Positions 1 to 64,000 of a stretch of 64,000 nucleotides of DNA are shown here, one piece after another. Made by a program: the position numbers and the translations under genes. The stretch comes from Verrucomicrobiota bacterium (GTDB lineage: Bacteria > Verrucomicrobiota > Verrucomicrobiia > Verrucomicrobiales > Verrucomicrobiaceae), in contig JANYCZ010000069.1 of assembly GCA_025360015.1 (NCBI GenBank), forward strand, positions 19,343 to 83,342. Reading direction: 5' to 3'. The notes beneath the pieces were generated by a model, which had not been told where the DNA came from, did no database searches, and saw nothing but the letters and a program-made list of their open reading frames with translations. Each line of letters opens with the position of its first letter. The stretch's first letter is position 1.

Positions 1-691
1 CAGCAGCAGCCACTTCGGCGCGCTTGTCCTTGCTGAAGCGGACATCCTCAGCGCGCTCGATGAAGATGGTGTCTTCGCAGATGTTCTTCGCGTGATCTCC
101 CACACGCTCCAGAAACCGCGCCACGAAGATGAGGTGGATGTAGCCTTCCAGCTCGGCGTGGTGGGACTCCATCACGGTGATGATTTCACGATCCAGTGAT
201 TTCTCAGCGGCATCGAGTTCCTTGTCCAGCAGACGAGCGGCGGTGGCGGCATCAGGGTCAGCGTTGAGGAAGGCCTGCAGGCTGAGATCCAGATTGCGGT
301 CACACAGCGAATAGACAGGCTGGATGAGCTTGATCTCGGGAAACTCGGGCAGGTTGTTGATGATGCGCGCACGTTTGGCGATGCTCGATGCCTGGTCCGC
401 AATGCGTTCGAGATTGTTAGCCACGCGGATGGTGCCCATCACCTGCCGCAAGTCGTGCGCGGTGGGCTGAAATTTCACCAGGATCTGCATGCCGTGCTTG
501 TCCACACTCTTCTCCAGTTCGTTCACATCCTGATCGGCGGCGATGGCGGCATTGCACAGGTCGGTGTCACGCTCCAGCAGGCCGCGCATCGCGCTGGCGA
601 GATTCTTGCGCGCCATGCTGGCCATGGCAAGGACGTCGCTGCGCAGCTTGTCGAGCGAGTGGTTGAAGCTGGAGAGGATGTGTTCTTGCAT
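1..691 (-). CDS. phoU: Phosphate-signalling regulator PhoU (3' end truncated by window start)
   Basis: Reverse-strand translation from ATG at 691: MQEHILSSFNHSLDKLRSDVLAMASMARKNLASAMRGLLERDTDLCNAAIAADQDVNELEKSVDKHGMQIL...MGTIRVANNLERIADQASSIAKRA; PhoU helical repeats. Absent from the ORF track because it runs off the edge. Confidence 0.93.
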   Translation of the reverse strand, partial: MQEHILSSFNHSLDKLRSDVLAMASMARKNLASAMRGLLERDTDLCNAAIAADQDVNELEKSVDKHGMQILVKFQPTAHDLRQVMGTIRVANNLERIADQASSIAKRARIINNLPEFPEIKLIQPVYSLCDRNLDLSLQAFLNADPDAATAARLLDKELDAAEKSLDREIITVMESHHAELEGYIHLIFVARFLERVGDHAKNICEDTIFIERAEDVRFSKDKRAEVAAA

Positions 692-721
692 GGTTAAGAA
701 TGAACTAATGTGACAGTTTCG

Positions 722-1582
722 CTACATTGGAATTGCAGAAGATTTCGCAGGCTGCGGAGCCTCTTCTTCAATCTCGCCCTTCGGATCGCGATGCGTGCGC
801 TCGCAGAATTCCGGGTAGCTGATGATCTCAAAGCTGCCGTCGAGATTCTCGCCGATGGCGGTCATGGACTCCACCCAGTCACCGGAATTGAGGTAATGCG
901 TGCTGCCGACCATCTTGTTGTCAGCCTTGTGAATGTGCCCGCAAATGATGCCGATGCAGCCGCGCTGTTTCGCAAGGTTCTGCAACTGGTCCTCATACTT
1001 CCCCACCGCGCCGATGGTGGACTTCACCTTCTGCTTCACCCAGGCGCTGAAGGAGAAGGGCTCCTTGCCCCGCAGGCGACGATAGGTGTTGTACAGACGG
1101 TTGATGCGCAGCAGAAAGTTGTACCCTAGTCCGCCAAGCTGCGCCAGCCACGCATGATTGGTGCTCACCGCGTCAAAGCCGTCTCCATGCACCACCAGGT
1201 AGTCGCCCGCAGGCGTGTGGTGGATGTGCTCGTCTGTGATGAGGAAGTGCTCAAACTGGATCGGGATAAAGCGGTCCAGGACGTCATCGTGATTGCCGCG
1301 CAGGTAGATGATCTCGGTGTTCTCCTTCTCCATCTTGCGCAGCACAGTGCGGATGAAGTTGGTATGCCCCTTGTTCCAGCCGCCCATGCGGCGGAGATGC
1401 CAGGCGTCAATGATGTCGCCATTGAGCACCAGCTTGTCGCACAGGCAGTTGCGCAGGAAGTGGGAGGCCTGCGCCGCCTTGCTGTCCGGCATGCCCAGAT
1501 GCACGTCGGAGATGAAGATGGTTTTGAACCTCAGCTTCGATTTGCCGGTGGCCGGATTTAGAATGGGAGCAGCTTCACTCAT
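722..1582 (-). CDS. Calcineurin-like metallophosphoesterase, PlcP / UDP-2,3-diacylglucosamine hydrolase-like
   Basis: Motifs FISDVHLG, NGDIIDAWHLRR, YLRGNHDD, VVHGDGFD, GIICGHIHKA, LNSGDWVES; length 286 aa fits the PlcP family. Confidence 0.88.
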   Translation of the reverse strand: MSEAAPILNPATGKSKLRFKTIFISDVHLGMPDSKAAQASHFLRNCLCDKLVLNGDIIDAWHLRRMGGWNKGHTNFIRTVLRKMEKENTEIIYLRGNHDDVLDRFIPIQFEHFLITDEHIHHTPAGDYLVVHGDGFDAVSTNHAWLAQLGGLGYNFLLRINRLYNTYRRLRGKEPFSFSAWVKQKVKSTIGAVGKYEDQLQNLAKQRGCIGIICGHIHKADNKMVGSTHYLNSGDWVESMTAIGENLDGSFEIISYPEFCERTHRDPKGEIEEEAPQPAKSSAIPM

Positions 1583-2700
1583 TTTAAGACAGGCATCTCA
1601 TGCATCACGGATGCCAGTTCATGCTCAAATTGTTCAATCACTCGTTCCCAGCCCAGATCAAACGCGGACTGCCGGGCGGCAAAGCGCAGCGGCTCCTGCT
1701 GCCACGCCGTAGCGGCCACACGGGTCTGCGCCAGAAAGGCCTCGGCATCATTGAATGCCGCGAGCCAGCCGTTTTCACCCGTGCGGATCAGCAGGCGCGG
1801 CGCGGCATAGTCATACGCCACCACCCCCAGCCCGGCGGCCATGGCCTCCAGCACCACATTGCCAAACGTTTCCGTGATGCTGGGAAAGAGAAACACATCT
1901 CCCGAGGCATAATGCGCCGCCAGATCCTCCCCTGTGCGCGCTCCGGCATAATGAAACTCAGGCCGCTCCTCCTTCAGCGACTCCAGGCGCGGCCCATTGC
2001 CCACGATGACCATGCGCGCCTTCGGCTGCGCCTCTTTAAAGACATCGAAGGCACGCACCACCAGCTCCAGATTCTTCTCCGCCGCCACGCGCCCCACATA
2101 GATCGCCACCGGCGTCGAATCATCCGCGCCCCAGGTCTGGCGCAGGGCGGCATCACGCCGCTGCGGATCAAACATCTCTGTATCCACGCCGCGTCCCAGC
2201 ACGCCCACGTTTTGGATGCCCCAGCGCTCCAGCATCGCCGCCGTGTCCACAGAGGGCGTCAGCGTGCGCGCCGTTTGATTGTGGATCGTCCGCAGCACTC
2301 CCTGTGCCACCGTTTCCAGACCGGGCAGGTGGTAGTCCTCCAGATAGTTTTGAAAATTCGTGTGGAAGCCGGACACCACCGGGATGTCCCGCTTCCCCGC
2401 CGCACGGATGGCAGAGATGCCCATGAGCGTCTCCGTGGCCACGTAGAGCACGTCAGGCCGGAAGGTGTCAAACAGCTCCAGCATCTGCCGGATGGAGGCA
2501 AAGCCAAAGCGCAGCCCCGGGTAGCCCGGCAGCGGCAGCGAGTGCATCACATGCCTTTGCAGCCCGTCTTCCGACTCCACCGTGGTCACTACCTCCACCA
2601 CATTCCCTCGCCTCACCAGCCCCACCCCGAGGGTGTGCAGCGTACGTGCCACGCCATTGATGTCTGGCGGATACGTGTCGGTGACGATGAGGACCCTCAT
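1579..2700 (-). CDS. GT4-family glycosyltransferase (Agt/SqdX/MgtA-like); likely start at 2700 within longer ORF 1579..2862
   Basis: MRVLIVTDTYPPDINGVARTLHTL...GFHTNFQNYLEDYHLP...YVGRVAAEKNLELVVRAF...FLFPSITETFGNVVLEAMAAGLGVVAYDYAA; 4-bp overlap with the downstream phosphoesterase start. Confidence 0.88.
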   Translation of the reverse strand: MRVLIVTDTYPPDINGVARTLHTLGVGLVRRGNVVEVVTTVESEDGLQRHVMHSLPLPGYPGLRFGFASIRQMLELFDTFRPDVLYVATETLMGISAIRAAGKRDIPVVSGFHTNFQNYLEDYHLPGLETVAQGVLRTIHNQTARTLTPSVDTAAMLERWGIQNVGVLGRGVDTEMFDPQRRDAALRQTWGADDSTPVAIYVGRVAAEKNLELVVRAFDVFKEAQPKARMVIVGNGPRLESLKEERPEFHYAGARTGEDLAAHYASGDVFLFPSITETFGNVVLEAMAAGLGVVAYDYAAPRLLIRTGENGWLAAFNDAEAFLAQTRVAATAWQQEPLRFAARQSAFDLGWERVIEQFEHELASVMHEMPVLK

Positions 2701-2879
2701 GGTGGGAGATAATGAACGAATGCTCCATGAAGCGCATCTGCGAATGCTGTCCAACTTTGTCACGGTGACGAATCCGTCACATTTCATCCTCGTCACCACG
2801 GCAACCCTGTTGCCATGTGACGCTTTCGTCACCATCATAGGTTTGCCGAGGGGGGCAGCCAAGTCACAAAATACCTAGC

Positions 2880-3578
2880 ATGAGCAAGATACTGATCGTC
2901 GAGGATGAAGCAGACATCGCGGAACTCATCTCCCTGCATCTCAGCCGTGAGGGGCATGAGGCGATCTGCATCGGCAATGGCCTCCAGGTCATGCCTGCCG
3001 TGCTCGCTCAGCAGCCGGAGCTCATCGTGCTGGACATCATGCTTCCAGGCCTGGACGGCATGCAAATTTTCAAGCGCCTGCGCGCGGACACCCGCACCGC
3101 CACCATCCCCGTCATCATCCTTACCGCCAAAGGCCAGGTCACCGACAAGATCGCCGGCCTCGAACTCGGCGCGGATGACTACCTCACCAAGCCCTTCAGC
3201 CCGCGCGAGCTCTACCTGCGCATCAGTGCTGTGCTCCGCCGTGTGAAGAAGGTCACCCACGTGTCTGAGATCCAGCGCGGTCGCTTCATGCTGGACCGCA
3301 AAAACATGAAGCTTTTTCTCGATGGCAGCCCGCTGGACCTGACCACAATCGAGTTCAAGCTCCTGACCACGCTCATGGAAAACGACAACGCCGTGCACAA
3401 CCGCGCCGATCTCCTACGCGATGTGTGGGGCTACAACAGCGACGTCGCCACCCGCACCCTCGACACCCATATCAAGCGCCTGCGTGAAAAACTCGGTGCA
3501 GCCGGCGACCATATCGTCACCATTCGCGGCACCGGCTTCCAGTTCCAGACGGAACTCGCCGCCCCCCTGCCTGCATGA
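2880..3578 (+). CDS. phoB: PhoB-like OmpR-family response regulator
   Basis: REC domain (ILIVEDEADIAELI, LIVLDIMLPGLDG, GADDYLTKPF) plus winged-helix C-terminus (TRTLDTHIKRLREKLG...TIRGTGFQF). Confidence 0.9.
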   Translation: MSKILIVEDEADIAELISLHLSREGHEAICIGNGLQVMPAVLAQQPELIVLDIMLPGLDGMQIFKRLRADTRTATIPVIILTAKGQVTDKIAGLELGADDYLTKPFSPRELYLRISAVLRRVKKVTHVSEIQRGRFMLDRKNMKLFLDGSPLDLTTIEFKLLTTLMENDNAVHNRADLLRDVWGYNSDVATRTLDTHIKRLREKLGAAGDHIVTIRGTGFQFQTELAAPLPA

Positions 3579-4825
3579 CCCTTTCCCTCCTCCTCGCCCT
3601 CCTGCTCGGCGCATGCCTCCTTGCCTGGGCGCGGCGTGAGAAATACTGGACGAAGCGCTGGGAGTCCGCCGCCAAAACCCTGGGCCTCAAAGCACGCAAT
3701 GCGGACCAGCTCCTCGAGCACGCCGCCGCCTTGCTCCGCGCACGGCAGCAGGCCGAGCAGCAGTCCGAGCAGCGCCGCGTCTTTGAGTCCCTGCTCGATG
3801 AGATCAGCCAGGGCCTCGTGCTGGTGGATGACAATCTGCGCATCCGCTACGCCAATGCCCCGCTGAAAAAACTCCTTCACCGCAAGGAGATACACGCCGG
3901 ACGCCCGCTCATCGCCGAGGTCCGCGACCACCAGATCTCCGACCTTGTCCAGGAATCCATCACCGAAAAGCGCCACACCACCCGCCGCATTCAGATGCTG
4001 CCCTCGGACGTGGGTGCCGGGTCCAATCTCGGCGGCCGCTACTTCATCATCGAAGCCGCACCTCTCGGTGCCGATGTCGGCGGCGGTGCCTGGCTCATGC
4101 TCCAGGACGTCACCGAGTCCGCCATGACCGAGCAGATTCGCCGGGATTTCGTTGCCAATGCCTCGCATGAGCTGCGCACCCCCCTCACCCTCATCAACGG
4201 CTACATCGAAATGCTGCAGGACGACGCCAGCAAGGCCCCCGCCGCCATGAAGCGCAGCCTCGATGTCATGGAAAAGCACGGCAAGCGCATCGCCCGCATC
4301 ATCGAGGACATGCTCGCCATCTCCCGTTTGGAGGATGCCAGCAGCTCTTTGAACAAAGAACCCTTCAACGTCAAGGCCTGCGCCAAGGACACCGCCGACC
4401 ACCTCGCCCCCATGCTGGAAGGCCGGGATGCACGCATCGAACTCAGCTTCCCCAAAGACGGCGGCAGACTCACCGGCGACCGTTTTTACTGGGACCAGGT
4501 CTTCACCAATCTCATCGAAAACTCCATCAAGGAGAACACCAAGCCCGGCCTCGTCATCCGCGTCTCCGGTGAATGGCTGGAGAGCGAGTGCATCCTCAAG
4601 GTCAGCGACAACGGCATCGGCATCCCCGCGCATGACCTGCCCTTCGTTTTCAAACGCTTCTACCGGGGGAACAAGCACCACTCCTCCACCCAGATCAAAG
4701 GCACCGGGCTCGGTCTCTCCATCGTCAAACGCGCCGTGGAGGCCCACGGCGGCAAGATCGAGCTCACCAGCTCCCCCGGCATCGAGACCACTTTCACCAT
4801 GCGCCTGCCTTTGCAGCCTGCCTAG
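3575..4825 (+). CDS. phoR: PhoR-like sensor histidine kinase
   Basis: PAS region, HisKA FVANASHELRTPLTLINGYIEML, HATPase (VFTNLIENSIKE, VSDNGIGIP, GTGLGLSIVK); overlaps phoB by 4 bp. Confidence 0.9.
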   Translation: MTLSLLLALLLGACLLAWARREKYWTKRWESAAKTLGLKARNADQLLEHAAALLRARQQAEQQSEQRRVFESLLDEISQGLVLVDDNLRIRYANAPLKKLLHRKEIHAGRPLIAEVRDHQISDLVQESITEKRHTTRRIQMLPSDVGAGSNLGGRYFIIEAAPLGADVGGGAWLMLQDVTESAMTEQIRRDFVANASHELRTPLTLINGYIEMLQDDASKAPAAMKRSLDVMEKHGKRIARIIEDMLAISRLEDASSSLNKEPFNVKACAKDTADHLAPMLEGRDARIELSFPKDGGRLTGDRFYWDQVFTNLIENSIKENTKPGLVIRVSGEWLESECILKVSDNGIGIPAHDLPFVFKRFYRGNKHHSSTQIKGTGLGLSIVKRAVEAHGGKIELTSSPGIETTFTMRLPLQPA

Positions 4826-4927
4826 GCCCGTTGCCCTCTTTCGCGCTGAATGGAGCCCCCCAGGGCCCGAGGGAGACATTCGACGGCGCACACAAGCTGT
4901 TTTCGAAGTCGCGGGAATTTTCGAATC

Positions 4928-5012
4928 TGCCGCAGAGGGGCAAAGGTGGCAGCGACTGAATTTTTTCTTTGCTCCCTCTGCCTCTTTGCCCCTCTGCGGC
5001 AAACCGAACGTC
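4928..5012. repeat. Interspersed repeat copy with an 18-bp perfect inverted repeat (4928-4945 / 4984-5001)
   Basis: TGCCGCAGAGGGGCAAAG ... CTTTGCCCCTCTGCGGCA; the 4953-5012 part resembles four copies at 62.8-63.8 kb (ACTGAATT..CTCCCTCTGCC..GCCCCTCTGCGGCAAA). Confidence 0.8.
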
Positions 5013-5112
5013 ATCACGCTCACCCTACCGGAAATGAGTTTCGAAAATCGCCCGCACAGGCAAGCTCACAAGATTTTGAGGGCATACCAAGGCTTGAGCC
5101 GGGGCGTAGTCT

Positions 5113-6126
5113 GTGGTTAGAACCTCTGTGGAAGACCCCTTCGGCCATCGCATTTCCTACCTGCGCGTTTCCGTCACCGACCGGTGCAACGAACGCTGCA
5201 GGTACTGCATGCCCGAGGAGGAGCAGGCCTGGTTCGCCAAAGACGAAACCCTCAGCTACGAAGAACTGCTGCGCACCGTGCGCGTCGGCGCCACGCTCGG
5301 CATCAAAAAAGTCCGCGTCACCGGCGGTGAGCCCCTCACCCGCCCCGGCGTGGCCGGTTTCTGCGCCGATCTCGCCAAAATTCCCGGCATCGACGACATC
5401 GGCATCTCCACCAACGGCACCCTCCTCGCCAAAACCGAAGACGGCGTCACCATGGCCGAGCGCCTCGTGAAAGCCGGCGTCCGCACTGCGAACATCTCGC
5501 TCGACTCCCTGGACCGCGCCACCTACCAGCGCACCACCAGCCGCGATCTCCTGCCCCGCGTCCTCGAAGGCATCGACGCCGCCATCGCCGCCGGCTTCCA
5601 GTCCATCAAGTTCAACAGCGTCCTCATGAAAGGCCAGACCGAGCGCGAGCTTCCTGCCCTCATCGACTTCGCCCGCCAAAAAAACGCCCTGCTCCGCTTC
5701 ATTGAGCTCATGCCCGTCAGCACCCAGGACGTGCTGAGCGAGGATAACTTCCTCCCCATCGGCATCGCAAAGCAGCTCGTCGAGCAGACAACCGGCCCCC
5801 TCACTCCCCTGCCCGAGTTCAAAACCAACGGCCCCGCCGCCTACCATCTCATCCCCGCCACCGGGCAGAAGATCGGCTTCATCGGCGCCATGACGAACCT
5901 CCACTTCTGCGAGAACTGCGACAAGCTCCGCCTCACCTGCGACGGCAAGCTCCGCCCCTGCCTCGGAAGCTACCTTGAGTTCGACCTCCGCAGCGTCCTC
6001 CGCGCCGGCTGCACCGACACCGAACTCGCCGCGTTCTTCCACAACGTCGTCTCCCGCAAACCCAAGGAGCACGACTTCCGCCACAACTACCAGCCGAACC
6101 GCCGCATGATCGCCATCGGTGGATGA
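5113..6126 (+). CDS. moaA: GTP 3',8-cyclase MoaA (GTG start)
   Basis: Radical-SAM motif CNERCRYCMPEEE, VTGGEPLTRPGV, C-terminal FCENCDKLRLTCDGKLRPCLGS, terminal GG. Confidence 0.95.
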   Translation: MVRTSVEDPFGHRISYLRVSVTDRCNERCRYCMPEEEQAWFAKDETLSYEELLRTVRVGATLGIKKVRVTGGEPLTRPGVAGFCADLAKIPGIDDIGISTNGTLLAKTEDGVTMAERLVKAGVRTANISLDSLDRATYQRTTSRDLLPRVLEGIDAAIAAGFQSIKFNSVLMKGQTERELPALIDFARQKNALLRFIELMPVSTQDVLSEDNFLPIGIAKQLVEQTTGPLTPLPEFKTNGPAAYHLIPATGQKIGFIGAMTNLHFCENCDKLRLTCDGKLRPCLGSYLEFDLRSVLRAGCTDTELAAFFHNVVSRKPKEHDFRHNYQPNRRMIAIGG

Positions 6127-6315
6127 AGGAACGCAGTGTTGCGAATAACGCGAGAGCGTCCCCGGAGTGCGTGCGCTTCAGCGCCGCTTTCGAACGTCCA
6201 ACGGCTCGCGCAAACTCCCCCCCTCGCGTCAAGTGCGTGTCGCCAACATAGAACCACAAGCTTTGGGCAAGTCCGCCCACTTTTTGGACGCGCAAAGCCG
6301 AATCGTTTCCCGTCA

Positions 6316-7335
6316 CTAAAAACCCGCCAGGACAACCTTGCCCATTGCCTTGCCACTCTCCACGAGCGCATGGGCTTCTCTGAGATTCTTGGCATTGATC
6401 TGGCCAAGATGGCTCCCCGCCGTAGAACGAATCTTGCCGGCATCGACAAGTTCAGCCACTTGGTTGAGCAGGCGTCCCTGTTCGCTCATCTTGGGCGATT
6501 GAGGCCGCGCCCGGGCAAACATAAACTCCCAATGGAGCGAGAGGCTCTTGGGTTTCAGCTTATTGATGTCCACCGACCGGGCGAGGTTTTCGATCAGGCC
6601 AATCGCAGCTTCAGCAGCCACCGCTTCGATGATTTCGTCGAAGTGATCCTCGGTCTTGGTCAGGGCCAGGACATAGTTGACCCCTTCAGGGACAATCTTC
6701 TTCACCTGTACGCCCAAAGGGTGGCGATGATCAATCACATCGTCTGCGCCCAAGGTCCGACACCACTCGACGGTTTCGGGGCGCGAAGCAGTGGCGATCA
6801 CCTTCAATCCAGTCAGCTTCTTCGCCAGTTGGATGGCGATGGAACCGACGCCACCAGCCCCGCCAATGATCAGCAGCGTCCCTTGCAAGGAAGATGAGAT
6901 GGGAAGTGAAAACCGGTCAAAGAGCAGTTCCCAGGCGGTGATGGTTGTCAGGGGCAATGCCGCCGCATCGGCAAAGCTGAGAGACGCGGGCTTTTTGCCG
7001 ACGATGCGCTCATCCACGGCCTGAAACTCGGCATACGAACCCGGCCGCTCCAATGAGCCTGCATAGTAAACTTCATCGCCCGGCGCAAACAAAGTCACTT
7101 CGGAACCGACTTCCACCACCACACCCGCAGCATCCCACCCGAGAATTTTGAGTTCGCCGGAAGGTTGTCCCGGACCGCCTCCCCTGCGAATCTTGGTATC
7201 CACCGGATTGACGGAAATGGCGCGGATTTGCACCAGCAGATCGCGAGGTCCCGGCTGAGGTTTATCGAGGACCACATCAATAAGGCTTTCGGGATCCTCG
7301 ATGGGCAGATGCTCACGGTAGCTGACGGCATTCAT
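6316..7335 (-). CDS. Zinc-type alcohol dehydrogenase / quinone oxidoreductase-like protein (ORF extends to 7395; start likely 7335)
   Basis: MNAVSYREHLPIEDPESLIDVVLDKPQPGPRDLLVQIRAISVNPVDTKIRRG...LLIIGGAGGVGSIAIQLAKKLTGLKVIATASRPE; MDR superfamily pattern. Confidence 0.88.
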   Translation of the reverse strand: MNAVSYREHLPIEDPESLIDVVLDKPQPGPRDLLVQIRAISVNPVDTKIRRGGGPGQPSGELKILGWDAAGVVVEVGSEVTLFAPGDEVYYAGSLERPGSYAEFQAVDERIVGKKPASLSFADAAALPLTTITAWELLFDRFSLPISSSLQGTLLIIGGAGGVGSIAIQLAKKLTGLKVIATASRPETVEWCRTLGADDVIDHRHPLGVQVKKIVPEGVNYVLALTKTEDHFDEIIEAVAAEAAIGLIENLARSVDINKLKPKSLSLHWEFMFARARPQSPKMSEQGRLLNQVAELVDAGKIRSTAGSHLGQINAKNLREAHALVESGKAMGKVVLAGF

Positions 7336-7496
7336 AATTAGGCTCCCGAATTGATTTCGGTCGTGAAGAGGAGCACTGCATCCCCCCTGCTCCAACCCTT
7401 TTCCGCCAGCCGGACTTTCATATTCGCAGACGAAAACACAATGCCGGGCATGATTGGCACTCAGTTAAGCGGCGGTCGTCGCGGAATGGAACGCAG

Positions 7497-7590
7497 CAGG
7501 CCAAATCGCCCCGGAGCGCGGACTTCCAGTCCGCAGCACTCCGCGTGCATCCATACCTCCGCACGTTCCCCGAGCCCCAGCACGCAGCAG
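7497..7590. repeat. Interspersed repeat carrying palindrome GCGGACTTCCAGTCCGC
   Basis: AGGCCAAATCGCCCCGGAGCGCGGACTTCCAGTCCGCAGCACTCCGC; near-identical to 62702-62780. Confidence 0.75.
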
Positions 7591-7713
7591 CCCCCCATGC
7601 CTCTGCACGAACCTTCGGCGTCGCAGGATCATCCGCCCCCCTGCGCAGAACAACAGCACCCATCAAAAAACAACTTTCCCAGCTCGCCACCCATCCCTAG
7701 CATCCTCCTTCCC

Positions 7714-8172
7714 ATGCGCCCCCTCACCCACCTCAATCGCAAAGGCGAAGCCGCCATGGTCGATGTCTCCGCAAAGCCCCCCGTGCGTCGCGAAGCCGTG
7801 GCCGGAGGCCGCATCCTGCTGCAGCCCGCCACGCTCGACCTCATCCGCAAAAACCAGGTCAAAAAAGGCGACGTCCTCAGCATCGCCCGCATCGCCGGCA
7901 TCCAGGCCGCCAAGCAGACGCAGCACCTCATTCCCCTCTGCCACCAGATCCCGCTGAGCAAAGTGCAGGTCGATTTTGAACTGCGCGCTAAAGCCATCCA
8001 CATCACCGCCTCCGCCATCACCGTGGCCCCCACCGGCGTCGAAATGGAAGCACTCACCGCCGTCTCCATCGCCGCCCTCACCATCTACGACATGTGCAAA
8101 GCCGCCGATAAGAAGATGCGCATCGAAGGTGTCAAACTGGTGAGCAAAACCAAAGGCACTTCTGAAACTTGA
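7714..8172 (+). CDS. moaC: Cyclic pyranopterin monophosphate synthase MoaC (start inside ORF 7351..8172)
   Basis: LTHLNRKGEAAMVDVSAKPPVRREAVAGG...IAGIQAAKQTQHLIPLCHQIPLSKV...GVEMEALTAVSIAALTIYDMCKAADK. Confidence 0.95.
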   Translation: MRPLTHLNRKGEAAMVDVSAKPPVRREAVAGGRILLQPATLDLIRKNQVKKGDVLSIARIAGIQAAKQTQHLIPLCHQIPLSKVQVDFELRAKAIHITASAITVAPTGVEMEALTAVSIAALTIYDMCKAADKKMRIEGVKLVSKTKGTSET

Positions 8173-8291
8173 AGAGGGCCTACGGATCACCCTGAAACCA
8201 GAGTTTGATTTCAGGTTCCGTGTATTCAGCGTCCTCCGTGGTTGATCCATCCCGGATCACTATCCCCGGTCTCCGCCCCCCCAACGCAAAA

Positions 8292-8317
8292 CACGCGATG
8301 CCTTCCGGCATCGCGTG
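8292..8317 (-). terminator. Rho-independent-type terminator downstream of the DUF1501 gene
   Basis: CACGCGATGCC-TTCC-GGCATCGCGTG perfect stem-loop; followed on the minus strand by TTTTG. Confidence 0.75.
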
Positions 8318-8344
8318 CTTCATTGAATGTGATGCTCTGCCCGC

Positions 8345-9652
8345 TTACGCGAAGATTTTCGTCAGCGGCTGCCCCTTGTCGGCAATCGTAAATGGACGCT
8401 TGCTCGGGCTGTAGATGACCTGGTCCAGCGGCAGCCCCAGTGCGTAGGCGATGGAGGCGTTGAAGTCCATGATCTTGACTTTGTCCTCGACGACTTCTCG
8501 GCCTTCCTTGTCGGTCTTGCCGTAGGTGTAGCCGCCTTTGACGCCGCCGCCAAACATGACGCCAGAGAACGCCTTCGGATAGTGGTCACGACCGGCGTTC
8601 TGGTTGATGTCAGGCGTGCGGCCAAACTCCGAGTTCAGCACAATAAGCGTCTCTTCCAGCAGACCGCGATTATGCAAATCGGCAACAAGCGTGGCGAGGC
8701 CCTTGTCGAGGGTTTCGCAGCGGTCCGGCACGGCCACGAAGTTGGCGTTGTGCGTGTCCCAGCCACCGAGGGAAACTTCCACAAAGCGCACGCCGCGCTC
8801 CACCAGACGGCGGGCGAGCAGGCAGCCCTGACCGAAGGCTTCCTTGCCGTAGGCGGCGCGGAGTTCGCCGGGCTCTTCACTGAGGTCAAAGGCCTTGAGG
8901 TCTTCGGACTTCATCATGGCCATGGCATCGTCATACATGTCGGCGTAGGCCTTCACATTGCGGTGCGGGAAAGTGGTACGGAAGTCCTTGTCGAGTTCAT
9001 CCGCCAGCTTCATGCGGGCCTGAAACTTGTCTTCGGGGCTGCCGTTCTTGATGTTCTTGAGGCCGTTCTCCGGATTGCTCACAAACAGCGGCGCCTGCGC
9101 CGCAGGGAAGAAGCCCGCGCCGGGATGGCGGCTGTCATTGCCGATGAAAACGAAGTTTGGCAGGGTGCTGTTGCCACCGCCTTGGAAGACATTGAGCCAC
9201 GCGCCCATGGCAGGATGGCGGATGGTGCCGCGCATCTCGTAGCTGGTGTGCATCATGTAATTGCCCTGCTCATGCGCGCCCTGCGTGGACGTGAGGGAAT
9301 TGATCACGGTGCCGTGGTGCATCTGCTGCGCGGTGAGCGGCAGGTATTCGGAGATACGGACACCGTCCGCGCTGGTCTTGATGGGCTTGGTAGGGCCGGC
9401 GGTTTCCACGCCTTCCTTGGGGTCCCAGGTGTCCATGTGGGACTGGCCGCCGCTCATGTACAAATAGATGACGTTCTTCGCCGTGGCCGCCTGCTTGAGC
9501 TTCGAGGAGCCCTCAAACGCGGCAAAGGATTTGCTGGTGAGCGACTGACCCAGCAGGCCCACTCCGAGGAGGGAGCTGGCGGTTTTGGCGGCGAAATCAC
9601 GCCGGGTGATTTCACCCGAGCGGACGAGTTTGCTGGCGAGTTCCTGTTTCAT
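8345..9652 (-). CDS. DUF1501 domain-containing protein (twin-arginine-type N-terminus)
   Basis: ITRRDFAAKTASSLLGVGLLGQS leader; YLYMSGGQSHMDTWDPK, TLIVLNSEFGRTPDINQNAGRDHYPKAFSGVMFGGGVKGG. Confidence 0.9.
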   Translation of the reverse strand: MKQELASKLVRSGEITRRDFAAKTASSLLGVGLLGQSLTSKSFAAFEGSSKLKQAATAKNVIYLYMSGGQSHMDTWDPKEGVETAGPTKPIKTSADGVRISEYLPLTAQQMHHGTVINSLTSTQGAHEQGNYMMHTSYEMRGTIRHPAMGAWLNVFQGGGNSTLPNFVFIGNDSRHPGAGFFPAAQAPLFVSNPENGLKNIKNGSPEDKFQARMKLADELDKDFRTTFPHRNVKAYADMYDDAMAMMKSEDLKAFDLSEEPGELRAAYGKEAFGQGCLLARRLVERGVRFVEVSLGGWDTHNANFVAVPDRCETLDKGLATLVADLHNRGLLEETLIVLNSEFGRTPDINQNAGRDHYPKAFSGVMFGGGVKGGYTYGKTDKEGREVVEDKVKIMDFNASIAYALGLPLDQVIYSPSKRPFTIADKGQPLTKIFA

Positions 9653-9704
9653 GGGAGGGTGCGCGTGTGGTGTTGGGTTGGGCTGTCTTGCTGAATTAAA
9701 TGTC

Positions 9705-12197
9705 TTACTGAATGAAAATGAACTGCTGCGTGTTCAGCAGCGAGAACACCAGGTCCTCCATGCTGGTGAGGCCGCTGTCCTGCGCCTTGAGCCAGACCGC
9801 TTTCTCAGCAGCCGTGGGCTTGCGGGAGAGGATCGTCATGTAGGCGGCGTCCACCTTGTCATCTGCATACGGGGCCTTGTTCACGGTGAGCATGAGCTGG
9901 CTGTACTTGTGGATGATCTGCGGCAGCAGGCTGCCATTCATCAGCGCCAGCGCCTGCGGCACGCTTGCGTCATTGTTCGCGTTTTCGATGGTCTCGCGGT
10001 CGCTTTGGCCAAACTCACGCAGGTAGTGCCCGCGCGGAGCGGGGCTTTCCTGCTCGGCGGCACGCAGCGTGTCGCGGCTGATCTTCGCCCGGTTGCTGAT
10101 GTACTCCTTGCGCTCCTTTTCATCCTTGATGCCAAAGAAGTCCGCCTCTTCCGCGTAGGCGTCATGCACCTTGTCGGCCACGGCCTTCAGCTCTTCTTTG
10201 CTGAGCTCCTTGCGGTCATACCCGGGGATGAGGATCTTTTCCGCCTTGGCTCCATTCGCCATCATCATCATGTCCCCGCCGCCGCCCATCATGGCCGGAG
10301 CGGAGTCGCCACCAGCACCGCTGTTCTTCGTCAGAGAGACGGTCTGGTAGGGCTTGCCGGTGACTTTCTCAAAGAGCTTCTTTTCCCCTGGAGCGATGAC
10401 CTCCGCATACGTCACGCGGCGGCCTTCGTTCTGAATGCGGTTCACCTCGTCGCGGATGACGTCCGCCTTTTTCTTCAGCTCATCCGCTTTTGCCAGGGCG
10501 GCCACCTTGGCGGGGCCGTCCGGCATGGCCTCAGCCGCCTCGCGGGCTTCCTTGGTCGCGGTGCGCGCCGCGGTGAAGAGCTTCTGCTGCACATCGGTGC
10601 GCTCGCGGTTCCTGCTGTAGATGTCCGCAGCTTTCTTGAGCCCCGCCAGCGCCTCTTCAGGAGAGAGAGTCTCCATGCCATCCGCGATCTTCTTGGCCTG
10701 TAAAATGCGCTGCTCCATGACGTCGCGATTCGTCTGGTTGATCATGTCCGGGCTGGGATTGACCAGCGTGACAAAGGAGTCCCACATCTGCTCCGCGCTC
10801 ATGCGGCGCAGCAGCGGCCCGGTGAAGTGATACACATTCCCCGGTGCATGCTCCTCACGCGTGACCTGCGCCTGATACGCCTTCGTGTTGTAGAGGATGC
10901 GTAGCACGCCTTTCATGTCATATTTCATGTCCACCAACAGCTTTTCCATCTGCTTTTCCATGTCAGGAATCATCGGCACCGTGGTGTCCATGAGCTCATC
11001 CAGCGGCTCGATCAGCGCCAGGCCAAACACGCGCTTCCACAGGCGGTTGGCGATCACTGTGGTAAAGCGCGGATTCTCCGGGCTCGTCATCCAGCGCGCG
11101 TAGGCCTGCAGCGGCGTTTCACCATTTTGGGTGATGCATTCATGCCCCATCATCGTGCCCGGCTCCACGGCGGACTTCGGCTTGGCGTCGCTGTACTGGT
11201 AGTCATGCGGCAGCGTCGGCTTGCGCTCGCGGTTGCTCACGGAGGTGTAGCGCATCGTGTCCCGCACATCCTGCATGGCCTGCTGGTAGCCGCGCTGCTC
11301 GAGGCGGAGCTTCTGGCGGGCTTCCTCGCGCTTCTTGTTCACTTCCTTCATCTGTTCCTCGAAGCTCTTGAAGTCGGCGGTGTACTTCTTCTCCAAGGCG
11401 TCTTTCTCGTCCTTGGACAGCTTGCCCTTGAAGTTGGGGCGCTGCGGCCTCTGCGGCTCCTTGATGGAGGCGCGGATCGCGTTTTCCTTTTCGCGCAACA
11501 GCTCGCCCACACCGCCCATGGTATCGCCCGCATAGTCCTGCGTTTGCACGCCAAAGGTGAAGGCGGCCATCTTGAAAAACTGCATCTGCGACCACTTGTC
11601 AAAGGGGTGGTTGTGGCACTGCGCGCACTCAATGCGCGTACCCAGGAAGACGCGCACCGTGTTCGCCATGTTGTCCAGCGGCATGCCGCGATCCCGCATG
11701 TAATAGCCAATGGCACCATTGTCCCAGGCCTTGCCCTGCGCCGCCACCATCTCACGCACAAACTGGTCGTAAGGCTGGTTCTTGCGCAGGCTGTCTTTGA
11801 CAAAGTTCGCGTAGGCCGCGCCGGTGATCGCCCCCGTCTGGTTTCCATTGGAAGTCACACGCAGCACATCGGCCCAGTAATTGAAAAAATGCTGCACATA
11901 GGCCTCGGAGGCGAGCAGCTTGTCGATCAGCTTGCTCCGCTTGTTAGCTTCTTTGGAGTTCAGAAACTCCTCCGTTTCACGGGTGGTCGGGATGCGGCCG
12001 ATGACGTCCAGATAGATGCGACGCACAAAGGTGTTGTCGTCGGTCTGCGGATTGCCCTGCAGTTTGTTGGCCGCCCAGTCTTTGGCCAAAGTCGCATCGA
12101 TCTGCTTCGCGGCAGTCGCAGTGTCCATCTGGCCCGCTGCCCTCGCGGAAGACAGCGAAACGAATGCAAGGAGGGGAAGGACGAAGATTTTCTTCAT
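9705..12197 (-). CDS. DUF1549/DUF1553 domain-containing secreted protein
   Basis: Signal peptide MKKIFVLPLLAFVSLSSARA; FVRRIYLDVIGRIPTTRETEEFL, ECAQCHNHPFDKWSQMQFFKMAAFTF, NPRFTTVIANRLWKRVFGLALIEPLDEL, SLLNTQQFIFIQ. Confidence 0.9.
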   Translation of the reverse strand: MKKIFVLPLLAFVSLSSARAAGQMDTATAAKQIDATLAKDWAANKLQGNPQTDDNTFVRRIYLDVIGRIPTTRETEEFLNSKEANKRSKLIDKLLASEAYVQHFFNYWADVLRVTSNGNQTGAITGAAYANFVKDSLRKNQPYDQFVREMVAAQGKAWDNGAIGYYMRDRGMPLDNMANTVRVFLGTRIECAQCHNHPFDKWSQMQFFKMAAFTFGVQTQDYAGDTMGGVGELLREKENAIRASIKEPQRPQRPNFKGKLSKDEKDALEKKYTADFKSFEEQMKEVNKKREEARQKLRLEQRGYQQAMQDVRDTMRYTSVSNRERKPTLPHDYQYSDAKPKSAVEPGTMMGHECITQNGETPLQAYARWMTSPENPRFTTVIANRLWKRVFGLALIEPLDELMDTTVPMIPDMEKQMEKLLVDMKYDMKGVLRILYNTKAYQAQVTREEHAPGNVYHFTGPLLRRMSAEQMWDSFVTLVNPSPDMINQTNRDVMEQRILQAKKIADGMETLSPEEALAGLKKAADIYSRNRERTDVQQKLFTAARTATKEAREAAEAMPDGPAKVAALAKADELKKKADVIRDEVNRIQNEGRRVTYAEVIAPGEKKLFEKVTGKPYQTVSLTKNSGAGGDSAPAMMGGGGDMMMMANGAKAEKILIPGYDRKELSKEELKAVADKVHDAYAEEADFFGIKDEKERKEYISNRAKISRDTLRAAEQESPAPRGHYLREFGQSDRETIENANNDASVPQALALMNGSLLPQIIHKYSQLMLTVNKAPYADDKVDAAYMTILSRKPTAAEKAVWLKAQDSGLTSMEDLVFSLLNTQQFIFIQ

Positions 12198-12406
12198 AAT
12201 CGAACAAACGTGCCAAAGGCCCAAGTTTTTCATCGTCCTTTACAATCATTGCAGAATCCCAGCGCGGCAGTCGGGACTGGGAGCGCCGGTTTTTTAACCG
12301 GCTCTGGCGTGTCCCCCCTGATTCACGCACCCCCCCCCCCGCTTCAACTGACGTGAACTCAAGGATCGAGCACTAGCACGAACGAGACCTCCCAACCCCG
12401 GGCTTT

Positions 12407-12802
12407 TCACTCTCCCCGCTCAGCCCGCCGCTTCACCGTGATCTGGTAAATCCCCTTGCGCAGCGTCCCGACGTTAAAATTGACGATCAAACCGGTGTTG
12501 AAGCGTCCCAGCCTGACCTTGGACTCCAGCTCCTGCTGCTCCAGCCGGCTGATTTCTTCCTGCGCACGCACCAGTAGCAGCAGTGAATCACCCACCACAA
12601 AGTCCAGCCGCGTCGCCGTCTGCACCCTGCGCCCATGGTACTCAAACTCCAGCGCCACCTGCCGTTTGAAATCAAACTCCAGCTCCCGCAGTTCGATGGC
12701 CATGCACTCCTCATACGCGTCTCGCGTCAGACCCGGCCCCAGCGCGCGATGCACATTCATGCAGGCACCGATGACGAGATGCGGCAGGTCAGCGGCGTTC
12801 AT
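12407..12802 (-). CDS. GxxExxY-family protein
   Basis: MNAADLPHLVIGACMNVHRALGPGLTRDAYEECMAIELRELEFDFKRQVALEFEYHGRRVQTATRLDFVVGDSLLLLVRAQEEI...GLIVNFNVGTLRKGI. Confidence 0.85.
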   Translation of the reverse strand: MNAADLPHLVIGACMNVHRALGPGLTRDAYEECMAIELRELEFDFKRQVALEFEYHGRRVQTATRLDFVVGDSLLLLVRAQEEISRLEQQELESKVRLGRFNTGLIVNFNVGTLRKGIYQITVKRRAERGE

Positions 12803-14989
12803 GGGGCCGTGGGTTGCAGCGTGTCTTCTCCCAGGATGCCGTAGATCTCCGCTGTGGTGCTCTGCTTGTGCGTGGTCAGCCACTGGTCCATGGCGGCAGA
12901 GAGCCGCGCCTTCACCTCGGGATAGCGTGCCTTCACATCACGCTCGCAGTGGGCATCTTCACGCACATCAAACAGCCGCTCGATCGAATGCTCCACCCCC
13001 GGCGTGCGGATGTACTTGAAGCGCTCCGTGCGAACGCAGTGCTCCTTGGTTTTCAGCACCGCATCCTGAAACTTGTCCTTGAGCACAAAGTGGAAATCAA
13101 AGGACGGATCAATGAAGGTGGTCTCATCCATCGGCGGGATGAAGAGCGGCTCTTCCCCCGGAATGGTGCGGCGGAAGAAAAGGTAGCTGGTCTCACCAAA
13201 GAAGGCCATCCCAAGGCTCTTCTTCTCACCACGGATCACCGGTGCCAGGCTCGTGCCCTCAAAGCGCGGCTGCGCAGGTGCGCCCACGAGATCCAGCAGC
13301 GTGGGCGCAAAATCCAGCGTGCGTGCGATCTGCGCATGCCGCTGCGGCTTCTCCACCCCCGGCACATAAAAAATCGCCGGTACATGATTGGCCTGATCTC
13401 CGCCATTGAAGGTGGTGCCATGCCCAAAGGTGCAGTTCGGCTCAAAGAGATCATCCCCATGATCTCCGGTGACCAGGATGATCGTATCCTCCATCAGTCC
13501 CTGCTTCTCCAACTCCGCCACCACGCGTCCCACGGAATCGTCAAACATGCGCACGCAGCCGTCATACAGCGCCGTGATCTGCTCCACCTCCTGCGGCGGC
13601 AGCTTGCTCCACTTCTCATTAATGTCCGTGCCGCCGATGAATTCGTCCACGTTCAGCGCCAGCTCATGCTTGTGCGGGCCATCATACTTCGGGTCCGTCC
13701 ACAGCTTCGCGTAATGCGTGGGCGTCTTGTACGGCAGATGCGTACAGGAGTAGTAGCCAAACAGCAGGAACGGCTTCCGGTCTTCCGCACGCTGCTTCAG
13801 CCGGTCGATCACCTGGTCCGTCACCACCTCCGGCGTCATGTAATTGGCAAAGGACTTCAGCTTCGGAAACAGCATGTGACCCACGCGGTTGTCGAAAAAC
13901 AACGGCAGGATCTGGTGGTGCAAAAACACCACCTCGCTCATATACACCCGGAAGTTGTCGAAGTCGGAGACAATGATCTTCTCAAAGCCCATCGGCAGTT
14001 CATTAAAACCGCACGCGCACCAGTCACCGATCACCGCCGTGTCATAACCCAGGCGCTTCAACTCCTCCCCCAGCGCAGGCGCTTCCAGATTCGCCTGGTC
14101 CACCATCGCGCGGCTCGGGAACATGTGCCTCACCCCGTGCGTGTGTGGATACTGCGACGAAAACAAGCTCGTCAGCGATTCCAGCGTGGAGGCGATCGGC
14201 GTCAGACAGCGCTCAAAATTCACCCCCTTCGCCGCGATGCGGTCGATGTTTGGCGACGTCAGCCGGTGGTAGCCATTGCACGAAAGATGATCCGCCCGCA
14301 GCGAGTCCGAGCCGAGGATGACGATGTTCTTCGGCCGCTTCCTCCCACCCGCCAGCCCTTCCACCTCCGGGGCACGGATCACCCCGTACCCGCTCACCAC
14401 AAACAATGCCAGCACACCCGCCACCGCCGCAAAGCTGAACAGCAGCGGTCGCGCCGCACGGGTAAACCACCGCCTAAGTTCGAAGAGATAAAACCCCGCT
14501 GCAGCCACCAGCGCCGCCAGCGGAAACACCTGTGTGATCAGCCCATGCACCGCATCCTGCACTCCGGTGCCGCACACCCGCCCCAGCGCATCGTACCAGC
14601 CCAGCAGGTAGCTATAGTCACCGAAATACGGCTTCTCCAGCATCAGCTTGAAGATGAAAAATCCATACAGCAGCCCCGCAAACAGCAGCGTGCGCCACAC
14701 CACGCCCCACCGCGCAAAGATCCGCACCTTGCCCCACAGCCGCACCAGCGGATAAATCAGCAGCACATAGCCCGCCGCCACCAGCAGGTAGCCTTTCAGC
14801 ACCACCAGGTTGCTCCATACCAGATACCACCAGTGATGCTGCAGCGCCACCTCCGAGAACCGGTTGTTAAAGCCGTACGAGTTGCCCGCAAAGCTCAGAA
14901 TCGCGCTCATATACCACGCCACCAGCGTGCCAAAAACAGTCAGCACGACAATTTTCAGAATATGACGACGTTTCAAAGCAGGAGGCGGC
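12799..14989 (-). CDS. Membrane-anchored sulfatase / alkaline-phosphatase-superfamily protein (start approximate; ORF extends to 15084)
   Basis: N-terminal hydrophobic segments, then IVILGSDSLRADHLSCNGYHRLTSPNIDRIAAKGVNFERCLTPIAST...LVTGDHGDDLFEP...HARSDARTLDFAPTLLDL-type C-terminal sulfatase pattern. Confidence 0.85.
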
Positions 14990-15090
14990 ATGCAGGAGGG
15001 GCGGAAGACTACACCGCTACCCGCGCCCCTCCACCAGTATCTCTCTCCGCCCCGCAGCATCCAAGACCCCGCCGCATTCGTCATTCCTGT

Positions 15091-15276
15091 TCAATCGGGC
15101 TTCGGCAGCCGCATTCCCGTCGTCCGTTCATGCGGGAAATAATGCTCACGATGCGAACGCCCGTGCCCGATCGGATCCACCACACGCCAGAAATCATCCA
15201 CCTTGGTCTGGGTTTCAGCGCAGCCCGTCAGCAGGCAGATTCCCAGTAGAATGATCCAATAATGCGTCGCTGTCAT
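15091..15276 (-). CDS. Small lipoprotein (61 aa)
   Basis: MTATHYWIILLGICLLTGCAETQTK: lipobox LLTGC. Confidence 0.6.
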   Translation of the reverse strand: MTATHYWIILLGICLLTGCAETQTKVDDFWRVVDPIGHGRSHREHYFPHERTTGMRLPKPD

Positions 15277-15444
15277 TTCATCTCACTCTGAGATAGATGC
15301 TCACACGGTTCAAGCATTGCTTCATCCCCAGCCCCTGATTGCATGCATCACCAGGGCGCACCTGGTCCCGTTTCCCACCGCCCGTCGCTCTGCCACCCAC
15401 GCCGGGCATTTGCGCCCAGCGGTCTCGCACCATGGGAGACTCCG

Positions 15445-18262
15445 CTAAAAATTCATGGGAATCTGCGAAGCTTCCACCGATAACGCGGGCGGGATGACGC
15501 GGCGGAAATCGTCCAGCGACACCGGCTTGGTGAGGAACGCGTTCATGCCGCATTCCCGGCACTCCTCTTTGACTCCGGTCAGGGCGTGGCCCGTCATGGC
15601 GATGATGGCAGGCTGGTGCTTGAGCTGGAAGTTCCCGCGGATGCGGCGCGTGGCCTCCACCCCGCCCATGACAGGCATCTGCAGATCCATGAAGACGATG
15701 TCATACCCCCCTTGCGCCACCATACTCACGGCTTCTTCACCATTGTTGGCGATGTCCATCCGCACATAGCCCAGCCGCTGGAGCAGCATCGTGGCGATCT
15801 TCTGATTCAAGGGTTGATCCTCGACGAGGAGGATATGCGCCGGGTGCTGGCTGGCAAAGTTGTCCGCCTCCGCTTTGGCCGCCTTGGCGATTGCTCGATT
15901 GGTGGCATGCGAGACGTGAATGTCATGCCCGCCAGCGGCTGCGCGCGCGGCACCTTGATCAGACATGGCCGGAGGCGCGGGCGTCTCCAGCACCGAGGGG
16001 GAATCAAATGTGGCACCCATCGGCTGTACCATCGCTTGCACGTGCGCCATCGGCTGTATCGTCATCATCGGCTGCACCGTCGTCTGGGGTTGGAAGTAAG
16101 GCGGCGGTGGCTGCTGCTGTTGCACGGGTGTGGTCATCGGACGCAGTACGGGCCCAGGCGCGGGCACCGTCGCAGGCCTGCCCGCGGGTGCCTCCAAGGT
16201 GACCATCGGAGCGAGGATCACCCGGCGCGGCATGCGATAGAGTTCCGCCATCGTGCGCAGCAGTTCACGGCGTTTGATCGGCTTGGACAGCCGCGCGTGG
16301 CGACTGCCGGCGGGCGGGCTGAAGCGGTCCCGGTCCAGCTTCGCGCTGGTGATCGACATGATAGTGATGATCGCGGTGCCACGCATAGCGGCGGCATTCA
16401 GCATGAGCACGGCCTCCTCATGCCTCAGACCTGAGACATCGAGGATGAAAAGCCCGGCTTCTTCGATCACTGCATCCAGTTCGGAAAGAGAGCGGTCACG
16501 CAGCAGTCTCACCGTCATCCCCCATTGCATGAGAGACTGGTTCAGCACCTGCAGGGTCGTGGGATGCGCGCTGTACACCGCCACCGGCCGCGTCTTGACC
16601 ACATCCAGCCAGGCCAGCTCTTCCTCACGCGATTCATCATCCGGGGCAACGGTGAGCGGTAGCTCAAAGAAGAAGTCGGACCCCTTCCCCTCTTCGCTCA
16701 CCACGCTGATCTCTCCGTTCATGATCTTGATGAGTTTTTTGGAAATGGCCAGGCCAAGGCCGGTGCCACCATACTTCCGCGTCGTGGAGGTGTCCGCCTG
16801 ATTGAAGGCCTGGAAGAGCATCCCAATTTTTTCCGGTGGAATGCCGATGCCCGTGTCACGCACGGAAAAATGCAGCAGCGTCCTGTCCCCCTGCGGCGTC
16901 TGGCGTGAAACCTGGCGCACCAGGATCAGTATCTCTCCCTTCTCGGTGAACTTGATGGCGTTGCCAACGAGATTGACGAGGATTTGTTTGATGCGCTGGA
17001 AATCGCCCAAAATCTTACGTGGCAGCGCCGCGTCGATGTGGACATTCAGCTCGATGTTTCTCTCCGCCGCCTTGTGGGTGAAAACATCCGTGGTTTCGCC
17101 CAGCAGTTTCTCGATGTCCACCGGCAGCTTTTCCATGTCCATCTTGGCGGATTCGAGCTTGGAAAAGTCGAGGATGTCGTTGATCACATGCAGGAGCGAT
17201 TCACCGCTGCTGCGGATCATGCGGATCAGCTCCTCCTGCTCAGGGTCCAGCCCCATCTCAATCAGCAGGCTGGTGGTGCCGATGATGCCGTTCATCGGCG
17301 TACGGATCTCATGGCTCATGTTGGCCAGGAAGCTGCCCTTCGCAGCGGTGGCGGTTTCCGCCTGCCGTTTGGCGGCCTCGTATTCCACCAGCAGCGTGTG
17401 CTTGCGCTGGTCATCCTCCTGCACATGGGAGATCATCGTGTTAAACTCCTGCTGCACCAGGTCCAGGTCATCACTCCCGCTCGCGGGGACACGGACATTG
17501 AGATTTCCCGAGCGCATGGCGCGGAAGGCGTCGATCAGCGCATGGGTCTTCTTCGTGATGCTCCGCCCGATGATGTAAAAGCTGAACACCGCCAGGGCAA
17601 GCCCCACACAGGCGCCGAGAATAGGCACGGTAAGACGCTGCGCATTGAAAAGATGCCGAAGCTGTACCAGCGGCTGACGCGCGATAAAGGCCCCCGCCAC
17701 GTGCCCGCTGCGGGAGTACAGCGGCGCAGCGCTGATGAGCCAGTGATCCCCGCCGTTGACCTCCAGATTTCGGCTGTCGCTCGTGTCATCCATCACCAGC
17801 GTGCTGCCTGCCATCACCCTGTAGATGAGATTGTCCATGTGCACAGGAGACGGCTCATCGATGACACAATTCTGGCAGCCGGGAATGATGGTGATGGGCG
17901 GCGACTTCGCCATCGGCGGGGAACCACCGTCAGCCGTCTGCCGGGGTGCCACCACCTCCACCTGCAGGCCGAGATTTTGCAGGGCAGGTGGGATGTCCAC
18001 CGTCTGCAGCCTCATCCGCATGCGCGTTTCGTTCTCCCAGTTCAGCGGGGCCACTCCCGTGAGCTCCCCCTCGCTGAGCGCCTGGCGGTTCAGTTCCATC
18101 TGTCCTGCCAGCGCCGCCGCACCGAGGTAGGAACTCTGCACAAAACGCAGCGTGATGAACTCCTGCCAAAGGAAGCCCGCTGCCGTCGCCCCCGCCCCCA
18201 CCAGCACGGCAAACATGCCGAGCAGCGTGAAGCGGTTGGCGATCTGAAAATTAAACCTCATG
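15445..18262 (-). CDS. Hybrid sensor histidine kinase / response regulator (start inside ORF 15445..18402)
   Basis: [27 protein letters not shown] segment, HAMP-like region, His[38 protein letters not shown], Pro/Gln/Met-rich linker, C-terminal REC ([24 protein letters not shown]...[14 protein letters not shown]). Confidence 0.9.
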
Positions 18263-18735
18263 AGATAGCGCCAGGTTTGAAGGCCGAGTAACCCGACTCC
18301 GCCCCATCCGATTCCTGTACCATGGCCCGCCGCACCGCCAGACAAAGGCTCTCTAGATTGAAGGGCTTGTGCAGCACATCCACAAAACCAATCGCCTGGC
18401 ACAAGTCCTTCACATCTTCTTGAAAATAGCCGCTGCAGGCGATGACGGGCAGCCGCGGATCACAGGCACGCAGCCATTCCAGCACCTCAAATCCCGAGGC
18501 GCCGCCTGGCATCGTCAGGTCCAGAATCGCAGCCGTAAAGCGCTGCCCCTCCTCCACGCCCACGCGCAAAATTTCCAGTGCCTCCTCCCCGCTGCGGCAG
18601 GCCACGGCTTCAAAACCGTGCGCTTCCAGCACCGCCTTTCCCACGGCTAGCACATGGGGTTCGTCATCAATGAGAAGAACGCGTGCGATGGCACGCGAGG
18701 CAAAATCACGAGTCATAAGCTGGGTGGTCGGGGAC
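18258..18735 (-). CDS. Single-domain response regulator (start approximate within ORF 18258..18803)
   Basis: [37 protein letters not shown]...[22 protein letters not shown]...[11 protein letters not shown]. Confidence 0.87.
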
Positions 18736-18778
18736 ATGGCGTTTAAGAGTTGAATGGTTGAAATTTTTCCCGCCGGTT

Positions 18779-20953
18779 TTACATCGCGGTGTAGCTGAGA
18801 CATTTGATTTCATCGAGAGACGTATGTCCGCCGATGACCTGCTGCAGGCCTTCCTGATAGAGTGAACGGTAACCATTTTTGAAGGCGGCGGCGCGCATCG
18901 CGCTCAGTGGAGCCCCTTCCTCAATGAGGTCGCGCAGTTCATTGTTCACCTCGCACAGCTCCATCAGTGCCACGCGTCCGGCATAGCCCGTACCATGGCA
19001 CTCATCACAACCACGGGCGGTGTAAATGGGCGTGGTGATCGGCTGGGTGATGACTGCCTGCTTGGCCATCAGATCCTGCACGTCCTGCGGTGCCTGCATG
19101 GGCTGTTTGCAGTAGGAGCACAGGCGGCGTGACAGACGCTGCGCCTGGCTGAGGGCCAGTGAATCTGCCAGCAGATATTTTTCCACCCCCATCGACAGCA
19201 GTCGTGACACCGCCCGCAGCGAGTCATTCGCATGCAGCGTGGTCAGCACCAGATGGCCCGTGAGCGAGGCGTTCACCGCCGCGCCCGCCGTTTCCGCATC
19301 GCGTGACTCACCGATCAGGATGATGTCCGGGTCAGCACGCAGCAGGGAGCGCAGCCCGTTCGCGAAGTCGAGCCCGCGCGCGTTGTTGGTCTGCGTCTGA
19401 TTGATCCCTTCGATTTCATATTCGATCGGGTCTTCAATCGTCTGGATGTTGACGCTCTCATCATTCACGCTGTTCAGCAGTGCATACAGCGTGGTCGTTT
19501 TACCAGAGCCGGTGGGCCCCGTCACCAGCACCAGCCCCTGGTCGCGCTGCATCGTGCGCGTGAGGATTTCGATCTGGCGCTGCGAGAGATTGAAATCCGA
19601 CAAACGCTTCACCCCGTCCTGTTTGTCCAGGAAGCGCATGATCACCTTCTGGAACTCACGCCGCGTCGGCACCGCAGCGACACGGACATCCACCCGGCGC
19701 CGGCCGATGGAGAGCGACATGCGTCCATCCTGGCACTCCTGCCGGTTCTGGCTCATGCCCGCGTAGTTTTTCAGCAGCGCCACATAGCGGTTGAGCTGGC
19801 TCTCCGGCGCGGTCATGATGGTCTTCATCGTGCCGTCCATGCGTGCACGGAAGCGCGTGAAGCTGTAAAATTTCTCCACGTGCAAGTCGGAGGCGCGGCA
19901 GCGGATGGCGGTGAACAGCGCCCATTGCACCAGTTGCTCCGGCTCGGTGTTCGGGTTCTGTGGATTGATCCGCGCCATGTCTTCAGGGGAAATTTCCACC
20001 ACGCTGGAATCATCCGCCACGGAGAGCGTCGTCCCGTCCATCGATGCCACCGCGCTGGGGTCAAAGGTGGCTCCTGCACGGTTGATCGCTTCACGAATGC
20101 TCGCCAGATCCGCCAGCACCGGCACGATCTTCACGGCCGGGTTGCCCATGGACAGCCATTCATCCTCAAAAGCGTAGCAGTCGCTGCTCTCACTCAGCAG
20201 GAAGACCACCTGCTTGCCGATGTAGAGCGGATACACATTGTGCCGCTCCAGCAGCGGGATCGGGAAAAAGGTCTGGCGCTGCGCCTCGGTGGCGCTGTAC
20301 ACCAGCGTGCGGCAGCCGCTGACAAGGTGCTGCAGTGCGATGCCCATGTTCCTCTGCACCACGTTGAAATGCGTGACTGTCAGCGTGTCCGACTTCCCTT
20401 TCTGGGCCTCGTAAAAGCCTTTCAGCTTGGTGATTTCCGCCGGCTCGTACGGATAGTGCTCCTGCAGCCACTGAAACGTGCCCTCCAGCCCCAGATCCGC
20501 AAACACCTGCGGCTGCAGCTGCTCCATCGCGTTCGACTGGGAGATCGGCATCTGGCCAAAGCGCTGCACCAGATCCTTCCGCGTGTTTTGGTACTGCTCC
20601 GGCGTGACCAGCACGCGGATGGTGAGGAAGTGCGGCACTCCCCACAAATCCCCCGCCCGTGGATTGTGGTGCGCCATCACCAGCAGCGGGCCGATCGTCG
20701 TCACCGGCAGCCACGGATCCGCTACATACGGCACCCGGCCCAGCTTGCGGATCAGCCGCTCCGCATCAGGAGAGCAGCTCTCACGCAGCAGCGTCACCGG
20801 AAGCATGCCATGCTGCAGCGCCAGACCTTCGATCGATTGAATCGCCAGGATCGCCGTCTGTCGCGCCTCAACTATCGTGTTTGGCGGATTACTCGCAGCA
20901 CCAAAGGATTTTGGTGCTGGCGGGTTCGTTGGGATCTGTAAGGTAGCAGACAT
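18779..20953 (-). CDS. GspE/PilB-type secretion/pilus assembly ATPase
   Basis: VTGPTGSGKTTTLYALLNSVN (Walker A), TIEDPIEYEIEGINQTQ, LLRADPDIILIGESRDAETA, zinc-knuckle CSYCKQP/CDECHGTGYAGR. Confidence 0.92.
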   Translation of the reverse strand: MSATLQIPTNPPAPKSFGAASNPPNTIVEARQTAILAIQSIEGLALQHGMLPVTLLRESCSPDAERLIRKLGRVPYVADPWLPVTTIGPLLVMAHHNPRAGDLWGVPHFLTIRVLVTPEQYQNTRKDLVQRFGQMPISQSNAMEQLQPQVFADLGLEGTFQWLQEHYPYEPAEITKLKGFYEAQKGKSDTLTVTHFNVVQRNMGIALQHLVSGCRTLVYSATEAQRQTFFPIPLLERHNVYPLYIGKQVVFLLSESSDCYAFEDEWLSMGNPAVKIVPVLADLASIREAINRAGATFDPSAVASMDGTTLSVADDSSVVEISPEDMARINPQNPNTEPEQLVQWALFTAIRCRASDLHVEKFYSFTRFRARMDGTMKTIMTAPESQLNRYVALLKNYAGMSQNRQECQDGRMSLSIGRRRVDVRVAAVPTRREFQKVIMRFLDKQDGVKRLSDFNLSQRQIEILTRTMQRDQGLVLVTGPTGSGKTTTLYALLNSVNDESVNIQTIEDPIEYEIEGINQTQTNNARGLDFANGLRSLLRADPDIILIGESRDAETAGAAVNASLTGHLVLTTLHANDSLRAVSRLLSMGVEKYLLADSLALSQAQRLSRRLCSYCKQPMQAPQDVQDLMAKQAVITQPITTPIYTARGCDECHGTGYAGRVALMELCEVNNELRDLIEEGAPLSAMRAAAFKNGYRSLYQEGLQQVIGGHTSLDEIKCLSYTAM

Positions 20954-20974
20954 GAGGTGTGGCTCTTGGCAGGA

Positions 20975-21499
20975 TCAGCGTCCCGCCATTTGGAAATTCG
21001 GCGGAAAAACAAACGCCGTGGTGAAGTCGGTGCCTTCGAAATTCATCAGTATGCCCGTGCCGCTCTGCCCGGGCATGAGCAGTTCATACAGTTTGCCCGT
21101 CCACCGCAGACGATAATCGGTGGAGTCGCTGGAGGCAACCGGGCTGTACCGCGGGTCCATGTAGGGAGAGCCAGACTGTGCGCGGTTGATGTTGGGATCG
21201 CGATATTGCAGCGTGCGCAGAATGACCAGTTCATCCGCCACGCCTCCATCCATGCGCGCAAATACCATCTCGTAGTTCTGCTGCGCGAAGCGGTACACCG
21301 CCTGGTTCAGCATCTCCTGCCGCGCCGCTGCCACCGCATCTTTGGCACCCCCTAGATATTGTCCAAACGATTGCACCGCGAGGCCCGCCAGCACCCCCAG
21401 CATGGAAATCACAATGACCATTTCCGTCATCGAAAACCCGCTCTTTCTGCTGGCTGGCAGAAAGGTGGTGCGGTTTCCTCGTTGGAAGGTGGGAGTCAT
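20975..21499 (-). CDS. Pseudopilin with prepilin N-terminal methylation motif
   Basis: SRKSGFSMTEMVIVISMLGVLAGLAVQSF. Confidence 0.85.
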   Translation of the reverse strand: MTPTFQRGNRTTFLPASRKSGFSMTEMVIVISMLGVLAGLAVQSFGQYLGGAKDAVAAARQEMLNQAVYRFAQQNYEMVFARMDGGVADELVILRTLQYRDPNINRAQSGSPYMDPRYSPVASSDSTDYRLRWTGKLYELLMPGQSGTGILMNFEGTDFTTAFVFPPNFQMAGR

Positions 21500-21510
21500 A
21501 CCAGAATGCG

Positions 21511-21915
21511 TCAGTATAAAATGGTTCCAGTCGGACTTGTCAGCGCGACCTTGGTCATCGACGTAATCGAAGGCGCAAAAGTCACTGAGTAGCCGGACGG
21601 CAGATAGGCGGTCAGCGTCGTCTCTGCAAAAGCGAGGTAGGGGCGCAGGAGCGTGTACTTGGAATCCGAAGAAGCCGCAGACGCCCAGTCCAGCGCCGCC
21701 TGCGTACGGCCCCTCACCTGGATGAAGCTCGCTTGCGCCAGGTTCAGCGACTCTGCCCGCGCGATCGCCAGATTGCGTTCGCTGTCACCCCGCATGCGGG
21801 TCACGGAAGGGATCGCCATGAAGGCGATGATGCCGATGATCGACACACACGCCATCATCTCCACCAGCGAAAAGCCGCGGAGGAAGGAAGATGTTTTTGG
21901 ATTGGGAGTGTGCAT
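21511..21915 (-). CDS. Pseudopilin with prepilin N-terminal methylation motif
   Basis: FLRGFSLVEMMACVSIIGIIAFMAIPSVTRMRGDSERNLAIARAESLNLAQASF. Confidence 0.87.
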   Translation of the reverse strand: MHTPNPKTSSFLRGFSLVEMMACVSIIGIIAFMAIPSVTRMRGDSERNLAIARAESLNLAQASFIQVRGRTQAALDWASAASSDSKYTLLRPYLAFAETTLTAYLPSGYSVTFAPSITSMTKVALTSPTGTILY

Positions 21916-21939
21916 GGGAAAGTTCTGCGGGAGCCCTCA

Positions 21940-22422
21940 TCATTGATTAACCAAATCCACGTGCGGAAAATCCCCGCTCTGCCAGTCAGGCAGATTCAGA
22001 TACTGTTGCGCATTGGCCAGGGAGGCGGTTTGAAGTTGATTGGCGTTGGTCGTGTAGTCCGCAAAGTGATCCGCCGTTGTCTGGTCCAGGAACCCCGCTC
22101 GCAGCGTAGGGTCTGGCGAGGAGGCGTTCGGAATCAGCAGATTGAAACGCGCCTGGCTGGTGGACAGCGCATTGTACGTGGTGCGCACATTTTCGAGGCT
22201 GCGAAACTGCGCTGTGGTGCCCACGCGCATCTGCCCCATCACCCAAGCAGTCAGCGCGCTCTGCACCGAAGCCTGCTGCTGCCTGCCCATGACACGGTTC
22301 GCGTCGCGTGAGGCGTTTGAAATCGCCGCCACCACAATCGACGACATGATGCCGATGATGGCGATCGTGAAGATGGCCTCAACAAAGCTGAACCCTGCCC
22401 TTCTCTGTTTGCGAATTGTCAT
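21940..22422 (-). CDS. Pseudopilin with prepilin N-terminal methylation motif
   Basis: RRAGFSFVEAIFTIAIIGIMSSIVVAAISNASRDANRVMGRQQQ. Confidence 0.85.
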   Translation of the reverse strand: MTIRKQRRAGFSFVEAIFTIAIIGIMSSIVVAAISNASRDANRVMGRQQQASVQSALTAWVMGQMRVGTTAQFRSLENVRTTYNALSTSQARFNLLIPNASSPDPTLRAGFLDQTTADHFADYTTNANQLQTASLANAQQYLNLPDWQSGDFPHVDLVNQ

Positions 22423-22454
22423 GTTTATAATCAGCGCCGCCTTGTTTTCTGTTG

Positions 22455-22488
22455 CAAAAAAACCGCCGGGGAGTCACCTCCCCGGCGG
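22455..22488 (-). terminator. Rho-independent terminator immediately after the major pseudopilin gene
   Basis: CCGCCGGGGAG-TCAC-CTCCCCGGCGG, followed on the minus strand by TTTTTTT. Confidence 0.85.
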
Positions 22489-22545
22489 ACGTAGATCGTC
22501 CGAAACTGAGTTTAAATCCCAGCGCCGGGCGCGTCAGCAGCTTTC

Positions 22546-22947
22546 TTAGAAAGTTGCGCCTGGAACATACTTCACCTGATTGTTGGCGGCGTCCCAGCTA
22601 AGGTAGGCAGCAGCAGCAGGGATTTCCGTCGAGTTGATCTGGCCCGAGGTGAACGTCTTGCCGGCGAAAGCACCGGTGGATGGGCTCACGCCAGCCATGG
22701 CGAGTTGGATGATGGCAGAACCGTCGGCAGGACTGCCAAGGCTAGCACCAGCGGCGACAGCGGCGTTGAGCACGGAAGCAACGGTCTGAGCATTGCGCTT
22801 GGCCGTGGCGTCTTTGGCGCTCTGGTTCAGGTTGCCGATGTTCGGAATCGCGATCGCGGCGATGATGCCGATGATGGCGATGACGACGAGCATTTCCACG
22901 AGGCTGAAGCCAGCTTTGCGGGAGGTGTTAAGCTTGATGTTTTTCAT
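22546..22947 (-). CDS. Major pseudopilin / type II secretion G-like protein
   Basis: MKNIKLNTSRKAGFSLVEMLVVIAIIGIIAAIAIPNIGNLNQSAKDATAKRNAQTVASVLNAAVAAG. Confidence 0.88.
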   Translation of the reverse strand: MKNIKLNTSRKAGFSLVEMLVVIAIIGIIAAIAIPNIGNLNQSAKDATAKRNAQTVASVLNAAVAAGASLGSPADGSAIIQLAMAGVSPSTGAFAGKTFTSGQINSTEIPAAAAYLSWDAANNQVKYVPGATF

Positions 22948-23204
22948 AGTGTTGTGTGTGTGTGTGTTTGGCTGTTGGTATTGATTCGAGGTCGCTCAGC
23001 TTTGTGGAAGTTGTTCAGCCTCGAATTATAGAAATTGTAGTTCGCACTGAAATTATATTCAACACAATTTTTCATATTTTTTACAATTTTCACAAATTAC
23101 TTTGGAAAAACGCTTCGTGTTCACACGCTTTTACGATTGAGAAAAATCTCTCCTTCCCGCGTGTAGTCCTTTCAGGGCTTCGATCAAAATAACGCGATGC
23201 CCAT

Positions 23205-23800
23205 ATGATTGCGTCATATCCTCAGATTTTGCCCAATCTGGTCGCTTGCTTCATTCCATGTTTTACGTGGCTGGGATCCGAAAGACTGGGAACTCGCTCG
23301 GAACTCCTACGACAACACCATCTGTGCCAAAGATTTCCTGCTGGGCAGTTTGATCAACGAATTGGGGAAAGGGGGCAGGCTTCCTCCTGGCTGTTGTATG
23401 TCTCGGACCACGGTAAAAGCACCTCCGCCGCCCGCTTTGGGAAATTCATGCACGGCATGATCACCCATCAGGTCGTCGAGGTGCCCATGCTCATGTGGGT
23501 CTCCCCTCTCTATGAGCAGGCCCATGCCGGCAAACTCGCCGGCTTGAAGTCCCACCTCGGCCCCCCCCTTCAGCGCCTCCTGCACCTTTCACACCCTGCT
23601 CGACATGGGCGGCCTTGCCTGCCCGGACTTCAAGACCCTGCACAGTGCGGCCTCTCCACACTTTGCTTTAGGCGCGCGTCTGGTAGGCAACGCCAGCGGC
23701 GTGGTCTTTGATTACGGCGTACACTTCCTCACTCAGCCCGCTGACGTACGGGGGGGAGGCGGGGCAGACTTCCGAAACGACTTAAAATGTCGCGTCCAGA
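23205..23800 (+). pseudogene. Decayed, internally deleted paralogue of the adjacent phosphoethanolamine transferase
   Basis: N-terminal piece LPNLVACFIPCFTWLGS is joined directly to C-terminal pieces NSYDNTICAKDFLLGSLINEL / ASSWLLYVSDHGKSTSAARFGKFMHGMITHQVVEVPMLMW / LLDMGGLACPDFK, split over two reading frames (ORFs 23209, 23205, 23605). Confidence 0.88.
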
Positions 23801-23881
23801 ACGCAGTAAAGCCCTCCCGCTCCTATAGACACAGGAGATATTAGTTTGCCGTCCACAATTTTATAGTATTTATTAGATAGT

Positions 23882-25684
23882 ATGAAATTTAAAAACCTCT
23901 TGAACACCCACCTTCTCAAAGAGATCCTCCGCGATTACCGCGTCTGGATTTCGGTCTTCCTGGCCATTAATTTAATCAACCTGCCCAATCTCGTCCTCTG
24001 TTTTGTCCCCTATTTTTCATGGGTGCCCACCAAGTTCTGGCCCTTCAGTCTGGCCTTGACCCTGCTGGCTTGTGTTTTTGGTCTGCGTGTCCGTCTCATG
24101 CTCTGGCTGGTGTTGCCATTGCTCTTGCTCGTCCCGGGCTGCCTCGCCTGCCTCATTTCCATTTACAACCTCCCCACCACCTTCTTGTTTCTGGCGCTCC
24201 TCGAAACCAACCCGACCGAGATGTCCGCCATGCAGTCTCAGGTCATTTACACCGGACTGGGCACCTTGCTCCTGGTCATGTTCTATGTCTGGTTTGTGAA
24301 AAACCGCGTTCCCGCCAGCTTCCGTCTGGGGCCGGTGGCACGCGTTTTGGTCCTCCTCACGCTTCTTGGCCCAGTCGTCTCCGACGTGCTCTCGCACGGC
24401 CCGCTGGTTTGTGAGATCCACTTCAAGCAGCGCCTTCTCTCGACTTTTCCATGCTCCACGTTTTACGGTGCCTATGAGGCCTTCGACATGCGCGCCCGCG
24501 TGCAGAGCCGCAAAGGCGTGGCTGAAAATCTGGCCCTCACCCAGGCACCCGAGTTTCGCGATGATCCGCAGCGCCAGGTGCACATGCTCGTCATCGGTGA
24601 AAGCGCCAGCAAAAGCTGCTTCGGCCTTTATGGGTACGACCGCCAGACCACCCCGATGCTGGAGCACACCCCCGGCCTCATGCCTTTCCGCGATGTATCC
24701 AGCACGGCCACCTTCACCCTGCTGGCCGTGCCCGCATTGCTCACCGCCACCCCCGCAGGCCAGGTCCTCGAAGCCACCCGCCAGGCCAGCATCCTCTCGG
24801 CCTACAAGAAGGCAGGCTTTCGTATATACTGGATTTCCGCACAAAGAAAGCACGGCACCTTTGACACCGTCACCTCCATCTTCTCTGGAGACGCGGATGA
24901 ATCCGACTTCAAAGGCGGGGCGTTCGACACCGAAGGCTCCGGCGCCTACGGAGGCGTGACGGATGTCAGCCTTCTGCCCAAGGTGCGCAGCATTCTGGAA
25001 CGCGGAGAGCCCAAGGTGCTCTTCTTGCTGCATACCATCGGCAGCCATGGCCCCTACGCCTACCGCTACTCACCTAAGCTCGCCCGCTTCCCTGCGGACC
25101 AGCAGGCAGCCACGGATGCCCTGAACCGCATTTCCGCAGGCACCTCCACAGATCCGCACGATCTCGAACTCGTCCAGAACTCGTATGACAACACCATCTG
25201 CGCCACCGACTTCCTGCTCGCCAATCTCATTAACGACCTGAAGAATCTCAATGCCTCCTCCTGGCTCTGCTATGTGTCAGATCACGGAGAAAACACCTCC
25301 ACGGCCATCGTGGGAAAATTCATGCATGGCCTCGTCACCCGCCAAGTCGTGGAAATCCCCATGCTCATGTGGACCTCTCCCCGCTATGCCCAAGACCACC
25401 CGGACAAGGTGGCAGGCCTGCAGTCCCACTTGGCCATCCCCTTCAGTGCCTCCTGCACCTTCCACACCTTGTTGGACATGGGGGGCCTCTCCTGCCCTGA
25501 CTTCAAGAAAGAATGGAGCATCGCCTCCCCCAGTTTCTCTCCCGGCCCGCGCTTGGTATGTGACACTTATGGGCAGCTCATCGACTACGACAAAAAATTC
25601 CCCGTCCGCACGAACGCCAGCCACCTGCCCCCTCCCTCCAGGGCACCCACGCCAGAGATCGCCACAAGCGCCCCACGTCCTTGA
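23882..25684 (+). CDS. Phosphoethanolamine transferase (EptA/CptA-like, sulfatase fold)
   Basis: N-terminal TM helices; MLVIGESASKSCFGLYGYDRQTTPML, VLFLLHTIGSHGPYAYRYS, SWLCYVSDHGENTS. Confidence 0.88.
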   Translation: MKFKNLLNTHLLKEILRDYRVWISVFLAINLINLPNLVLCFVPYFSWVPTKFWPFSLALTLLACVFGLRVRLMLWLVLPLLLLVPGCLACLISIYNLPTTFLFLALLETNPTEMSAMQSQVIYTGLGTLLLVMFYVWFVKNRVPASFRLGPVARVLVLLTLLGPVVSDVLSHGPLVCEIHFKQRLLSTFPCSTFYGAYEAFDMRARVQSRKGVAENLALTQAPEFRDDPQRQVHMLVIGESASKSCFGLYGYDRQTTPMLEHTPGLMPFRDVSSTATFTLLAVPALLTATPAGQVLEATRQASILSAYKKAGFRIYWISAQRKHGTFDTVTSIFSGDADESDFKGGAFDTEGSGAYGGVTDVSLLPKVRSILERGEPKVLFLLHTIGSHGPYAYRYSPKLARFPADQQAATDALNRISAGTSTDPHDLELVQNSYDNTICATDFLLANLINDLKNLNASSWLCYVSDHGENTSTAIVGKFMHGLVTRQVVEIPMLMWTSPRYAQDHPDKVAGLQSHLAIPFSASCTFHTLLDMGGLSCPDFKKEWSIASPSFSPGPRLVCDTYGQLIDYDKKFPVRTNASHLPPPSRAPTPEIATSAPRP

Positions 25685-25876
25685 AGTATCCAGCTCCCAA
25701 AGCTGTCGCCCCTGAACCAGCACCCACATGATGCTTGGCATTGAGTTGATGAGCCCGCCTCTTCGCTAGGACGACTCGCTCAGACTCGGCAGCTTTGTTT
25801 CGTCCGCGTTCTGCCACCTGTGTCCGTCGAGTTCCACTCGCCACCTCACCCCAACGAGGCCACATTTCCTCACCTC

Positions 25877-26317
25877 ATGACCTCCCTCCTCATGCCCGCG
25901 CTCCTGCTCCTCGCGTTGCTCAGCACCTCCGCCATCTCAGCCGAACCTGCCGGTAGCCCCGTCCTGCCCCCCGCCGTGGTCATCCCGCCAGAGGTGCACG
26001 AGATCGCCCCGGACCAAGTCGTGCGCCAGCTCGTCGATCACCCCGACACGCTCATCATCGACGTCCGTACCGAGGACGAGCGCCACACGCGCGGCTACCT
26101 CCTCAATTCACTGCACCACGACTACTTCCACGGCCAGCAGACGCTCGATGCCCTGGCCAAGCTCGACAAGACCAAGCCCTGCATCGTCCACTGCGCCATC
26201 GGCGGTCGTGCCCAGCTCATCGCCGTGCAGATGCACCAGCTCGGCTTCAAAAACATCCTCCTCCTCAAAGGCGGCTTCAACGCCTGGACCGCCACCGGCC
26301 AGGCCATCGCCAAATAA
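25877..26317 (+). CDS. Exported rhodanese-like domain protein
   Basis: Signal peptide MTSLLMPALLLLALLSTSAISA; LIIDVRTEDERHTRGYLLNSLHHDYF, CIVHCAIGGRAQLIAVQMHQLGFKNILLLKGGFNAW. Confidence 0.85.
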   Translation: MTSLLMPALLLLALLSTSAISAEPAGSPVLPPAVVIPPEVHEIAPDQVVRQLVDHPDTLIIDVRTEDERHTRGYLLNSLHHDYFHGQQTLDALAKLDKTKPCIVHCAIGGRAQLIAVQMHQLGFKNILLLKGGFNAWTATGQAIAK

Positions 26318-26347
26318 AGCAGCACAAGCCTCCGGCTTGTCTCTGGA

Positions 26348-27202
26348 TCAAGGCACCTCTGCCCTTTTCATTTCCAGCCTCTCCCCGCACCGCATCACCC
26401 GATTCGCCTGCCCCAGCCTTTCGCACGCCGTCACAAATTCGTCCGTCGTCTCCGTGTTAAATTCAAACATGTCGTAGTGGCAGGGCACCACCAGCCTCGC
26501 CTCGCCTACCTTCCCCAGCGCTGCGGCCTCCGTGCCATTGAGGTTTCCCGCCACCCGCCGCTCCGGCCGGTTGCCATTGATCGGCAGCAGCATCAGATCA
26601 CATGCAAATTCACGCACCATGCTCACGATGTCATCATGCCACAGCGTGTCTCCGCTGTGGTAGATCGTGAAGGGCCCGCACCGCACCAGAAAGCCCGTGT
26701 ACAGGCAGTTGTCATTCTCATCACGCATCACCTCGTTGTGCTTGGCAATGATGCCACGTATCTCCCATTTGCCTTCGAAATACTTGTCGCGATCCCCCGT
26801 GCCGCAATACGTCACCTCGGCCTCCCCAAGCCGCTTCTGCGCCTCGGGAATGATCGCGTGCGGCACATACAGCCGAAAGCCCGGATTCGCCTCCGCCAGC
26901 GGCACCAGCGTCGCACCGTCCAGATGATCCGTATGCACATGGCTGGCCGTCACTCGCGTGATGCCCGTCAGCCGCCGCGGATCGATGCACCTCTCCGTCA
27001 TCCGCACATGCGGCTTGTCCGTCGCCGCATACTTCTCCGTCAGTGAATCCGAGAGATACGGGTCAAACAGCAGCCTCTCTCCGGCCCACTGCACCAGAAA
27101 GCCGCTCTGCCCCAGCCACCACACATGCAGCGTGTCTTCGTCCGTGGAAGCCGCCGCCAGGTCCGCCAGCAGCGCCTCATCTTTTTGCAGGGCAGTGATC
27201 AT
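26348..27202 (-). CDS. MBL-fold metallo-hydrolase (UlaG-like)
   Basis: VWWLGQSGFLVQWAGERLLFDPYLSDSL, ASHVHTDHLDGATL, YTGFLVRCGPFTIYHSGDTLWHD, LLPINGNRPERRVAGNLNGTEAAALG. Confidence 0.88.
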   Translation of the reverse strand: MITALQKDEALLADLAAASTDEDTLHVWWLGQSGFLVQWAGERLLFDPYLSDSLTEKYAATDKPHVRMTERCIDPRRLTGITRVTASHVHTDHLDGATLVPLAEANPGFRLYVPHAIIPEAQKRLGEAEVTYCGTGDRDKYFEGKWEIRGIIAKHNEVMRDENDNCLYTGFLVRCGPFTIYHSGDTLWHDDIVSMVREFACDLMLLPINGNRPERRVAGNLNGTEAAALGKVGEARLVVPCHYDMFEFNTETTDEFVTACERLGQANRVMRCGERLEMKRAEVP

Positions 27203-28584
27203 GCTCCAAATTGAATCGCCGCGATTTTTTCCGCCATGTCATGGCTCGCGCAGAAGACCAGCTCCGCCGCCGCCGCGCGTGAGAGCCGCGCATGCAGCGC
27301 CACCACCCGCCCCATGCTCAGCCCGTCCACATACGCCTGCACCGGCCGGTGCTTCGGGTCGATGTTCCGGATCTCCACCGTCGTGTCGGGAGAAAGCAGC
27401 GCGCTCCGCCAGTGCGACGGCTGCAGCACGTTCGATCCCACCAGCAGCCACGCCGGCGTGTCCGCCAGCAGCGGTGCCGCACCCATGCTCCGCGCATACG
27501 CCGTCGAGCCCGCCGCCGTCGCCACCAGCGCCCCGTCACACACCAGCTTCGGGATGCGCCGCACATCATTCACCGTGATCTCCAGCCACGCCGACTGGCT
27601 CGTCGCGCGCTCCAGCCACGAGTCATTGAAGCCATACGCCGGATGCCTGCGCCCCTCCTCATCTTCAAATTCCAAAAACAGCATCGGCATCTGTCGGAAA
27701 ATCACATCCCTCGGCGGAAACGAATGCGCCTTCACCTGCTCCGGCGCATTCAGCAAAAAGCCCAGGTTCCCCGCATTAATCCCGAAAAACGGCAGCCGCT
27801 TCCGCCAGTGCTCACGGATGCTCCGCAGCATCGCCCCATCCCCCCCGATCACATTGATAAAATCCGCCTCCCGTGCCTCCACCTGCCTGCCGTCCAGCAG
27901 CGCCGTCAGCTCACGTGCACGCGGGTTCGCCACATCCTCCTGCAGGAAAAATCTCGCATCCTCCAGCGTGCCCCGCGCCCAGTTCCCCGGCACCGGCGCA
28001 CGATAGAGACCGTAGCGCGCCAGGTAGGCCTCCGCCCGCGGCGGCAACAGATCATGCACACACTTTCCATGGCTCAAATGCTCCCGGATCTCCGTGCTCG
28101 ATCCCTCCACCTGCAGCTCGATCACCCGCGCATGCGGCGGCAGATCCTCCTTCGCCAGCATATATCCCGGCCGATGCAGCACCGCAAAATTCACCTGCTC
28201 CCACAGCGCCGCGCCACGCTCCCACACCCGTTGGATCAGCGATTCCCCCCGCGCACCGCCCACCACCAGATCCGCCCCCACCACATGCCACAGCTCCCCC
28301 TCCGCCTCAAAGCGCCGCTGCAGCTCATGATTCCGCGTGAAAGTCTCCTGCTCAAAGTCAGACAGATCCACCGTCACCCCCGCCAGCCCGCCAAACACCA
28401 GGTCCGCCAGCGCCGCCCGGTACACCGAAGGCACACTATTGTCCGTCTCCGGCTTGTCCGGCCGTGGCCCGCAGGGGATCACCCGCACCTCGTCAAACTC
28501 ACGCGCCAGCCGCTCCGCGATGGCAGCATGGTGGCTCCCCGGTGGATTAAAACTGCCCCCAAAAATAGCGATCCGCTTTGGCAT
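27199..28584 (-). CDS. Fusion of nicotinate-nucleotide adenylyltransferase (NadD) and NAD kinase (NadK)
   Basis: N-terminal IAIFGGSFNPPGSHHAAIAERL and SSTEIREHL (NadD); C-terminal NVIGGDGAMLRSIREHW, FFGINAGNLGFLLN, FNDSWLERATSQSAWLEITVN, CDGALVATAAGSTAYARSMGA (NadK), one uninterrupted frame. Confidence 0.9.
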   Translation of the reverse strand: MPKRIAIFGGSFNPPGSHHAAIAERLAREFDEVRVIPCGPRPDKPETDNSVPSVYRAALADLVFGGLAGVTVDLSDFEQETFTRNHELQRRFEAEGELWHVVGADLVVGGARGESLIQRVWERGAALWEQVNFAVLHRPGYMLAKEDLPPHARVIELQVEGSSTEIREHLSHGKCVHDLLPPRAEAYLARYGLYRAPVPGNWARGTLEDARFFLQEDVANPRARELTALLDGRQVEAREADFINVIGGDGAMLRSIREHWRKRLPFFGINAGNLGFLLNAPEQVKAHSFPPRDVIFRQMPMLFLEFEDEEGRRHPAYGFNDSWLERATSQSAWLEITVNDVRRIPKLVCDGALVATAAGSTAYARSMGAAPLLADTPAWLLVGSNVLQPSHWRSALLSPDTTVEIRNIDPKHRPVQAYVDGLSMGRVVALHARLSRAAAAELVFCASHDMAEKIAAIQFGA

Positions 28585-28736
28585 GCCCCCACCGTGGCAG
28601 GGCTCCAAACGAGTGCAAGCCCCCAGAGCCCTTCCACCCAAAAGTCTCGCCCCCCTTCCCCCAGACAAATGAAATCTTTACCCGCCTCAGCATTTTTCCA
28701 CAGCCACCCCCGCCGCGTCATGCTACAATCACCGCC

Positions 28737-29972
28737 ATGAGCTCCATCCTCACCCTCCTGCTCTTCGCCTTTACCGTCTCCTCCACCTCCGGCCCGCCCG
28801 CCGAAGTCACCCTCGATCCTTGGTCCTACACCGATCAGGATCTCTATCCCAGCGCCATCATCTCCACCGCCACGGTTGATTGGAATGGCGATGACCAGGA
28901 CGCCGAAGACAAAAAGACTGCCGACGATCCCAAGCCCAAGAAAAAAGACATCCCCATCTATGGCGATGAAAACGGCTGGCTCGCCGTGGACCTCGCCGGC
29001 CTCCCCAAAAACGCCGAGGTCGAAGTCACCATCGCCATCGACGGCTTCCTCAAGCCCTCCACCTGGAAAGGCAAGATCACCCGCATCACCAAAGCCGGCG
29101 AAGCCCGCGTCTTCCCCAAGGCCATCTGGGACTACGACGCCCTTCTCAAAGTCCGCCAGCAGCGCCCTGTCAATGTCTCCTTCAAAGCCACCGTCAATGG
29201 TGTCGCCATCCCCGAAGACAACGAGACCTACGTCCTGCGTGCCCTCAATGACTGCATGTTCTACGTCAAGTATGACGAAGACAGCGAAGACTTCGATGAT
29301 TTCTCCTGGCTCTTCGCCGCCTATGTGAACGAAAACCACCCTGAAGTGGACATCATCCTCAAAGAAGCTCTCGAAAGCGGCATCGTCACCGACTTCGACG
29401 GCTACCAGGACGACGACCCCAAAGCCGTCATGATGCAGGTCTTCGCCATTTGGAATGCCCTCCAGCGCCGCGGCATCAAATACAGCGACATCTCCCACAC
29501 CACCCCCAGCAAAACCGTCGTCAGCCAGACCGTCCGCTTCCTGGATGACTCCATCAATGGCACCCAGGCCAACTGCGTGGACGGCTCCGTCCTCATGGCC
29601 TCCGTCCTCAGCAAGATCGGCATCACCTCCTACCTCGTCATGATCCCCGGCCACTGCTTCCTCGCCTTCGACCTCAGCGATGGCGACGATGCTAAACGCG
29701 TCGGCCTCGAAACCACCATGCTCGGCAACGACGAAATCAAATCCGTCGAAGAAATCGCCCATCTCACCGAGAAAGCCAAACTCGCCGAATTCAAAGCCTC
29801 TTATAAGACCTTCACCAGCGCCGTCAGCATCGGCAACGCCAACCTCAAAAAGTACAAAGACAAGCTCGACGACGACTCGGACGACGCCGACCCCGACATC
29901 CAGATCATCTCCATCCCCGACGCTCGCGATCTCGGTATCATGCCCATCTCGACTTACAGGGAGGTCAAGTAA
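28737..29972 (+). CDS. Exported protein with transglutaminase-like Cys/His region
   Basis: Signal peptide; NGTQANCVDGSVLMASVLSKIGITSYLVMIPGHCFLAFDLSD; acidic DDQDAEDKKTADDPKPKKKD and DDDSDDADPD segments. Confidence 0.6.
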   Translation: MSSILTLLLFAFTVSSTSGPPAEVTLDPWSYTDQDLYPSAIISTATVDWNGDDQDAEDKKTADDPKPKKKDIPIYGDENGWLAVDLAGLPKNAEVEVTIAIDGFLKPSTWKGKITRITKAGEARVFPKAIWDYDALLKVRQQRPVNVSFKATVNGVAIPEDNETYVLRALNDCMFYVKYDEDSEDFDDFSWLFAAYVNENHPEVDIILKEALESGIVTDFDGYQDDDPKAVMMQVFAIWNALQRRGIKYSDISHTTPSKTVVSQTVRFLDDSINGTQANCVDGSVLMASVLSKIGITSYLVMIPGHCFLAFDLSDGDDAKRVGLETTMLGNDEIKSVEEIAHLTEKAKLAEFKASYKTFTSAVSIGNANLKKYKDKLDDDSDDADPDIQIISIPDARDLGIMPISTYREVK

Positions 29973-30013
29973 CCGCCTTCGCGAGTTCCTCAGGCATTCC
30001 TGTCCACGGAGCA

Positions 30014-30053
30014 AAAGCCGCGCTGAATTTCTTCAGACGCGGCTTTCGCTTTT
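30014..30053. terminator. Terminator hairpin after the 28737..29972 gene
   Basis: AAAGCCGCG...CGCGGCTTT followed by CGCTTTT. Confidence 0.65.
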
Positions 30054-30083
30054 AAGACGTTCGGGCCTGGAAACCGGCCCGGC

Positions 30084-30251
30084 TCAGACAACCGGCGGAC
30101 GCCGACCGGAGACAAGCGAGATCAGAAACAGCACCAGGAACACCACAAAACAAACGTGGGCGATCCAGGTGGCCGTGCCAGCGACGCCAGCAAAGCCGAG
30201 CGCGCCTGCGATGAGTGCAATGATAAGGAAGGTAATGGTGTAGGATAACAT
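30084..30251 (-). CDS. DUF1328-family small membrane protein (55 aa)
   Basis: [55 protein letters not shown]. Confidence 0.88.
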
Positions 30252-30324
30252 AAGGGTGAGTTTGGTTACCCTTATTTCGCATGCCGTGAGAAATCCGGCT
30301 GTGCCTGCTTGTGGGCAGCCCCGC

Positions 30325-33300
30325 TTACGGCGGAGAGTGATCCTGCAGCCGCTGCCGTAAAATCTCAAGATCGAGAGGTTTCACGAAGTACTCATCAAAC
30401 CCAGCCTCCGCAGCGGTGGCCCGATCACCGGGACTTCCATAACCGCTCATCGCAATCAAGAGGCACCCGTTCATCTCCGGCATGCCACGGAGCTGGCGCG
30501 CCACTTCAAAGCCATCCATGCCGGGCAGTCCAATGTCGAGCAGCACCACTCCCGGCGCAAATTCCGCTGCCGCAGCGAGCGCATCGGGGCCGGTGAAGAC
30601 GGTCCGCGTGACGTGACCCCGGCGGCTTTGCAGCGCGGCCAAACTGCGTGCGGAGTCGGTGTTGTCGTCCACAATCAGCACGCGGTGGGACATTCCGCGT
30701 TTGTCGGGTTTCTCCACAAGAGGCGCGGCTTCAGGCGCGGTGCTGAGAATAGGCAGGCGCACGATGAATTCGCTGCCATGGCCCATCCCCGCGCTGCGGG
30801 CCTCCACGCTGCCACCATGCAGCCGCACCAGGCGCTGCACCAGACTGAGGCCGATGCCCAGCCCCCCATGCGTGCGGTCCAGTGCCCGGCTGGCTTGCAC
30901 AAACAAATCAAAGACATGCGGCAGCAGATCAGGGGCGATGCCACAGCCGTCATCCCGCACGCACACGATCACCTCCGGCTGGTTGGCACGGGTGCCGCGC
31001 TCCGCGCTGATGGAAATGTGCGAGCCCTCACCGCTGTACTTGCAGGCATTGCTGAGCAGATTGCCAAACACTTGCTCCAGCCGCGTGGCATCGCCATCCA
31101 GAAACACAGGTTCATCCGGCAGCGCCAGCGTCAGCTCCTGATGCTGTGCGGTGCAGCGGGAGCGCAGCAGGCTCGTCGCGGCAGTGAGGATGGGCTCCAG
31201 TGCCACCGGCTCACGCCGCAGTTCGATCCGCCCCTCCGTGATGCGCGCCACATCCAGCAGGTCGTCGATCATGCGCGTCATGTTGTCGATCTGGCGGCTG
31301 ATGAGCTGGATCGACTGGCTGCGCTCCTCCGCGCTGGCCTCCGCCTCCTGCAGCAGTTCCGTGGCATTGCGCAGGGGTGCCAGCGGGTTGCGCAGCTCAT
31401 GCGCCAGCATCGCGAGGAATTCGTCCTTGCTGCGGTCCGCGCGCGCCAGATCCGCCACACGTTCGGCCAAAGTGGCCTCGATGCGCTTAAGCTCGCTCAC
31501 ATCCGTGCAGGTGCCGAACCACAGCGTCACACGCCCCGCGTCGTCCTTCTGCGGAATGGCCCGCGTGAGGAAAGAACGGAAGACGCCGTCCGCGCCGCGC
31601 ACGGGAAAGGTCATGTCAAAGGGCTCGCCAATGGCGAGGCTGCCACCCCAGCGCTCCATCACCTTGGGCAGCTCAGCGGGATCATGCACGCTCTGCCAGC
31701 CCCAGCCCTCCATCTCGGCGGGCGTCGTGCCGGTGTAGTCATACCAGCGCTGGTTGTACCAGAAGATGTGCCCGTCCGCGCGGGACATCCAGGCCAGCTG
31801 CGGGATGGCGTCGGCCATCATGCGAAATCGCGCTTCGCTTTCATGGAGCTGCGTTTCGATGCGCACTCGCTCCAGCCGGGTCCAGATGCGGCTGGTAAGT
31901 TCGCGCAGCAGTTCGATTTCTTCCGCCTTCCAGTCATACGGCTCAGAATGGTGGATGTTCAGCGTGAAGCGCCACACGCCCTCCTGGATCAGAGGCATGC
32001 AGACGACGGCTCCCATTTTGAGCGCCGCAAAGCGTGCGCTGTCCGTGCGTGGATCGGCACCGGTGTCGCGCACGACAAAGGGCTTCCCGGTGCGCAGCGT
32101 GTCCTGATAATCCTTGGAGAGATATTCGGACAGTTGGTACCTGCCGAGGGAGCTGGGCACGTCCGGCCGATGCCAGGCATAGGCCACTTCGCACGTGCCC
32201 GCCTCTTCGTAGATGTTCACAAAATTGCACAGGGACAGGCCCATGTGCGCACCGAGCCGCGCACCCACACCATGCATGATTTCATCCACGCTCATCAGCA
32301 TGGCGAGGTCCTGGCTCAGCTCCGCCAGGAAACGTGCATCGAGTTCTACCTGCCTTCGCTCCGTGATGTCGCGCGAGCTGGCCAGCAGCCGCAATGAAGT
32401 GCCGCTGGCATCCGGGATGGGCGAGATCGCCACATCGAACCACTTGGTTTCACCCCGCAGCGTGCGGGCGCGTCCCACCATGCGGCCATTGCCACCCGCC
32501 GCTGCGGTCTGCACCGCAGCCCGCGCTGCCTCGCGCTCCGCTCCCTCCCACATATTCACCCAGGATTTACCGGCGAAGGGCTGGAAGTCCTCGATGCCCA
32601 GCAGTTCCTGGCCGCGCTGGGACATCGAGATGAGGCAGCCTTCCAAGTCCAGCACCTTGATGCAGTCCCGGCTGCTTTCCACGATGCTCCGGTTGAAGTT
32701 CTCGCTCGCACGCAGATCCGCCTCCGCCTGCGCCCGCTCGATGATGTCCGCCGCCTGCCGCGCCAGCAGGTCAAACAGACGCAGGTCATGCTCCGTGGGC
32801 TCATGCGGCCGCCGCCAGTGCGTGGAGACCATGCCCAGCAGCCTGCCGGTGCGGGAGAGCAGCGGCGTGGACTGGCAGGAGCGAATGCCGGAGCGGCGAA
32901 ACTCGCGCAGATCCGCCGTGTCCGTGAGCGCCGCGCAGGTCTCCACATCCGTTATAATGTGGCGCTGACGCTGGGCACCTGCATGGCCGCAGATAGTCGC
33001 AGAGCCGATGTCAACGCAGGCCCAATGCGCCGCCGAAACGGGATGAAAGCCGTGCCAGCCCAGCAGGTGCAGTTCATTCTTCCGGGGGTCATACATTTGC
33101 ATGCTGGCCATGTCCGAGCGCATGATGGCCATGGCGGTGTCGAGGATCTGCTGGTGCAGCTCGCCCGCGTTGTCTTGCTGGATGAGACGTACGCTGAACT
33201 CCTGCAGCAAATGCAGGGCCGAAAGCTCATGCAGCGTGTCCGCCCGCGCCTGATCACGATCCGTGGTGTCTGTAAAATAGCACACCACCCCATGCCTGCC

Positions 33301-33654
33301 ATTGGGCAGCAGCACGCGCTGGATTTCCCACTCGTAGCTTCGGCCCGGAGCAGGCTCGGAATGCGGTGAGGAGTAGCGCTCCCCGGTGGCCAGCGTGTGG
33401 TGGAAGATGCGGGTGAGCTGCGTGCTGCGCTCCTCCCCTCGCAGCTCGCGCACGACCTCGCTGAAATCCCGGCCAATCACTGGCTCCACGGGGGCAAACA
33501 CATGCCGTGCCAGCGCATTGACCTGCCTCAGGCGGAACTGGTCATCCACCACATACGCTCCGCCGGGCGCCTGGTCGATCAGCGTGGCAAACAGCGCCTC
33601 ATGGGTGGACAATGCCACCCCGTCTTCGGGCTGTGACGGGACTCGGGCGCTCAT
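30325..33654 (-). CDS. Multi-domain PAS/GAF hybrid sensor histidine kinase with C-terminal receiver
   Basis: PAS modules, two GAF-like regions, His[72 protein letters not shown]...[21 protein letters not shown]...[11 protein letters not shown]. Confidence 0.92.
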
Positions 33655-33757
33655 GGATGCGTAAGGCGTGATAGCTTTATTTCTAGCGTAGTCACACCTG
33701 CCGGTTCAAGGGGAAAAGAGGCGATTCATCCGACCTCAATGAATGGCAGTTTCGACC

Positions 33758-34192
33758 TCACGGTTGCCGGGCGGGATCGGTGAATTCGAGTTCGCGGAGC
33801 CATTTCAGGCTGCGTGCGTCCAAGGCATGTCCGTCGAGATCCAGCCACTGTTCGTCCACGTATCGGGCACGGCGCGGTGGCTCATCTCCGATGAAGGCCC
33901 ACACAAAACTGGCATCTGCCGGCGGACTGGAAAGGCCATCGTGACGGTGGGACCAGACATCCGGCGGCCGGGGCGGCTGGTCGGGATTTTCTGCCAGCGG
34001 CATCCAGTGGGAAATGGTGTCCACCCGGCGGTCCGCCAGATCGGTCCAATACCCACCGGTGGTGGAATGATCTTCATGCAACACCACTTGCTGCACTTCG
34101 GCTCCGCCCCAGCCCCAGACGATCTCTCTCGCGGGTGGCAGCAGATAACCGGAGCGAATGCAGCGCCAGACTGGATGATGAGTTTCATTCAT
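33758..34192 (-). CDS. Hypothetical protein (short HWMPL motif, possibly DUF551-like)
   Basis: MNETHHPVWRCIRSGYLLPPAREIVWGWGG...VDTISHWMPLAENPDQPPRP. Confidence 0.5.
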   Translation of the reverse strand: MNETHHPVWRCIRSGYLLPPAREIVWGWGGAEVQQVVLHEDHSTTGGYWTDLADRRVDTISHWMPLAENPDQPPRPPDVWSHRHDGLSSPPADASFVWAFIGDEPPRRARYVDEQWLDLDGHALDARSLKWLRELEFTDPARQP

Positions 34193-34251
34193 GCCCTGAG
34201 AACGCATGCTGCACCCGGATCGGATGGCTCGCACTGCGATCCAGCGGCGAT

Positions 34252-35721
34252 TCAGCTCCCGCTCGCTTTCAGCGCTGCGAGAAGTTGATCCAGTTGCATC
34301 GTGGCAATCGCGGAAGCTTTGTCGCTCATGGCGTAGGGCAGGATCAGCTCGCGGCCATGCAGCATGGAGCCGCAGCTATAGACGACGTTGGGCACGTAGC
34401 CTTCGCGTTCGCTGCCTTCGGGGGAGAGCAGCGGCTCGCTCAGCCGCCCGATGACCTTCGTCGGATCATTCAGATCCAGCAGCACCGCGCCGATGCAGTA
34501 TTTGCGCATTGGGCCGACCCCATGCGTGATGACGATCCAGCCCGCCGGCGTCTCAATGGGGGACCCGCAGTTGCCGATCTTCACGGACTCCCACATCTGC
34601 GAGGGGCGCAGGATCACCTGCGGATTGCTCCAGTGGTGCGGGCTGTCGGAAAACATGATGAAGAGGTTCTCGTCATCCTGGCGCGAGAGCATCGCGTAAC
34701 GCCCCCCGACTCGCCGTGGAAACAGCGCCATGCCTTTGTTCTGCACCGCCGTGCCATTGAGCGTGAGCACGCGGAAGTGCAGGAAGTCTTGCGTCTCGAT
34801 GAGCTGCGGCAAGATGGCGCGGCCATTGTAGGCGGTGTAGGTGGCATAGTACATCACCGAGCCGTCGTCTTCGATGAACCGCACAAAGCGGGCGTCTTCG
34901 ATGCCGTTGGTCTCATTGGGCGAGACGGGAAAGATGATGCGTTCGCTCAGAGCCAGCTTGGAGGAAAAGTTCAGCTCGTAGTTTGAGTCGGCGAGCCAGC
35001 GGAAACACTCCAGCGCACGGCGCAGATCGCGGTTGACGGGTTTGGATTCACGCCGCACACGCTGCATGCTTTCGTCGAGTTCATGAAGCGTGAACGCCTC
35101 CGCCAGCGGGTCCATCACAGCCGTGGCATGGCCGCCCACAAAGCCCATCTCCTGGAGTTTGATGATGAAGCGCGACTTCTTATAAGTGGGATTGGGCACC
35201 ACCTGCGGCAGTGCGACGAATCGTGAGACCGGCTCAACGCTGATCGCCCCTTCTGGCGTGATGATGCCCGTGCGGAACTCAATGGAAGAGATGTGCCCCT
35301 CGCCCGTGGCACGCAGGCTCATGATGAATCGCAGCGCCCCCTCCGCCACCCCGCTTTGATCAGGGTGTGGCACCATGGAGGGATTGAACAGCGCGGCGGA
35401 TTCCAGCGCATACTCGCCGGAAAACAAGGCACCGATGAGGAGCTGCCGCACACGTGACAGCGTGGGCTGCGCAACGATGTTTGGGCGCACCTTTTCATAA
35501 TGCGCTAGCAGGAGGGATTCGATGTCGAAATGCCGTGAGGCAAATTCCGCGAGGATCGCCTGCAGTTGTTCATCGGCCTCCGCTTCGTTCAACGCAAGCG
35601 CGCGGGCCAGAATGTTCGCCATGATCTGCGGCTTGCCCGGAATGAAGGGGCGGATGATGACGCGGCCGCTTTCGGGATGCAGGGCGATATCGTGACGGCG
35701 AATAACAACGGAGCTGCTCAT
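34252..35721 (-). CDS. Glycoside hydrolase family 130 protein (beta-mannoside phosphorylase-like)
   Basis: NGIEDARFVRFIEDDGSVMYYATYTAYNG, KGMALFPRRVGGRYAMLSRQDDENLFIMFSD, GSPIETPAGWIVITHGVGPMRKYCIGAVLLDLNDPTKVIGRL. Confidence 0.88.
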   Translation of the reverse strand: MSSSVVIRRHDIALHPESGRVIIRPFIPGKPQIMANILARALALNEAEADEQLQAILAEFASRHFDIESLLLAHYEKVRPNIVAQPTLSRVRQLLIGALFSGEYALESAALFNPSMVPHPDQSGVAEGALRFIMSLRATGEGHISSIEFRTGIITPEGAISVEPVSRFVALPQVVPNPTYKKSRFIIKLQEMGFVGGHATAVMDPLAEAFTLHELDESMQRVRRESKPVNRDLRRALECFRWLADSNYELNFSSKLALSERIIFPVSPNETNGIEDARFVRFIEDDGSVMYYATYTAYNGRAILPQLIETQDFLHFRVLTLNGTAVQNKGMALFPRRVGGRYAMLSRQDDENLFIMFSDSPHHWSNPQVILRPSQMWESVKIGNCGSPIETPAGWIVITHGVGPMRKYCIGAVLLDLNDPTKVIGRLSEPLLSPEGSEREGYVPNVVYSCGSMLHGRELILPYAMSDKASAIATMQLDQLLAALKASGS

Positions 35722-38057
35722 GTGGCGTGGGGCGGGGTGATCAAATGTTCTGCGCAGTTCATCTCCGCGAGTGCGAGGTGGAAGGCTAGGGTGGACTCGG
35801 CTCCCTGGTTTTCATTCACGCGGTCGTGGTGCAGTCCATCGCCACAGCCACCGGTGGTGGAATCGTAGAGCGGCAGACCGAGGTCGTTGCGGCCGAGGAA
35901 CCACTCGAAGGCGCGTTTGGCTTCACGCGACCACATGGCATCCTGCGTGGCGCGGTAGGCCTCATTGCACGCGGCCACCATCGCCTGCGCTTCGAGCGGC
36001 TGCTGGTCAAAGTCCGCACGCGCACCATCGCGGTGGTAGAAGCCGTTGCTGCCGATGGGGCGGAAGCAGCCTGACTGCGTCTTTTGGATGGACACGAGCC
36101 AGCGCAGCGACTTGAGGCCGATCTCCAGCGCGGCGTGATCCGGCATCCACTGGCCGCTGAGGATCAGCGCCTGGCTGAAGCGTGCATTCTCATACGTCAC
36201 GATGTCTTCAAACCAGGGCCAGTGCTCCGTGGCACAGGCGTTCCACAGCGCCACGAGGCGGTCGGTGAGCGTCACCCGCATGGCGTTGATCGTCGTGTTG
36301 CTTGGAAATCTGCGCAGGTACTCGTGGATGCCCAGCAGCGTGAAACTCCAGGCCCGTGGCGAGGTGAAGTCCGTCACGGCGGCTAGCCCGCGCTCAAACA
36401 ACTGTGCCGAGAGCCGGCTGTGCCCATCATTGCGCGAGCGTCCTGCGCCATTGCCCGCAGCCCACAGCGCACGCGCGTGGCTGTCTTCACTGCCGGCGTC
36501 TTCGAGCCACTGGCGGCCATGGCTCATGAAATTGCGAAACCGTCCGCTCTTGTAGTCCAGCGCTGCCGCGAGGAAGGCGAGGTAGCTGGTGGCCAGCTTG
36601 CCGAGGTTTTCAGCCGGCGGCTGGTCGCCCAGTTCATCCAGCATCGTGCAGAGGATGAAGGCGCGGGCGTTGTCGTCCGTGCAGTAGCCTTCATGAAAAT
36701 TGGGCACGTTGAAGATGGCGTGCTGGAAGATGCCGGTGCCATCGCTCATGCGTATGACGTGGTCCAGGCGCAGCGGTGGCAGCTCGTAGGGCCGGTTTCC
36801 CAGCGTCCATCCGGCAAAGGCTGCGCGGGGTGAAGCCTTGCGGTCCGCCCGCGCATGCTGGAAGGACTCCAGGTAGCGCTGCGCCACGGCGGGCCAGATC
36901 ATGTCGCGACCCATGGCATGCGCATCCTGCCGGATTTTTTCCATGCGCACCGGGTCATCCAGCAGACCGCAGACACCTGCCGAGATGGCGGCCGGATTGC
37001 GGAAAGGCACCAGCACGCCGCGCTCATCCGCCAGCAGTTCCTGCGCATGCCAGTAAGGCGTGGAGACCACAGCCTTCCCCGCGCCAAACACATAGGCCAG
37101 CGTCCCGGAGGTCACCTGCGCTTCATTCAGATAGGGCGTGAGATAGATGTCCGTCGCACCGATGAATTCCTTGAGATCATCCAGTGACACGAAGCGGTTG
37201 TAGAAGATGACATGCTCCTTCACGCCACGGTCTTCGGCCAGCCGCTCCAGGCTCAGCCGGTAGCGCTCGCCCTCATGCGCGATGAGGTGCGGATGCGTGG
37301 CACCGAGCACGAGGTACACCACATTGGGATGCTGCCGCACGATCTCCGGCAGGGCCTCGATCACATGCTCGATCCCCTTCCCCGGTCCTAGCAGTCCAAA
37401 CGTGAGCAGCACCTTGCGCCCCTCCACGCCGAACTGCGCCTTGTAGCAGCTCGAGTCCACAAACGGCATGTCTGGAATGCCATGCGCGATGATATCCACC
37501 TTCGACTCCGGCACGTGGTAGATCTCACGCAAAATCTCCGCGCCTTTGCGCGCCATCACCACCACGCGGTCACTGCGCCGCACCAGCTCCTCCATTACCT
37601 TGCGCTGTGCGGCATTCGGCTCGCGCAGCACCGTGTGCAGCGTGGTCACCACGGGCATCCGCACCTCTTTGAGCAGCGCCAGCAGGTGGCTGCCCGCCTG
37701 CCCGCCGTAGATGCCAAACTCATGCTGCACGCAGAGCACGTCCGCGTTGTTGAAGTTTAAAAAGTCTGCCGCACGCCGGTAGGAATCGAGATCCTTCTCC
37801 AGCATTTCAAAGCGTACCCGCTGCGGATATTCGTAGCCCTCCACGCGATCATTGACGGCTCCCACAAAGCAATCCGTGCCAGGCGCTGCCGCAGCCACTG
37901 CCTCGCTCAGATCATGCGTAAAGGTCGCGATGCCGCAGAGGCGTGGCAGATAGTCGCCGAGAAAGGCGATGCGCTGCGGCAATGTGGAAGTACTCAGGAT
38001 ATTCCTCTCATAGGTTGCGGCATGCTGTAGCAGACAGCCTTGGCCCGGGTTAAGCAA
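35718..38057 (-). CDS. GT4-family glycosyltransferase with C-terminal (alpha/alpha)6-like extension
   Basis: RIAFLGDYLPRLCGIATFTHDLSEAV, VQHEFGIYGGQAGSHLLALL, LLTFGLLGPGKGIEHVIEALPEIV, YLNEAQVTSGTLAYVFGAGKAVVSTPYWHAQELL; extension with EDSHARALWAAG, HEYLRRFP, NDLGLPLYDSTTGGCGDGL. Confidence 0.85.
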   Translation of the reverse strand: MLNPGQGCLLQHAATYERNILSTSTLPQRIAFLGDYLPRLCGIATFTHDLSEAVAAAAPGTDCFVGAVNDRVEGYEYPQRVRFEMLEKDLDSYRRAADFLNFNNADVLCVQHEFGIYGGQAGSHLLALLKEVRMPVVTTLHTVLREPNAAQRKVMEELVRRSDRVVVMARKGAEILREIYHVPESKVDIIAHGIPDMPFVDSSCYKAQFGVEGRKVLLTFGLLGPGKGIEHVIEALPEIVRQHPNVVYLVLGATHPHLIAHEGERYRLSLERLAEDRGVKEHVIFYNRFVSLDDLKEFIGATDIYLTPYLNEAQVTSGTLAYVFGAGKAVVSTPYWHAQELLADERGVLVPFRNPAAISAGVCGLLDDPVRMEKIRQDAHAMGRDMIWPAVAQRYLESFQHARADRKASPRAAFAGWTLGNRPYELPPLRLDHVIRMSDGTGIFQHAIFNVPNFHEGYCTDDNARAFILCTMLDELGDQPPAENLGKLATSYLAFLAAALDYKSGRFRNFMSHGRQWLEDAGSEDSHARALWAAGNGAGRSRNDGHSRLSAQLFERGLAAVTDFTSPRAWSFTLLGIHEYLRRFPSNTTINAMRVTLTDRLVALWNACATEHWPWFEDIVTYENARFSQALILSGQWMPDHAALEIGLKSLRWLVSIQKTQSGCFRPIGSNGFYHRDGARADFDQQPLEAQAMVAACNEAYRATQDAMWSREAKRAFEWFLGRNDLGLPLYDSTTGGCGDGLHHDRVNENQGAESTLAFHLALAEMNCAEHLITPPHAT

Positions 38058-38085
38058 TCCAGCTTTTCATAAATCAAAGTGCGCC

Positions 38086-38241
38086 TCATCGCCCAAGCAG
38101 AATCAACACACCCGCGACCAGCGCCATGACGGGCACCGCAATGCTGAACTGCCCGAGCTTCAAGCCGATGATTTCGCTGAGACCCATGAGGATGAGATAA
38201 ATGGCAAGCGCGAGCATGCCGTGTTTTCTAGAGAGAGTCAT
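38086..38241 (-). CDS. Small membrane protein (51 aa)
   Basis: MTLSRKHGMLALAIYLILMGLSEIIGLKLGQFSIAVPVMALVAGVLILLGR. Confidence 0.65.
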   Translation of the reverse strand: MTLSRKHGMLALAIYLILMGLSEIIGLKLGQFSIAVPVMALVAGVLILLGR

Positions 38242-38459
38242 GTTCGTGGCGGCTCGACATTCGTCCGTCCCTGACACAGCAGCAGGATGCCACCCATCAG
38301 GGCACCGACGCCGACGACGGGTGGCAGCGGGGCCGTGTCCTGCTCTTCCACTGTTACCTGCATGAGACCGAGGTCGAAACCCTTCTCATGCGTGGTGTAA
38401 GTGAAGGCGGCAAGCCCGAGGATAAACAGCAGGAGGCCGATGACTGCGGGTGTTCTCAT
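38238..38459 (-). CDS. DUF3185-like small membrane protein
   Basis: MRTPAVIGLLLFILGLAAFTYTTHEKGFDLGLMQVTVEEQDTAPLPPVVGVGALMGGILLL; paralogous to 38493..38714. Confidence 0.7.
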   Translation of the reverse strand: MRTPAVIGLLLFILGLAAFTYTTHEKGFDLGLMQVTVEEQDTAPLPPVVGVGALMGGILLLCQGRTNVEPPRT

Positions 38460-38492
38460 AGAAAGATGTTACTTGCGAGTGACACAGCTCAA

Positions 38493-38714
38493 TCAGCCCT
38501 TGCTCCCGCCCTTCAGCAGCAGCACGACACCGCCCAGGATCGCGATGCCTCCGAGAATAGGCGGCACCGGAACGGAGTGCTCCTTCTCCGTCGTCACCTG
38601 GATGGGGCCGAGATCAATGGCCTTCTCCGTGGTCGTGTAGGTGAAGCTGTGGTAGGCGAAAGCAGCCAGACCGACAACGATGAGCAGCAGCCCGATGATG
38701 GAGGGTGTCTTCAT
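38493..38714 (-). CDS. DUF3185-like small membrane protein
   Basis: MKTPSIIGLLLIVVGLAAFAYHSFTYTTTEKAIDLGPIQVTTEKEHSVPVPPILGGIAILGGVVLLLKGG. Confidence 0.75.
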   Translation of the reverse strand: MKTPSIIGLLLIVVGLAAFAYHSFTYTTTEKAIDLGPIQVTTEKEHSVPVPPILGGIAILGGVVLLLKGGSKG

Positions 38715-38728
38715 AAAATAAGGCAGGT

Positions 38729-38878
38729 TCAGAGGACGCGGCGGCCGTTGATGAGACGCAGCAGCACCATGATGATGGCAATCACCAGCAGGATGTGGAT
38801 GAAGCCGCCCATGGTGGTGCTGGTCACGAGACCGAGGAGCCACAGGATGATGAGAATGATGGCAAGAGTGGTGAGCAT
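38729..38878 (-). CDS. lmo0937-family small membrane protein (49 aa)
   Basis: MLTTLAIILIILWLLGLVTSTTMGGFIHILLVIAIIMVLLRLINGRRVL. Confidence 0.85.
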   Translation of the reverse strand: MLTTLAIILIILWLLGLVTSTTMGGFIHILLVIAIIMVLLRLINGRRVL

Positions 38879-38938
38879 GAGGGTGTGTGTGTATTCTTCC
38901 TGAACGAAGCCCATGCTAGGAGCCATGCCGCGCACGTG

Positions 38939-38960
38939 CCATGGGGTGTAACCCTACCCT
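38939..38960 (+). promoter_or_regulatory. CCATGGGGT motif copy 1
   Basis: CCATGGGGTGTAACCCTACCCT in the divergent intergenic region. Confidence 0.75.
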
Positions 38961-39008
38961 GTCGCCGATTCCGGTTGCTCATCCGGCGTAACGAACGAAA
39001 AAGGCGGC

Positions 39009-39806
39009 ATGATTCTCGATGCTTTCTGCCAGCTTGACTACCAGCTCACGGAGCACGTGGCCGCCATCTTCATGTTGCGTCCGCGCAGCGGCCAGGCGCA
39101 GTGGATCATGCGCGAGGAGTTTCACATCAGCCCCCAGGTGCCCGTGGTCGAGTTTACGGATGTCTATGGCAATCTCTGCCAGCGCACCGTCATGCCGCCG
39201 GGAGATTTCCATCTCTCCGTCAACTATCGCGTCCAGGTCAATGACACGGTGGACGAGGATATTTTTGCCCCGCTGATGCTCGTCCAACACCTGCCGCCGG
39301 ACATCCTCCACTACCTGCTCCCCAGCCGCTACTGCCAGTCAGACGAGATCTCTGCGCTCGCCATGTCCATCATCGGCACTCTCCCTTCGAACTATCAGTG
39401 CGTCTCGGCGATCCGCGCCTGGGTGCATCAAAACATTCACAATGAGCCCGGCTCCAGCAACAGCTTCACCACCGCGCTGGAAACACTGAACACCCGCCGC
39501 GGCGTCTGCCGCGATTTCGCGCATCTGGGCATCGCGCTGTGCCGTGCCATCAATGTTCCGGCACGCATGGTGGTGGGCTTTCTGCATCAGCTTTATCCCA
39601 TGGATCTGCATGCGTGGTTTGAGGCCTACATCGGCGGCCGCTGGTTCACCTTTGACGCCACCGAGTCCATGACCCGTGGCAACCGCATCGTCGTCGCCTA
39701 CGGCCGTGATGCCGCAGACGTCGCGCTCGCCACCATGTTCGGCAATTTCACGATGCGCAACATGCAGGTCAGCGTAAACGAACACTGGCCGCAGTTCCGC
39801 GCATAG
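39009..39806 (+). CDS. Transglutaminase-family protein
   Basis: SFTTALETLNTRRGVCRDFAHLGIALCRAINVPARMVVGFLH...DLHAWFEAYIGGRWFTFDATES: Cys/His/Asp triad context. Confidence 0.9.
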   Translation: MILDAFCQLDYQLTEHVAAIFMLRPRSGQAQWIMREEFHISPQVPVVEFTDVYGNLCQRTVMPPGDFHLSVNYRVQVNDTVDEDIFAPLMLVQHLPPDILHYLLPSRYCQSDEISALAMSIIGTLPSNYQCVSAIRAWVHQNIHNEPGSSNSFTTALETLNTRRGVCRDFAHLGIALCRAINVPARMVVGFLHQLYPMDLHAWFEAYIGGRWFTFDATESMTRGNRIVVAYGRDAADVALATMFGNFTMRNMQVSVNEHWPQFRA

Positions 39807-39864
39807 AGCAGCGCTGCCGCTGGAACCCCTCGGTTCTCACAGCAGCGCCGCAGGCACGGGTCGA

Positions 39865-39999
39865 TCAACGGGTTGAGTTCTCGATATGCTCACCCGTGCG
39901 CTCGACGCCTCTGCCGATTGTTTTGCAGCTGGTGGCTCCGAGAGTGGCGAGCGCCGACGCCAGGAGGATGAGAATGAGACGCGAGGTGGGTGTTTTCAT
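39865..39999 (-). CDS. Entericidin-like small lipoprotein (44 aa; not in ORF track)
   Basis: Minus-strand translation MKTPTSRLILILLASALATLGATSCKTIGRGVERTGEHIENSTR*: lipobox and entericidin-type GRGVERTGEHIE tail. Confidence 0.8.
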   Translation of the reverse strand: MKTPTSRLILILLASALATLGATSCKTIGRGVERTGEHIENSTR

Positions 40000-40037
40000 G
40001 GGTCTGTGGTATGATCTTGGGATTCTTTGCCGGCGTG

Positions 40038-40628
40038 TTATTGCAGACCCAGCGCACGCAGCAGGAGGGCAGTGATGCCGTTGGAGACGGGCATCCCCTG
40101 GGCCTGCTGGTAGCTGTTGAGAGCACGGTACGACTGCGGCCCCATTCGACCATCCACAGGGCCCCGATAGTAACCCAGACGCGCGAGCGCCTGCTGCACG
40201 CGGTAGTCATCCGAGTTCATGCGGTAGGCGTTCTGATTTTGATACTGCTGCGGAATGGCACCATGATTGGGGTAGTAGCTGACACCGGGGCGTGCGTAAT
40301 AATACGGCGCATTCGGCGGCCCGTAGTAGTAGCCCTGCCCGGCATGGCCGTTGCCCTTGTTCAATTGAAATTTCGAACCCGGGTGCGCATGATAAATCTC
40401 CTGGTCATGATCGCGGTGCGGATTGCCGTGGGACTCTTCACGTCCGCGCTCACCGTGTTTGTCATTACCGTTGCCGTGGTTTTCATTACTATTACCATTG
40501 CCGTTGTTGCCTTTCCCTTCCTTGTCTTTGCCCTGGGAGACAGGGGCGAGTGATAGCAATCCGAAAGCGGCCAGTGCGGCAGCTCCCAGCATCGGGTGGA
40601 ACTTCAGGGAGATAGTTTTTGTTTTCAT
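40038..40628 (-). CDS. Exported peptidoglycan-binding-domain protein with Asn/Gly/His-rich linker
   Basis: Signal peptide, GKGNNGNGNSNENHGNGNDKHG, then VQQALARLGYYRGPVDGRMGPQSYRALNSYQQAQGMPVSNGI (PG_binding_1). Confidence 0.85.
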   Translation of the reverse strand: MKTKTISLKFHPMLGAAALAAFGLLSLAPVSQGKDKEGKGNNGNGNSNENHGNGNDKHGERGREESHGNPHRDHDQEIYHAHPGSKFQLNKGNGHAGQGYYYGPPNAPYYYARPGVSYYPNHGAIPQQYQNQNAYRMNSDDYRVQQALARLGYYRGPVDGRMGPQSYRALNSYQQAQGMPVSNGITALLLRALGLQ

Positions 40629-40652
40629 GGGAGTCTTGTTTGTGGGGTGATT

Positions 40653-40991
40653 TTAATGAAACAGGCTTTTGAATCTGCGGCTGAGCTTGCCGAATGTGCG
40701 GTCGAGATGAAGCCCACCGAGGCTGTCTGCGCCTTGGTCCACCGCGTGCCTGCCTTGTTTGGCAAGAGCGGCCAGATGCTGCTGGATGTCCTCCAGCAGA
40801 CACATCGCACGGCTTCGCGGCGGAGCCGGAGTCAGCACCCGTACCGCAAGGACGGCGACAAGGCCGAGCCCGACAGCCAGCAGCAGCGTGCCACCGGGAT
40901 TCTTCCGCACGCAGTTCTCGAACTGAGCGCCGCACGTGGCGACCGGGGGCGGAAGGGGAATGTCGGCGGATATATCGTAGGGTAGGTTCAT
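40653..40991 (-). CDS. Small membrane-anchored protein, DUF883/ElaB-like
   Basis: ENCVRKNPGGTLLLAVGLGLVAVLAVRVL hydrophobic segment in ElaB/YqjD style. Confidence 0.5.
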   Translation of the reverse strand: MNLPYDISADIPLPPPVATCGAQFENCVRKNPGGTLLLAVGLGLVAVLAVRVLTPAPPRSRAMCLLEDIQQHLAALAKQGRHAVDQGADSLGGLHLDRTFGKLSRRFKSLFH

Positions 40992-41026
40992 GACGAAGGC
41001 AAAGTAGGACGGCTCCCAGTCTGCCG

Positions 41027-41078
41027 CCATGGGGTGAAACCCCACTCCCTCTCCACAGAGTCGGGTTTCACCCCATGG
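41027..41078. promoter_or_regulatory. CCATGGGGT motif copies 2 (+) and 3 (-) as a 52-bp convergent pair
   Basis: CCATGGGGTGAAACCCCACTCC...GAGTCGGGTTTCACCCCATGG between divergent genes 40991(-) and 41146(+). Confidence 0.8.
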
Positions 41079-41145
41079 TGATTGATCGCGGGTCAGGCGA
41101 GGTGTGGTCCCTGTTCATTTCAACCCAACATCCACCCACACACCC

Positions 41146-41802
41146 ATGAAGAATTCATTGTTTCTGCTCTCCGCCCTCTGCCTCGTGCAGTTCCCCCTGC
41201 ATGCTCAGGTCACCGTGGTCGCACCGACCGCCGCCCCGGCAGACGTCGTCGTCGTCCGTCCTGCCATTGTCATGCATCGCCAGTTGTCCATGGCCCCCAA
41301 GGTGGTGGTCGTGACTCAGCCTCCGCAGCCCGCAGTGCGCACCACCAAGACGACCACCGTCGTCGAGACCGTGGGCCAGCCGAGCCGCGTGTACAATCCA
41401 GAGCGCAGTGTCGTGATCGTCGAAGATCAGGGCCAGCGCCGCGAGCTGCCGTATGTGACACTCCCGGTCCTCTTTGTGAAGGGCACCGCCAAACTGCTCG
41501 ATGACGAATCACGCGCCGCGCTGCAGCAGGTCGCGGATGTGATCCTCGCCGTCAGCAAGACCGAGCCCAACTCCGTCTATGACATCGAAGGCCACACCAG
41601 CACCGACGGCAAAGCCGCAGCCAACATGGAGCTCTCCGCAGCGCGCGCCAAGAGCGTCTATGACGTGCTCACCAAAACCTACGGCGTCCCCACCTCCTCC
41701 CTCAGCGCCCATGGTTACGGTGAAACCTTCCCCATGTACCCCAAAGGCACCGAAGCTGAAATGCAGCTGGACCGCCGCGTGCTCGTTGTGCGCACGAAGT
41801 AA
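41146..41802 (+). CDS. OmpA-family outer membrane protein
   Basis: Signal peptide MKNSLFLLSALCLVQFPLHAQ; VLFVKGTAKLLDDESRAALQQVADVI...YDIEGHTSTDGKAAANMELSAARAKSVYDVLTKTYGVPTSSLSAHGYGET. Confidence 0.9.
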   Translation: MKNSLFLLSALCLVQFPLHAQVTVVAPTAAPADVVVVRPAIVMHRQLSMAPKVVVVTQPPQPAVRTTKTTTVVETVGQPSRVYNPERSVVIVEDQGQRRELPYVTLPVLFVKGTAKLLDDESRAALQQVADVILAVSKTEPNSVYDIEGHTSTDGKAAANMELSAARAKSVYDVLTKTYGVPTSSLSAHGYGETFPMYPKGTEAEMQLDRRVLVVRTK

Positions 41803-41833
41803 GGCCGCCCGCTGAGCAGCACTCCCTCCATCA

Positions 41834-41863
41834 TCCCGCGCCTGCGAAGGCGTGGGATTTTTT
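41834..41863 (+). terminator. Rho-independent terminator after the OmpA-family gene
   Basis: TCCCGCGCC-TGCGAA-GGCGTGGGA-TTTTTT. Confidence 0.8.
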
Positions 41864-41979
41864 GTTTTCCCACAAGCCCGGCGCTTTGCGGCAGGTCATT
41901 GCACGTGGATTATTTTTCGCCATGCTCTGGCAAATATCGCCGTACACACAGGCCCCCGCCTGCGTATCAAGGTCACCCC

Positions 41980-42861
41980 ATGACAACACGCACTCCTGAC
42001 CTTCCGCTGACCCTGACCGCAGGAGACATCGCAGCTCACTTCGGCAGGCTGTGCTGCCTCATCACCGTCCTTCTGATGGCGGGCTGCTCCACCTACGGCC
42101 CGGAGCGTCCCGGTGAAAAAATTTATCGGGACGTGGTCTTCGCCGCACCCGGCGGACACAAGCTGCGCATGGACCTCTATGTGCCACGCACGGCCAAGCC
42201 CGCACCGGTGGTGCTGTGGTTCTTTGGCGGCGGCTGGAGCTTTGGCAGCAAGGGCTACCATGTGAATGTGCGCGATCTCACCAGCGCGGGCATCGCCGTA
42301 GCTTCCGTGCAGTACCGCATGAGCAGCACCGCCGTGTATCCTGCACAGTTGGAAGACTGCCAGGCCGCTGCGCAATGGCTGCGCGTCAATGGTGCGCGCT
42401 ACGGCATCGACGCCACCCGCATGGGAGCCAGCGGTGAATCCTCCGGCGGCCAGTTGGCGGCCATGCTCGCTGCCACAGAGGGGAAGTCCCGCATCCGAGC
42501 GGTGTGCGCGTTGTATGCGCCGACGGACATGGTAGAACTCGCGCAGCTCTATTCCAAACCCGGCAAGCGCAGCCTCATCGACAAGCTCCTCGGCGGCACC
42601 ATCGATCAAAAAATGGACCTCGCCATCAAAGCAAGTCCCCTCAATTACATCAGCCGCTCCATGCCGCCCTTCCTCATCATCCATGGTGAATTCGACGGCG
42701 TCGTTCCTCTGGAGCAAAGCGAGCGGCTCTTTTTCGCCCTGGCGGACGCCGGTGTGGAAACCCAGTTCATCGTGGCATCAGGAAAGCATCACTGGTTTCG
42801 ACTCGACAATGATCAGTTCGCCGAAGTGTCGCGGTTTTTTCAGAAGCATCTGTCCAGGTGA
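41980..42861 (+). CDS. Alpha/beta hydrolase (esterase) lipoprotein
   Basis: LLMAGCSTYGPE lipobox; PAPVVLWFFGGGWSFGSK, MGASGESSGGQLAAMLA (GxSxG), MPPFLIIHGEFDGVVPLEQSERL, HHWF. Confidence 0.87.
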   Translation: MTTRTPDLPLTLTAGDIAAHFGRLCCLITVLLMAGCSTYGPERPGEKIYRDVVFAAPGGHKLRMDLYVPRTAKPAPVVLWFFGGGWSFGSKGYHVNVRDLTSAGIAVASVQYRMSSTAVYPAQLEDCQAAAQWLRVNGARYGIDATRMGASGESSGGQLAAMLAATEGKSRIRAVCALYAPTDMVELAQLYSKPGKRSLIDKLLGGTIDQKMDLAIKASPLNYISRSMPPFLIIHGEFDGVVPLEQSERLFFALADAGVETQFIVASGKHHWFRLDNDQFAEVSRFFQKHLSR

Positions 42862-42890
42862 AGCCGGGGCAGGCACCTCATGCCCCAAAT

Positions 42891-42923
42891 AAAAAACCGG
42901 AGGTCCCTGGGGGGGGCCTCCGG
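42891..42923 (-). terminator. Rho-independent terminator after the PRC-barrel gene
   Basis: Minus strand CCGGAGGCCCCCCCCAGGGACCTCCGG-TTTTTT. Confidence 0.8.
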
Positions 42924-42983
42924 CAGATGTTAATCGATCTGGCTTTGCTAAATGCACTCCTGACCGTTCGACTTAGAATGGAC

Positions 42984-43793
42984 TCAGCGGACAGCCTTCG
43001 CCTTGCGGTTCCCGGAGCGCTCCTCTTCGTAAGACTGACGTGTGCCGCCGATCCATTTGAAGTGTGGCTCGTTCTTGAGCGCCTTGAAGTTTTCATTCAG
43101 CACGAGGCCGTTGCGAGCCGCATTGTAGCGCAGCGCCCGGGCCTGTATGATGTAGCTGCTGCTGTCGCCCATGGCCTGTGTTTCGTCCACCACATGGACG
43201 ATCTGCCCCTTCGGCAAATCGAACTGCAGACTGCCCACCTGGCCCAGATACTGCCCTGCCGTGCTTTTGATAGGGAGATTAAGAATATCCTCGGTCCTTC
43301 GCACCGTGCCCAGGCGTACAGTCCCGGCGTTGTTGCCGCCCGTCTGCCCCTCAAGATAGAACCAGGGCTGCAGACCAAAGTAGCGGATGACTGCGGCCAC
43401 GCGATTGGGGTGCGAATAGGCTGCCTTGTCGGATGCCTTGAAAGCGGGTGCGGCATCAAACCGTGCCTTGCTCACATCCAGACGCAGGATCTGCCTGTTG
43501 GCATCCATCGTGAACGCGCGCGGCGGCGCGGACGTCATCTTCCCACCCATGCCTAAAAAACCGCCGGAGCTGATGACCACTTCCACCAGTCGTGCATTTT
43601 CCAGATCAGCGGTGATGAACTTCACCCGGCCCAGCTTTTCATTTTGAAGGTTCCGGACTTCGGTGCCGATGACTTCTGCGGTGCTTTGCTGATTCTGAAA
43701 CAGCTCAGCTCTGGGTGCGGCCGAATCAAGCGCCTGAAGGCTGCCGTAGGAAAACGCGAGTGTGACGGTGATAAAAAAAGATTTAAATTTCAT
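42984..43793 (-). CDS. Exported PRC-barrel-domain protein
   Basis: MKFKSFFITVTLAFSYGSLQA signal; EVIGTEVRNLQNEKLGRVKFITADLENARLVEVVISSGGFLGMGGK (PRC-barrel), second PRC-like repeat ILNLPIKSTAGQYLGQVGSLQFD. Confidence 0.88.
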   Translation of the reverse strand: MKFKSFFITVTLAFSYGSLQALDSAAPRAELFQNQQSTAEVIGTEVRNLQNEKLGRVKFITADLENARLVEVVISSGGFLGMGGKMTSAPPRAFTMDANRQILRLDVSKARFDAAPAFKASDKAAYSHPNRVAAVIRYFGLQPWFYLEGQTGGNNAGTVRLGTVRRTEDILNLPIKSTAGQYLGQVGSLQFDLPKGQIVHVVDETQAMGDSSSYIIQARALRYNAARNGLVLNENFKALKNEPHFKWIGGTRQSYEEERSGNRKAKAVR

Positions 43794-43888
43794 AAGTGTG
43801 CTTTGTAAATCGCGGCGCGTGCTTGATTCGGGTGTACTAGATTTCTCGTTGGTCGAGAAATCACCATACGTCCGGCTGGTGCCCTGTG

Positions 43889-43910
43889 CCATGGGGTGAA
43901 AACCCCATCC
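43889..43910 (+). promoter_or_regulatory. CCATGGGGT motif copy 4
   Basis: CCATGGGGTGAAAACCCCATCC; ATGGGGT-GAAA-ACCCCAT perfect palindrome. Confidence 0.75.
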
Positions 43911-43968
43911 TGGAGGCTACGACCATCAGGCTCCGATCGTCCGATGTGATGCGGAAAGAGTCGAACTG

Positions 43969-44187
43969 ATGAATACACCCCCTGCCCTCCCTGCCCCCAG
44001 CCCAAAGCCCAAAATCAGCATGGAAGCCGCAGGGGCGCTGCTCAAGGAGGCGCTGGAGGCAGAAAAAAAGGACAATGTGGCTGAGACCGCACGCAAACGC
44101 GCCGCGCAGGCTGCCGCCGCAGCGTCCGCTCCGGTGCCGCGCGAAGCCGCTGCTGAGGCGGAGACAGCCGTGCCAGAGCAAGAGTAG
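43969..44187 (+). CDS. Small Ala-rich hypothetical protein (72 aa)
   Basis: MNTPPALPAPSPKPKISMEAAGALLKEALEAEKKDNVAETARKRAAQAAAAAS; follows motif copy 4. Confidence 0.5.
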   Translation: MNTPPALPAPSPKPKISMEAAGALLKEALEAEKKDNVAETARKRAAQAAAAASAPVPREAAAEAETAVPEQE

Positions 44188-44202
44188 GGCCTCGAAATCC
44201 CG

Positions 44203-45066
44203 TCAGACGACGGCTGACCCGTTCTCATCGTTCCGGTGCGAGCCATGCTTCAGTGCATAGACGCGTGTAAAGGCGGCGCCAAAAAACAGGATCTGCGCCG
44301 AGTAGTACACCCAGACCAGGATGATGATGAGAGACCCAGCCGCGCCGTAGCGGGAGGCGGCGGCGCTGCGGCCAAAGTAAAACCCCAGGACAAACCTCCC
44401 CAGTTCGAAGAGCACCGCAGCAATCACAGCACCGAGCCACACATCCTTCCAGGTGATGCGGACGTCTGGCACAAGGCGGAAGATCATTGCAAACAGCAGC
44501 GCAACGACGAGCAGGGAGACCACGTCATTGCCCCAGGCCCAGGGACCGTCGAGACCGGGAAACCGTGCATGCAGGCGGCCGCCGGCGACTGCGATGACGG
44601 CGGAAAACATCAATGACACGAGCATGAGAAAGCCCATGACGAAAACCATGGAGAAGGAAAAGATGCGCTCCTTCAGCAGGGTGAAAACCGGGTGCCTCTT
44701 CGAGGATGCACCCCAGATCTGATTCAACGAATCCTGCAGTTCGCCAAAAACCCCGGAGGCACCAAAGAGCAGCACCCCAAAGCCGGTCAAGGTTTGAAAC
44801 AGGCCGCTGCTTTCCGCAGCGGTCTGCCGCAGGATGAGCTCCATCATCTCGGCGCCTTGATCCCCCACAAAGTTTCTGAACTGCCCCACAATCTCCACGC
44901 GTGCCGCATTGCGCTCCACCACGAGACTGAGGAGTGACAGCACCAAAATGGACAGCGGAGCCAGCGAAAAAACCGTGTAGAAGGACAATGCCGCGCCCAT
45001 CTTGGGCACCCGGTGGGCGTCCCACTGGCGGAACGTCTCGCGGAGCATGATGAGAAACGTTTTCAT
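44203..45066 (-). CDS. YihY/BrkB-family membrane protein
   Basis: MGAALSFYTVFSLAPLSILVLSLL, LVPDVRITWKDVWLGAVIAAVLFELGRFVLGFYFGRSAAASRYGAAGSLIIILVWVYYSAQILFFGAAFT. Confidence 0.92.
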   Translation of the reverse strand: MKTFLIMLRETFRQWDAHRVPKMGAALSFYTVFSLAPLSILVLSLLSLVVERNAARVEIVGQFRNFVGDQGAEMMELILRQTAAESSGLFQTLTGFGVLLFGASGVFGELQDSLNQIWGASSKRHPVFTLLKERIFSFSMVFVMGFLMLVSLMFSAVIAVAGGRLHARFPGLDGPWAWGNDVVSLLVVALLFAMIFRLVPDVRITWKDVWLGAVIAAVLFELGRFVLGFYFGRSAAASRYGAAGSLIIILVWVYYSAQILFFGAAFTRVYALKHGSHRNDENGSAVV

Positions 45067-45073
45067 GCAGGGC

Positions 45074-46219
45074 TCAGGCTTTGTCACCAAAGGCCAGGTC
45101 TTTTTGCAGTTCATGCTTTTCTGAAACACCGTCTCGCAGAAAGGGCTTGAGCCAGATGCGCTCGATCGCCGCATAGGAGGCCAGCACCGGCAGCGCAGCC
45201 AGAGCGCCGGGGATGCCCGTCAGCAGCATGCCCGCCAGCAGGCCCAGCAGCACCGTGAGGGTGGACACCCGCAGGTGCTTCCCATAAACCATGGGCACGA
45301 TGTAATAAGTCTCCAGTGCGTGAAACAGCAGATACAGCCCCACAACGATCAGTGACGTCCTCGGCGACACACTCAGCGCCAGCAAAAAGGCCGGCACCGT
45401 GGCCAGGATGAATCCCAGAATGGGCAGCACATCCAGCAGTCCGGCCAGCAGCGCCAGCATCAGCGCCCCGGGCACCTGCAGCACAGCCAGAACGACAAAC
45501 GCATACACCGTCACCAGCGCGGAAGTGATGAACTGCCCCGTGACATAGCCAAAGATCACCTGGGAGATCTCACCCGAAGTCAGCCGCAGCTTCGCGCGTT
45601 TCAATGGAGAGAAGAAGGCCAGCAGCCATTCATAGGTCTTGCTGCCATCAATCACCAGATACAGCGAGATCACGATCAGCAGCACCACCTCCGAAATCCC
45701 GCCGAGTGCGATGCCTCCCGCAGACCAAAAATTCCCCAGCCACGTGTAGGCCTCGGGCGAGTTGGCTCTGTCCAGCAGATGTTCGATGTTGAGGCGCACG
45801 GCCCCGCTCACCGGCAGTTGCTTGAACATCCCTTCATACAACTGCGGCAGGCTGTGGCTGAAGATCGTCGCGCGATCGATCAGCGCGGGCACGATGAGCG
45901 CCATGCCCACGACCAGCACCGTCAGCAGGCCCCCGATCACTACCAGCAGGCTGGCCCAGTGCTGCATGCCTTTGCTGTCCAGCCAGTCCACGAAGGCATG
46001 CAGCGTCACCGCGAGAAACAGCGCCAGAAAAACCAGCAGCAGCAGGGGCCACAGTACATACGTGGCATAGGCGGTCAGCACTGCGGCAAACACCTTGATA
46101 AACGTGACCCACGGAATGTGCAGCTCCACCCGCTGAATGGACTCGGCTGCCGTGGCAGACTGCGTTGTGGTAGTTTCTGGCATTACACCCGTGGCTGGAT
46201 TGGCATCGTCGTCTGGCAT
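45074..46219 (-). CDS. AI-2E family transporter (PerM/YdiK-like)
   Basis: LWPLLLLVFLALFLAVTLHAFVDWL, VQGALMLALLAGLLDVLPILGFILATVPAFLLAL-type segment, YYIVPMVYGKHLRVSTLTVLLGLLAGMLLTGIPGALAALPVLA. Confidence 0.9.
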   Translation of the reverse strand: MPDDDANPATGVMPETTTTQSATAAESIQRVELHIPWVTFIKVFAAVLTAYATYVLWPLLLLVFLALFLAVTLHAFVDWLDSKGMQHWASLLVVIGGLLTVLVVGMALIVPALIDRATIFSHSLPQLYEGMFKQLPVSGAVRLNIEHLLDRANSPEAYTWLGNFWSAGGIALGGISEVVLLIVISLYLVIDGSKTYEWLLAFFSPLKRAKLRLTSGEISQVIFGYVTGQFITSALVTVYAFVVLAVLQVPGALMLALLAGLLDVLPILGFILATVPAFLLALSVSPRTSLIVVGLYLLFHALETYYIVPMVYGKHLRVSTLTVLLGLLAGMLLTGIPGALAALPVLASYAAIERIWLKPFLRDGVSEKHELQKDLAFGDKA

Positions 46220-46352
46220 AAGCTTAAGGAGGATTAAAAAAGGCGCTGCGAGAGCCGGGCCTCCGGCTTCCCCACGAAGCCGATGAACGATCTCTTCGCT
46301 GAAGGCACCTGATCATCAAGCGAAAACTATAAGCATCCCCCCACAGCTTTCT

Positions 46353-46400
46353 CCATGGGGTGAACCCCCACCAGAGACAGAGTAGGGTTAGACCCCATGG
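46353..46400. promoter_or_regulatory. CCATGGGGT motif copies 5 (+) and 6 (-) as a 48-bp convergent pair
   Basis: CCATGGGGTGAACCCCCACCAGAGACAGAGTAGGGTTAGACCCCATGG. Confidence 0.8.
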
Positions 46401-46651
46401 TGAGAGAACGGCTCGCTTCGTAGGATCGAAGAACAGTCAACGGTCCACCTGCCCATCACACAGGCAATGAACCCGCCCTCTGCACAATAACCAAACTCGA
46501 AAGCACACACCTCTTGGAATACACACAGACGGTCTGCGACTTCAACAGCTGAACCTGATGCTTGTTCCTTCACCTCAGGCATCCCCTGAGCAGGCGGACA
46601 GGGTCAGCTCGGGTTGTGCATCTCTCATCGCTTTTGTATCACAGTCCCATC

Positions 46652-47296
46652 ATGAAAACACAAACCGCATCCTCCAACACACAGTCGTTCACAACGTCAT
46701 CCTCTGATCTGGACAGCCAGATGCCGCCTGACGAAGATCTGATGGCCGCCATCCAGCAGCGCGATGCCTCCGCACTGGAAACTCTGATGCACCGCTACCG
46801 CCGCCTGCTCAAGAGCGCCATCCAGCGCACCGTCAATGATGATGCCGGCGCTGAAGATGTCGTGCAGGAGTGCTTCTGCGAACTGTGGCGCCAGGCGGAT
46901 CATTACTCACCCGCCAAAGGCCGCCCGCTGGCTTGGATCATGACGCTGGGCAAGCGCCGCGCCATCGACCACCTGCGCCGCAACATGTCCTACTGCCGTG
47001 CCAAGGACCGCATGGAAGAGTCCATCCAGCAGACCGACACCTTCACCCAGGACTCCGCCGCCGACTGCGAGCAGGCAGACATGGGCCGCGTGCTCAATGA
47101 GCACCTCACCCTCCTGCCAGACGCGCAGAAGCAGGTCATCGAACTCGCCTTCCTCAAAGGCATGAGCCAGCGCGAGGTCGCCGAGGCCACGCGCACGCCG
47201 CTGGGAACCGTGAAAACACGCATGGAGCTGGGCTTGAAAAAGCTGCGCCAGACCTTCCGCACCCGCAATGCCATCCACACCCTCCAGGCCGCTTAA
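46652..47296 (+). CDS. Sigma-70/ECF-type RNA polymerase sigma factor
   Basis: DASALETLMHRYRRLLKSAIQRTVNDDAGAEDVVQECFCELWRQADHYSPAKGRPLAWIMTLGKRRAIDHLRR (region 2); LPDAQKQVIELAFLKGMSQREVAEATRTPLGTVKTRMELGLKKLRQ (region 4). Confidence 0.92.
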   Translation: MKTQTASSNTQSFTTSSSDLDSQMPPDEDLMAAIQQRDASALETLMHRYRRLLKSAIQRTVNDDAGAEDVVQECFCELWRQADHYSPAKGRPLAWIMTLGKRRAIDHLRRNMSYCRAKDRMEESIQQTDTFTQDSAADCEQADMGRVLNEHLTLLPDAQKQVIELAFLKGMSQREVAEATRTPLGTVKTRMELGLKKLRQTFRTRNAIHTLQAA

Positions 47297-47337
47297 AGCA
47301 TTCAAAGACAACTTCAGCAAGAACTGAAAACCTGATT

Positions 47338-47377
47338 GAGGGGGCGTGCGTCTGCAAAGACTGCACGCCCTCTTTTT
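47338..47377 (+). terminator. Rho-independent terminator after the sigma-factor gene
   Basis: GAGGGGGCGTGC...GCACGCCCTC-TTTTT. Confidence 0.78.
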
Positions 47378-47379
47378 GA

Positions 47380-48054
47380 TCAACGCTTGGCTAAAGTCGG
47401 GCTGACCTCGATCACCGAATCAGGACCAACCAAGAACACCCGGTCATTCGGCTCGAGCCGCATTCCATGCGTACCTGTGAAGGAGCCGAATGCAGGCAGG
47501 ATGCCCACCCGCGCGGAGAAGTGAAAGCATGGCGCCCGCAGCGAGGCCCCCATGCGGTCGGACAAACGAAACGCCGGATGAATGTGGCCAGCCAGCACAT
47601 GCGCGTCAGTATCTTCCTGCGGCTCGTGCCGACAGTGAAAAGGCCCCAGGCACCACGGGCCCTGCACGCACGGGATGCGCAAATCCTCCGGCAGCGCTCC
47701 TGCATGGCGGTCATGATTTCCTTCCACCAGCACCATCTCCGTCTCCGCATGACGCTGCCGCCAGGCAGCAAGTGTCGCAAACATCGCCTCATTCCTGCCC
47801 GTCTTGCCGTGAAGAAAATCTCCCAGGATCACCAGCCGCTGGGCACCCGTCATAGTCAGCAGATGCGACAGCCTCTCCAGATCCTCATCATGTGAAGTCT
47901 CCGGTACCGGGATGCCTGCAAAGCGAAACACAGACGCCTTGCCGAAATGCGGGTCAGCGATGAACAGCGTCTTCTCTGCCGCCCACCACACCGCGCGCTC
48001 AGGCAGCAGCGTCAGCGTCTCCCCGCCCCATTCCAGAGTCACATCCGCTCTCAT
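47380..48054 (-). CDS. pdeM: Ligase-associated DNA damage response endonuclease PdeM
   Basis: LFIADPHFGKASVFRFAGIPVPE, LVILGDFLHGKTGRNE, LVEGNHDRHAG, VLAGHIHPAFRL. Confidence 0.88.
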   Translation of the reverse strand: MRADVTLEWGGETLTLLPERAVWWAAEKTLFIADPHFGKASVFRFAGIPVPETSHDEDLERLSHLLTMTGAQRLVILGDFLHGKTGRNEAMFATLAAWRQRHAETEMVLVEGNHDRHAGALPEDLRIPCVQGPWCLGPFHCRHEPQEDTDAHVLAGHIHPAFRLSDRMGASLRAPCFHFSARVGILPAFGSFTGTHGMRLEPNDRVFLVGPDSVIEVSPTLAKR

Positions 48055-50510
48055 GCTTTCAATGCCTCAGCCTCCAGTTGCTCGCTCATGCGTCGCACCT
48101 TGTCAGCCCACTTCTCCGTGCTGACCTGCCCCTGCACCCACATCGCCCACAGCGGGAAAGAAAGCGGCGTGAGCCGTTCCGTCCGCCGCAAAATCAGCTT
48201 CATGTTCTGCGCCTGCATTAGCGTTTCCTGCAGCCGGCGCACTTCCAACTGCCGCTCGATGACCTCCCGCCGCGCCTGATCCAGCAGGCGGTTGTCCGGC
48301 TCGTACTGGGCAAACATGTCATAAAACAATCCACTCGATGCCTGCACCTGCCGCGTGGATTTGGCACTTCCCGGATACCCCTGAAAAACCAATCCGGCGA
48401 TGCGCGCAATCTCACGAAATTTACGCCGCGCGAGCTCCGTGGAGTTCAGGCATTCAAGAATGTCTTCGACCAGCATCGCTGGCGATAGCATCTCCCGCCA
48501 CGCCGCCTCATCAAGCTCCAGCGGTGTGGCTGTCGCCAGCGCAAATCCATAGTCATTCATCGTCAGCGCAAAGGATCGCGGCGACACCTTGCCGATCCGG
48601 TGCGCAGTCAGCACGGCCAGCCCCTCATGCGCCAGCCGCCCCGCAAAGGGGTAGATGAAATACAGCACGCCTTCGCGCGTCTCAGTCCATTCAATCAGCA
48701 GCTCATCCGGCTCAGGGATGAGCGACCACGCCGCCTGAATCTTCAGCACCGGCTCCGCAGCCTTCATCTCAGGCGAGTCAAACACGCCGCGCTTCGCCTC
48801 CGCCAGTTTCAGCCGCACGGACCGCGCGAGCTGGGTCGAGAGCGGCATCTTGCCACCCATCCACTGCGGAATAAGTCGCGCCGCTTTTTTGCTCTTCCTC
48901 ACCATTGCAGTCATTTCATGCACCCGCACAAACTCGAGCTGAAATCCTGCGAACGAGAAGCCATCCCCCGCTTTGAGCCGTGCGATGAACGATTCCTCGA
49001 TGCTCCCGAGATACGCGCCACGCACCACCCTCACCGACATCATGGCATCGCTCGTGATCGTGCCGATCGACATCCGGTGAAAGCGCGCGATGTCCGGCTG
49101 ATCCACGCTGAAAAAATCCCCGTCCTGCCGCACTCGGCGAAACTGCGGATACGCCTTCAGGCTCTGCCCGCCACGCGTCACAAAGTCGATCACCCATCGC
49201 CACTCCTCATCGCTCAGATCTCGAAAAGCATACGTCGAGCGGATCTCCGCCCGCGCCTGCTCTTCATGAAAACCACCGCCCAGCGCGAGGGTCACCACGT
49301 GCTGCACCAGCAGATCCAGCGGCCGCTCCACCGGCTCCCGCGCCTCCATCTCCCCACGCGTGATCGCATCGCGCACCGCCGCAAATTCCACAAGCTCCAG
49401 CGCGTGCGCCGGCACGCAAAAAATGCGGCTCACCGCGCGCGGCTGGTGCCCGCTGCGTCCCGCCCGTTGCAGCATGCGCGCCACGCCTTTGGGCGCGCCC
49501 ACCTGGATCACCTGCTCCACCGGTGAAAAATCCACGCCCAGATCCAGGCTCCCCGTGCAGACCACGCATTTCACCGTCCCCGCCCGCAGCCGCTCCTCCA
49601 CCGCCTCCCGCTGCTTCCGATCCACCGAGCCGTGATGCAGCGCCACATCCCCTCCCCAGTCAGGCCGCGCGCGTTGCAGGGCCTGAAACCAGATCTCCAC
49701 CTGCGAGCGCGTGTTTACAAACAGCAGCGTCGTCCGGCATTTCTCAATGCGCTTGATCACCTCCGGCAGCAGGCGCAGCCCCACATGCCCGCTCCACGGA
49801 AATCGCTCCATGCTGCGCGGGATCAGCGTCTTGAGTTCAAACTTCTTGCGCACCTGCGCCGAGATCAGTCTCGACTTCGCCGTCTTGATCGCCCCACCCA
49901 GCAGCACATGCAGCGCCTCGTCCAGATTTCCCAGCGTCGCGGACAGTCCCCACACCCGCAGCCCCGGTGCCCACTGCCTCAGCCGCGCCAGGCACAGCTC
50001 TGTCTGCACCCCCCGTTTCGATCCTACCAGTTCATGCCATTCATCCACGATCACACATCGCAGCGACGCAAATTTCTCCCGCGTGTCCGCATGCGTCAGC
50101 AGCAGGGACAGGCTCTCCGGGGTCGTCACCAGCGCCGTGGGAAATCGCCTGCGCTGTTTCTGCCGCGCCGCAGCGCTCGTGTCACCCGTGCGCAGCTCCA
50201 CCGTCCATGGCAGCCCCAGATCCACCACCGGCGCACGCAGAGACTCCACCGTGTCATTGGCCAGCGCGCGCAGCGGTGTCAGCCACAGCACACGCAGCGG
50301 CTCCGGCTTCTTCGGCCATGTCTCCCGCTCTGGATTTTCCTCCAGCCACTCCAGCACCGGCCCGCCCCACACCGCATAGGTTTTCCCCAGCCCCGTCGGC
50401 GCATGCACCAGCCCGCTCTCCCCCGCCAGAGAGGCCGCCCACGCCTCCTCCTGAAACGGAAAAGGCTTCCATCCCTTCGTTCGAAACCATTCCGACCACA
50501 GCGTCTTCAT
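48051..50510 (-). CDS. lhr: Ligase-associated DNA damage response DEXH-box helicase (Lhr-type)
   Basis: FPFQEEAWAASLAGESGLVHAPTGLGKTYAVWGGP, LWLTPLRALANDTVESL, VIVDEWHELVGSKRGVQTEL, WGLSATLGNLDEAL, VCTGSLDLGVDFSPVEQVIQVGAPKGVARMLQRAGRSGHQP. Confidence 0.9.
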   Translation of the reverse strand: MKTLWSEWFRTKGWKPFPFQEEAWAASLAGESGLVHAPTGLGKTYAVWGGPVLEWLEENPERETWPKKPEPLRVLWLTPLRALANDTVESLRAPVVDLGLPWTVELRTGDTSAAARQKQRRRFPTALVTTPESLSLLLTHADTREKFASLRCVIVDEWHELVGSKRGVQTELCLARLRQWAPGLRVWGLSATLGNLDEALHVLLGGAIKTAKSRLISAQVRKKFELKTLIPRSMERFPWSGHVGLRLLPEVIKRIEKCRTTLLFVNTRSQVEIWFQALQRARPDWGGDVALHHGSVDRKQREAVEERLRAGTVKCVVCTGSLDLGVDFSPVEQVIQVGAPKGVARMLQRAGRSGHQPRAVSRIFCVPAHALELVEFAAVRDAITRGEMEAREPVERPLDLLVQHVVTLALGGGFHEEQARAEIRSTYAFRDLSDEEWRWVIDFVTRGGQSLKAYPQFRRVRQDGDFFSVDQPDIARFHRMSIGTITSDAMMSVRVVRGAYLGSIEESFIARLKAGDGFSFAGFQLEFVRVHEMTAMVRKSKKAARLIPQWMGGKMPLSTQLARSVRLKLAEAKRGVFDSPEMKAAEPVLKIQAAWSLIPEPDELLIEWTETREGVLYFIYPFAGRLAHEGLAVLTAHRIGKVSPRSFALTMNDYGFALATATPLELDEAAWREMLSPAMLVEDILECLNSTELARRKFREIARIAGLVFQGYPGSAKSTRQVQASSGLFYDMFAQYEPDNRLLDQARREVIERQLEVRRLQETLMQAQNMKLILRRTERLTPLSFPLWAMWVQGQVSTEKWADKVRRMSEQLEAEALKA

Positions 50511-50676
50511 CCTTGCTCCCCCTCCCATGTCACCACGCGCACTCTCTCGGCAGCAATCGGGGGTGTCGCTTTCATGCACATCGGTTCCAGGCAGTTATCT
50601 TTCGACACATGCTCGAAAGTGGATGCATCAAGTTGTGTAGAACCTTCAACGCCGTGGGTGCGATTCCACTGCAGCC

Positions 50677-51213
50677 ATGAAAACCGTACGCTTCTCCCAG
50701 GTCGTGGCGAAGTGCGGCCATCCGGAAAGTCATCTCCTCCTCACAGACCCCAAGCAGGACCACGCCCTCCAGTCCGCGCTCAAAGCCAAACGCGTCATGA
50801 CCTTGATGCAGGCCTCCGTGGGAACAAAAAGCGACTGGGGCGAGCCCGGCTTTCATCCCGGCACCCATCGGCAATACCTCATCTTCCCGAAGTCCCTCGC
50901 CGCGTATGCCAGCAAAGCCGTCATCGGCATCAAGTACGAGCTGCTAAACGAAACAGAAGCCCCGCGTCCTCGCCCCAAAGCACCACCCCCTCCCAAAAAA
51001 GCCCCCATACGCGCCAAGCCTCCCAAAGCCATCAAGCCTCCACCTCCCGTTGAAAAAGAGCCCACCCCACCTGAGCCGCCACCGCGAAAGGTGAAGGACC
51101 AAGCCCCCGAGATCACCAGCCTCAAGCGCCAGGTGAAACGCGCCATGCAAGCCCTCGAAAAAGGCAAGCAAGTCGCCGCCTTCAGCCTCCTCCAAAAAAT
51201 CCTCGACGCCTGA
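50677..51213 (+). CDS. Hypothetical protein with Pro/Lys-rich linker
   Basis: MKTVRFSQVVAKCGHPESHLLLTDPKQDHALQSALKAKRVMTLMQAS...PRPRPKAPPPPKKAPIRAKPPKAIKPPPP. Confidence 0.65.
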   Translation: MKTVRFSQVVAKCGHPESHLLLTDPKQDHALQSALKAKRVMTLMQASVGTKSDWGEPGFHPGTHRQYLIFPKSLAAYASKAVIGIKYELLNETEAPRPRPKAPPPPKKAPIRAKPPKAIKPPPPVEKEPTPPEPPPRKVKDQAPEITSLKRQVKRAMQALEKGKQVAAFSLLQKILDA

Positions 51214-51326
51214 AAATCCACCGCGAGTAAACTCCAAAACTCATGCCCGCATGGCCCCTCATCGGCGCGGCGTGCAGACAGCAGCTCCTACGCCCCGCCG
51301 CATTCAGAAACGCGGCCGCCCTCAAC

Positions 51327-51584
51327 TCAATGCCCATGCCGCCGGTCCACCCCGAGCTGCTGATATAGCGGGCAATGCCCCGTCACCGCGCGGCGCGCCA
51401 GAGCCCCGCCCGCCAGACACAGCAGCCAGCGCGTCGGCCCCCACGCCTTCATTCCCGCGATCGCCAGTCCCACCCCCAGCGCCGCGCTCACCGCGCGTTC
51501 GTGGTCAGACAGATTCTTGATCAGCTCATTTCCGAGGCGATCCAATTCTGGCACATGAGCAAAAGGCTGGTGGGTAAGTGACAT
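51327..51584 (-). CDS. DUF2892-like inner membrane protein
   Basis: LSDHERAVSAALGVGLAIAGMKAWGPTRWLLCLAGGALARRAVTGHCPLYQQLGV. Confidence 0.75.
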   Translation of the reverse strand: MSLTHQPFAHVPELDRLGNELIKNLSDHERAVSAALGVGLAIAGMKAWGPTRWLLCLAGGALARRAVTGHCPLYQQLGVDRRHGH

Positions 51585-51890
51585 AAAAAGAGGGGGTTAA
51601 GTTCACTCACAAATCGCCACCCCCACTCACTCCGGATGTGCCCCCTCCACCTCGCCCCCAAGACGCCACCCTGACCCGCGCCTAAGTCCCTCTCTGAGAC
51701 CTCACCTCCCAAGCGCCCCAGCCACTTCTCAAACGCCCAGTCGGCCCACCTCTTCGAAAATCATAAATCATCAATCGTAAATCATAAATGCCCGCCCGCC
51801 CCTCCTCTCATCCTACCCCCTGACACCTCCCACCCATCCACTCGCCCCCTCGCCAGCGAATCAGAGGAACGCCCCCACCGGCGCTTCCCC

Positions 51891-52616
51891 ATGCACCCCG
51901 CCGACCCCTCCCCGCATCACGCCCCGGCAGACGACGCCGCGCCACGGGAGGCCCAGCCCCCCCCAGAGCCCACCGACAGCAGCGGCAGCCCCACCCGCCG
52001 CGAGTTCGTCGCCCAGATGAGCGCCTGCACCGCCGGCCTCCTCGCCTCCCCACTCCTCGCCCAGCAGACCCCCGAGGCCCCCGCCTTCACCGGCCCCGGC
52101 ACCCTCATGAAAATGGCCTTCAAGGTCAACGGCCACCTCTGCGATCTCGAAATCGACACCCGTACCACCCTGCTCGATGCCCTCCGCGAGCACCTCCACC
52201 TCACCGGCAGCAAGAAAGGCTGCGATCAGGGCCAGTGCGGCGCCTGCACCGTCCTCGTCGGCGGCCGCCGCATCGTCTCCTGCCTCACGCTGGCCGTCAT
52301 GCAGCAGGGCCACGACGTCACCACCATCGAAGGCCTCGGCACCCCCGACAAGCTCCACCCCATGCAGGCCGCCTTCGTCAAGCACGACGGCTTCCAGTGC
52401 GGCTACTGCACCCCCGGCCAGATCTGCTCCGCCGTCGCCATGCTCCGCGAAATCAAAGCCGGCATCCCCAGCCACGTCACCGAAGACCTCACCGCCTTCC
52501 CCCAGATGTCCCCCACCGAAATGCGCGAGCGCATGTCCGGCAATCTCTGCCGCTGCGGCGCTTACTCAAATATCGCCGAAGCCATCACCGAAGTCGAAAA
52601 GGAGGGCGTCCTATGA
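51891..52616 (+). CDS. Molybdenum-hydroxylase [2Fe-2S] subunit (PaoA/YagT-like) with Tat-type leader
   Basis: [48 protein letters not shown] and [18 protein letters not shown]...[18 protein letters not shown]. Confidence 0.92.
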
Positions 52617-53572
52617 AAGCCTTCACCTTTGAGCACGCCAGGACCCCCGCCGAAGCCGCAGCCGCCGCCGCGCGTCACCCCGGTGCCAAGTTCGTCGCCG
52701 GCGGCACCAATCTCCTCGATCTCATGAAGCTGCAGATCGAAACCCCCACCCACCTCATCGACGTCAACGGCCTCGACCTCGACAAAATCGAAGCCACCCC
52801 CGACGGCGGCCTCCGCATCGGTGCCCTCGTCCGCAATACCGACCTCGCCGCAGACAAAGGCATCCGCCGTGATTACGCCGTCCTCTCCCGCGCCCTCCTC
52901 GCCGGAGCCAGCGGCCAGCTCCGCAACATGGCCACCACCGCCGGCAATCTCCTCCAGCGCACCCGCTGCCCCTACTTTTACGACACCGACCAGCCCTGCA
53001 ACAAACGCGCCCCCGGCACCGGCTGCGGCGCCCTCCTCGGCTTCAGCCGCCAGCACGCCATCATCGGCGTCAGCGCAGACTGCATCGCCACCCACCCCAG
53101 CGACATGGCCGTCGCCATGCGCGTCCTCGATGCCACCGTCCACACCATCAAGCCCGACGGCACCACCCGCCAGATCCCCATCGTCAATTTCCATCGCCTC
53201 CCCGGCAGCGAGCCCCAGCTCGATACCATCCTCGCCCCTGGCGAATTGATCACCTCCGTCACCCTTCCTCCCCCCCTCGGCGGCAGGCACGTCTATCTCA
53301 AAATCCGCGACCGCGCCTCCTACGCCTTCGCCCTCGTCTCCATCGCCGCCATCATCCAGCCCGATGGCACCGGCCGCGTCGCCGTCGGCGGCATCGCCCA
53401 CAAGCCCTGGCGCGTCGAAGCCGCAGAGGCCGATCTCCCCCGCGGAGCCAAAGCCTTCACCACCCGCCTCCTCGCCGGAGCCAAGCCCACCCCCGAAAAC
53501 GCCTTCAAACTCAAGCTCGTCGAGCGCGCCCTCGCCTCCGTCCTCGACGACCCCAAAGGCCCCCACCCGTAG
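52613..53572 (+). CDS. Molybdenum-hydroxylase FAD-binding subunit (PaoB/YagS-like)
   Basis: [101 protein letters not shown] overlap with upstream subunit. Confidence 0.92.
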
Positions 53573-53643
53573 TCCGGAGCTTCTGAGTATTGCAGTCCCG
53601 GCTTCGTAGTCCGGAGCTTCTGAGTATTGTAGTCCCGGCTTCA
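53570..53643. repeat. Two tandem copies of a 37-bp repeat overlapping the stop codon of the FAD subunit
   Basis: TAGTCCGGAGCTTCTGAGTATTG(C/T)AGTCCCGGCTTC(G) x2. Confidence 0.9.
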
Positions 53644-53792
53644 GCCGGTTCCGGCCACCCAGCGTCCCGTAGCTCAATCCGTCCCGGTTGTGCGAAGCGC
53701 ACACCCCAAGGCTGGTAGGGAACCGCCCCCCAAAGTTGTCCAGTTGCGCCGCAACTGGAGCCCCCCACGTCTACCCCCCGCTCGTCCAAATC

Positions 53793-56357
53793 TCAAACGC
53801 TCGCTGCAACCCCGGCCCGCGCCAGATACGCCGCCGTCCGGCTCGCGCCCGCCCGCGCCACCTCCCCCGGAGTTCCCTCCGCAGCGATCCGCCCGCCCTC
53901 CTCCCCCGCTCCCGGACCCATGTCAATGATCCAGTCGCTAGCTGCAGCCACTTGCATGTCATGCTCCACCACGATCACCGTGTTGCCCGCTTCCACCAGG
54001 CCATCCAGTTGCATCATCAGTTTCTCCACATCGGCAGGATGCAGCCCCGTGGTCGGCTCGTCCAAAATATACAGCGTGCTGCCACGGCTGATCCGTTGCA
54101 GCTCAGTCGCCAGCTTGATTCGCTGCGCCTCACCACCGGAAAGCTCCGTCGCGGGCTGGCCCAGCCGCAGGTATCCCAGCCCCACTTGCTGCAGCACATG
54201 CAGCGGCCTCACCAGCGCCGCCTCATCCCCGAAGAAATCCGCCGCAGCATCCACCGTCAGGCCGAGTACTTCGGCTATGTTCTTATCCCGATATTTCACC
54301 TCCAGCGTCTTCTCATTATAGCGCGCACCGTGGCACTCCGGGCACGGAGCATACACACTCGGCAGAAACAGCAGCTCCACGAACACAAAGCCTTCGCCCG
54401 CGCATTTCTCGCAGCGCCCTTTGGCCACGTTGAATGAAAACCGCCCCGCATCGTACCCTCGGCTGCGTGCAGACTTCGTCGCCGCAAACACCCGCCGCAC
54501 ATGGTCAAAAAGCCCCGTGTACGTGGCCAGATTCGAGCGCGGGGTACGCCCGATCGCCTTCTGATCCACCCGCACCAGCCGCTTGATCGACTCCATCCCG
54601 CTGGCGATCTCGCCTCCCTCCGTCACCACCACCTCCCTCTCCAGTTCATCCTCTTCGCTGTCCTCGTCCAATGCTCCAGCGTTACCCAGATGCTTCGACA
54701 CCAGCTCCACCAGCACCTGGCTCACCAGGCTCGACTTCCCAGAGCCAGACACCCCCGTCACCGTCGTAAACACCCCCAGCGGAAAGGCCGCATCCAGCTC
54801 CCGCAGATTGTTGCGCGTCACTCCCGTCAGTCGCAGCCACCCCTGCGGTTCGCGCGGTGTGCGGCGCATGGGGGTGCTATCACCAAAAAGATGCGGCCGA
54901 GTTTGCGAGGCCGCTACGTTCGCCAGCCCCGGCAGCGGCCCGCTGTAGAGAATCTCCCCGCCTTGTTCTCCTGCCGCCGGCCCCACATCCACAATCCAGT
55001 CCGCACGCCGGATGATGTCCACCTCGTGCTCCACCACAAACAGCGAATTGCCCGACGCGATCAGCTTTTCCAGGGTCGCCAGCAGCGCCTCCGTGTCAGC
55101 CGGGTGCAGTCCCGCGCTGGGTTCGTCCAGCACATACACCACCCCGAAAAGATTGGACCTCACCTGCGTCGCCAGTCGCAGACGTTGCAGCTCTCCCGGA
55201 GAAAGCGTCGGCGTACTCCGGTCCAGCGAGAGATAGCCCAGCCCCAGATCCAGCAGCACGTCCAGCCGCGCACTCAGGTCCTGGGCGATCCGCTGGATCA
55301 CCACCGCCTTCTCCGGATGCTGCGTCACTAGCTTCGCCCAGCCCGGCGCCTTCGCCTCCGCATACGGTTGGAAAAGTGTCGCCACCTGCTTCAGCGGCAG
55401 GTTCGACACCGCCGTGATATCCAGTCCCGCAAACGTCACCGCCAGAGCCTCCGCACGCAGCCGCCGCCCCTCGCACACTCCGCACTCACTCGCCACCATG
55501 TAGCGCGACACCCGCTTCTTCATCGAGGCACTCTCCGTCTTCGCAAACGTCTCAATCACATAGCGCTTCGCCCCCGTGAACGTCCCCATGTAGCTCGGCT
55601 CCACCTTCGCCTTGATCGCCCTTCGTATCTGCTCGCGGTCCCACCCCGCATACACCGGCACCACCGGCTGTTCATCCGTGAAAAGCAGCCAGTCCCGGTC
55701 CTTCTTCGGCAGTTCACGCCACGGCTTGTCGATGTCATACCCCAGCGTCGTCACAATATCCCGCAGGTTCTGCCCGTGCCACGCCGGCGGCCACGCAGCG
55801 ATGGCCCGTTCGCGGATGCTCAGCGAATCGTCCGGCACCATCGACCCCTCCGTCACGTCATACACCCGCCCCAGCCCATGGCAGCGCGGGCACGCCCCCT
55901 CCGGCGTGTTCGGCGAAAACGATTCCGCATACAGCAGCGCCTGCCCTTTTGGATATTCCCCCCCGCGTGAATAAAGCATCCGCAGCAGATTCGACAGCGT
56001 CGTCACACTCCCCACCGATGATCGTGCCGTCGCCGTCCCCCGCTGCTGTTGCAACGCCACTGCAGGAGGCAGCCCCTCGATCTCATCCACCTCCGGCACC
56101 CCCATCTGATGAAACAGCCTCCGCGCATACGGCGCCACCGATTCCAGGTACCGACGCTGCGCCTCCGCATAGAGCGTCCCAAACGCCAGCGATGACTTCC
56201 CCGAACCCGACACCCCCGTAAAAACCACCAGCGCATCCCGCGGGATCTCCACATCAATGTTCTTCAGGTTATGCTCCCGCGCCCCACGCACCCGCACAAA
56301 TCGATGCGCCTCCTCCCCGCTCCGAGGAACAGCTAAACTGGAAGACGTCTGGGACAT
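53793..56357 (-). CDS. Excinuclease ABC subunit A-like ATPase, UvrA2 type (854 aa)
   Basis: [145 protein letters not shown]. Confidence 0.9.
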
Positions 56358-56540
56358 TCGGAAAAAATCGGTTCGAGGGGGGGGGACGAATGGGGGCGCT
56401 ACGAGTGAACAATGGGAAACGCTGAATCAGCTCGGGCATTCCCAAGTGAGTCACACGCTCCACCTCCATCAATCGCATCTCGCCCGTCCCGTGGTCTGCC
56501 ACCCGAAGAATCGAGAGCACGCTTCCCCACCCGCGCCCCA

Positions 56541-57100
56541 GCGCAAGGTAGGGCGGTTTGTCCCCAAGCCGCCGCCCGAACGTCTCCAAGCCCCAGCCCA
56601 CGCCCAGCGCAAGGTAGGCCGCCTTGTCCCCAAGCCGCCGCCCGAACGTCCCCAAGCCCCACCCGCGCCCAGCGCAAGGTAGGGCGGCTTGTCCCCAAGC
56701 CGCCGTCGAACGTCCCCAAGCCCCGCCCGCGCCCCAGCGCAAGGTAGGGCGGCTTGTCCTCAAGCCGCCGCCCGAACGTCTCCAAGCCCCACCCACGCCC
56801 AGCGGAGGTAGGGCGGCTTGTCCCCAAGCCGCCGCCGAACGTCCCCAAGCCCCACCCACGCCCAGCGCAGGTAGGCGGCTTGTCCCCAAGCCGCCGCCGA
56901 ACGTCCCCCAAGCCGCCGCCGAACGTCCCCCAGGCCCCGCCCGCTCCCAGCGCCGGTAGGGCGACTTGTCCCCAAGCCGCCGCCGAACGTCCCCAGGCCC
57001 CGCCCGCGCCCCAGCGCAAGGTAGGGCGGCTTGTCCTCAAGCCGCCGTCGAGCGTCCCCAGGCCCCCCGTAGGCCGCCTTGTCCCCGCCCCAGCCACCGC
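56541..57100. repeat. ~65-bp tandem repeat array (about 8.5 copies), each containing a GGCGGCTTG-TCCC-CAAGCCGCC-type hairpin
   Basis: Unit starts (GCGCAAGGTAGG or variant) at 56541, 56606, 56671, 56736, 56801, 56864, 56949, 57014. Confidence 0.92.
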
Positions 57101-57603
57101 TCGCACATCCGCCTAAGGCTGGCTCCACAATGACGAACTGGGAGAATCCTCATTTGTTAAGCAATCCTTAACAACTGCCACCGGCAGCTTGTCCCCAAGT
57201 CCCCGCCCGCACCTCTCAGCGCCTCCATCTCCCGCCACCACGCCCCGCACATGGATGGCGGAGCCATCCCAGCCTGTAGCGAGGCGGTTGAGCGCAACGA
57301 CACCCCTGGTCACGCGCACCAAAACGCCCCCAGCATCCTCTCGCATCCCCTAGCGATGCCAGCCCGAGCCATCGCCCAGCTCTCCCTCTCACCAACCCAC
57401 CACTCTCTCATTCTCATCGTCTTCTTCCCAGCATCCCCACGTACCATCTCCGCCGCCTCGCCTTTTCACTCTCTCCTCTTCCGACCTTGCCATGCAAAGC
57501 CTTCTCGGCTTTGATAAGAAAATCACCTCGTGGCGTGGAAGGCAATCAGCAAGAAATTGACTCCATTAGCCACTGAAACTCCCAACATCAGAAGAACAAC
57601 GCT

Positions 57604-60600
57604 ATGGACAATCAGACGACACAATTAGCTGAGTTGACGAAAAGGCGAAAGAAATGGGTCGAGGCGAATCGCGAGAATGGATTTGAGGAAGGTATCACCA
57701 ATCTTTTGACCGAACTCTATCCTGATAACGCCCATTTCATTTATGAATTGCTCCAAAATGCGGAGGACACTCAAGCGGATGCTGTCAGATTCACTTTGTC
57801 CAGAAAAGACATTCGCTTTGAACACAATGGAGGACGTCTCTTCAACTTGAGCGATGTCGAATCGATTACCAGCATCGGTAATAGCACAAAGCGCAGCGAC
57901 CCCACCAATATCGGGAAATTCGGCGTGGGGTTCAAGGCTGTCTTCGCATATACCAACTCTCCCGAGATTCATTCAGGGACGTTTCAATTCAAAATCAATA
58001 ACCTAGTGGTTCCCGAGTCGTTGCCACGCAAAGCAACCGATGGTTCTACCGCGTTCCTGTTTCCATTCGATAATCCGAAAAAAGCTCAGTCAAGAGCGGT
58101 TGAAGAAATTGACCGCGGACTGCGAGCGCTTGCAGACAATACATTGCTCTTTCTCAACCACATACGGGAGATTGAATATCTGCTGCCAAACGCGGTGCTA
58201 GGGAAGCTAAAACGTATCGACATGGACGGCGAAGGAATCGGACAGCGCATCGAAATCCATGCCACTCAATCGGAACAGGACGAAGCTGTTTCGCATTGGC
58301 TACGTTACCGCAAAGAAGTTTCGATCACCGATGAAGCGGGTGAAATGAAGATATGTCAGGTGGCCATCGCCTTTCGTCTTCAAAAGCAGTTGTGCGATTC
58401 AGGGACGGGCCATCCCGAGGAAAAGAATGGAAAAAAAAAGCCAATAAAACCAAAGGCGTCATGGTGCATTGTTCCTTGTGAACCGGGTCAGGTTTCCATC
58501 TTCTTTCCGGCCGAAAAAGAGACATCTAATCTGAGATTCCATCTTCATGCACCGTTCGCCTCCACCGTTGCCCGTGATAGCGTTCGCGATTGCAATTCCA
58601 ACGAGGAACTGCGTGATGGATTGGCACAACTCACAATCGAAGCCTTGGCGGATATTCGCAATCGAGGGTTGCTCACAATGTCCTTCCTCGCAATCTTACC
58701 CAACGAGGACGACGGACTCTCGACGTTTTATGACCCAATTCGGGAGGCCATTGTAAAAGGGTTTCGAGAGGAAAATTTGTTGCCTACCAAGAGCGGATCG
58801 CATCTGAAAGCCGATGGCCTCTACAGGGGGCAGTCCGAAATCTCTTCAGTGATTGATGACGACGATCTTTCTTTGCTGACAGGATACGAGTCCCCTTTGT
58901 GGGCGGCAAATGCTCCGCAAAAGGGCATGCGTGAAGACAAGTTTCTCGACACCCTTCAAATCGATAAATGGGGATGGGATGCTCTGAAAGACGCAATACT
59001 AGAAACCGAGAGAAGCGGGGAAAAGAAGGACAAAATTGAAAAGTGGATCTCTGGGAAGCAGGACAATTGGCTAATGCGGTTCTACGCATTAATGGAATCA
59101 TGCCATGCAGAAACAGAAGGCTACGTCGGCAAGCCGCCATTGGCATCTGCTTGGAGTAGCCTAGCAAGCGTTCGAGTAACCGACAGCAAAGGATCGGATG
59201 AGCATGTCACACCACGCAGCGCCTTTTTCCCGAAGCAGGTTCTCACAAAAGGTAGCAGGCCATATGATGTGCCGGCAAAAATTCGCCTCGTAAAGCGTGA
59301 GGTATACGAAAAAGGCCGTCTTGGGGAGAATACCAAAAAGGCCGCTCGTGATTTTCTTGAGCGGGTGGGGGTGCGAGAGTATGATGAACGTGCTGAGATT
59401 GAGCGGAGGTTGGAATGGTATTCGAAATCTGGCAAGAAAACCATCACAGACAGTCATTATCGTGATATTCGGGCATTTATCTCTTTCCTGAAGACCCATC
59501 CTCTTGAAGCAAATCTGTTCAAGGAAACAGAATTTCTGGTGGCCGCAGACGAAACACAGGAACAATTATACTGGTCTAAACCGAGGGAAATATTTCTTGA
59601 TGCTCCTTATGAAACAACAGGTTTAGGTGAATTAACGGCAATACATGGCAAGAAAGTGCTATGGATAAAATATTGCGAACGTCTTGGTAATAACTTGAAG
59701 AGCGAAGACTTCATCTGCTTTTTGAAAGCAGTTGGTGCTTTTCATGAGCTGGCAGTGAACGAGGTTGGCTGTTGGCGTAATGACAAAATCAATACTTGGG
59801 AGGGGCGCTCAACATATACGGGAGTAAATGTCGATTGGACCATAAAAGATTTAGAAGACTACCTTTCAGAGCAACATCAACTCGCCAGTCGCTTGATTTG
59901 GATGGCTATTCTCCAGGCAGACAAAAAAATTGCTACCGCCAAGTATCGACCCAATCAACAGCACAGCCTTCAAATTGCCGGATCACAACTTGTCCAACAT
60001 TTGAAAGCCTGCGCTTGGATTCCAGATCAAAGCGGGACTTTTCAAAGACCTCAGGATATGACTCGGGATATGCTTCCCAAGGAGTTTCCATATGACGATC
60101 GCAACGGACTGCTGACGGCCATAGGTTTTGGAGAGAAAGCGAAAGAAACCAGTGCAGAATTTAAGGCGCGGGACGCAGATGCTAAGAAATTGGGCTTCGA
60201 ATCAGCAACAGAAATCGAAGAAGCACTCGCTTTGTTAAGAGCCAAGAAGGAAGGACGCATCAGGGAAGTTTTAAAGGAAAACTTGGAACAACCGAATGAG
60301 GGAGCCTTCGTTGGTCCAACAAATTCGTCAACTAAAGACGCAGAAGAGAGCGGTAATGGGCCGATGGGTAATCCTGTTGAGGATAGTGGATTGCAAACGG
60401 CAGCTTTTGGAACAAGTCCGTCAAGCACGCCTCAAGATGTGGAATCAACGATGCTCCCAGTCATGCGAAGGATCAACGCCCGCGTCAGAGAAACGGGGAC
60501 GTTTTCATCGCCGACGGCGGCGAATGGGGAACAGCGCGAACAATTTGAGGATGACGACGTTTACACACCCGCACCAGTGGATTATTCGAAAAGAATCGCG

Positions 60601-62529
60601 CGAGCCGAGGAACGTAACGCGACTGAAATTGCAAGGATGGAACGCGAGCAGGAATTGCTTAATCTTGCAATTGCACTGCCGCGCTACAGCTACGGCTGGT
60701 TCCTTGCGCTGTTGGAATTGGAATGCCTGGCGAGCAGCGAGAAGAACGTTAGTGGCAAGTCCATCTCAATCAGCTTCGGCAGGATCGAGAAGGAGGCTAT
60801 ATCATCGAAGACCATCATCTTGAGGGAGCCGAGCCGCTTTATTCCGCAGTCAGTCGAAGAATTGTCCGGTGTGCGAATTGACCTTCAGTTCGACGACGGA
60901 CGCACAGGGAAGCTTCATGTGGAGTCATTTACAGCGAAGGAATTCTCGCTGCTCGGTAAACTGAAGTCAGTTGATGAGTTAAAGGGAGTAGATTTTGGCA
61001 AGGTCGTGGAGGCGCGCATTGATGTTCAGAATCCATCCTTCCTATTACAGGAACTGCTGAATCGTTTCAGAGAATTGGGTTTCGAGGAGAAATTCGACAT
61101 GAAGGATAACCTGACGCCAGATATCGAATTTGTTTTCGGTCCGCCCGGAACCGGCAAGACGACTCATCTCGCGGAGAATGTGTTGATGCCATTGATGCGA
61201 AGAGCAGAAAAGTCCAGGGTGCTCGTCCTTACTCCGACGAACAAGGCGGCGGATGTGCTCACCACCCGCATCATGGACAAAATGGGCTCGGATAAGTCTT
61301 TCCAGAATTGGCTGGTTCGCTTCGGGACCTCTGCGGACGAGAGGATCGAAAAAGAGGGGGTGTGGAGGGACCGTGCGTTTGAGATCGGCGCGTTAGATCG
61401 TTCCGTGACGATCAGCACTATTGCTCGCTTCGCCTACGACGGATTTGCTACAGAACATGGCAAACTGCGCGAGATGGAGTGGGATACCATTGTGTTCGAC
61501 GAGGCGTCGATGATTCCACTCGTCAACATTATCTATCCACTCTACCAACGAAAGCCTCGAAAGTTTATCGTAGCTGGAGACCCTTTTCAGATCGAACCGA
61601 TTGTTTCTGTGGATCAATGGAAAGATGAAAATATCTATACGCTGGTCGGACTCAACAAGTCGGGAGCATTTGTTCATCCCAGCACTGAGCCGCATGACTA
61701 CCCTGTGACGAGCCTGGAGACTCAATACCGAAGTCTCCCAGCCATTGGCGAAGTCTTTAGCCGCTTCACATACAACGGAATCCTGAAACACCATCGAAGG
61801 GATGGCACGCAGCGTCCGCTGCGAATCGACGGCCTCGATCTTAAACCCCTCAACCTCATCAAGTTCCCTGTCAGCAAATATGAGAGTATCTACAGGGCAA
61901 AACGCCTGAAGAGTGGGACCCCCTACCAGACTTATTCGGCTCTTTTCACGTTCGAGCTTGTTAATTGGCTGGCGGGTCAGATTCAGACAAATCACTTGGG
62001 AGAACCACCGTTTCGTATCGGCATCATCGCACCATACCGCGCTCAAGCGAATCTATTGAGCAAACTGAACGACTCGCGGATATCCACTCCCGGTGGAGTG
62101 GAGATACAGGTCGGAACGATTCACGGCTTCCAAGGGGACGAGTGCGACATCATATTTGCCGTTTTCAACCCTCCGCCGACCATTTCCGCAAGTCCCCAGA
62201 TGTTTCTCAATAAGCAGAACATCCTCAATGTCGCTATCAGCCGCGCAAGGGACTACCTTTTCATTGTAATGCCCGACGATCAGACAGAAGGTTTCGAGAA
62301 TCTTCGCAAGGTGGCCAGAATAGAAAGTCTTGTGATAGACGGTGGTGCGTTCAGCGAATATGAGTCCCATGCAGTTGAGGAAGTGATTCTGGGGAACACA
62401 CATTATCTTGAGGATAATACGTTCTCGACCGGACATCAAATGGTGAACGTCTACCGCAAGCCTGAGCGTTACTATGAGGTTCGCAGTGACGATTCTGCGA
62501 TCGATGTCCAGATTCACGAAAAGGGATGA
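57604..62529 (+). CDS. 1641-aa fusion: N-terminal sacsin-like GHKL/HATPase domain and C-terminal UPF1/COG1112-like SF1 helicase
   Basis: N-box FIYELLQNAEDTQADAVRF, FEHNGGRLFNLSDVESI, IGKFGVGFKAVFAYT; helicase FVFGPPGTGKTTHLAE, TIVFDEASMIPL, VAGDPFQIEPIV, LETQYRSLPAIGEVFS, GTIHGFQGDECDIIFAVF, LNVAISRARDYLFIV. Confidence 0.92.
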   Translation: MDNQTTQLAELTKRRKKWVEANRENGFEEGITNLLTELYPDNAHFIYELLQNAEDTQADAVRFTLSRKDIRFEHNGGRLFNLSDVESITSIGNSTKRSDPTNIGKFGVGFKAVFAYTNSPEIHSGTFQFKINNLVVPESLPRKATDGSTAFLFPFDNPKKAQSRAVEEIDRGLRALADNTLLFLNHIREIEYLLPNAVLGKLKRIDMDGEGIGQRIEIHATQSEQDEAVSHWLRYRKEVSITDEAGEMKICQVAIAFRLQKQLCDSGTGHPEEKNGKKKPIKPKASWCIVPCEPGQVSIFFPAEKETSNLRFHLHAPFASTVARDSVRDCNSNEELRDGLAQLTIEALADIRNRGLLTMSFLAILPNEDDGLSTFYDPIREAIVKGFREENLLPTKSGSHLKADGLYRGQSEISSVIDDDDLSLLTGYESPLWAANAPQKGMREDKFLDTLQIDKWGWDALKDAILETERSGEKKDKIEKWISGKQDNWLMRFYALMESCHAETEGYVGKPPLASAWSSLASVRVTDSKGSDEHVTPRSAFFPKQVLTKGSRPYDVPAKIRLVKREVYEKGRLGENTKKAARDFLERVGVREYDERAEIERRLEWYSKSGKKTITDSHYRDIRAFISFLKTHPLEANLFKETEFLVAADETQEQLYWSKPREIFLDAPYETTGLGELTAIHGKKVLWIKYCERLGNNLKSEDFICFLKAVGAFHELAVNEVGCWRNDKINTWEGRSTYTGVNVDWTIKDLEDYLSEQHQLASRLIWMAILQADKKIATAKYRPNQQHSLQIAGSQLVQHLKACAWIPDQSGTFQRPQDMTRDMLPKEFPYDDRNGLLTAIGFGEKAKETSAEFKARDADAKKLGFESATEIEEALALLRAKKEGRIREVLKENLEQPNEGAFVGPTNSSTKDAEESGNGPMGNPVEDSGLQTAAFGTSPSSTPQDVESTMLPVMRRINARVRETGTFSSPTAANGEQREQFEDDDVYTPAPVDYSKRIARAEERNATEIARMEREQELLNLAIALPRYSYGWFLALLELECLASSEKNVSGKSISISFGRIEKEAISSKTIILREPSRFIPQSVEELSGVRIDLQFDDGRTGKLHVESFTAKEFSLLGKLKSVDELKGVDFGKVVEARIDVQNPSFLLQELLNRFRELGFEEKFDMKDNLTPDIEFVFGPPGTGKTTHLAENVLMPLMRRAEKSRVLVLTPTNKAADVLTTRIMDKMGSDKSFQNWLVRFGTSADERIEKEGVWRDRAFEIGALDRSVTISTIARFAYDGFATEHGKLREMEWDTIVFDEASMIPLVNIIYPLYQRKPRKFIVAGDPFQIEPIVSVDQWKDENIYTLVGLNKSGAFVHPSTEPHDYPVTSLETQYRSLPAIGEVFSRFTYNGILKHHRRDGTQRPLRIDGLDLKPLNLIKFPVSKYESIYRAKRLKSGTPYQTYSALFTFELVNWLAGQIQTNHLGEPPFRIGIIAPYRAQANLLSKLNDSRISTPGGVEIQVGTIHGFQGDECDIIFAVFNPPPTISASPQMFLNKQNILNVAISRARDYLFIVMPDDQTEGFENLRKVARIESLVIDGGAFSEYESHAVEEVILGNTHYLEDNTFSTGHQMVNVYRKPERYYEVRSDDSAIDVQIHEKG

Positions 62530-62701
62530 TGCGCATCTTTTTCAACGGCCTCTCCTTCTAGGGCGTGGCATTACTTGTTCGTCTCCATGGTTGAACTGAC
62601 CATTTGAACGCGTTAATCAAAGCTGTAAATCGGGGTCAGGGTGCAAATTATTGACAGATTAAAAGTCGGCACAGGTCAAACGATTCAAGCACAGCCAGTC
62701 G

Positions 62702-62780
62702 CAGGCCAAATCGCCCCGCAGCGCGGACTTCCAGTCCGCTGCACTCCGCAGGCACCCACACCCCCGCACCTCTCCTCAGC
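62702..62780. repeat. Second copy of the GCGGACTTCCAGTCCGC-bearing repeat (see 7497-7590)
   Basis: AGGCCAAATCGCCCCGCAGCGCGGACTTCCAGTCCGCTGCACTCCGC. Confidence 0.75.
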
Positions 62781-62819
62781 CTCGCAGCCTCCAGCGTTTC
62801 ACGCTCTCCGGCAGCGGCT

Positions 62820-63795
62820 GGCAGGCAGTCGTTCACTTTCCCGCAAACCGCCACAGCAGCAGCACTGCCGGAACTGAATTCATTCTCCGCTCCCTCTGCC
62901 CCTCCGCCCCTCTGCGGCAAAATCAAACGTCCCTTCACCTTCGCCACGGTCTGCCACCGTCCGACGATTAAGCCCCACACTCCCCACTATCCCCATCGTC
63001 TCACCTCAGATCCGACATCCGTGTATTCCGTGCAATCCGTGGTTCACCTCCGACCTCCACCTCCGTGTGTCCGTGGATGGCAAGACCTGACGACTCATTT
63101 TTCCGGTTCCGGCATTAGTGTTCCATTAGTGACCATGAGTGGTTAATTTTTTCAGGCTCAATCCAACGCCCTCGCCTGTCCTGCAGCCTGCCCGACCTCC
63201 AAGAAGAAGCGGTCAAAACCGTCCTCGCCCAAGCCGAGCTGCTGTGGGCGGAGTGGGTGTGATTGAGGATGTTATAGCAGTCGCAAAACGGAAGCACGTT
63301 CGATTGCAGCAAAGGCGGCAAAGACAAATTCATTCTCTGCTCCCTCTGCCCCTCCGCCCCTTTGCGGCAAAATCGAATGTCCCTTCAACTTCGCCACGGT
63401 CTTCCACCGTCCGACCGATTAAGCCCCCACTCCCCACTCAGAATTCAGTCCTCTCCCAGGCATGCAGACGTTCCGTTTCCCGCAAACCGCCACAGCAGTA
63501 GCACTGCCGGAACTGAATTCATCCTCTGCTCCCTCTGCCTCTCCGCCCCTCCGCCCCTCCGCCCCTCTGCGGCAAAATCGAATGTCCCTTCACCTTCGCC
63601 ACGGTCTGCCACCCTCCGACCGATTAAGCCCCCACTCCCCCCACTCAGAATTCAGTCTTCTCTCAGGCATGCAGTCGTTCCGTTTCCCGCAAACCGCCAC
63701 AGCAGCAGCATTGCCGGAACTGAATTTATTCTCTGCTCCCTCTGCCCCTCCGCCCCTCTGCGGCAAAATCAAACGTCCCTCCAGCTTCCGAACAG
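62820..63795. repeat. Four complete or partial copies of a ~207-bp repeat
   Basis: Recurrent CCGCAAACCGCCACAGCAG(C/T)AGCA(C/T)TGCCGGAACTGAATT..CTCTGCTCCCTCTGCC..GCCCCTCTGCGGCAAAATC(A/G)AA(C/T)GTCCCT; units C and D start at 63461 and 63668. Confidence 0.9.
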
Positions 63796-63869
63796 CATGG
63801 AAGCGTCGCCAATCGCCCCGACATCCGTGCAATCCGTGGTTCACCTCAGACCTCCTCCACATCCGCATC

Positions 63870-64000
63870 CAGCATCCAGCATCCAGCATCCAGCATCCAG
63901 CATCCAGCATCCAGCATCCAGCATCCAGCATCCAGCATCCAGCATCCAGCATCCAGCATCCAGCATCCAGCATCCAGCATCCAGCATCCAGCATCCAGCA
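63870..64000. repeat. Heptanucleotide microsatellite (CAGCATC)n, about 18.7 copies to window end
   Basis: Uninterrupted CAGCATCCAGCATC...; continues past the window edge. Confidence 0.97.

Follow-up and report, generated by a model that had tools for sequence, protein, structure and literature searches.

A sacsin-type GHKL ATPase fused to a UPF1-type SF1 helicase in a Verrucomicrobiaceae genome: a very likely natural chimera and probable accessory anti-phage gene

Introduction

Helicases are common in defence systems, where their role as sensor, mover or killer is usually unclear. Tiamat and Mokosh, the two systems whose profiles lie closest to the gene described here, both reportedly go back to Millman et al. 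2022. Tiamat has been called poorly understood, and Mokosh II is a helicase-nuclease (PMC10740426). GHKL ATPases have been linked to restriction and immunity as well: MORC and paraMORC GHKL proteins were described in 2008 in restriction-modification (R-M) operons that also encode nucleases and helicases of type III-like or SWI2/SNF2 kind, with DNA looping as the proposed activity (PMC2292703), and VcSduA, a GHKL-nuclease Shedu protein, protects against phages, its GHKL domain being proposed by the authors to control the nuclease (PMC12137116). Here we analysed a window of 64,000 nucleotides (the whole stretch of DNA under study, from contig JANYCZ010000069.1 of the Verrucomicrobiaceae assembly GCA_025360015.1), in which an initial annotation made from the letters alone had marked one large gene as a candidate single-gene anti-phage defence.

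Results

Domain anatomy of the GHKL-SF1 protein

The window gene (57604-62529, plus strand) is a single intact ORF of 1641 aa with an ATG start and zero internal stops, and the source genome holds one copy only (100% match, G000:C76:76946-81868). Its features, in window coordinates, are as follows.

57604..62529, plus strand: complete coding sequence of the GHKL-SF1 chimera, 1641 aa (ORF, Pfam, PADLOC, source-genome match)
57604..60288, plus strand: N-half module, residues 1 to ~895, GHKL ATPase and Hsp90/sacsin-like middle, as in the proteins that pair with DrmD-like helicases (relatives, alignment, tree, fold matches)
57694..57981, plus strand: SACS/GHKL nucleotide-binding core, residues 31-126 (Pfam, alignment)
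57694..57981, plus strand: GHKL core motifs, N-box E48/N52/D55, G1-like HNG 74-76, G2 GKFGVGF 104-110
60289..60453, plus strand: weakly conserved linker with the putative chimera breakpoint, residues ~896-950 (identity profile)
60454..61110, plus strand: predicted helicase stalk and 1B-like barrel, residues ~951-1169 (alignment, fold matches; low-confidence model)
61111..62526, plus strand: UPF1/COG1112-type SF1 helicase core and conserved tail, residues ~1170-1641 (Pfam, PADLOC, PDB, alignment)
61111..62526, plus strand: helicase core motifs GPPGTGKT, DEAS, GDPFQI, QYRS, HGFQGDE, ISRAR

The GHKL core was recognised by the Pfam family SACS (residues 31-126, E 2.4e-18), the only GHKL family in Pfam that the protein matches, and by the NCBIfam sacsin domain (E 9e-26), the helicase core by Pfam AAA_11/AAA_12 (residues 1174-1555, E 3.5e-22) with concordant NCBIfam matches. 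Sequence matches in the PDB were sacsin SR1 for the N-terminus and UPF1, SEN1 and DNA2 for the C-terminus. Pfam and NCBIfam thus agree with the initial reading of a GHKL module in the N-half and a UPF1-type SF1 helicase in the C-half of one frame, and the motifs quoted for it are all there and conserved among relatives. The N and G2 boxes of the GHKL half and the helicase motifs are intact: residues E48, N52, D55, G104, F106, G107 and G109 are invariant in an alignment of 46 relatives, and the SF1 motifs GPPGTGKT, DE(A/S)S, GDP-QI, QYR, HGFQGDE and ISRA are kept in all or nearly all of 12 fusions. In place of the classical DxGxG, the G1 box has H-N-G, whose H74 is the same throughout the 46 relatives, and this makes the ATPase turnover of the protein uncertain.

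The structure model of the N-half (pLDDT 86.8, 46-row alignment) had its best fold matches in HtpG, TRAP1, sacsin SR1 and MutL/PMS1-type N-domains, and residues up to ~880 are therefore read as a GHKL ATPase followed by an Hsp90-like middle. The C-half model is of low confidence (pLDDT 53.8, 9-row alignment); by fold it aligns with UPF1, Dna2 and Sen1 across ~650-690 columns, which supports the prediction that residues 951-1169 form a helicase stalk and 1B barrel rather than a concealed nuclease. By sequence, the Dna2 match falls in the helicase region of Dna2. The middle of ~700 aa, which had been left unassigned, is mostly GHKL/Hsp90-like module to ~880, then linker, then predicted helicase stalk/1B. 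A nuclease within this middle was rejected, since neither Pfam nor PADLOC nor PHROG gave a nuclease match in it and the fold searches gave Hsp90/sacsin/MutL for the N-half and UPF1/Dna2/Sen1 helicase cores for the C-half. As had been noted from the sequence initially, no nuclease motif was recognised in the protein.

Short GHKL proteins paired with DrmD-like helicases

A search for relatives in 85,488 species genomes yielded 68 loci. Most of them match residues 1 to ~900 of the window protein only and encode proteins of ~1050-1100 aa, whose C-termini past ~880 vary: mostly an unnamed CxxC...CxxC zinc/treble-clef domain, in two cases HNH and in one NOV_C (DUF3883). A helicase gene lies directly upstream in 54 of the 60 short loci that have at least 1.5 kb of upstream sequence, mostly with an overlap of ~4 bp with the GHKL gene. 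This helicase is of the SNF2 type and typically ~1000-1200 aa long; one of the two scanned with Pfam carries an N-terminal Swt1-like HEPN domain (HEPN_Swt1). It matches the PADLOC DrmD profile nearly end to end (E about 1e-121) and scores 309 bits against the NCBI DrmD model, below the cutoff of 610, and is therefore named DrmD-like here and not DrmD. The two genes, one for a DrmD-like SNF2 helicase and one for a sacsin-type GHKL protein of ~1050 aa, make up an operon found in many phyla (L006, L025, L030 from Cupriavidus laharis, L046 from Arthrobacter, and ~50 other loci), which seemingly has no system name of its own in the libraries or, with incomplete coverage, the literature searched.

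Several members of this group depart from the common pattern. Phycicoccus elongatus carries two tandem helicase-GHKL pairs ~9 kb apart, equal in lengths and match scores (L054:6337-22208). A more distant locus from the same phylum as the window (L095:4295-10659) encodes a GHKL protein with a GmrSD_N + DUF7834 C-terminus followed by a second GmrSD gene, possibly a GHKL-controlled type IV restriction system. The last ~70 residues of the GHKL proteins of L059 and L062 match the GreA/GreB C-terminal domain (PF01272; L059 E 7e-8), hinting that this branch may have a link to RNA polymerase.

In a matched comparison at 1e-25, the 101 neighbour proteins of 18 short loci hit 55 PADLOC families, BREX, Pbe and type IV restriction among them, against 21 families for 101 control proteins at least 50 kb away on the same contigs; as these are counts of families and not of proteins, the excess is suggestive only. 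Clustering of homologues with defence genes, a check proposed in the initial annotation, is suggested in this way for the short loci; the window copy has no defence neighbour.

GHKL-SF1 fusions

The second kind of relative consists of GHKL-SF1 fusions of ~1570-1730 aa. Five of them (L073, L074, L102, L103, L104) stand immediately downstream of type III Mod and Res genes, and in L104 the fusion gene overlaps Res by 4 bp; L103 is near-identical to L102 and was counted without a separate scan, and the Res match of L102 is weak (E 4e-11). Others are solitary or lie at contig edges. A further protein of 2307 aa (L106:8227-15150) combines a TmtA-type (Tiamat) protein with a related Mokosh-type helicase at its C-terminus.

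Origin of the two halves

Compared with the short proteins L006, L025 and L034, the window protein shows ~50% identity to residue ~895 and none thereafter; compared with the fusions L003 and L004, identity is ~25-30% to ~950 and ~75% beyond. Over residues ~950-1641, identity to the helicase half of other GHKL-SF1 fusions is 72-77%, whereas the N-halves of those fusions are only ~30% identical to that of the window protein. In the N-half tree, the window protein lies deep in the short clade, separated by several starred branches, and the other 11 fusions form one clade. Constraining all fusions to a single N-half clade was rejected (delta lnL 192, AU p=6e-5), bearing in mind that this was a quick tree with some long branches and that the grouping was tested after being seen. 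The C-half tree places the window protein with L003 (Lewinellaceae), L004 (Methylobacter) and L005 (Acidobacteriota) with 100/100 support. Faster evolution of the N-half does not explain this pattern, because N/C identities between other fusions run in parallel (72/87, 87/91, 47/55, 39/50); the pairs that include the window protein are outliers (30/75, 30/77).

Judged from these alignments and trees, the window protein is almost certainly a natural chimera with halves from different protein lineages, and the different origins of the halves were missed in the initial annotation. The simplest account would be a recombination in the linker (~895-955) to which the DrmD-like-paired family contributed the GHKL module and the fusion family the helicase module. 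This type of chimera was found in one genome only, and conservation is therefore silent on its function.

Distribution and genomic setting

Relatives of the window protein are sparse. One of 68 other genomes of the family has one, limited to the N-half at 27-33% identity, and among 390 genomes of the phylum the helicase half occurs in two further genomes, one of them with a full fusion (L093). In three other phyla, represented by 398, 399 and 297 genomes, it is carried by 4, 1 and 1 of them, respectively (centre genomes counted). Fusion proteins are also encoded on two plasmids and three contigs classed as viral. The spread is that of an accessory, rare, mobile gene. Nothing that would have refuted the initial annotation was found: the gene is not core (1/68), not syntenic, and atypical in GC.

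The G+C content of the gene is 49.1%, compared with 61.2 +/- 1.8% (minimum 57.5%) in same-length windows on its left, and its GC3 is 53% compared with 69-89% in four neighbours. Both halves look foreign (47.5% and 51.3%). The AT-richness first noted by eye is therefore real, and the gene has the look of a horizontal acquisition. Long antisense ORFs are indeed missing, as a by-product of the lower GC and not as an independent sign.

The gene is solitary, as initially described: the nearest upstream gene, of the UvrA family, is 1.2 kb off on the opposite strand, and the 1.47 kb between the gene and the downstream contig end hold no convincing gene. Named genes farther left encode a ligase-associated DEXH helicase and PaoA-type iron-sulfur and FAD oxidoreductase subunits; with these and UvrA as its named neighbours, the gene lies outside any visible defence island. 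Searches beside it for remnants of Mod, Res, DrmD or a treble-clef domain gave nothing convincing (best E 0.07). The UvrA-family gene itself (53793-56357) has counterparts in only one other of 46 same-genus genomes (E<=1e-250; two copies there, 79% identical) and probably represents an accessory gene of the UvrA2-like kind instead of core uvrA.

The repeats on either side exist as described, a C-rich 65-bp array (56525-57066) and a 207-bp repeat, and are not special boundaries. The half-unit of the array recurs at ~38 other sites on many contigs of the source genome and fragments of the 207-bp unit at ~14 other places, so that these dispersed repeats were ruled out as mobile-element ends. A tract of 21 TCCAGCA units (63856-64000) stands right at the contig end and probably broke the assembly.

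Comparison with described systems

The PADLOC search proposed in the initial annotation gave as best matches TmtA (Tiamat) at residues 30-838 (E 3e-52), MkoA (Mokosh) at 1287-1555 (E 2e-38) and MkoC (E 1e-23). Like TmtA, the window protein is a single large protein, and its N-half matches positions 63-872 of the 1486-position TmtA profile; the second half of the profile is unmatched, the window protein having an SF1 helicase there that is matched by no TmtA model among the matches shown. It shares with Mokosh the UPF1/COG1112-type SF1 helicase, with MkoA/MkoC matches at 1280-1555, but has a GHKL module at the N-terminus and no PLD or NERD nuclease match. No PLD-family nuclease was found in the protein (Pfam, PADLOC), and neither such a nuclease nor an MkoB-like protein is encoded beside it, the contig ending 1.47 kb downstream. 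Nor are there DISARM drmABC core genes beside the gene. Membership in DISARM, Mokosh and Tiamat was rejected on the drmABC genes, the PLD nuclease and TmtA length, respectively; the protein is kin to the Tiamat (TmtA) and Mokosh helicase profiles and falls, by its sequence, within the definition of neither.

The DrmD-like + GHKL operons share the GHKL domain and middle, with up to 43-53% identity over ~870 residues in the closest members, but have their helicase in trans, as an SNF2 protein encoded directly upstream, and a zinc/treble-clef, HNH or NOV_C C-terminus. The type III R-M-associated fusions have the same domain order, with both halves in one chain as in the window protein, and a C-half 38-54% identical (up to 77% in other fusions), but their N-half is only ~28-31% identical and they stand in an operon with Mod and Res, neither of which adjoins the window gene. 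MORC/paraMORC proteins likewise associate a GHKL ATPase with helicases (PMC2292703); the window protein differs in its sacsin-type GHKL (SACS Pfam family) and in having an SF1 helicase fused to it. With VcSduA it shares a GHKL N-domain as proposed gate of a C-terminal effector, which in VcSduA is a PD-(D/E)xK nuclease (DUF4263) (PMC12137116). The initial suggestion of a separate architecture is only partly borne out, as the window protein is not the sole GHKL-SF1 fusion and five of the others stand in type III R-M operons. We found no literature account of a GHKL-SF1 fusion or a DrmD-like + GHKL pair, which, given incomplete coverage, is weak evidence of novelty.

Discussion

A defence function of the window protein is quite likely. 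The proposed link to defence gained from its best PADLOC matches, TmtA/Tiamat and MkoA/Mokosh, and from relatives in restriction operons. We conclude that the gene is probably an accessory, single-gene anti-phage system, a natural chimera coupling a GHKL clamp to a cis SF1 translocase. The GHKL half would dimerise on ATP to act as the clamp, and its middle domain may sense foreign nucleic acid or a phage complex. Once driven shut by ATP, the clamp would license the fused SF1 translocase, which could unwind or strip phage replication or transcription intermediates, directly or by passing them to host nucleases. Where the closest relatives have an SNF2 motor in trans and a zinc/HNH-like domain at the C-terminus, the window protein would have its cis SF1 motor instead. 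Because no nuclease was recognised, the helicase is the natural candidate for the effector, although that it acts as one directly is a possibility we would rate as somewhat doubtful. More tentatively still, GHKL clamps might be a general plug-in immune core that swaps motor (trans SNF2, cis SF1) and effector (HNH-like, NOV_C, GmrSD, helicase) between distinct systems, with the window helicase itself the effector and hence nuclease-free restriction by one polypeptide.

Other explanations were weighed against this one. The position of five fusions downstream of type III Mod-Res genes, and the MORC/paraMORC GHKL proteins of R-M operons with their proposed DNA looping beside helicases (PMC2292703), would suit a restriction-associated accessory of DNA processing or repair that is not an effector and remodels DNA after breaks by resident restriction systems or mobile elements. 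We consider this unlikely for the window copy, which has no R-M partner, and immunity is the better fit to the patchy spread and the matches to defence profiles. A role in protein or RNP quality control, as a sacsin/Hsp90-like chaperone with a helicase, would agree with the HtpG, TRAP1, sacsin SR1 and MutL/PMS1-type folds of the N-half; it is made very improbable by close relatives that are paired with SNF2 helicases and bear HNH, NOV_C or GmrSD-type restriction domains, and by a gene that is not core in any sampled lineage. Since the chimera is known from one draft genome only, an assembly artefact joining two genes also comes to mind, but there is very little room for misassembly, because the ORF is single and in frame, the halves are similar in their foreign GC (47.5 and 51.3%) and the junction is free of repeats, with the genome's own dispersed repeats on both flanks. 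Least probable is a decayed remnant without present function, as might be imagined for a solitary gene without partners, given an intact frame of 1641 codons and GHKL and SF1 motifs conserved with relatives.

The window gene represents a natural domain swap: in ~50 lineages the GHKL core is accompanied by a separate SNF2 helicase and ends in a zinc/HNH-like tail, and in one it is fused to a UPF1-type helicase. Comparing both arrangements would be a direct test of the helicase as sensor, motor or effector, and for experiments the DrmD-like + GHKL operon, with at least 54 loci in many phyla, offers a stronger target than the window gene alone. The chimera suggests that bacterial immune proteins are assembled from exchangeable sensor and motor parts.
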